Below, piece after piece: positions 1-33,047 of a stretch of DNA of 33,047 nucleotides (positions are counted from its first letter, which is position 1; each line of letters begins with the position of its first letter). The notes under the pieces were generated by a model. That model made no database searches. It was given only the letters and a program-made list of their open reading frames with translations, and was not told where the DNA came from. The stretch lies in NCBI GenBank assembly GCA_900314335.1, contig OMUV01000095.1, positions 1 to 33,047 of the forward strand, in the 5' to 3' direction. Source of the DNA: an uncultured Prevotellaceae bacterium (GTDB taxonomy: Bacteria; Bacteroidota; Bacteroidia; Bacteroidales; Bacteroidaceae). A program made the position numbers and the translations under genes.

Positions 1-54
1 CCGTCCCTTTTTCTAATTCTTCCGTGCCTTATTCTTACTCTGCCTTCGCCATTT

Positions 55-1230
55 TTATTCTGCCGTGCCGTTTTTGTCCTGCTCTTCGGCGTCGGTCTTA
101 TTGAGCGCAGGATTGGCGTACATGGTGAGTATGCGTTCGCGGAGAAAGGCCTCGTCCTTGTTCGGGAGGTCGATGAGCGCTATCCGCGAGGCGAGATATT
201 CCTCGAAGTGCTTCTTCTCCTCCTCTGTGTAGTGAGCCTTGAACCGCTCTCCGCCGCGGAGCATGTCGGCGGCGGCGTAGTTGCAGGGGTAGAGGCGGTA
301 GTGGGTGAATATCTCGTGGTCGATGTGGCGCGCAGCCTTCTCGAAGAACGCGTTCTTGTCGGTCATGCCCTCCTGCTTGCGGAGCCATTCGTCCATGCAG
401 GGCGCGGCGGCGAAGTGAACGCGGCCCTTGTAGCCCGTCAGGCCCGTCTGCATGTTGAGCAGGTCGTTGGCGCCCGTCTTGACGTAGTGAGGATCGTCGC
501 GCTTCAGCTGAAACTCCATCGCCTTCAGGTAGTCGCACGGGTCGTACTCGTAGGAGAGGCTCAGCGGCACGATGTGCAGCTGTATAAGCCTTTCTATCGG
601 TGTGCCTTCGCCGCCCATGGCCATCATCTTGAGGATGCTGTCCTGTGTGCGGTCGTCCGAGTCCTTGGCGCGGCCCTGACGCTGCGCTATCCAGATGTTC
701 TCGTGCTTCTCGGCGATGGCGAAGTGCATGTAGCGGCTCATGCGGCGGCTGCTGATGAGCATCTCGCGCATGTGCAGGGAGCGCTGTACGATGAACGCCT
801 TGAGCACCCTCACCAGGCGCTTTATCCAGGGGTACACCAGCAGATTGTCCCCGATGGCTATCTCGACGGTGCAGGGGAAATGATTGTCCACAAGTCCCTT
901 GGAGAGGAATGTGGGGTCGGTCACTATGTCGCGGTGATTGGAGACGAATGTGTAGCGCTTCTCAGGGTTGAGGGCGTCGGTGTCGAGGCTCACGCCGTCG
1001 GTGTGCTGCTTCTCGATATTCTGCACCACGCCGTAGATGATCTTCTCCTGCACCTCCTGATTGGTCTTGCAGCTGCGCAGAAGAGCGGCAAATTGCTCGT
1101 GGCTCAGAGAGGGGAACATGCGGTCCACGAGCTCCATAAATCCGCTGTCGGAGAGCAGGGCATCGTAGACTGCGGGCAGTTCCTCAGGCGAGTAGGGACG
1201 TATCTCGTCAAATTCCTTGGGTATGTTCAT
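55..1230 (-). CDS. Glycerolipid-type acyltransferase (1-acylglycerol-3-phosphate acyltransferase-like)
   Basis: Predicted 391-residue acyltransferase of the PlsC-like superfamily, likely moving an acyl chain onto a glycerolipid or related acceptor at the inner membrane; the acceptor cannot be told from sequence. The core motif is seen around residues 97-106 (SNHRDIVTDP), with His99 and Asp105. This gives H-X5-D rather than the textbook H-X4-D, so the family call rests on overall pattern. A second conserved-looking stretch (HENIWIAQRQGRAKDSDD) resembles the glycerophosphate-binding block. I chose the ATG at 1230 because it lies 5 bases after the ddl stop (1236-1238); an in-frame ATG at 1251 would overlap ddl by 16 bases. 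It is the last gene of the PASTA-rluD-ddl operon, which suggests a cell-envelope role (inference). Confidence 0.8.
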   Translation of the reverse strand: MNIPKEFDEIRPYSPEELPAVYDALLSDSGFMELVDRMFPSLSHEQFAALLRSCKTNQEVQEKIIYGVVQNIEKQHTDGVSLDTDALNPEKRYTFVSNHRDIVTDPTFLSKGLVDNHFPCTVEIAIGDNLLVYPWIKRLVRVLKAFIVQRSLHMREMLISSRRMSRYMHFAIAEKHENIWIAQRQGRAKDSDDRTQDSILKMMAMGGEGTPIERLIQLHIVPLSLSYEYDPCDYLKAMEFQLKRDDPHYVKTGANDLLNMQTGLTGYKGRVHFAAAPCMDEWLRKQEGMTDKNAFFEKAARHIDHEIFTHYRLYPCNYAAADMLRGGERFKAHYTEEEKKHFEEYLASRIALIDLPNKDEAFLRERILTMYANPALNKTDAEEQDKNGTAE

Positions 1231-1235
1231 CCTGC

Positions 1236-2231
1236 TCAGTCCTCGAAACAATCCTCTATGATGTCGGCCAGTACATCGCCCACCTTCTTGCCGGCGGCCT
1301 TCACCTGCTGGGGGATGAAGCTCGTGGCCGTCATGCCCGGCGTGGTGTTGATCTCGAGCAGGTGGATGCGCTCAGCGCCGCGCTTGCCCGTGAGGATGTA
1401 ATCGATGCGGATGATGCCGCGGCAGCCGAGCGTGTCGTAGATGCTCAGGGTCTGGTCCTTGACTCTCTGGGTGGTCTCTACGGAGAGGCGTGCGGGAGTG
1501 ATCTCCTTCACCTGACCGTTGTATTTGGCATTGTAATCAAAAAACTCGTTGTCTGTCACCACCTCGGTGATGGGGAATACGGTGGCGCCACGGCGTGTGC
1601 GGTAGCAGCCGCAGGTTATCTCCGTGCCGCTCATCATGGCCTCGGCCATCACCTCGCGGCTCTCGTTCATGGCCTTCTGGATGGCGGGCTCGAGCTGCTC
1701 GGCGGTCTTTACCTTGGTCACACCGAAGCTGCTGCCGCCGGCGTTGGGCTTCACGAACAGCGGCAGACCGAGGCGGCCGATGATGTCCTCGTTGCTGTAG
1801 CGGCGCTTCTGGCCCTTGCGCAGCAGTACGCTGTCGGCTATCTTGACACCGAGGGAACGGAGAAACTGATTGAGGGCGTACTTGTTGAACGTCATGGCCT
1901 CTACCAGTACGTCGCTCGTGGAGTAGGGCATGCCGATGAGGTCGAAGTAGCCCTGGATGATGCCGTTTTCGCCCGGGGTGCCGTGGATGGTGATGTAGGC
2001 AAAGTCCGGGCGTACCCGTGTGCCGCCGTCGGCAAAGGAGAAATCGTTGCGGTCCACCGGCGATGTGCTGCCGTCGTCCAGATGTGCCAGCCACTGGCCT
2101 GCGTGGATCTCTATGATGTAGGTCTTGTAGGGCTGGTCGGCGAGGAAGGTCCTGATGCCGTCGGCGCTCCTTAGTGAAACATCATGCTCGGAGGAGTCTC
2201 CTCCGGCTACAATAGCTATTATGCGTTTCAT
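1236..2231 (-). CDS. ddl: D-alanine--D-alanine ligase
   Basis: Joins two D-alanines using ATP to supply the D-Ala-D-Ala end of the peptidoglycan stem peptide; cytoplasmic ATP-grasp enzyme of 331 residues, normal length for Ddl. Near the N terminus is the family signature GGDSSEHDVS, followed by HGTPGENG and the ATP-grasp segment FVKPNAGGSSFGV; near the C terminus the metal-binding EINTTPGM is intact. The start at 2231 (MKRIIAIVAGG) places the first beta strand correctly; an upstream in-frame ATG at 2279 would add 16 unlikely residues. It lies 70 bases downstream of rluD and only 5 bases upstream of the acyltransferase start, so co-transcription is likely. Confidence 0.95.
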   Translation of the reverse strand: MKRIIAIVAGGDSSEHDVSLRSADGIRTFLADQPYKTYIIEIHAGQWLAHLDDGSTSPVDRNDFSFADGGTRVRPDFAYITIHGTPGENGIIQGYFDLIGMPYSTSDVLVEAMTFNKYALNQFLRSLGVKIADSVLLRKGQKRRYSNEDIIGRLGLPLFVKPNAGGSSFGVTKVKTAEQLEPAIQKAMNESREVMAEAMMSGTEITCGCYRTRRGATVFPITEVVTDNEFFDYNAKYNGQVKEITPARLSVETTQRVKDQTLSIYDTLGCRGIIRIDYILTGKRGAERIHLLEINTTPGMTATSFIPQQVKAAGKKVGDVLADIIEDCFED

Positions 2232-2301
2232 ATTCAGCTTGTTTTTTCCTGCCGCCTGTGTGCCCGACGGCATGAGCATTTATATTTCCTGTTATATTGT
2301 C

Positions 2302-3432
2302 TTAGTCTCTTATGGCAGCGGCCCGCGAGAAATTCTCCCACCTCTCTATGAGAGCCTTCATGTCGGCGGGCATCGGCGCGCGGAAGTCCATCTCCTTGCC
2401 GCTTGTCGGGTGGCGGAATCCGAGGGTCGCGGCGTGCAGCGCCTGCCTCGGGCAGAGCTCCATGCAGTGGCGGACAAACTGGGCGTAGCTGCTGCTCCTG
2501 TTGCCGCGCAATATCTGTGTGCCGCCGTAGCGCTCGTCGCCGAACAGGGGGTGACCGATGTGGGCGAAGTGGGCGCGTATCTGATGTGTGCGGCCTGTCT
2601 CGAGGCGACACTCTATGAGCGTCACATAGCCGAAGCGCTCCAGCACGCGGTAGTGGGTCACGGCGCTCTTGCCGATGCCGCTGTCGGGCGGGAAGACGGC
2701 CATGCGCAGACGGTTGCGCGGGTCGCGGCCTATGTTGCCCTCTATGCGGCCCGTCTCGGCCTCCGGCTCGCCCCATATCAGGGCGTTGTAGAGGCGGCGT
2801 GTCGTCTTGTTGAAAAACTGGAGGCTCAGGTCGGTCTTGGCCCGCGGCGTCTTGGCCACCACCAGCAGGCCCGAGGTGTCCTTGTCGATGCGGTGCACAA
2901 GGCCCACGGCCGGATCGTTGGGGTCGTAGGCGGCGTCGTCTCTCAGATGCCAGGCGATGGCGTTGACCATGGTGCCGCTGTAGTTGCCGTGCCCGGGATG
3001 CACCACCATGCCGGCGGGCTTGTTGATGACCATCAGGTCGTGATCCTCGTAGACTATGTCCAGGGGAATGTCCTCGGGCTCGATGGCGTAGTCGTAGTAG
3101 GGGCGGTTGAGCATCAGCGTCACCACGTCTCCGGGCTTGACGCGGTAACTGCTCTTGACGGGAACGTCGTTTACGTGTATGAAGCCGGCCTTTGCCGCGG
3201 CCTGAATACGGTTGCGCGAGGTGCCGGGCAGATGGACGAAGAGGAATTTGTCTATCCTGAGCAACTGCTGCCCGCGGTCGGCCGTTATGCGGAAGTGTTC
3301 GTAGAGCGCGTTGGAGTCCTCCACGGCGCTATCGTCGTCGTCCGTCTGTGCAGAAGGGGCCGTCCCTGCATCGCTCAGCGCCGCGGTCATGTCAGCCTCT
3401 TCGGCCTTCGCCGCCCGCTCACTCTCCGTCAT
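2302..3432 (-). CDS. rluD: RluD-family 23S rRNA pseudouridine synthase
   Basis: Predicted to isomerise uridines in 23S rRNA, by family the helix 69 sites for RluD itself; exact target not provable here. The 376-residue product has a low-complexity acidic N-terminal extension (about residues 1-45), an S4 RNA-binding domain (about 55-110), then the pseudouridine synthase domain with the catalytic motif HRIDKDTSG (Asp183) and the later GRTHQIRAH block. The start at 3432 is supported by a strong upstream GGAGGAG sequence and overlaps the end of the PASTA gene by 14 bases, suggesting translational coupling. Longer in-frame starts (up to 3522) lie inside the PASTA gene and add unconserved Arg/Thr-rich sequence. 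Confidence 0.92.
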   Translation of the reverse strand: MTESERAAKAEEADMTAALSDAGTAPSAQTDDDDSAVEDSNALYEHFRITADRGQQLLRIDKFLFVHLPGTSRNRIQAAAKAGFIHVNDVPVKSSYRVKPGDVVTLMLNRPYYDYAIEPEDIPLDIVYEDHDLMVINKPAGMVVHPGHGNYSGTMVNAIAWHLRDDAAYDPNDPAVGLVHRIDKDTSGLLVVAKTPRAKTDLSLQFFNKTTRRLYNALIWGEPEAETGRIEGNIGRDPRNRLRMAVFPPDSGIGKSAVTHYRVLERFGYVTLIECRLETGRTHQIRAHFAHIGHPLFGDERYGGTQILRGNRSSSYAQFVRHCMELCPRQALHAATLGFRHPTSGKEMDFRAPMPADMKALIERWENFSRAAAIRD

Positions 3433-4078
3433 AGTCCTCTCCTCCGGTAGCGTCGTCATAGTTGATGTCCTCGCCATAGTTCCATTCCGTCTCGAGCGAG
3501 TCCTCTTCGTGCATGTCATCATCGGTCAGACCGTTGCCCACCACCAGTGTGAGCCTCTCTGTGATGCGCACACGTGTGCCGGCCGTTACCTCGCGGCCGC
3601 CGGCCTTGATGCCGTAGACCCACTCCCGCTCGCCGTTGATATACTGCGGCGGAGCGAGCGAGAAGCCCATGGCCCTGAGACGCGACTCGGCCTCGCGCAT
3701 CGAACTGTTGTCCACGATGTCGGGCATCACGATGGTGGGAGGCGAGGCGGCGTTGACCGTGATGTCCACCTCGCGTCCGGCCTTGACGCGCGAGCCCGCC
3801 GCTACCGACTGGTCGAGCACCACGCCGGGCTTCTTGCTGGCGATGTAGCCCGAGTCGGTCACTACACACTTCAGGCCCTCCTGCTCCAGTGTCAGGCGGG
3901 CCCGCTCCATGCTCATTCCCCTGAGCGAGGGCACAGTGATCTCCTCGCCGTGGCGTGTGTAGATGTTCAGGCCCTCGGAGATCAGGAAGACAATAAACAC
4001 TCCCACCGCTACCATAGCCAGCAGATTGGCCAGCAGATAGCGGCTGAAGACAGCCCTGAAGAACTCCCGAACCTTCAT
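3419..4078 (-). CDS. Membrane-anchored PASTA-domain protein
   Basis: A 219-residue protein with a short cytoplasmic N terminus, one membrane helix (about residues 14-35), two PASTA domains in the periplasm (about 46-112 and 113-184), and a very acidic tail in which nearly half of the last 35 residues are Asp or Glu. PASTA domains typically bind peptidoglycan or muropeptides. There is no kinase or transpeptidase domain, so this is a stand-alone PASTA protein. A GAGGAG sequence directly abuts the ATG at 4078. It heads the operon with rluD, ddl and an acyltransferase, and the ddl neighbour fits an envelope role. The molecular partner is unknown. Confidence 0.88.
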   Translation of the reverse strand: MKVREFFRAVFSRYLLANLLAMVAVGVFIVFLISEGLNIYTRHGEEITVPSLRGMSMERARLTLEQEGLKCVVTDSGYIASKKPGVVLDQSVAAGSRVKAGREVDITVNAASPPTIVMPDIVDNSSMREAESRLRAMGFSLAPPQYINGEREWVYGIKAGGREVTAGTRVRITERLTLVVGNGLTDDDMHEEDSLETEWNYGEDINYDDATGGEDYDGE

Positions 4079-4134
4079 CTCCTCTGTGCGGCGGTGTGCG
4101 AGGGCTTCGGCGCCTGGTGTTTGCTAAAATGCAA

Positions 4135-4172
4135 AAGAAGTAAAGGCTTGCTGTGCCAAACCTCTACTTCTT
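4135..4172 (-). terminator. Rho-independent terminator after rpmH
   Basis: Arms 4135-4146 and 4161-4172 form a 12-bp stem with one G-U pair. On the minus strand the stem is followed by TTTTGCATTTTA. It lies between the rpmH stop and the PASTA gene. Confidence 0.75.
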
Positions 4173-4202
4173 CGATTTCTATTGGGCCGAAGTCCGAAAT
4201 GA

Positions 4203-4361
4203 TTAGTTTTTGCCGTGTACTTCGTCCGAAACAGTCAGTTTCTTGCGACCCTTAGCGCGGCGGGAAGCCAATACGCGGCGACCGTTGGCCGTCTGCATGC
4301 GGCTGCGGAAACCATGCTTATTGTTTCTCTTACGGTTGTGAGGTTGAAATGTACGTTTCAT
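4203..4361 (-). CDS. rpmH: 50S ribosomal protein L34
   Basis: Translating the minus strand gives a 52-residue, very basic protein starting [12 protein letters not shown] and containing the classic L34 segment NKHGFRSRM followed by [19 protein letters not shown]34 is a small protein of the large ribosomal subunit. Length and sequence are typical, with a slightly extended C terminus (SDEVHGKN). It is shorter than most ORF length cut-offs and easy to miss. It has its own promoter (4439-4469) and terminator (4135-4172), so it looks like a single-gene transcript. Confidence 0.97.
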
Positions 4362-4438
4362 TGTTCTATGTTTTTTATTTTATGTCTTATATATTATATA
4401 TGCGTACGCGGCTTTGCCGTCGGGGCGCTTACGGGCTG

Positions 4439-4469
4439 CAAAGTTAGAGATTTTTTTTCATCCGCACAA
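4439..4469 (-). promoter_or_regulatory. Bacteroidetes-type promoter of rpmH
   Basis: On the minus strand the -7 box TAACTTTG lies at 4446-4439, with TTG at 4469-4467, giving a 20-base spacer. It is about 80 bases upstream of the rpmH ATG. Confidence 0.7.
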
Positions 4470-5000
4470 CGATAAGCATCTTTTATTCTCTTATTTGATT
4501 GCTATTTACTGCCGTAACTTATTCCGGCGGGCGTGTTTGCCGCCGTTTTTATGCGCGGCGCTGACTTCTGAAGCCCGCGCCGCGCCCTCTGCCGCGCTAC
4601 CGCGGCACTACATTCCGGCCATAAAATCCCGCTACCAAGACAGACTATATCAACTGATTCTGCATATAATGCACGACTGTGTAAACTTGTCCTGCGCATA
4701 GCGAAAGAAGGTGACAAACAATTTAGTTATTAACTTCAGAAGTTGTCAACTATTTCCAGTAAACTACAGGTTATCACATGACAATTGCGATGTGATTGCA
4801 TGACAATTGCGATGTGATTGCATGACAATTGCGATGTGATTATATGACAATTGCGATGTGATTGCATGACAATTGCGATGCATTCTCATGACAGCTGTCA
4901 TGCATAAACCAGGTGGGAGAAAAAATTGAGCTCACGTATTACAGCATACATTATAGCATTACCTATTATATAATGCATGATTTCCGCGTAGCATACAAAA
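4470..5000. other. Non-coding spacer between rpmH and rubrerythrin, with AT-rich segment
   Basis: About 530 bases without a credible gene. It contains a GC-rich stretch at about 4520-4620, an odd-centred dyad AGTTGTCAACT at 4741-4751, the six-site 22-bp array at 4777-4902, and an AT-rich segment at about 4915-4985. Short ORFs here have no recognisable products. The combination of an iteron-like array beside AT-rich DNA close to rpmH resembles a replication-origin layout, but I see no clear cluster of TTATNCACA DnaA boxes, so function is left open. Confidence 0.6.
4777..4902. repeat. Six dyad sites in exact 22-bp register
   Basis: The 16-base imperfect dyad CATGACAATTGCGATG recurs at 4777, 4799, 4821, 4843 (first base T) and 4865. 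A sixth site at 4887-4902 is a perfect palindrome, CATGACAGCTGTCATG, in the same 22-bp register. Sites are separated by GTGATT-like hexamers. The first site has longer arms, TCACAT...ATGTGA (4774-4795). A period of 22 bp is about two helical turns, so the sites face the same side of the helix, as in operator or iteron arrays. No protein partner can be named. Confidence 0.9.
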
Positions 5001-5029
5001 AGGGCCGCACCCGCTCCGGGTACAGCCCT
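4996..5029 (-). terminator. Rho-independent terminator after rubrerythrin
   Basis: On the minus strand a 12-bp stem (two G-U pairs) spans 5029-5001 with a GGAGC loop, followed by TTTTTG. It starts 22 bases after the rubrerythrin stop. Confidence 0.88.
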
Positions 5030-5051
5030 CATGTGCCTATAAGGGAAGAAT

Positions 5052-5603
5052 TTACTTGCCGCCGAAGTAGCGATCCAGCAGTCCCTTGAAGCCGCGGCCG
5101 TGACGAGCCTCGTCTTTGGCCATCTCGTGAACGGTGTCGTGGATAGCGTCGAGACCCAGCTGCTTGGCGCGCTTGGCGATGCGGAACTTGTCGCTGCATG
5201 CGCCTGCCTCGGCTGCTGCGCGCTTCTCAAGGTTGGTCTTCGTATCCCATACCACGTCGCCCAGGAGCTCGGCAAACTTGCTGGCGTGCTCAGCCTCCTC
5301 AAAAGCGTAGCGCTTGAAGGCCTCGGCGATCTCGGGATAGCCCTCGCGGTCGGCCTGACGGCTCATCGCAAGATACATGCCCACTTCGCTGCATTCGCCG
5401 TTCCAGTGTGCATTGAGGTCCTTGATCATCTCCTCGTCGCAACCCTTGGCCACGCCCAGTTCGTGCTCTGTCTCAAATGTCAGTTCATCGTCCTTTACCT
5501 CCTTGAACTTGGAAGCGGGTGCATGGCACAGCGGGCACTCTGCAGGGGGTTCTGTTCCTTCGTAAACGTAGCCGCAAACGGTGCAAATAAATTTCTTTTT
5601 CAT
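5052..5603 (-). CDS. rbr: Reverse rubrerythrin (N-terminal rubredoxin plus ferritin-like diiron domain)
   Basis: Cytoplasmic non-haem iron protein that by family reduces hydrogen peroxide in anaerobes, protecting against oxidative stress. The 183-residue product begins with a rubredoxin-type iron site (Cys7, Cys10, Cys23, Cys26: CTVC...CPLC) followed by a ferritin-like four-helix domain with ligand-type motifs such as NGECSE, EEAEH and DEARHG. The order rubredoxin-first is reversed relative to classical rubrerythrin. Start at 5603 ([11 protein letters not shown]) is set by the rubredoxin domain; the longer in-frame start at 5711 would translate the promoter and leader. Flanked by its own promoter and terminator, hence monocistronic. 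Confidence 0.94.
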
Positions 5604-5681
5604 AATCTCTTGGGTTTTGTTGTGATTGTTACGTAGTTTGTTTCTCTTGTCCCCGAATCCCGTTCCCGAGAAACGAAGATG

Positions 5682-5711
5682 CAAAAGTACGCAAATTTTC
5701 CGAACCGGCAA
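5682..5711 (-). promoter_or_regulatory. Bacteroidetes-type promoter of rubrerythrin
   Basis: On the minus strand: TTG (5711-5709), 19 bases, TACTTTTG (5689-5682). About 80 bases upstream of the ATG at 5603. Confidence 0.7.
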
Positions 5712-5814
5712 GCGCCGAGGAAGAATCTATTGTTAAAAGAAGTTTAATTCGCAAGGCTTCCACCGCGGCCAAAAACATAAGCGCCGCCGCGAAAGCTATT
5801 AGATGGGATTTTTA

Positions 5815-5822
5815 TATATTTG
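5815..5822 (+). promoter_or_regulatory. Promoter -7 box of the trmH-family operon
   Basis: TATATTTG matches TAnnTTTG and lies 25 bases before the ATG at 5847. No clear TTTG is seen 19-21 bases upstream. Confidence 0.5.
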
Positions 5823-5846
5823 CATTACTAATCCAGCCTTATAAAA

Positions 5847-6614
5847 ATGCTGAGCGGAAACGAAATAAAACACATACGCTCCCTGGAGCTCAAGAAATAC
5901 CGCGATGCGGAGGGCCTGTTCGTAGCCGAAGGGCCGAAGATGGTGGAGGAGATGCTCGACGCGTTCCCCCTGAGGCGGCTCATAGTGGAGGAGGGCAAGA
6001 CCTTCGCCGCTGCGCCCCGCGGCACTAAGGTGGAGTATGTCAGCCCCGCGGTGATGCAGCGCCTCTCGTTCCTCAAGACGCCTCACGACGTGATAGCCGT
6101 GTTCGCCAAGCCCGCGCCCGGAGAGGGCGGGAGCCTCGCGAGCGTGGCGGAGAGGGAGCTCTGTCTGGCGCTCGATGACATACAGAATCCCGGTAACCTC
6201 GGCACCATCATCCGCACGGCTTCGTGGATGGGCGTGAGACATGTCTTCTGCTCTCCCTCGACGGCCGACGTCTATTCGCCCAAGGTGCTCCAGGCCACAA
6301 TGGGCGCCCTCGGCACAGTCAGGGTGAGCTATTGCGACCTGCCCGACGCTCTCTCCCGCTGCAAGGCCGACGTGTGGGGCACATTCCTCGACGGGGAGAA
6401 CATCTACACCTCAACGCTCTCCTCCACGGGCGTCATCGTCATCGGCAATGAGGGCGGAGGCATCAGCCGCGAGGTGGAGCGCACAGTGACCCGCCGCCTG
6501 TTCATCCCGCCCTATCCGCCTGAGGGCCGCCATGTAGAGAGCCTCAACGCCGGCATGGCTACGGCCATCACTCTTGCTGCTTTCCGCTCGCGTTATTACA
6601 GGCCAATCCGTTAA
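5847..6614 (+). CDS. TrmH/SpoU-family RNA 2'-O-methyltransferase
   Basis: Predicted SPOUT-class methyltransferase that uses S-adenosylmethionine to methylate a ribose 2'-OH in rRNA or tRNA. The 255-residue protein has an N-terminal substrate-binding region (about 1-95), then the three SpoU motifs: DIQNPGNLGTIIRTA (about 110-124), VIGNEGGGIS (about 197-206) and ESLNAGMATAI (about 231-241). These form the knotted cofactor site. The exact RNA target cannot be deduced. The stop at 6612-6614 is followed within one base by the glycosyltransferase ATG, so the two are co-transcribed. Confidence 0.92.
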   Translation: MLSGNEIKHIRSLELKKYRDAEGLFVAEGPKMVEEMLDAFPLRRLIVEEGKTFAAAPRGTKVEYVSPAVMQRLSFLKTPHDVIAVFAKPAPGEGGSLASVAERELCLALDDIQNPGNLGTIIRTASWMGVRHVFCSPSTADVYSPKVLQATMGALGTVRVSYCDLPDALSRCKADVWGTFLDGENIYTSTLSSTGVIVIGNEGGGISREVERTVTRRLFIPPYPPEGRHVESLNAGMATAITLAAFRSRYYRPIR

Positions 6615-6615
6615 T

Positions 6616-7788
6616 ATGATGACCGCTTTCTTTACAGACCATCTCTTACTGATGATTTATATTGCGTCTGGGCTCATGCTGCTGGCCGTCCTGACGTTTC
6701 TGTTCATGCGCCTCAAGTTGTATTCCGCCTTCGTCTCCGACACCCCCGAAGAGGGCGACGGGACTAAGGTGAAAGGCATCACCGTGGTGATCTGCTCGCA
6801 CGACGACGGCGAGGAGCTCGAGAAACACCTGCCCCCCATCCTCTCGCAGCGCGGCATCCCCTTCGAGGTGGTGGTGATAGACGACTGCTCGCGCGACAGT
6901 ACGCCCGACGTGCTCAAGCGCCTCTCGGCTGCCTATCCCAACCTGCGCCATACCTTTGTGCCGCGCACGGCGCGCTATGTGAGCCATACCAAGCTCGCCA
7001 TCTCGCTCGGCGTCAAGGCCGCCCGCTACGACTGGATAGTGCTGACGCGCCCCACATGCGCCCCGCTGACCGACCTCTGGCTCCGGACGATGGCCGCGCA
7101 GATGACCGGCGACGCCGTGGCCGTACTGGGCTACGCCAACTATGCTGACAATGGCAGTCTCGCCGCACGCAGGGCCGTCTTCGAGCGTCTCTCGATGAGC
7201 GCCCTCTGGTTTCTCTCGGCCCGCCACACAGCTATCGGCGGCGACGGGGGCAACATGGCGTTCCGCCGCGACGCTTTTCTCTCGGCCGACGGCTACGCTT
7301 CTTCGCTCGACCGCCTCTACGGCGCCGACGACCTGCTCGTGAGCGCCCTTGCGCCCTATGGCAGCGTCCGTGTCTGCGTGGCGCCGCCCGCCATCGTGAG
7401 AGAGTATGCGCCCGATGTGCGCCGCGCCTGGCACAAGCGCCGCCTGATGCGCGCCGCCTCCTTTGCCCGGTTCCCCCGAAGCGGCAATACGGCCCGCGTC
7501 TTCGCCTCTCTTGCCGACGCCGGCGTACTGGCCGCAGCCCTGAGCCTCATCCTCGCCGTGGTGACCGCTGTCTTTGCCCGCACATGGATGGTGGGAGCGG
7601 CCGCAGCCCTTCTGGCAGTAGCACTCTCGGTGGCCGACATCCGCGCGCACTCTCTTATCTGCCGCCGCACGGCGGAGCGTCCGTTCTACCTCTCGCTCAT
7701 CTTCTACCGGCTCAAGCGTCCGCTCGTCGCTCCGCTCTGGCGCCTCATGGCGTACGCTCATCGTCGTGACTTTATCAGAAAAATATAA
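6616..7788 (+). CDS. Membrane-bound family 2 glycosyltransferase
   Basis: A 390-residue inner-membrane glycosyltransferase. One hydrophobic helix lies at residues 9-31, then a GT-A fold (VKGITVVICSHDDGEE... EVVVIDDCSRDSTP) with the nucleotide-sugar acidic pair at Asp89-Asp90, an acceptor-region block containing GGDGGNMAFRR and GADDLLVS, and a hydrophobic C-terminal region (about 295-345) with one or two more helices. Donor sugar and product are unknown. The start at 6616 (tandem ATGATG) sits immediately after the upstream stop; an in-frame ATG at 6574 would overlap the methyltransferase. The esterase gene begins 22 bases downstream. Confidence 0.88.
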   Translation: MMTAFFTDHLLLMIYIASGLMLLAVLTFLFMRLKLYSAFVSDTPEEGDGTKVKGITVVICSHDDGEELEKHLPPILSQRGIPFEVVVIDDCSRDSTPDVLKRLSAAYPNLRHTFVPRTARYVSHTKLAISLGVKAARYDWIVLTRPTCAPLTDLWLRTMAAQMTGDAVAVLGYANYADNGSLAARRAVFERLSMSALWFLSARHTAIGGDGGNMAFRRDAFLSADGYASSLDRLYGADDLLVSALAPYGSVRVCVAPPAIVREYAPDVRRAWHKRRLMRAASFARFPRSGNTARVFASLADAGVLAAALSLILAVVTAVFARTWMVGAAAALLAVALSVADIRAHSLICRRTAERPFYLSLIFYRLKRPLVAPLWRLMAYAHRRDFIRKI

Positions 7789-7810
7789 CAGGAATAAGAA
7801 CTATCGTAAA

Positions 7811-8695
7811 ATGAGAAACATCATCCTTCCGGCTGCGCTCCTGCTCTGCGCGCTGTTCATCGCCCCGTCGCCTCTCGCGGCGCAGGGCAGATATGAGAAT
7901 GTCAGCGAGAAAATAGACGGCATCGAGCGCACGGGCATTGTCTACCTGCCCTCGACGCTCCGGGCGGGCGCTCCCATCGTCACCTGCGTACACGGCTACG
8001 GCGGCAAGGCCAATCCTAAGAGTTACGACCTCGATCCCGTGGCCGAGCGCGAAGGCTTTGCCGTGCTCTACCCTCAAGGATTGAAGGACCCTTCGGGACA
8101 CACCGGCTTCAATGTAGGCTATCCCATGCAGAAGGGAATGAATGTCGATGATGTCAAGGCCATCAGCCGCCTCACGCTTTATACGGTTAAGAAATACGGT
8201 CTCAGCCGCGTCAATGTCTTCCTCACGGGCATGTCCAACGGCGGCGATATCTGCTATCTCACGGCTCTTCGCGGCCATCACCCGTTTCGCGCCATGGCGC
8301 CTGTGGCAGGGCTTGATTTTACCTGGTCGCATCGTCTCTACTACGCCACCAATCCTCCCGCCGTCCCGATGTTTGAGATCCACGGCACAGAGGATCGTGT
8401 CTCCGAATGGACCGGCGACCCGGAGGGCAAAGGCGGCTGGGGCGCATACCTGCCTGTGCCGATGGCTGTGGGCTACTGGGCGGCGCGCAACGGCTGTGTG
8501 AGCGAGCGCACCGATACCGTCCCGAGCAAGGACCCTCACAGCACGCATTATATAATACGCCACTTCTACGAAGGCGCTCCTTCCGGCAACGATGTGCAGC
8601 TCTACCAGGTCGTGGGCGCTCCCCACTGCTGGCACAATCATGACATCGACACCGGCGAGGAGATCTGGAAGTTTTTCCGCAAATTTGTAAAATAA
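7811..8695 (+). CDS. Secreted PHB-depolymerase/feruloyl-esterase-like alpha/beta hydrolase
   Basis: A 294-residue exported serine hydrolase. Residues 1-24 form a signal peptide ending APSPLAA before Gln25. The alpha/beta-hydrolase triad is visible: nucleophile Ser142 in GMSNGG, acid Asp195 in HGTEDR, and His within HCWHNHD (about 272-277). CVHGYGG forms the oxyanion region. By family (LpqC/CE1-like) it cleaves ester bonds such as polyesters or acyl/feruloyl decorations on plant polysaccharides; a gut polysaccharide role is inference. The start at 7811 places the signal peptide correctly; an in-frame ATG at 7766 would overlap the glycosyltransferase. It precedes an AraC regulator by 31 bases. 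Confidence 0.88.
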   Translation: MRNIILPAALLLCALFIAPSPLAAQGRYENVSEKIDGIERTGIVYLPSTLRAGAPIVTCVHGYGGKANPKSYDLDPVAEREGFAVLYPQGLKDPSGHTGFNVGYPMQKGMNVDDVKAISRLTLYTVKKYGLSRVNVFLTGMSNGGDICYLTALRGHHPFRAMAPVAGLDFTWSHRLYYATNPPAVPMFEIHGTEDRVSEWTGDPEGKGGWGAYLPVPMAVGYWAARNGCVSERTDTVPSKDPHSTHYIIRHFYEGAPSGNDVQLYQVVGAPHCWHNHDIDTGEEIWKFFRKFVK

Positions 8696-8726
8696 CCCGC
8701 GCCCCGCGCGCACAACCCCGAACGCC

Positions 8727-9542
8727 ATGGAAAGTTTTGATTACCTTATGACCACTTTTATGCCCGATGAACCGGAGGCTACCTACAGCCTCAGAAACTG
8801 GGAGATCGCCTCTGTGGAGCGCGGCGAGGGCTCCTGTGTGATAGGCGATACGGAGACGGAGCTGCTGGAGGGCAGTGTGATGCTCATACCGCCGGACATG
8901 GTGCGCTCCTGGCGCCCCGAGGAGGACGGCATAGCGCTCGTGCGGCTCATCATATCGCGCCATCTGGCCCGCCTCCTTGCCGAGGCGATGCCCGAGCTGG
9001 ACAGCGTGGACGACACCTTCGGCAATTTCTCCGAGGCCATGCTCCTCGACGCCGCCACAGCCCGCTTTGTGAGCCGCACGCTCCGCAAGATGGAGAACTA
9101 CACGCCTGCGCGCCGCGCCGCAGCGGTCGTAGCGGTGATGACAGAGGTCGCGGCCTCGGCCAGCGCGGCGGTAGCCGGCGTATCGAACCATAAACTGATG
9201 GAGATGGCGCGCATGGCGCTGGTCAGGCAGTATGTCAGCGAACGCCTTACCGCCGACATCAGCGTCGGAGAGATCGCCGCGCTGCTCGCCATGAGTCCCG
9301 CCGCGTTCTGCAACTTTTTCCGCCACGCCACAGGCCTCTCCTTTATCTCCTACGTCAATGCGTGCAGGATAGACAAGGCCTGCGAGATGCTCCGGAGCGG
9401 CAAATTCTCCAACACCGAGATTGCCGCGCGCTGCGGATTCAGCAACGCCCAGTATTTCTGCCGTGTCTTCCGGGAGGCCAAGCAGACCACGCCGCGCCGC
9501 TGGGCTGCGGAGCACACAGGAGAGCAGACTGCGGAGCATTAG
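8727..9542 (+). CDS. AraC-family transcriptional regulator
   Basis: A 271-residue DNA-binding regulator. The N-terminal half (about 1-150) looks like a cupin-type sensing domain (EGSVMLIPPDMVRSW). The C-terminal 100 residues carry two helix-turn-helix units: DISVGEIAALLAMSPAAFCN and the hallmark NTEIAARCGFSNAQYFCRVF before TPRRW. Ligand unknown. It lies 31 bases after the secreted esterase and may control that gene or the adjoining epimerase operon (inference from position). The Ala-rich segment between the domains has no recognised function. Confidence 0.93.
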   Translation: MESFDYLMTTFMPDEPEATYSLRNWEIASVERGEGSCVIGDTETELLEGSVMLIPPDMVRSWRPEEDGIALVRLIISRHLARLLAEAMPELDSVDDTFGNFSEAMLLDAATARFVSRTLRKMENYTPARRAAAVVAVMTEVAASASAAVAGVSNHKLMEMARMALVRQYVSERLTADISVGEIAALLAMSPAAFCNFFRHATGLSFISYVNACRIDKACEMLRSGKFSNTEIAARCGFSNAQYFCRVFREAKQTTPRRWAAEHTGEQTAEH

Positions 9543-9562
9543 CGTCGTATGAGAAATTTCGC

Positions 9563-9570
9563 TACATTTG
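9563..9570 (+). promoter_or_regulatory. Promoter -7 box of the epimerase operon
   Basis: TACATTTG, a match to TAnnTTTG, 51 bases before the ATG at 9621. The upstream element is not clear. Confidence 0.5.
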
Positions 9571-9620
9571 CATGAGGCGATAAACCGATGAGAATCTAAA
9601 AAATAAAACTAAATACAGAT

Positions 9621-10490
9621 ATGGAAGAGATCAAAAACGAGAAGATAAGCATCAGCACCAGCAGTTACAGCGCTGAGTTGTGCAGCGTGAAGAATGTCAG
9701 GACCGGCGAAGAGCTCATGTGGCAGGCCGACCCGAAGTACTGGGGCCGCCATTGCCCCATGCTGTTCCCCACGGTGGGCGCCGTGTGGGAGGGCCGCTAC
9801 CTGCACCGCGGTGTGTGGCGCAACATGCCCAAGCACGGCTTCATGCAGCAGCGCGAGTTTGAGCTCAGGGAGCAGACCGCCGACTCGGTGACCTACTTCG
9901 CCCACGACAACCACGACACACGCCTCATCTACCCCTTCGAATTCGAGCTCGAGCAGAAGTTCCGCCTCGAGGGCAGCGTGGTGCATGTGGAGTGGACCGT
10001 GAGAAGCGAGGGCTCGGACGATATGCCGTTCCAGATCGGCGGCCATCCGTCGTTCTTCTTCCGCGGCTGGAAGCCCGGGCAGGACGTCAAGGGCTACCTA
10101 CAGTTTGACATCCCTTCGCCCGAGAGCGCCACGGTGGGCTGCGAGGGCTGCCTCGGAGCAGAGCGCTACCGCCTCAATGCGCCCGACGGCGTGATGGAGG
10201 TGCACGACGCCGACTTCCAGGTGGACTCCATCATCATCGACCACAGCCAGGTGCACTCCATCACGCTCATGGACACGGAGCGCCGGCCGGTGGTGAGAGT
10301 CAGCAGTCAGGCGCCCGTATTCCTCGTATGGTCGCCCTACGGAATTGAAGCGCCCTTCGTGTGCCTCGAACCGTGGTACGGACTCTGCGACGCCGAGGGC
10401 TACAACGGAGAATTCATCGACCGTCCCTATACCAACATCGCCCCTGCCGGCGGAGAATGGAAGGGCGGATATGACATAGAGGTACTGTAA
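9621..10490 (+). CDS. Aldose 1-epimerase-like (galactose mutarotase superfamily) protein
   Basis: A 289-residue cytoplasmic protein with the galactose-mutarotase beta-sandwich pattern: early CSVKNVRTGEELMWQAD, then WGRHCPMLFPTVG, the MPKHGFMQQREF block carrying a catalytic-type His, and IGGHPSFFF with the second expected His. Family members interconvert alpha and beta anomers of sugars or sugar phosphates. Bacterial paralogues of this LacX/YeaD-like type have uncertain substrates, so I do not call galM. No signal peptide. It starts a likely operon with the EEP/phosphoesterase fusion 27 bases downstream. Confidence 0.88.
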   Translation: MEEIKNEKISISTSSYSAELCSVKNVRTGEELMWQADPKYWGRHCPMLFPTVGAVWEGRYLHRGVWRNMPKHGFMQQREFELREQTADSVTYFAHDNHDTRLIYPFEFELEQKFRLEGSVVHVEWTVRSEGSDDMPFQIGGHPSFFFRGWKPGQDVKGYLQFDIPSPESATVGCEGCLGAERYRLNAPDGVMEVHDADFQVDSIIIDHSQVHSITLMDTERRPVVRVSSQAPVFLVWSPYGIEAPFVCLEPWYGLCDAEGYNGEFIDRPYTNIAPAGGEWKGGYDIEVL

Positions 10491-10517
10491 GTCTGGAGCG
10501 CTATAAAGGAGACAGCG

Positions 10518-12413
10518 ATGATGAGATTTGCCAGGATCATGGCGGCCGCCTTCGCGGCTGCCGCCTTGCTGCCGCTCAGCGTGGCGGCGCAGTACGACCA
10601 TCAGAAGGAGAACACCCTCAGGATAATGTCCTACAATGTGCTCAACGGCCTAAAGCTCGACCACAAGACTATCAATTACTCCGGCCAGATGAGCCTCATC
10701 GAGCGCACTGCGCCCGACGTGGCCGCCATCGAGGAGGTGGACAGCATGACGGAGCGCTCGCGGGGGCACTACCTGCTGGGCGAGTACGCTTCCTATCTCG
10801 GCATGCACGGCTATTATTCGCCCGCCATAGACTTTCAGGGCGGCCGCTACGGCATGGGCCTGCTCAGTAAGCGCCGCCCGCTCAGCATCAGGCGGCTGCC
10901 GCTGCCCGGACGCGAGGAGGCCCGCACGGTGATCATCGCCGAGTATGACCGCTACGTCATCGCCGCCACCCATTTCTCCCTCAACGATACCGACCGCATC
11001 GCCTCGCTCGACATCATCTGCCGCGAGGCCGACCGGTACGCCAAACCGTTTTTCCTCGCCGGTGACCTGAACGCCACGCCTGAGAGCGGGAGCGGCAAAG
11101 TGCTCGCCAGCCGTTTCCAGCTTCTCACCGATCCGAAGGCGCATACGTTTCCCGCCGACAAGCCTACGGAGACCATCGACTATATAGCGCTCTACAAGAA
11201 CCGCTATGCCGACGCGGTGTGCCTCCTCTCCCGCGGCGTCATCAACGCCCCCGACGCCTCGGACCATCGCCCCGTCTACGCCGACGTGCGCTTTAAGACG
11301 CCCGCCGACAAGCTCCTCTGCGCGCCGCCTTACCTGCAGAACTTTTCCTCCACCGGCGTGACGGTCATGTTCCAGACCAACGCCCCGGTCCACACGTGGG
11401 TCGAGTACGGCACGGACACCCTGCATATGCGCCGCGCCCGCACACTGCTCGCCGGTCAGGAGCCCTGTTTTGACATCGAGAACAAGATCAGGCTCGACAG
11501 CCTCCGGAGCGGAAGAAAGTATTACTACCGCGTGTGCATGCAGGAGGTGCTCATCAACCAAGCCTACTACAAACTGCTCGGCGACACCGTCCGCACGCCG
11601 CTGCGCTCCTTCACCCTGCCATCCCCTGAGGACGACAGCTTCACCGCCATTGTGCTCAACGACCTCCACGAGCGCGACGATGTGATGCGCTCGCTCCTCA
11701 ATGTGGTCCGGCAGAACGGTATCAGTTACGACCTCGTCTTTTTCAACGGCGACTGCGTGCCCGAGCCCGACAGCCGCGCCAACGCCATCGAGAGGGTCAA
11801 CGCGCTCTTCTCCGCAGTGGGCGCGGACAGTTGCCACGCCATCATCATCCGCGGCAATCATGAGATACGCAACTCCTACTCGGCCGGCATGCTCTCCCTC
11901 ACGGACAATTTCGACGGCAAGACCTACGGCGCATTCTCCTGGGGAGACACACGGTTTGTCGTGCTCGACTGCGGCGAGGACAAGCCCGACAACACATGGG
12001 TCTACTACGGCCTCAACGACTTTTCACAGCTCCGCGAAGACCAGACGGCGTTCCTGAGGAAGGAGCTCTCGGGCAGGGAATATAAGAAGGCCCGCCGCCA
12101 TATTCTCCTCAACCACATCCCCATCTGGGGCGCCGACGACGTGTACACCGACGGCTATCACCCGTGGACGGCCATGTGGTCACCGCTGCTTGTGAAGGCC
12201 GGTTTCGATGTCAATCTCGTGGCGCACGCCCACTTCTTCTACTCTTACGACAAGGGCGTCAAAGGCAATCCCTGTCTCTGTGTGGGTGGCGGCGGCCCCT
12301 CGATGGACGGCAAGGAGCAGGGCACCGTCATGGTGCTTCAGAAGAACGGCGGCAGCCTGCGCCTGCGTGTGTTCAACACCCACGGCGCCGTGCTCTTCGA
12401 CCGCATGCTCTGA
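10518..12413 (+). CDS. Secreted fusion of an EEP nuclease/phosphatase and a purple-acid-phosphatase-like metallophosphoesterase
   Basis: A 631-residue exported protein with two phosphoesterase modules. Residues 1-24 are a signal peptide (cleavage before Gln25). The first module (about 32-260) is an endonuclease/exonuclease/phosphatase fold: SYNVLNG (Asn40), AAIEEVD, THFSLNDTDR, AGDLNATPES and SDHRPVYAD (about 248-256). A linker of about 105 residues resembles the Fn3-like N-terminal domain of purple acid phosphatases (VTVMFQTNAPVHTWVEYG). The second module (about 370-600) has calcineurin-like metal motifs: NDLHE, FNGDC, IRGNHE (about 444-449), LNHIP and AHAHFF. Both active sites look intact, so it may remove two phosphates or cut nucleic acid and then dephosphorylate in the periplasm (inference). 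A GGAG lies upstream of the tandem ATGs at 10518. Confidence 0.88.
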   Translation: MMRFARIMAAAFAAAALLPLSVAAQYDHQKENTLRIMSYNVLNGLKLDHKTINYSGQMSLIERTAPDVAAIEEVDSMTERSRGHYLLGEYASYLGMHGYYSPAIDFQGGRYGMGLLSKRRPLSIRRLPLPGREEARTVIIAEYDRYVIAATHFSLNDTDRIASLDIICREADRYAKPFFLAGDLNATPESGSGKVLASRFQLLTDPKAHTFPADKPTETIDYIALYKNRYADAVCLLSRGVINAPDASDHRPVYADVRFKTPADKLLCAPPYLQNFSSTGVTVMFQTNAPVHTWVEYGTDTLHMRRARTLLAGQEPCFDIENKIRLDSLRSGRKYYYRVCMQEVLINQAYYKLLGDTVRTPLRSFTLPSPEDDSFTAIVLNDLHERDDVMRSLLNVVRQNGISYDLVFFNGDCVPEPDSRANAIERVNALFSAVGADSCHAIIIRGNHEIRNSYSAGMLSLTDNFDGKTYGAFSWGDTRFVVLDCGEDKPDNTWVYYGLNDFSQLREDQTAFLRKELSGREYKKARRHILLNHIPIWGADDVYTDGYHPWTAMWSPLLVKAGFDVNLVAHAHFFYSYDKGVKGNPCLCVGGGGPSMDGKEQGTVMVLQKNGGSLRLRVFNTHGAVLFDRML

Positions 12414-12425
12414 GCGCGCCGCAAG

Positions 12426-12830
12426 ATGTCGGAAAATAACATGGAGAGCATCAGGGTTGTGGCCGCAGTCATCTGCCATGAAGGCAGGGTGTTCGCCTCG
12501 CAGCGCGGATACGGCGAATATAAGGACGGCTGGGAGTTCCCCGGCGGCAAGATAGAGCCCGGCGAGACGCCCGAGGCCGCCCTCAGGCGCGAGATAGAGG
12601 AGGAACTGGCCACCACCGTCGCCGTCGGGGCGCTGCTTGGCAACATCGAGTACGACTATACCGACTTCCACCTCTCGATGGCTGTCTACCAGTGCCGCGT
12701 GCTCGCGGGCCACCTCACGCTCCTCGAGCACGAGTCCGCGCGCTGGCTCAGCCGCGAGCAGCTCGGCAGCGTCGGCTGGCTCCCTGCAGACCGGCTGATC
12801 CTCGGGCGCGTGGCGCAGCTGCTGCCATAG
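12426..12830 (+). CDS. Nudix hydrolase, MutT-like nucleoside triphosphate pyrophosphohydrolase
   Basis: A 134-residue cytoplasmic Nudix enzyme. It begins with a beta strand VVAAVICHEGRVFASQRGYG, then the full Nudix box GGKIEPGETPEAALRREIEE ending EEL, which supplies the metal-binding glutamates. Length and the WEFPGGK lead-in match MutT-type enzymes that hydrolyse oxidised (d)NTPs such as 8-oxo-dGTP; the specific substrate is not provable. It follows the fusion gene by 12 bases. An internal Met at 12441 (MESIRVV) is an alternative start. Confidence 0.92.
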   Translation: MSENNMESIRVVAAVICHEGRVFASQRGYGEYKDGWEFPGGKIEPGETPEAALRREIEEELATTVAVGALLGNIEYDYTDFHLSMAVYQCRVLAGHLTLLEHESARWLSREQLGSVGWLPADRLILGRVAQLLP

Positions 12831-12851
12831 TCCAGGGGGCCGTTTTATCCC

Positions 12852-13058
12852 CGCTTTTGACCCTTTGTAAACAACTGAAAATCAACGCTCACAAAAGGCC
12901 AAAACTACATTTGAGATGAGAAAAACTATCTCAAATGTAATCTCGCTCATGTCCTATGTGAGTATCCGCACAAGCGGAAGGGTTTTTGAAGTGTGTGTGG
13001 AATGCCTTTTGAAAAATGAGAAAAAGGCCACTCGTTTCGTATCGCAAATTTATATCAG
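12852..13058 (+). repeat. Dispersed intergenic repeat, copy A (TACATTTGAGAT hairpin element)
   Basis: Aligns by eye with copies C and D over its full length and with copy B in part. It begins near TTTTGACCCTTTG, carries a 12-bp inverted repeat (TACATTTGAGAT at 12906-12917, complement at 12928-12939, 10-base loop), shares GTCCTATGTGAG and AAGCGGAAGG with D, and ends near AATTTATATCA. It lies between the converging Nudix and GHL10 genes. Confidence 0.85.
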
Positions 13059-13152
13059 CAGGACGGTAGGGCGACAACTTTTTTACGGCAATCCTTTCCC
13101 TCTACTCCGACGGACCGCGATAACATCCGTCCCGGAATTCGCTTATATACGG

Positions 13153-13190
13153 CAATCGTCTCCCCCGGCCGGGACCGGAAGAGACGATTG
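13153..13190 (-). terminator. Hairpin at convergent gene ends, possible terminator
   Basis: A perfect 10-bp stem CAATCGTCTC / GAGACGATTG (13153-13162 and 13181-13190) with a GC-rich inner loop able to pair further. No T-run follows on either strand, so terminator function is only likely from its position 30 bases past the GHL10 stop. Confidence 0.5.
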
Positions 13191-13219
13191 TGAGGAATGT
13201 CGGATGCTGGGACGCGGCC

Positions 13220-14752
13220 TCAGAGGCGGACGGCCTTCTTCTTGGCCTTTGACTCGTTGCCCACGCGGTCGAGCGCCGTCACGACGTAGGTGTAACGCTC
13301 GCGGCCCTCGTCGTAGGGCAGTCGGTAGAACGTCTGCGAGGTGATGTCCACGATGTGCGATGCGTCGCTCATGTCCATCGGTTCGCCCGCGGCGAAGCGG
13401 TAGATGACGTAGCGCGTGGCCTCGTCCATTACGCTCTTGGCCTTGGGCGCGGTCCAGAACAGGATGTAGCCGTCCTCGGTCCAGATGGGCTTGAGGCGCT
13501 TCACCTTGGAGGGCGCCTTGCTGTCGAGGAACGGCATGGCGGGCGGCAGCGCCGGGCGCGAGAAGTAGAGCTGACGCATGGCCTCGGCGTAGTTGCCCTT
13601 ATTGTCGGAGAAGGCGCCGCCGTACCACTGGCAGCTGCCAGCTACGCCCAGCGAACGCTCCAGATTCATCTTCGGGATGAGCTGATTGCGCTCCGGATTG
13701 GCGGGGTCGGGATATTTGATCGAGTTCTCCACCGATTCGCCTATTATGAGCGGCCGCGCGGTGACATATTTCGCCCACCAGCGTATGAGTGTCTCATAGT
13801 CGGCCACCTTATGACCTATCTGCCAGTAGAGCTGCGGCATGGCGTAGTCTATCCAGCCCTTGTTCACCCAGTAGAGAATGTCGGCGTAGAGATCTTCATA
13901 GTCCTCGAGGCCGTTGGTATCAGAGCCGGGTACATCGCCGCCGCGGCGCGCATTGTGGTAGATGCCGAAGGGCGAGATGCCGAACTTGACCCACGGCTTG
14001 ACTGTGCGTATCGTGTCGTGGAGCATACGGATGAGTTCGCTCACATTATAGCGACGCCAGGCGGCGCGGTCCTTGATGCCGTTGTTATATTTGGCGTAGG
14101 TGGCATCGTCGGGGATCACCTTGCCGCCACCGCCGGGGTAGGGGTAGAAGTAATCGTCCATGTGCAGGCCGTCGACATCATAGTGGCGCAGGATATCCGA
14201 CACCACGCGGCAGATATATTCCCTGTTGTACGGCTCTCCCGGGTCGAAGAGCAACATGTCGCCATATTTGAAGAAATGGTCGGGATACATGTGATAGGGG
14301 TGATTGACGGCCATGTCGTGGGGCGAGGCAGTCTTGGCGCGATAGGGATTGATCCACGCATGCAGCTCCATCCCGCGCTTATGACACTCCCTGACCATCC
14401 ACTCCAGCGGGTCCCAGTAAGGATCGGGCGCTTTGCCCTGCTCGCCGGTGAGGTAGTAGCTCCAGGGCTCGTAGCTGCTCTTGTAGAGCGCGTCGCCCTC
14501 GCAGCGCACCTGAAACATGACGGCATTTATACCGCAGCGCTTGAAGTTGTCGAGGTAGGTCGTGAGTATGCGCTGCATCTCGTCGCGCGGCATGCCCTTG
14601 TACTGCCCGTTGACAGTCTGTATCCACGCTCCGCGAAACTCCCGCTTGGGCATGGTGTTGATTACTCCGTTTTGGGCTTCAGCCTTATGGACGGTGATTA
14701 CTGTGGCCGTCATGATAAGGGCGGCGATGATGGTAAATAGTTTTCGGTTCAT
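13220..14752 (-). CDS. Secreted GHL10-type (family 10-like) glycoside hydrolase with Fn3-like C terminus
   Basis: A 510-residue exported protein. Signal peptide at residues 1-26 (ending KAEAQ). The main domain (about 36-390) has the (beta/alpha)8-barrel signature of the GHL10/YngK family: EFRGAWIQTVNGQY, CGINAVMFQVR, GMELHAWINPYR, DVDGLHMDDYFYP and KFGISPFGIYHN, with acidic residues near strand ends. The C-terminal 90 residues (KAPSKVKRLKPIWTEDGYIL...) look like a fibronectin type III module. Family members act on glycans, but substrates are poorly defined; peptidoglycan or host glycans are possible. It is 384 bases downstream of asd, so is probably transcribed separately. Confidence 0.87.
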   Translation of the reverse strand: MNRKLFTIIAALIMTATVITVHKAEAQNGVINTMPKREFRGAWIQTVNGQYKGMPRDEMQRILTTYLDNFKRCGINAVMFQVRCEGDALYKSSYEPWSYYLTGEQGKAPDPYWDPLEWMVRECHKRGMELHAWINPYRAKTASPHDMAVNHPYHMYPDHFFKYGDMLLFDPGEPYNREYICRVVSDILRHYDVDGLHMDDYFYPYPGGGGKVIPDDATYAKYNNGIKDRAAWRRYNVSELIRMLHDTIRTVKPWVKFGISPFGIYHNARRGGDVPGSDTNGLEDYEDLYADILYWVNKGWIDYAMPQLYWQIGHKVADYETLIRWWAKYVTARPLIIGESVENSIKYPDPANPERNQLIPKMNLERSLGVAGSCQWYGGAFSDNKGNYAEAMRQLYFSRPALPPAMPFLDSKAPSKVKRLKPIWTEDGYILFWTAPKAKSVMDEATRYVIYRFAAGEPMDMSDASHIVDITSQTFYRLPYDEGRERYTYVVTALDRVGNESKAKKKAVRL

Positions 14753-15136
14753 TTATCTCACATTGTGTGCCCTCCCGCGCAGAAAGGACGGGACAGACAT
14801 AAATAATGTTTTGCGGTGTAAAATTAGCAAAAAATCCTCATCCGCATGCCTTAACGGCACGATAAATGGCCCGGGCACAGCAATTCGGCTCTCTCAGTGG
14901 GCCTATCGCGGCTGCGCCTCCGGTGTCGGAGCCTCGTCGGGGGCAGAGCCCTGCCGGTCGGCGCCTGTTGCTCCCACCTGCTCTCAGCGATGTCCTCTCT
15001 TCGTCTCGCCCCGGCCTATGTGCGTCGCCTTTGTCATTCTGAAGACCTGCGTCTAATATACTACCAAAGCCTCCCCCGCAGGGGAGGCTTTGGTAGTGGT
15101 ATTGCAGCCTTGCGGCTTATGATGTGCGGAGGCGGC
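14753..15136. other. Non-coding spacer between asd and the GHL10 gene
   Basis: Holds the leader of the GHL10 gene (minus-strand TAATTTTA near 14825-14832 is a weak promoter candidate), a GC-rich segment at about 14880-15045 with no recognisable gene, and the 17-bp perfect hairpin at 15060-15097. The plus-strand ORFs across this spacer run on as shadows of asd and have no recognisable product. Confidence 0.6.
15060..15097 (-). terminator. Long perfect hairpin downstream of asd
   Basis: Arms 15060-15076 and 15081-15097 (ACTACCAAAGCCTCCCC and its exact complement) form a 17-bp stem with a four-base loop. It is 40 bases past the asd stop, but no T-run follows on either strand. It may be a terminator, an RNA-stability hairpin or a dispersed repeat. 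Confidence 0.55.
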
Positions 15137-16147
15137 TTACTTCAGATTGCCGCTGCTTATCAGATACTCGCCTATCTGCACGGCGTTGAGGGCGGCGCCC
15201 TTGCGTATCTGATCGCCCGAGAGCCAGAAGGTGAGGCCGTTGGGGTTGGCGAGGTCCTTGCGGAAGCGGCCCACATAGACATCGTCCTTGCCTGCGGTGT
15301 AGAGCGGCATGGGATATTCGCCCGCCTTCGGGTTGTCCACGAGGGTCACGCCCGGGGCCTTGCTCACGGCGATGCGGGCCTCTTCGGGGCTGATGGGCTT
15401 CTCTGTCTCGATCCACACGCTCTCGCTGTGGGAGCGGAGCGACGGCACGCGTACACAGGTGGCGCTTGTCACCACGTCGCTGTGCATGATCTTGCGTGTC
15501 TCGTTGTACATTTTCATCTCCTCCTTGGTGTAGTCGTTATCGGTAAACACATCCACCTGAGGGATCATGTTAAAGGCCAGCTGGTGGGGGAACTTGCTCA
15601 CCGTGGGCTTCTCGCCTGCGAGCACCTGGCGATACTGCTGCTCGAGCTCCTTCATGGCTGTGGCGCCGGCGCCGCTGGCGGCCTGATAGGTGGCCACGTG
15701 GATGCGGCGGATATGGCTGATGGCCTCGAGCGGCTTGAGCACCACCACCATCATGATGGTCGTGCAGTTGGGGTTGGCGATGATGCCGCGGGGCCGGTTG
15801 AGCGCGTCTTCGGCGTTGCACTCCGGCACTACCAGAGGCACATCGTCCTCCATGCGGAAGGCGCTGCTGTTGTCTATCATCACGGCTCCGAAGCGCGTAA
15901 TGTCGTCGGCAAACTCCTTCGACACGCCTCCGCCGGCCGACGTAAAGGCGATGTCCACGCCCTTGAAGTCATCGTTGTGCTGCAGAAGTTTCACCTCGTA
16001 TTCCTGACCGCGGAAACTGTATTTGTGGCCCGCGCTGCGATGAGAACCGAAGAGTGTGAGATGGTCGATGGGGAAGTTGCGCTCGGCGAGCACCTTGAGG
16101 AACTCCTGTCCTACTGCGCCGCTGGCTCCTACTATTGCTACATTCAT
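15137..16147 (-). CDS. asd: Aspartate-semialdehyde dehydrogenase
   Basis: NADPH-dependent reductive dephosphorylation of aspartyl-4-phosphate to aspartate semialdehyde, the branch point to lysine/diaminopimelate, threonine and methionine. The 336-residue cytoplasmic protein has the N-terminal cofactor motif [11 protein letters not shown], the catalytic Cys128 in NPNCTT, the QAASGAG block, and the His-containing [10 protein letters not shown] substrate site. Length is normal. ATG at 16147 follows a consensus -7 box at 16210-16217. It supplies diaminopimelate for the same peptidoglycan stem that ddl completes. Confidence 0.96.
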
Positions 16148-16209
16148 TTTCTGTGATTTTATGATATTCTATAAGGGCCTCAGGGGTGTGATGTGCCCTC
16201 TCCGGTGTG

Positions 16210-16217
16210 CAAATTTA
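16210..16217 (-). promoter_or_regulatory. Promoter -7 box of asd
   Basis: Minus-strand TAAATTTG, a full TAnnTTTG match, 62 bases upstream of the asd ATG; a clear TTTG element is not seen at the usual distance. Confidence 0.55.
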
Positions 16218-16290
16218 CGCTTTTTCCGCGTAACGGGCGTCTTTATGAAATTGCAAACGGCGCGGCCGGTCAATTTCAGTAATAATTGAT

Positions 16291-16330
16291 GTTTGTTCCT
16301 TACAAACATGAATTTTTATTGCTAACTTTG
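16291..16330 (+). promoter_or_regulatory. Promoter of the C69 dipeptidase with small inverted repeat
   Basis: TAACTTTG (16323-16330) is the -7 box, 25 bases before the ATG. Upstream, GTTTGT and ACAAAC (16291-16296, 16302-16307) form a 6-bp inverted repeat with a 5-base centre, a possible operator. Confidence 0.5.
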
Positions 16331-16355
16331 TGGAGACTATAATGTATTACATATT

Positions 16356-17798
16356 ATGAGTAAGGATAATAGCAAGTCATTCGCAGGGAAATATCCCTCG
16401 GAATGCACCTCCATCCTCGTGGGCAAGCGGCAGACGGCCGACGGCTCTATCATCTGCTCGCGCTCGGAGGACTGGGACGCCATGGTGGCCAAGAATTTTG
16501 AAGTGTACGAGGATACGGACGACGGCCCCAGAGAGTTTGTGGCCCGCGACAGCGCTTTCCGCTGCCCGCTGCCGGCTCACCGCCTGGGCTACACGGCTCT
16601 CGCGCCGTATCATCTCCCCGGTCACTGGGGCAGCGCGGGCTTTAACAGCGCCGGAGTGGGCATGAGCTCCACCGAGACCATATTCAGCAGCGACAAAGCC
16701 CTCGAGGCCGATCCGCTTGTGCCCACGGGCCTGGCTGAGAACTGCATCTACAACATCGTGCTTCCGTATGTGACAACGGCGCGCGAGGGCGTGGAGCGCC
16801 TGGGAAGCCTCATCGAGAAGTACGGCTCGGCCGAGGGCTACGGCATCCAGTTTGTCGACCACGACGAGAGCTGGTATCTCGAGACGGCAGCTGGTCACCG
16901 CTGGCTGGCATGCCGCATCCCCGACGACGAGTATTTTGTGACGGGCAATCAGAGCCGCTTCCGCCGCTACGATCCCGCGGACAAGGCCAACTATCTCGCA
17001 TCGGCCGACCTAATCGAGTTTGCCCGCGACCACGGGCTCTATGACCCCGCCAAGGAATTCGACTTCCACGAGGCCTATTCGCACGACGGCGGCGGCGATG
17101 TCACCTACGACTATCCGCGTGTCTGGGGCCTGCAGGGCATATTCACTCCTTCGCTTAAGCAGAGCGTGGAGAGGAACACATTCCCCGTGTTCCTCAAGGC
17201 CGACAGCCCCATCACGCTCGACATGGTAAGGCAGGCGTTCCGCTTCCACTACGACGGCACGGATCACGACCCCTACCTCCACTCCAATCCCAAGGAGCCC
17301 TTCCGCCCGGTGTCCATCTTCCGCACCACGCAGACCCACATCCTGCAGGTACGCCCCGACCTGCCCAAGGAGATAGGCTGCATCACCTATTTCGCCCTCG
17401 GCATGGCGGACCTCAGTGTGTTCCTGCCCATCTATCAGGGCATCAAATCCTTCCCGCACGCTTACACCGTCGGCACCAATGTCTCCTCTCCCGACTCGGC
17501 CTATTGGAAGATGCGCAAGGTGCAGGCCCTCGGTATGGTCAACTACAACCTCTATGCGCCCATCATCAAGAGTACCTTCGCCGCGCTTGAGAAGGAGAAC
17601 GACGAGCGCCAGAGAGAGTTTGAGGCAGAGTACATGGCCGTGGTAAAGACCCGCCCACTCCAGGGGGCAGACATGTTGCAGGCGTTCTCCGACCGCATCC
17701 TCACCCGCGCGCTCGAGGTGGCCGACTCCCTGACGGAGCGCCTGTTCACCGAGATCACCATCAACACGCAGAAGGAGTACCTCTTCCACGGCGCATAA
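16356..17798 (+). CDS. C69-family dipeptidase
   Basis: A 480-residue peptidase of the PepDA type, an N-terminal nucleophile hydrolase that cleaves dipeptides. By family, an internal cysteine becomes the nucleophile after the N terminus is removed; Cys17 in SECTSILVGKRQTADGS fits this, with a 16-residue propeptide. Other family-like blocks are SRSEDWDA, GFNSAGVGMSSTET and EGYGIQFVDHDESWYLE. No signal peptide is visible, so it is probably cytoplasmic and acts in peptide catabolism. It has its own promoter and shares a bidirectional terminator with the convergent FKBP gene. Confidence 0.92.
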   Translation: MSKDNSKSFAGKYPSECTSILVGKRQTADGSIICSRSEDWDAMVAKNFEVYEDTDDGPREFVARDSAFRCPLPAHRLGYTALAPYHLPGHWGSAGFNSAGVGMSSTETIFSSDKALEADPLVPTGLAENCIYNIVLPYVTTAREGVERLGSLIEKYGSAEGYGIQFVDHDESWYLETAAGHRWLACRIPDDEYFVTGNQSRFRRYDPADKANYLASADLIEFARDHGLYDPAKEFDFHEAYSHDGGGDVTYDYPRVWGLQGIFTPSLKQSVERNTFPVFLKADSPITLDMVRQAFRFHYDGTDHDPYLHSNPKEPFRPVSIFRTTQTHILQVRPDLPKEIGCITYFALGMADLSVFLPIYQGIKSFPHAYTVGTNVSSPDSAYWKMRKVQALGMVNYNLYAPIIKSTFAALEKENDERQREFEAEYMAVVKTRPLQGADMLQAFSDRILTRALEVADSLTERLFTEITINTQKEYLFHGA

Positions 17799-17917
17799 GC
17801 CATTCCGCCGCGCACGCCCTCTGGCGCAGCGCGCACATCCCTTTGCCGGGTGCTTCCCTGCCCGGCCGCGGCGGCGATGACCGCAGCGCGGCGCACGATG
17901 AGCCGGGAGGGAATAAT

Positions 17918-17955
17918 AAAAAACATCAGAGCCCGAAAGAGCTCTGATGTTTTTT
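17918..17955. terminator. Bidirectional Rho-independent terminator
   Basis: Inverted repeat AAAAAACATCAGAGC (17918-17932) and complement (17941-17955) with an 8-base loop. T-runs on both strands let it serve the C69 gene (plus) and the FKBP gene (minus). Confidence 0.92.
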
Positions 17956-17992
17956 ATGGTATGTCCTTGCGCCGGATGGCGGTGCGGGGCAT

Positions 17993-18670
17993 TTACTGCC
18001 AGGTGCCGGGCACTGTGCCGAGGCGGTATATCCCTACGAGCTCCATCTCGAAGATGACGGTGGAGTGGGCGGGGACAGACGTGCTGGAAGTGGAGCCGTA
18101 GGCCAGGTCGGCGGGGATCGTCACCCTCCAGCGGTCGCCCTTGTGCATATAGAGCAGGGCAGTGCTCACGCCTCTCACCAGAGCGTTGACCTTGAAGGTG
18201 GTCGGGGCCCATGTGCGGCTGTCAAAGACCTTGTCGTAGGAGGTCGACGAGCCGGAGTGGTCGGCGATGATGCCCTGCGGGTGAAGGCTCGTGGGGATGA
18301 GCAGTGTGCGATAGGCTATGCGCACCGAGTCGGTGGTGTAGGGGGAGATGGTGCCCGTGCCGCGCTTCAGGATCTCGACGGCGATGGAGTCGGTGGAGCT
18401 GTGCTCCGCGCTGTTCTGACGCGAGAAGCACAGGTAGAGCCGCCGGTTGGTATATTGCTCCCAATTGTCCCCATATGCGCTACGCGCCCAGGCGATGGAG
18501 TCGCGGTCTGTGGCCAGTTCATGCGCAAAGTAAGCCTCGTTGCGGGCCTGCCAGTGGGCATACTCATCCTCCTCTCCGTCGTTCTCCTGACAGGAAGCGC
18601 AGAGAGAGGTGAGGATGAGGGCTGTGGTGATGAGGAGAAGGTACTTTCTCACGTTGGCTGCGATATTCAT
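17993..18670 (-). CDS. FKBP-type peptidyl-prolyl cis-trans isomerase, probable lipoprotein
   Basis: A 225-residue envelope foldase predicted to speed proline isomerisation in exported proteins. The N terminus has a hydrophobic segment (residues 10-23) followed by LCASC, with Cys24 or Cys27 as the lipid-anchor residue; the lipobox is imperfect. The FKBP domain occupies the C-terminal half: VFDSR, then GVSTALLYMHKGDRWRVTIP, then DLAYGSTS and VIFEMELVGI. The preceding region (30-110) is family-specific. It starts 27 bases after the glyS stop and ends before the shared terminator, so it is likely the second gene of a glyS operon. Confidence 0.88.
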   Translation of the reverse strand: MNIAANVRKYLLLITTALILTSLCASCQENDGEEDEYAHWQARNEAYFAHELATDRDSIAWARSAYGDNWEQYTNRRLYLCFSRQNSAEHSSTDSIAVEILKRGTGTISPYTTDSVRIAYRTLLIPTSLHPQGIIADHSGSSTSYDKVFDSRTWAPTTFKVNALVRGVSTALLYMHKGDRWRVTIPADLAYGSTSSTSVPAHSTVIFEMELVGIYRLGTVPGTWQ

Positions 18671-18697
18671 ATATAATATATGGATTGGGCGGGATGA

Positions 18698-20245
18698 TTA
18701 GTCCTCTGCGATCTTCTTGAGCAGGGATGTGATGCTCACTCTCTCCTCGAGGATGTCCTTCAGGGCGGCTATCTTGACGCGCTCCTGCTGCATGGTGTCG
18801 CGGTTGCGCAGTGTGACGCAGTCGTCCTTGAGGCTGTCGTGGTCGATGGTCACACAGTAGGGCGTGCCGATAGCATCCTGACGGCGATAACGCTTGCCGA
18901 TGGAGTCCTTGTCCTCGTATTTGCAGTTGAAGTGGAAGCGCAGGTCTTTCATTACCTTCTCGCCGAGCTCGGGCAGGCCGTCCTTGCGCACCAGCGGAAG
19001 TATGGCGAGCTTTGTCGGAGCCAGCTGCTCGGGCAGGTGGAGCACAGTGCGTGTCTCGCCGTTCTCGAGCTTCTCCTCCTCGAAGGAGTGGCACATCACA
19101 GAGAGGAACATGCGGTCCACACCGATGGAGGTCTCGACGTCGTAGGGCGTATAGTTCTCGCCCGTCTCCGGGTCGTGATATTTGATCTGCTTGCCGCTGT
19201 ATTTCTCGTGCTGCGAAAGGTCGAAATTGGTGCGCGAGTGAATGCCCTCGACCTCCTTGAAGCCGAACGGCATCTTAAACTCGATATCCGTGGCCGCGTT
19301 GGCGTAGTGGGCAAGCTTCTCGTGGTCGTGGAAGCGGTAGTTCTCGGCGCCGAAGCCCAGTGCCTGGTGCCATTTCATGCGCGTCTTCTTCCAGTATTCA
19401 AACCAGTCCATCTCCGTGCCGGGCTTGCAGAAGAACTGCATCTCCATCTGCTCAAACTCGCGCATCCTGAATATGAACTGCCGCGCCACAATCTCGTTTC
19501 TGAAGGCCTTGCCGATCTGTGCGATGCCGAAGGGGATCTTCATGTGGCCCGTCTTCTGCACGCTGAGGTAGTCGACAAAGATGCCCTGCGCCGTCTCCGG
19601 TCGGAGGTAGATGGTCGAGGTGCCGTCGGCCGTGCTGCCCATCTCGGTCTTGAACATGAGGTTGAACTGCCGCACGTCCGTCCAGTTTCTCGTGCCGCTG
19701 ATGGGGCATACGATGCCCTCGTCGAGGATGATCTGCTTGAGCTCTTTAAGGTCGTTGGCGTTCATGGCCTTCTTGTAGCGCTCGTGCAGGGCGTCGCGCT
19801 TCTTCTGATGCTCGATGACATGGGCGCTCGTGGCGCGGAACTTCTCCTCGTCGAATGAGTCGCCGAAGCGCTTGCGGGCCTTGGCTACTTCCTTGTTGAT
19901 CTTCTCGTCATACTTGGCTATCTGGTCCTCGATAAGCACATCGGCGCGGTAGCGCTTCTTGGAGTCGCGATTGTCGATGAGCGGGTCGTTGAACGCGTCC
20001 ACATGGCCCGAGGCCTTCCACACCGTGGGGTGCATGAAGATGGCCGCGTCGAGGCCTACGATGTTCTGATGCAGGAGCACCATGCTCTGCCACCAGTACT
20101 GCTTTATATTGTTCTTGAGCTCCACGCCGTTCTGCCCGTAGTCGTAGACAGCGCCGAGCCCGTCGTATATCTCGCTTGAGGGGAAGACAAAACCATACTC
20201 CTTGCAGTGGGAGACTATCTTCTTGAAAACATCATCTTGAGCCAT
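18698..20245 (-). CDS. glyS: Glycyl-tRNA synthetase, alpha2 (single-chain) type
   Basis: Charges tRNA-Gly with glycine in the cytoplasm. The 515-residue protein is the homodimeric form, not the alpha/beta two-subunit form, and starts with the expected CKEYGFVFPSSEIYDGLGAV. Class II motifs are visible: the motif 2 region FRNEIVARQFIFRMREFEQM, HSRTNFDLSQHEKYSG, and motif 3 SIGVDRMF (about residue 370). The C-terminal anticodon-binding domain begins near LAPTKLAILPLVRKDG. The ATG at 20245 lies downstream of a good promoter (20284-20314). Confidence 0.97.
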   Translation of the reverse strand: MAQDDVFKKIVSHCKEYGFVFPSSEIYDGLGAVYDYGQNGVELKNNIKQYWWQSMVLLHQNIVGLDAAIFMHPTVWKASGHVDAFNDPLIDNRDSKKRYRADVLIEDQIAKYDEKINKEVAKARKRFGDSFDEEKFRATSAHVIEHQKKRDALHERYKKAMNANDLKELKQIILDEGIVCPISGTRNWTDVRQFNLMFKTEMGSTADGTSTIYLRPETAQGIFVDYLSVQKTGHMKIPFGIAQIGKAFRNEIVARQFIFRMREFEQMEMQFFCKPGTEMDWFEYWKKTRMKWHQALGFGAENYRFHDHEKLAHYANAATDIEFKMPFGFKEVEGIHSRTNFDLSQHEKYSGKQIKYHDPETGENYTPYDVETSIGVDRMFLSVMCHSFEEEKLENGETRTVLHLPEQLAPTKLAILPLVRKDGLPELGEKVMKDLRFHFNCKYEDKDSIGKRYRRQDAIGTPYCVTIDHDSLKDDCVTLRNRDTMQQERVKIAALKDILEERVSITSLLKKIAED

Positions 20246-20283
20246 AATCCTGATATGCTTATATATTTATATTATTTCTCCTG

Positions 20284-20314
20284 CAAAGGTAATAAAAAGT
20301 CGTGTATGCATAAA
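20284..20314 (-). promoter_or_regulatory. Bacteroidetes-type promoter of glyS
   Basis: On the minus strand: TTTA (20314-20311), 19 bases, TACCTTTG (20291-20284), 39 bases before the ATG. Confidence 0.7.
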
Positions 20315-20377
20315 GTCCTGGCCTTACAATCTCTGTCATCGCCGCATATATGGCCGGAGAGCGCCCCTGCGGGCACG

Positions 20378-20413
20378 AAAAAAGCGGGGCAGAAGCATGC
20401 GCTCCCGTCCCGC
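20378..20413 (-). terminator. Rho-independent terminator after ferredoxin
   Basis: Minus-strand stem of 12 positions (one mismatch, two G-U) across 20413-20384 with a six-base loop, followed by TTTTTT (20383-20378). About 30 bases after the ferredoxin stop. Confidence 0.85.
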
Positions 20414-20442
20414 CGTTCTGCTGTATAAGTATTGTCAGATGA

Positions 20443-20613
20443 TTACTCGCCCGGGTGAATAGCTCCGTTGGGGCAAACATCGGCGCATGTGCCGCAGTCT
20501 ACGCACATATTGGGGTCGATGGAATACTTCTCGCCCTCGCTGATTGCTCCGCTGGGGCACTCATCTATACATGTTCCGCATGCGACACAATCGTCGCTGA
20601 TTACATAAGCCAT
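20443..20613 (-). CDS. 2[4Fe-4S] ferredoxin
   Basis: A 56-residue clostridial-type ferredoxin that carries low-potential electrons in the cytoplasm, for example for pyruvate:ferredoxin oxidoreductase (family knowledge). Two cluster motifs are present: Cys9/12/15/19 (CVACGTCIDECP) and Cys37/40/43/47 (CVDCGTCADVCP), each followed by a Gly-Ala-Ile segment. The start at 20613 (MAYVISDDC) matches the family; the extension to 20682 would include the promoter. Monocistronic, with its own promoter and terminator. Confidence 0.96.
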   Translation of the reverse strand: MAYVISDDCVACGTCIDECPSGAISEGEKYSIDPNMCVDCGTCADVCPNGAIHPGE

Positions 20614-20652
20614 AGTTGTAATAGTTTTAGTGTTGGTATCTTGTTTCCGATG

Positions 20653-20683
20653 CAAATGTACGCAATTATTTGACAACACCAAA
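20653..20683 (-). promoter_or_regulatory. Consensus promoter of ferredoxin
   Basis: On the minus strand: TTTG (20683-20680), exactly 19 bases, TACATTTG (20660-20653), 39 bases upstream of the ATG. Full match to the Bacteroidetes consensus. Confidence 0.82.
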
Positions 20684-20747
20684 CGCCGGCGCCATTAATT
20701 TGCGTTTCTTTGTGCGGCACGCCCGCCCCTGCGCTTAGTTTTAATAA

Positions 20748-20778
20748 TTTGCCGTTAAATAATAAATCGCTATCTTTG
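20748..20778 (+). promoter_or_regulatory. Consensus promoter of the psd-pssA operon
   Basis: TTTG (20748-20751), exactly 19 bases, TATCTTTG (20771-20778), 32 bases before the psd ATG. Confidence 0.82.
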
Positions 20779-20810
20779 CAAGCAATTATAAACTCTCTCT
20801 TCTCTCAAAG

Positions 20811-21503
20811 ATGGCAAAACTGAGAAAGATAAAACGTGTGAGGATACACAGGGAAGGCGGTAAGACCCTCGTGGGCTGCCTGCTGCTGTTTGTGCTGGTA
20901 TGCGCCCTGGTCAACGCTCTGCTTCCCCCTGTATTCTTTTATATTGTGACGGTGATATGCGCTGTGGTGTACGCCGGCATTCTCAACTTTTTCCGGTGCC
21001 CCATACGCCGCTTTCAGGGCGACACGGAGGGCGTCGTGGTAGCTCCCGCCGACGGCAAGATTGTGGTCAACGAGGAGGTGGACGAGAACGAATACTTCGG
21101 CGACCGCCGCAGGATGGTCTCCATCTTCATGTCGCTCGTCAATGTCCACGCCAACTGGTTTCCCGTTGACGGATTTGTGACGAGGGTGGAGCACGAGAAC
21201 GGCAACTACCACAAGGCATGGCTCCCCAAGGCCAGTCTGGAGAACGAGCACGCCACCGTGATCATCTCCACTCCCGACGGACAGGAGGTCATGGTGAGAC
21301 AGGTGGCCGGCGCCCTCGCACGCCGCATCGAGACCTACGCTCACGAGAGCGAGGAGTGCTTCATCGACGAGCATCTGGGCTTCATCAAGTTTGGCTCGCG
21401 CGTCGACCTGTTCCTTCCCCTCGACGCCGAGGTCAAGGTGCGTATAGGCCAGCCCACTACCGGCAATCAGACTGTCATCGCGCAGCTCTCCAAAAAGAAA
21501 TAA
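20811..21503 (+). CDS. psd: Phosphatidylserine decarboxylase
   Basis: Makes phosphatidylethanolamine by decarboxylating phosphatidylserine at the inner membrane. The 230-residue proenzyme is the short type. It has two hydrophobic stretches (about 18-58), the conserved VVAPADGKI and [11 protein letters not shown] blocks, and the self-cleavage site KFGSRVD, where Ser196 becomes the pyruvoyl group. Length is normal for the short form. pssA follows after 6 bases, so substrate maker and user are coupled. The promoter is immediately upstream. Confidence 0.95.
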
Positions 21504-21509
21504 CACACA

Positions 21510-22214
21510 ATGGCCGCATCTATATTCAAGTCTCTGCCCAACGGCATCACCTGCTGCAACCTCATCTCGGGCTGCATCGCGGTGAAGTTCGCCTTCGACG
21601 CCAATCCGCGCATGGCCTTCCTGTTTATTATAATAGGCGCGGTGTTCGACTTCTTCGACGGGTTTACGGCCCGCCTGCTCAAGGTGTCCTCGCCCATCGG
21701 CAAGGAGCTCGACTCGCTGGCCGACGACATCACCTTCGGCCTGGCCCCCTCGGCCATGGCCTTCGTGCTGCTTAAGCAGTGTGCTGTGCCGTCCTCGCTG
21801 CTTGGCGCTGAGATGGTCTACCCCTACGCGGCCTTCGTGATGGCCGCCTTCTCGGCCCTGAGGCTTGCCAAGTTCAATCTCGACGAGCGCCAGACGACGT
21901 CCTTCATCGGGCTGCCCACGCCGGCCAACGCCATCTTCTGGGGCGCCGTCGCCTGCGGGCTCAATCCCGTACTGCTCACCTCGCCGGCCGCTGCCTACAT
22001 CATCATCGTGTTCGTGTTCATCTCCTCGGCGCTTCTCGTCTCCGAGATCCCCATGTTCGCCCTCAAGTTCAAGGACTTCTCCTGGGCTCACAACAAGGTG
22101 CGCTACATCTTCCTCGCCGTCTCGCTGGCGCTTATCATCGCCTTCGGCATCACGGGCCTTGCCATCGCCATCATGTGGTATCTGATGCTCTCCCTCCTCA
22201 CCGAAAAACGCTGA
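21510..22214 (+). CDS. pssA: CDP-diacylglycerol--serine O-phosphatidyltransferase
   Basis: Integral membrane enzyme joining CDP-diacylglycerol and serine to give phosphatidylserine, the substrate of the adjacent psd. The 234-residue protein contains the full CDP-alcohol phosphotransferase motif (DG-X2-AR-X8-G-X3-D-X3-D): DGFTARLLK through GKELDSLADD at about residues 51-73. Several hydrophobic helices follow. Ser as acceptor is inferred from the PssA-like N terminus (LPNGITCCNLISGCIA) and the psd neighbour. Confidence 0.94.
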   Translation: MAASIFKSLPNGITCCNLISGCIAVKFAFDANPRMAFLFIIIGAVFDFFDGFTARLLKVSSPIGKELDSLADDITFGLAPSAMAFVLLKQCAVPSSLLGAEMVYPYAAFVMAAFSALRLAKFNLDERQTTSFIGLPTPANAIFWGAVACGLNPVLLTSPAAAYIIIVFVFISSALLVSEIPMFALKFKDFSWAHNKVRYIFLAVSLALIIAFGITGLAIAIMWYLMLSLLTEKR

Positions 22215-22220
22215 CCTGTT

Positions 22221-22442
22221 ATGAAGGTAATATTAGTATTCTTCCTCCTCGCTTTCATAGGCCTCTATGTGATCCTGCGCTTCATACGCCGCATCATGAA
22301 CTTCCTCGGCGAACCGGAGCGCAAAGCCCCGAAACAGAATTCGCAGATACACGACGGCCTCAACACTCAGACTGCGGTCAAAAAGAAGAAGGTCATCCCG
22401 CACGACGAGGGCGAATATGTCGATTACAAGGAAGTGAAATAA
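22221..22442 (+). CDS. DUF4834-type small membrane protein
   Basis: A 73-residue protein with one N-terminal membrane helix (about residues 3-25), then a charged cytoplasmic tail rich in Lys, Gln and Asp ending EGEYVDYKEVK. The pattern matches the small DUF4834 family of Bacteroidetes. Function unknown. It begins 6 bases after pssA and is the last gene before a terminator, so it belongs to the phospholipid operon; a role in lipid synthesis is only suggested by that position. Confidence 0.85.
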   Translation: MKVILVFFLLAFIGLYVILRFIRRIMNFLGEPERKAPKQNSQIHDGLNTQTAVKKKKVIPHDEGEYVDYKEVK

Positions 22443-22505
22443 CCGCGGAATTATTTTGGAGAAACGGCTAAGCGCCGTAGTTTCCCCATCCCGCACAATA
22501 TACAG

Positions 22506-22543
22506 AGCAAGGCTTTCCAATGTGAGCGAGGCCTTGCTTTTTT
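22506..22543 (+). terminator. Rho-independent terminator of the psd-pssA operon
   Basis: AGCAAGGC (22506-22513) pairs with GCCTTGCT (22531-22538) across a 17-base loop, followed by a run of T to 22543. Confidence 0.85.
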
Positions 22544-22635
22544 GTACCCTGCCCATTCCTCTTCTATTATGCCGCGTGTTGAAGTCTTCAGCCATGCACG
22601 CAGATGAATATATTCACGTCATGCGGAGTCGTCTT

Positions 22636-22784
22636 CCGCGCATTTTCCGAAAACTACCATTTGTCTGAAAAATTACATTTGAGATGAGGAAAACTACATT
22701 TGAGGTATTTCAAAACGTCTCAAATGTAATTTTGGCCCAAAATAGACGCTGTATATCAGTTAGTTACGGGCGGTCAAAAATCGG
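22636..22784 (-). repeat. Dispersed intergenic repeat, copy B (reverse, shortened)
   Basis: Read on the minus strand it starts CGATTTTTGACC like copy D, and has three TACATTTGAG-type half sites (as in copy C), including the shared segment GTTTTGAAATACCTCAAATG. It ends in a GGAAAATGCG-like stretch seen in C and D. The right-hand 70 bases of A, C and D are missing or diverged. Confidence 0.8.
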
Positions 22785-22819
22785 CTTTTCAGCGGTTCGC
22801 AGACGCCTCGCGGATATGC

Positions 22820-22854
22820 ATAAAAAGTGAATAAAAGCTGTATATTCATTTTTG
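22820..22854 (+). promoter_or_regulatory. Operator-like inverted repeat TGAATA...TATTCA
   Basis: TGAATA (22828-22833) and TATTCA (22843-22848) form an inverted repeat within AT-rich flanks, resembling an arginine-repressor half-site pair but with wider spacing than the E. coli ARG box. CATTTTTG (22847-22854) is one base off a -7 box. No gene starts within 300 bases. Confidence 0.35.
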
Positions 22855-23036
22855 CGTGGAAATCATCCGCTGCTCCCCGGATGGCAGCCGCAGGCGGCAT
22901 TTTCCTTAGTGCGGGCCGCCTTCCGTATCCGGTAAAATCGCCGTGGCCAAGGTCGCAAATTGCGCACAGCGTGATGGCAAAACCGAGGGAATGGAGATGA
23001 ATTTCAGGCGGAAACAAAAGAAAATCAATGAAACAG

Positions 23037-23067
23037 TTGGCCATTAGAATTATTTTTCGTTATTTTG
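23037..23067 (+). promoter_or_regulatory. Promoter of rplS
   Basis: TTGG (23037-23040), 19 bases, TTATTTTG (23060-23067), a near-consensus pair about 88 bases before the ATG. Confidence 0.6.
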
Positions 23068-23154
23068 CACCGCTTTCCGCGTAACCGCTGGTAAGAAAAA
23101 GTGTGGCTTATTGATGTTGCGTAGGAGACGATAACAATTTTATTTACCAAACAA

Positions 23155-23517
23155 ATGGAAGACCTAATTAAAGTTGCTGAAAAAGCATTTGCTACCGGCA
23201 AGGAATTTCCCGCATTTCGTCCGGGTGACACCATTACGGTGGCATACAAAATCGTCGAGGGAAACAAAGAGCGTATCCAGCAGTTCCGCGGTGTGGTGAT
23301 CAAGATCTCCGGCCACGAGAATCAGAAGCGCTTCACGGTGCGTAAGATGAGCGGCACCGTAGGTGTGGAGCGTATTTTCCCTATCGGTTCACCGAACATT
23401 GACAGCATTGAGATCAACAAGCGCGGTAAGGTACGTCGTGCCAAGCTGTATTACCTGCGTAACCTCACCGGTAAGAAGGCTCGTATCCGCGAGAAGAAAG
23501 CCAATCTCAAGGAATAG
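23155..23517 (+). CDS. rplS: 50S ribosomal protein L19
   Basis: A 120-residue ribosomal protein at the 30S-50S interface. Typical features: [29 protein letters not shown], the [17 protein letters not shown] segment, and the [20 protein letters not shown] tail. Length matches L19. It is transcribed alone here rather than in the rpsP-rimM-trmD operon seen in many bacteria. Its codon use and lower GC at the start resemble a highly expressed gene. Confidence 0.97.
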
Positions 23518-23593
23518 TCAGAGGGACTTTCAGGACGGCTTCGGGCTGTCCGACATCCACTATAAAGGCGGCGGAATTTTCCGTCGCTTTTAT

Positions 23594-23624
23594 TTTGCCC
23601 GCTGTGGCGGAATTCGTATCTTCG
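23594..23624 (+). promoter_or_regulatory. Promoter of the exported protein-helicase-umuDC cluster
   Basis: TTTG (23594-23597), exactly 19 bases, TATCTTCG (23617-23624; one base off TAnnTTTG). Only 8 bases separate it from the ATG at 23633, so the transcript would be nearly leaderless. Upstream, CGGAA-TT-TTCCG forms a small dyad at about 23570-23581. Confidence 0.55.
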
Positions 23625-23632
23625 CAAAGTAC

Positions 23633-24247
23633 ATGAAAGAGCGTATCAACCTATTTGTTATCCTCGTCCTGCTCCTCGTCTCTGGGAGAGCGATGGCTCA
23701 GGAAGTGACGCATCTGCGCCCTGTGGCTCAGACCGCTGGCACGCCGCAGGAGGGCTACATGAAGCCCGCGCCCATTGACACTGCGGGGCTTGGGCCGGTG
23801 GAACTGCTGCCGCGGCTCTGGATGCCGGAGCCCTGCTACCTGTCGCCGTGGAGCCTGCACGAGGGTCTCAACGCCCAGCTCGGCATGGATGTGAGCGTCG
23901 CCTTCGGCCACAGCATGCGTCACCCCGTGGGCATAGGCACGACGGCGGCTTTCGTCTACGCCATGCCCATAACGTCGCGCCTCGCCGCCGGCGCCGGTAT
24001 CGTGACCCGCACGATGGACTGGGGCGGATGGCGCGAGCGCTATGCTTCGCTGCTCGGCGTGGCGGCTTACAGAGTAAACGATTACATTAATATATATGCC
24101 TTCGGCACAAAACGCCTCGTCCCCGAGGCTCAGATGCACCGCTACGGCGACGGGCCGGCTGAGACAATAGGCGGTGCGGCGGGCTTCTCGCTGGGCCGGC
24201 ACGCCTTTCTGCAGATCGGCGTCACACACAGCCGCAACGATTATTAG
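23633..24247 (+). CDS. Exported protein of unknown function, possibly a small outer-membrane beta-barrel
   Basis: I do not recognise a named family. The 204-residue product has a clear signal peptide (MKERINLFVILVLLLVSGRA, cleavage near AMAQ). After a Pro-rich linker (about 25-65), the rest alternates glycine and aromatic/hydrophobic stretches (GIGTTAAFVYAMPI, AAGAGIVTRTMDWGG, GGAAGFSLGRHAFLQIG) and ends in an aromatic residue (DY), as expected of a beta-barrel or barrel-like envelope protein. The ATG at 23633 follows a promoter closely. The helicase gene starts 3 bases after the stop, an unexpected pairing with DNA-damage genes. Confidence 0.75.
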   Translation: MKERINLFVILVLLLVSGRAMAQEVTHLRPVAQTAGTPQEGYMKPAPIDTAGLGPVELLPRLWMPEPCYLSPWSLHEGLNAQLGMDVSVAFGHSMRHPVGIGTTAAFVYAMPITSRLAAGAGIVTRTMDWGGWRERYASLLGVAAYRVNDYINIYAFGTKRLVPEAQMHRYGDGPAETIGGAAGFSLGRHAFLQIGVTHSRNDY

Positions 24248-24250
24248 TCT

Positions 24251-26128
24251 ATGCCCTCCGCTACAGCCTATCTGACACATCTGCGTGAGCTCCTCGCAGA
24301 GGAGTATGAATATGAGCGCAATGAGTTTCGCCAGCAGACACAGCTCATGCCCCTCGGCCGCAAGATAAAGCGGGGCATCTGCTGGTATCCGCTCGCTCTG
24401 GGCCGCAGCCGTTACAATTCGCTCTCGCAGCTGACCATCGATGTGGAGCGTACGGATGACAAGGAGGTGGAGCACAATTTCGAATACGGCCGCCCTGTCT
24501 GCTTCTTTACTCTCGACGCCTCCGATAATGCCCATTACCTCTCCTTCAGCGCCTCCGTGAGCTATGTGGAGGGCGACAGGATGGTCGTGGTGCTGCCATC
24601 GGAGGCCGCGCTTATCGAACTGCGCTCTAAGGAACGCCTCGGTGTGCAGCTTTTCTTCGACGAGACGAGCTACCGCACCATGTTCGCCGCCACGGACGCA
24701 GCCATCAAGGCCGGCGGCAAGGACAGGCTCGGCTACCTGAGGGAGGTGTTCCACGGCACAGTGCGCCCCGCCAAATCGACGGCCATCATGCCGGTGGCCC
24801 TGCCCTGGCTCAACGGCCCGCAACAGGCGGCTGTCAACGAGGTGCTGCGGGCCCGCGACGTGGCGGTGGTACACGGCCCTCCCGGCACGGGCAAGACGAC
24901 GACGCTCGTAGAGGCCGTGACCGAGATACTGAGGCGGGAAAATCAGGTGCTGGTATGCGCGCAGAGCAACATGGCCGTCGACTGGATCAGCGAGAAGCTC
25001 ACCGACCGCGGCATCAATGTGCTGCGCGTGGGCAATCCTACACGGGTCAACGACAAGATGCTCTCCTTCACCTACGAGCGGCGCTTTGAGGCCCATCCCG
25101 ACTATCCGCAGCTCTGGGCCATACGCCGCACCATCCGTCAGCTGTATGCCGCCCAAGGGAGCGCGGAGAGCCGCCATCAGAAGATAGCGCGCCTGCGCGA
25201 CAAAGCCGCCGAGATAGAGCTCGCGATACACCACAGCCTGCTCGACTCGGCCCGCGTCATCGCCTGTACGCTCGTCGGCGCGGCCAATCATATCCTCGAC
25301 GGCACGACATTCCACACCCTTGTGGTCGACGAGGCTGCTCAGGCGCTCGAACCGGCCATCTGGATACCGCTGGCCCGCTGTCATCGCCTCGTGCTGGCGG
25401 GCGATCACTGCCAGTTGCCTCCCACCGTCAAATGCCTCAGGGCTGAGCGGGGCGGACTGGCGCGCACGCTGATGCAGGTGCTCGCCGATGAGAAACCGGA
25501 GTGTGTGAGCATGCTGAGGGTGCAGTATCGCATGCACGAGGCCATTGCCGAATTCTCCAGCCGTGAGTTTTACGGCGGCCAGCTCATAAGTGCGCCCGAA
25601 GTGAAGCATCGCGGCATCCTCGACCTCGATACGCCGGTGACATGGGTGGATACCTCCGCCACCGACAGCCTTGAGGAATATGTCAGCGAGTCGTACGGGC
25701 GCATCAACAGGGTAGAGGCCGAGCTCACTCTCTCGACGCTCCGCGATTACATAGCGCGCATCGGCCGCCAGAGGCTGCTGGACGAGAACATTGACATAGG
25801 CGTCATCTCGCCCTACAAGGCCCAGGTGCAGCTGCTCAGGCGCATGTTCCGCCGCGACGCTTTCATGCGCCCCTTCCGCGATGCGATCACCGTCAACACG
25901 GTCGACGGATTTCAGGGGCAGGAGCGCGACATCATGGTCATCAGCCTCGTGCGGGCCAATGAGGAGGGCAACATCGGTTTCCTCTCGGACATACGCCGCA
26001 TGAACGTGGCCATCACCCGCGCCCGCATGAAGCTCTTTATCCTCGGCAATGCCGCGACCCTGAGGCGTCACCCCTTCTACCGCCGGCTCTACGACTATGT
26101 CATGAGCCTCAGCGACAATAATCAATAA
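24251..26128 (+). CDS. UPF1-like superfamily 1 DNA/RNA helicase
   Basis: A 625-residue ATP-dependent helicase of the SF1B Upf1/IGHMBP2-like group. N-terminal beta-barrel-like region (about 1-185), then helicase motifs: Walker A GPPGTGKTTT (about 208-217), QSNMAVD, Walker B VVDEAAQ (about 358), GDHCQLPPT, QYRMHEAI (about 425), ISPYKAQV, NTVDGFQGQERD (about 548-559) and VAITRARM (about 587-594). No motif is missing. Substrate (DNA or RNA) unknown. The umuD start is 6 bases downstream, suggesting a role in replication or repair with the translesion polymerase. Confidence 0.93.
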   Translation: MPSATAYLTHLRELLAEEYEYERNEFRQQTQLMPLGRKIKRGICWYPLALGRSRYNSLSQLTIDVERTDDKEVEHNFEYGRPVCFFTLDASDNAHYLSFSASVSYVEGDRMVVVLPSEAALIELRSKERLGVQLFFDETSYRTMFAATDAAIKAGGKDRLGYLREVFHGTVRPAKSTAIMPVALPWLNGPQQAAVNEVLRARDVAVVHGPPGTGKTTTLVEAVTEILRRENQVLVCAQSNMAVDWISEKLTDRGINVLRVGNPTRVNDKMLSFTYERRFEAHPDYPQLWAIRRTIRQLYAAQGSAESRHQKIARLRDKAAEIELAIHHSLLDSARVIACTLVGAANHILDGTTFHTLVVDEAAQALEPAIWIPLARCHRLVLAGDHCQLPPTVKCLRAERGGLARTLMQVLADEKPECVSMLRVQYRMHEAIAEFSSREFYGGQLISAPEVKHRGILDLDTPVTWVDTSATDSLEEYVSESYGRINRVEAELTLSTLRDYIARIGRQRLLDENIDIGVISPYKAQVQLLRRMFRRDAFMRPFRDAITVNTVDGFQGQERDIMVISLVRANEEGNIGFLSDIRRMNVAITRARMKLFILGNAATLRRHPFYRRLYDYVMSLSDNNQ

Positions 26129-26134
26129 ACAGCT

Positions 26135-26572
26135 ATGAGCGATATCAAAATATACCACGTAGACATGTCGTCGACCTTCGAACTGCCGTATTCCGACGGC
26201 GGTGTACACGCCGGGTTCCCCTCTCCGGCGCAGGATCACCTCGACGAGTCGATCGACCTGAACCGCGACATCATCCATCACAAGGAGAGCACATTCTACG
26301 CCCGTGTCGTGGGCGACTCTCTGCGCGACGCCAATGTCACAGAGGGCGATATCCTTGTCATCGACAAATCTCTCATGCCCGGCGACGGGGATATGGCCGT
26401 CTGCTACCTCAATGGCGAGTTCACCCTCAAGTTTGTCCGCAAGCGCCGCGACGGTGTCTTCCTCTGTCCCGCCAATCCCGCCTACAGCGAGATACGTGTG
26501 GCCTCGGAGGACGATTTCCGTGTCTGGGGCGTAGTGACATACATCATCCACAAGGTCTGCTCGCACGGCTGA
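26135..26572 (+). CDS. umuD: UmuD-like autoproteolytic subunit of translesion polymerase V
   Basis: A 145-residue LexA/UmuD-type S24 peptidase. By family it cuts itself when RecA filaments form and then partners UmuC for error-prone bypass of DNA lesions. Visible: cleavage site Ala26-Gly27 in [10 protein letters not shown], catalytic Ser62 in VGDSLRD, and catalytic Lys99 in FTLKFV. Length fits UmuD (E. coli 139). The cleavage bond is Ala-Gly, as in LexA, rather than the Cys-Gly of E. coli UmuD. It lies between the helicase and umuC. There is no DNA-binding domain, so it is not LexA. Confidence 0.95.
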
Positions 26573-26636
26573 GAGACTTTGCGCCGCGGCCCGGAAGAAG
26601 AGAGGCTTTTATATAAGGCGTAATGGCGTAAGAGGA

Positions 26637-27881
26637 ATGATAGGATTGGTAGACTGCAACAACTTTTTCGTCTCCTGCGAGCGGGTGTTCGACCCTTCGC
26701 TCGAGGGCGTGCCGGTCGTGGTGCTCTCGGGCAACGACGGCTGCGTCATAGCCCGCAGCAACGAGGCCAAGGCGATGGGCATACAGATGGGAGTGCCGTT
26801 CTTCCGCGTCCGCAATCTCTACGAAGCGGGCAAACTGCGTGTCCGCTCCGCCAATATCATTCTCTACGGCGACATGTCGCAGAGGGTGATGAGCCTGGTG
26901 AGGGAGATGGCCGGCAAGACGGTGCAGTATTCCATCGACGAGTCGTTTATGGACCTTACGGGCATTCAGGACTGCCGCGCCTTCGGGGTGGAGATGGTGA
27001 GGAAGGTGAAGAAGTGGACCGGCATTCCCGTGAGCGTCGGCATAGCCTCCAGCATGACCCTCGCCAAGGTCGCCTCCAAGTTTGCCAAGCGCTACAAGGG
27101 CTACAAGGGCTGCTGCATGATAGGCGACGAGACGGCCCGGGTCAAGGCGCTGCGCCTGGTGAGCATCGGCGACGTCTGGGGAATAGGGCGGCAGTACGCC
27201 AAGGCGCTCAACCTGCGCGGCGTGGAGACTGCCTACGATTTCAGCCTGTGGCCCGAGCGGGAGGTGAGCGCTCTGATGGGCGTCAACGGCGTCCGCACAT
27301 GGCGGGAGCTCAACGGGGAGTGCTGCACACAGGTCACGCCGCCCAAGGCGGCCCGGAGCGCCACGCAGTCGCAGACCTTCTACAAGACCATCACCGACTA
27401 TGACGAGCTCGCGGGCCTTGTGGCCGACTTCGCCGCCACCACCGCAGCCCGCATCCGCCGCCACGGACTGCGCGCCACCACGCTCGCCGTCTGGATAGCC
27501 ACTGACCGCTATCACCTCTACGAGAAACAGTATGCCGACTCCGCAGGTACGCGCTTCGAGGTGGCTACCAACGATCCGCGGGAGACTATTGCGGCGGCCA
27601 CGGCGTGCCTCAAGTCCATCTTCCGTCCCGGCTACGCCTACAAGCAGGCGGGTGTGTCGCTCGGCGGACTGCAGCGATACATGCAGCCCACGCTCTTCGA
27701 CAAGGTGGACAGGCAGGGACAGGAGCGCCTCCTCAAGTCGATCGACGCCATCAAGGCCCGCGAGGGCAACGATGCCATCAGAATAGCCGCCCAGAGCAGC
27801 GCCAGCGCCATCAGGCACAACGAATTCCGCTCGCCCTGCTATACCACCGTCCTGAGGGACATCATCCGCGTTAAGGTGTAG
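26637..27881 (+). CDS. umuC: Y-family DNA polymerase UmuC (Pol V catalytic subunit)
   Basis: A 414-residue translesion DNA polymerase. Catalytic residues are present: Asp6 in [13 protein letters not shown] and the SIDESFMDL pair (about 101-109). Other marks are [16 protein letters not shown], the helix-hairpin-helix-like [14 protein letters not shown], the little-finger region and, near the C terminus, QPTLFD, a good beta-clamp-binding motif. AGAGGA directly precedes the ATG. Separated by 64 bases from umuD; probably co-expressed with it and the helicase. Confidence 0.95.
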
Positions 27882-27917
27882 TTCGCGGCGCGCGCCGCAG
27901 CGGGCGTATGGCGGCGG

Positions 27918-27948
27918 TTTATTGTTTCGGTGGAAATTGCTATCTTTG
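27918..27948 (+). promoter_or_regulatory. Promoter of the ABC-F gene
   Basis: TTTA (27918-27921), 19 bases, TATCTTTG (27941-27948). It rules out translation starts at or upstream of 27930-27948. Confidence 0.7.
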
Positions 27949-27977
27949 CAGCCGTTATAACAATAAACTACGCGATT

Positions 27978-29917
<1,940 letters not shown>

Positions 29918-29921
<4 letters not shown>

Positions 29922-31975
29922 CCAACAACATAAACAACAGCGATATGAGAATAAGGACATTAGTCTCGGCCATTGCAGTGGTCGGGCTTACCGCTTCCTG
30001 CGGCGACTCAAAGCTCGCAAGCGGTATCAACAAGGACAATCTCGACACCTCAGTCAAGCCCGGAGACGACTTCTACGAGTACGCCTGCGGCGGCTGGATG
30101 AAGAAGCACCCTCTGCCGGGCGACTACTCCCGCTACGGCACCTTCGAACAGCTCGATGAGAACAACGACAAGCAGGTGCGCGGCATTATCGAGGATCTCG
30201 CTTCCAAGGACAATGAGAAAGGCTCCATCGAGCAGAAGATCGGCGACCTCTACAACCTCGCCATGGACTCCGTACGCAAGAACAAGGAGGGCGTAGCCCC
30301 GATACGCAAGTACACCGCCTGCCTCGCCTCCATCCACACGCCCGCCGACCTGATGCACACGGCTGCACAGCTTACGGCCTCGGGTGTGCCGCTCTACTTC
30401 TCCACCGGCGCCGACGCCGATATCAAGGACAGCAAGAACAATCTCGTACAGATAGGGCAGGGCGGGCTCACGCTCGGCGAGAAGGAGTACTACCTCGACT
30501 CCGACTCCGCTACGCTCGCCATCCGCAACGGATTCTCCGCCTACATGAAGCGCATCTTCGCCCTCTGCGGCTACAAGGCTGACGTGGCCGCAAAGAAGGC
30601 CGCCGACGTGCTCGCCATCGAGACGGCTCTGGCCCGCTCCTCGCGCGCCGCAGCCGAGCTCCGCGACCCGGTCAGCAACTATCACAAGATGACCTTCGCC
30701 GAGCTGCAGAAGAGCTACCCTTCGATCGACTGGAAGGACTACTACCGCACCGCCGGCTACCCCGACTTCGCCAATGTGAGCGTCGGCCAGCCCGAGTTCT
30801 TCAAGGGGCTGGAGAGCGTGCTCGCTTCCTTCCCCCTCGAGGCTCAGAAGAATTATCTCGAATTCCACATCATCGATTTCGCCGCTCCGTATACGAGCGA
30901 CACGATGCGCAAGGCCGCCTTCGACTTCTACGGCAAGGTGTTCTCCGGCCGCAAGGCTGAGAAGCCCACGTGGAAGCGCGCCGTCTCGCTCGTGCAGGGC
31001 CTGATAGGCGAAGGCGTCGGCCACATGTATGTCGAGAAATATTTCCCCGAGAGCTCCAAGCAGCGCATGCTCACCCTGGTCAAGAATCTCCAGAAGGCTC
31101 TCGGCGAGCGTATCAAGGCGCAGACATGGATGAGCGCAGCCACCAAGGCCAAGGCTCTCGACAAGCTCGCCTCGTTCTATATCAAGATCGGTTACCCCGA
31201 CAAGTGGACCGACTATTCCCGCCTCACCATCGATCCCAAGCTCTCACTGCTTGACAATGTCGTAGCCGCCTGCAAATGGGAGAACGCCCACGAGATCGAT
31301 ATCACGGTCAACAAGCCCGTGGACCGTACCCGCTGGTACATGGTGCCGCAGGAGGTGAACGCTTACTATAACCCGACCACCAACGAGATCTGCTTCCCCG
31401 CAGGCATTCTCCAGCCGCCTTTCTTCGACGCCAAGGCTGACGATGCCTACAACTACGGCGCCATCGGCGTGGTGATAGGCCACGAGATGACTCACGGATT
31501 CGACGATCAGGGCCGGCAGTTTGACAAGTACGGCAACCTGCAGGACTGGTGGACCAAGGAGGACGGAGAAAACTTTAAGAAGCGCGCACAGGTGATGAGC
31601 GACTTCTTCAGCGGTATCGAAGTGCTCCCGGGCCTCAAGGGCAACGGCCCGCTCACGCTCGGCGAGAATCTGGCCGACCACGGAGGTCTCATGGTGTCTT
31701 ATCAGGCCCTTCAGAACGCCATGAAGACCAACCCGCTCAAGACCGAGGACGGTTTCACGCCCGAACAGCGTTTCTTCCTGGCCTACGCCTACGTCTGGGC
31801 CGCCAATATCAGCAACGAGGAGATACGCAAGCGCACCAAGAGCGACCCGCACTCCACCGGCCGCTGGAGAGTGAACGGCGCGCTCCCGCAGATCGACGCC
31901 TGGTACAAGGCCTTCAATGTGAAGCCCGGCGACAAGCTCTATGTGCCCAAGGACAAGAGGGTGAATATCTGGTAA
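29918..31975 (+). CDS. M13-family zinc metallopeptidase, probable lipoprotein (PepO/neprilysin-like)
   Basis: A 685-residue exported endopeptidase that by family cleaves small peptides. The N terminus has a signal followed by a lipobox (VVGLTASC), so it is likely membrane-anchored outside the cytoplasm. The M13 N-terminal domain begins KPGDDFYEYACGGWMKKHPL. Catalytic elements: NAYYNPTTNEICFPAGIL, zinc motif HEMTH in VIGHEMTHGFDDQGRQFD, and ENLADHGGL supplying the third ligand. The C terminus PKDKRVNIW is typical. The ATG at 29918 overlaps the ABC-F stop (ATGA); a start at 29945 (MRIRTLVSAIAVVG) gives a more ordinary lipoprotein signal and may be the true one. Confidence 0.93.
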
Positions 31976-32006
31976 ATCAGGCTTAGTTCGCCTGCCATCT
32001 TTATAC

Positions 32007-32040
32007 GAGCCGCGACAGTGAATGCTGCCGCGGCTCTTTT
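32007..32040 (+). terminator. Rho-independent terminator after the M13 peptidase
   Basis: GAGCCGCGACAG (32007-32018) pairs with CTGCCGCGGCTC (32025-32036) with one mismatch and a 6-base loop, followed by TTTT. Confidence 0.88.
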
Positions 32041-32134
32041 CGTGCTGCGCCGCTCACGCCGCCCGCCGCGCGACCCGTGCGAATGCCGTGTTATGGTATA
32101 GAATGCACACTTCCGCACCCCCGGAAAACGGGGA

Positions 32135-32336
32135 AAATAGCCCTTCGTAAATGATTGAAAATCAGCGCTCCGCAAAGGCTAAAATTATGTTTGAGACGTT
32201 TTGAAATACCTCAAATGTAATTTTCCTCGTCTCAAATGTAATTTTCGGGTAGAGCGGAAGTTTTTTTGAAGTGTGGGGAAGGCCTTTTCGAAAATGCGGA
32301 AAAAGTGTGCGTGTTTCGAATGGCGAAGTTAAATCA
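32135..32336 (+). repeat. Dispersed intergenic repeat, copy C
   Basis: Aligns with A and D (CTTCGTAAATGATTGAAAAT against CTTTGTAAACAACTGAAAAT in A). It has three half sites: ATGTTTGAGACG, CCTCAAATGTAA and CGTCTCAAATGTA (about 32187-32240), the same three-part layout as copy B. It ends with the TTCGAAAATGCGGAAAAAGT block shared with D. Confidence 0.85.
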
Positions 32337-32441
32337 GCCGCACAGGAGGATGACTACATCTATAACTATGATTTGTGTTAGCATATGCGCGATAAATAAC
32401 TGAGAATCCACAAACACGATTAGGTTTTGCGGGAGAAATAA

Positions 32442-32605
32442 CTGGGAGGGCCGCTGCCCCCAGCGGCCGTCCGCCGCCGCATAAGAGCGTGCGAATGAAT
32501 GAGCCATACGCCTCTTTCTCTTTCGTGAGTCCTTTGATTTACGCCGAATTACTTCGCGCTTTACCATTATTGGGCATGCGGCCGCTGAGGCAGCGGCCCT
32601 CCCAG
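32442..32605. mobile_element. 164-bp element with near-identical inverted ends, MITE-like candidate
   Basis: The 17-base CTGGGAGGGCCGCTGCC at 32442-32458 recurs exactly inverted at 32589-32605. Extended inward, the ends match over 26/27 bases with a one-base length difference, and each end folds on itself (GGCCGCTG / CAGCGGCC at 32449-32468 and 32580-32598). The 111-base centre is AT-richer and non-coding. No clear target-site duplication is seen, so mobility is unproven. Confidence 0.5.
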
Positions 32606-32657
32606 CTATCGCCGCGCACAACAATCTCTCCGCCCGCCCTCGCGGCGCATCAAAAGG

Positions 32658-32863
32658 CGATTTTTGACCCTTTGCAACGCATTGAAAATCAATGTTCCCG
32701 GAAGGCCAAAATTACATTTGAGATGAGAAAAAACATCTCAAATGTAGTTTTCCTCATGTCCTATGTGAGCATAAGCGCAAGCGGAAGGTTTTTTGAAGTG
32801 ATGGAAATGCCTTTTCGAAAATGCGGAAAAAGTGTGTGTGTTTCGGATGGCGAATTTATATCA
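32658..32863 (+). repeat. Dispersed intergenic repeat, copy D
   Basis: Closest relative of copy A: TTTTTGACCCTTTGCAAC at the left, a 13-bp inverted repeat (TACATTTGAGATG at 32713-32725, complement 32734-32746, 8-base loop), then CTCATGTCCTATGTGAGCAT, GCAAGCGGAAGG and the right end AATTTATATCA. Confidence 0.85.
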
Positions 32864-33047
32864 TCGGGGCAGGGTAGTGAGGACTAACGTAAGTGCGAAC
32901 ATAGTGCAGCGGTGCGCGATGACAGAGGGCAGGGCCGTTACATCCTTTGCTCATGCTGCGCGGCGGCGAATGAGGCGGCTTTTCCTGCCATACGGGCCGA
33001 ATAATTCCATATAGTCGCAAAAATCAGGCAGACAGGAGATAAATTTC

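Follow-up and report, generated by a model that had tools for sequence, protein, structure and literature searches.

A 22-bp array of dyad sites between the rubrerythrin and rpmH genes

Six short palindromic sites follow each other at regular intervals near the ribosomal protein L34 gene (rpmH) of an uncultured Prevotellaceae bacterium, and the question raised by this locus is whether they form a special site, such as a replication origin or an operator, or are one copy of an element that occurs elsewhere in the genome. The stretch of DNA analysed, hereafter called the window, is 33,047 nucleotides long and corresponds to contig C167 of a 219-contig, 2.74-Mb MAG.

The six dyad sites and their exact 22-bp spacing, first noticed in a sequence-only reading of the locus, are real. 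They span positions 4777-4902 of the window on the plus strand and are 16 bp each, with starts at 4777, 4799, 4821, 4843, 4865 and 4887, i.e. 22 bp from start to start throughout. The first five are near-identical, as had been described: units 1 (4777..4792), 2 (4799..4814), 3 (4821..4836) and 5 (4865..4880) read CATGACAATTGCGATG, and unit 4 (4843..4858) reads TATGACAATTGCGATG, with T in place of C as its first base. They are imperfect dyads, the consensus being complementary at six of the eight arm pairs. The terminal unit 6 (4887..4902), CATGACAGCTGTCATG, is indeed a perfect palindrome, but the centre for which it had been singled out is not special, as CAGCTG is the commonest centre genome-wide (84 of 141 units), and a palindromic final unit also forms the border of several other arrays in the genome. 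Allowing three mismatches, the 16-mer matched five times within the window versus 0.32 expected, a number reached in none of 100 shuffles. The proposed alignment of the sites on one face of the helix holds only roughly: with 10.5 bp per turn, a 22-bp step rotates each site by ~34 degrees, or ~170 degrees over the six.

The array lies between two minus-strand genes, ~150 bp past the stop codon of a rubrerythrin gene (5055..5606; PF02915 and PF21349) and ~415 bp upstream of rpmH (4206..4361; PF00468; stop codon ending at 4203). A terminator-like hairpin (5000..5030, minus strand) is located 3' of the rubrerythrin gene, and the array is situated beyond it. Rubrerythrin searches assign the organism to Bacteroidales; the closest matches, Candidatus Amulumruptor among them, were ~80% identical.

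The array belongs to a dispersed intergenic family

A genome-wide search with the 16-mer returned 94 matches with up to two mismatches, distributed over many contigs, versus none in the reversed control. The array is not a special site beside one gene. Arrays were catalogued in the ~1.35 Mb that was read (about half of the genome), which takes in the regions around nearly all 16-mer matches. This located approximately 31 arrays or single units of CATGACARYTGCGATG plus a 6-bp linker; 30 of the 31 lie outside called genes, and the remaining one overlaps a short predicted ORF with a weak score. Arrays contain one to nine units. Of 106 pairs of neighbouring cores, 102 have the 22-bp spacing, a count that excludes eight half-period matches. 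The genes that flank the arrays are diverse, and no common function was found among them. At 17 arrays a contig end takes the place of the second flanking gene, as expected if the repeats broke the assembly, so that unit numbers in the MAG may be compressed; such arrays may account for many assembly breaks in genomes of this kind. Mean unit identity is 0.858 within arrays versus 0.711 between arrays, which indicates local amplification. At one contig end, another array, which belongs to a diverged subfamily (AATGRCAATTGYGATG), is found ~90 bp from the first (L014:2953-3051).

The repeated dyads, the AT-rich DNA nearby and the proximity of rpmH, all noted in the earlier reading, would be in keeping with a replication origin, an iteron or partition site, or a multi-operator that serves rpmH. 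Such roles are extremely improbable and were rejected. The dispersal of ~31 arrays beside unrelated genes contradicts them, as does the location of dnaA, which is on another contig (C193). No DnaA-like box (up to one mismatch) was found at 3900-6000, and the parS sequence TGTTTCACGTGAAACA (up to two mismatches) had no match in the 1.35-Mb half of the genome. Nor was any 21/22-bp array detected in the 16 relatives in which the 700 bp upstream of rpmH are readable.

Ends and mosaic structure of the element

Alignment of the copies gave a consensus layout in which the units are bounded by an end A, AAAATTACAAGGCACATAATT, and an end G, TAnGTGGGAGAAAAAATC. The A-type motif, AAYTATGTGCC(TTG), occurs at a fixed offset outward of the last unit at 25 of 51 readable ends (1.4% expected by chance at each). 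A G-type end, with a GGGA/GGAG-type motif, is found at 16 of the 51, this class having been drawn up after the sequences were inspected, and the other 10 belong to neither class. Most elements have one A end and one G end, a few carry the A motif at both ends, and both motifs stay in the 22-bp register of the units. The A motif is also present without 22-bp units, as direct and inverted copies spaced 21 bp, and is specific to this genome, with 38 matches versus 0-4 elsewhere. Some flanking stretches are common to pairs of elements (L011 and L022, L014 and L045), and the family is thus mosaic.

The copy in the window consists of the units and a G-type end, CATAAACCAGGTGGGAGAAAAAATT (4903..4927, plus strand), which starts in the last linker and keeps the 22-bp register. 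Its left flank is a repeated segment that occupies the usual place of the A end: 49 of 50 bases (4714..4763, minus strand) are those of the flank of an array on contig C111 (L012:3219-3268).

We consider it likely, on these grounds, that the array represents a single copy of a short intergenic mosaic element, dispersed, non-autonomous and of the BOX/BIME kind, with the structure end A-(22-bp dyad unit)n-end G. Copies of the element would spread as blocks by means of a putative trans-acting factor, and units would come and go through slippage or recombination. Each dyad would be recognised by a protein that binds DNA as a dimer, and this could account for the retention of the arms, the centre symmetry and the spacing. 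In the window copy, the A side would have been replaced by another repeated segment, and any influence on rpmH or rubrerythrin would be a local by-product of the insertion.

Mobility is suggested only by the dispersal; no target-site duplication, empty site or autonomous partner was found. Among 20 elements, shared 6-9-mers were no commoner in the two flanks than in mismatched flank pairs. A MITE with target-site duplication was rejected, as there is no duplication signal. Neither of the tags GTAG and CGTC is present in the consensus of units and linkers, and no RAYT gene was found beside the repeats. With these results, and with ends that are mostly unlike, we do not assign the element to the MITE or REP families. 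The sole Y1_Tnp match in the genome adjoins a TnpB-like ORF, and no Y1_Tnp match was obtained in Parabacteroides faecalis, whose arrays are described below; a RAYT was rejected as mobiliser, the only TnpA in the genome being IS200/605-like and P. faecalis having none. The Y1 transposase and the TnpB-like ORF form an IS200/IS605-like pair on contig C55 (L283).

Symmetry of the repeat unit

The central dinucleotide is palindromic in 116 of the 141 units analysed versus 80 expected, in a sample that required CA at positions 6-7 and from which conservation at these two positions is not readable. When only the 47 distinct units were considered, the centre was palindromic in 37 versus 26.5 expected (permutation p 0.0025), and internal units picked by register alone gave the same picture. 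Common descent of a few centre types may contribute to this symmetry. Arm positions 4/13 and 5/12 are mostly non-complementary, pairing in only 12 and 31 of the 141 units, respectively, and hairpin-templated correction is therefore no simple cause of the symmetry. The earlier proposal of selection on the dyad thus holds in part: the centre covaries so as to stay palindromic, and the arms of the P. faecalis units are kept, but two arm pairs are asymmetric. Taken with the spacing and the P. faecalis arms, the symmetry suggests that the dyads are probably bound by a putative dimeric protein.

Periodic arrays in this genome and in other Bacteroidales

The family is restricted to this lineage, is intergenic, and has a defined end structure and a fixed 22-bp spacing. 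Searches of 60 relatives gave background matches only, and a degenerate two-unit pattern had no match in 84,980 GTDB genomes or in IMG/VR when its own genome was left out. A comparison with relatives had been proposed as the means of telling a neutral tandem repeat from a conserved site, and on this test the absence of the family and the copy number of 1-9 point to a repeat element, but the dyad and register are kept, unlike those of a purely neutral repeat.

The 22-bp step extends beyond this family. In the non-coding DNA of the genome, 61 tandem arrays have a period of 21 and 26 a period of 22, compared with at most three for any other period below 42; resampled sequence contained no tandem array at either period. 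Non-coding self-similarity was far higher at lags 21, 22, 43, 44 and 66 than at other lags. The periodic units are many and largely unrelated, and over all 21/22-bp units palindromy is moderately raised, with at least seven of eight arm pairs complementary in 8.8% versus 1.4% in shuffles. The E. coli control for periodicity was small (7.6 kb of non-coding DNA). Other intergenic 21/22-bp families include ACAAGGCACATAATT, CTACATTTGAGACGTTTT, CTGCGAGATAAATTATTTTAT and AATTCTCATGCGGATGAAAAT, among others, and loci of such families are, for example, L038:1954-2006, L039:1942-1994, L148:7607-7642, L018:1102-1329, L146:13144-13352 and L097:314-361.

These data bear on the possibility that the arrays are purely neutral minisatellites, produced by chance tandem duplication with neither a binding protein nor a copying mechanism. 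The variable number of units and their greater similarity within arrays are what such an origin would give, but dispersal to ~31 loci with matching end motifs requires copying between loci, the symmetry of the centre is kept, and in non-coding DNA many unrelated units recur with a period of 21/22 bp, whereas periods of 19, 20, 23 or 24 bp are almost unrepresented. We regard a purely neutral origin as quite improbable.

Lags 21 and 22 also peak, along with 14 and 28, in 80 rubrerythrin loci of other Bacteroidales; in three relatives the peaks were weak or different. Dispersed 22-bp arrays, nearly always of four units, were found in P. faecalis (G061, L249-L278). Their unit is YCAC-N4-GTGR (TTYCAC-N4-GTGRAA), with linkers of the ACGATCGT type. 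The CAC and GTG arms are almost invariant in 64 units (62 of 64 at one position), the centre is nearly free, and unit similarity is 0.726 within arrays versus 0.746 between them, i.e. without any within-array excess. These arrays are bounded by TTTTTaTCGTT and AACGATAAAAA, and their arms look like parS half-sites with four inserted bases. Two Parabacteroides/Bacteroides-like MAGs (G063 and G064) contain 23 and 55 dispersed AGTACTNNAGTACT sites, for the most part grouped into arrays with a 22-bp step and 3-5 units (e.g. L198:3687-3766 and L228:3669-3742). A further 22-bp array (L247) is a single locus and is not dispersed.

A conserved position of the arrays across species was rejected; the few array-flanking orthologues in common are rubrerythrin, a flank biased by the fact that those loci were found through rubrerythrin, and ruvA. 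In four lineages, 22-bp arrays made up of three unrelated units lie within ~150 bp downstream of a rubrerythrin gene (the window, L198:3687, L228:3669 and L240:3595), and in at least three of the four they lie beyond a terminator-like hairpin; this recurrence beside rubrerythrin may reflect selection bias. A 22-bp array is also located close to a ruvA-like gene in this genome (L044) and in G064 (L296); the two have unrelated units and do not flank the gene on the same side.

The arrays might alternatively act as RNA, the palindromes forming a long transcript hairpin that serves as a stabiliser of mRNA 3' ends, an attenuator or a terminator. The minus-strand RNA of the array folds better than shuffles (z -4.3), but tandem palindromes fold well trivially. 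Six of the 13 arrays with both flanking genes known lie between convergent genes, compared with 56 of the 253 gaps that measure 200 bp or more; the other seven do not. P. faecalis arrays occur between divergent genes too, and their ends, TTTTT...AAAAA, run in the order opposite to that of a terminator. The array of the window is itself preceded by a distinct terminator-like hairpin, and it had no match in Rfam. An RNA role is in our opinion improbable.

Another reading is that the arrays are functional phased binding arrays kept for the host, in which the dyads would be bound by a nucleoid, topoisomerase, chromosome-organising or regulatory protein and the architecture would itself be the function instead of a consequence of spreading. 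The fixed spacing and the covarying centre are in agreement with it, as are the ~four units per array, near-invariant arms, free centre and lack of within-array similarity excess in P. faecalis, and the recurrence of unrelated unit sequences at 21-23 bp in several Bacteroidales. Against it stand the copy number of 1-9 and evident local amplification in this genome, neighbouring genes without common function, and the absence of the family from relatives. A host function of this kind is possible, and we judge it somewhat unlikely.

We return to the mosaic element as the preferred reading, and consider what its architecture may mean. Dispersed arrays with a 22-bp step are present in four genomes, with three unrelated units; that the architecture recurs across lineages is a claim drawn from these four genomes and one sampled gene neighbourhood. 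The use of a step close to two helical turns by unrelated units suggests that DNA is measured by a protein or by copying machinery. It is conceivable, and we put it forward tentatively, that a general, as yet undescribed Bacteroidales class of dispersed intergenic arrays exists, in which palindromic units of unrelated sequence, always with a period of 21-23 bp, give way to others from one lineage to the next. Such units would be generated or maintained by a rapidly evolving protein that binds or copies DNA and gauges two turns of the helix.

Comparison with known systems

Composite intergenic repeats are known in streptococci, enterobacteria and Neisseria. In layout and behaviour the present family fits such repeats, the pneumococcal BOX element above all and, among Bacteroidales, BrickBuilt. 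Our search of the literature on Bacteroidales found essentially one comparable composite repeat, BrickBuilt of Porphyromonas gingivalis, and nothing relevant on 22-bp palindromic or tandem intergenic arrays in Bacteroidetes or Parabacteroides.

Plasmid iterons are direct repeats of ~20-22 bp placed two helical turns apart, whereas the arrays described here are scattered over the chromosome instead of being grouped at a single origin with a Rep gene, and their units contain a dyad. A CRISPR was rejected, as the linkers are 6 bp long and recurrent between arrays, in contrast to unique spacers of ~30 bp. REP/BIME elements are likewise short palindromic intergenic units that form mosaics with many copies per genome; here, the units are in tandem, in one orientation and at a fixed 22 bp instead of alternating, with neither a GTAG/CGTC tag nor a RAYT found.

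BrickBuilt is a minisatellite inside a MITE, dispersed in the P. gingivalis genome and with an internal 23-nt tandem array; its ends are inverted repeats matching the IS5-family ISPg1/ISPg9, and it causes assembly gaps (PMC4596501). By our own reading, its published consensus, AGAYCATARTATCCTCTCRTRTG, would yield the palindrome TCTCATATGAGA when placed in tandem. It resembles the present element in its presence in Bacteroidales, its dispersal and its internal tandem array, and differs from it in its unrelated sequence and 23-bp period, and in that the two ends mostly differ here. An array with a period like that of BrickBuilt, CAATTTGGCTTGAATACAAAACT x4.9 with a 23-bp period, was found in a relative of the same family (G014, L167:3074-3186).

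The pneumococcal BOX element has the structure boxA-(boxB)n-boxC in Streptococcus pneumoniae (PMC3049150). Its likeness to the element described here is one of layout, with no homology claimed: both are modular, structured, intergenic, dispersed in many copies and lineage-restricted. In both, a variable number of tandem middle modules stands between two fixed ends that differ from each other, and the middle module can also occur with other ends. BOX belongs to another phylum, and in the present element the middle is a 22-bp dyad at exact spacing and the ends are ~20 bp long. As one copy of an interspersed repeat the array is ordinary; it is less so in its fixed two-turn dyad architecture, which recurs with unrelated sequences in other Bacteroidales.
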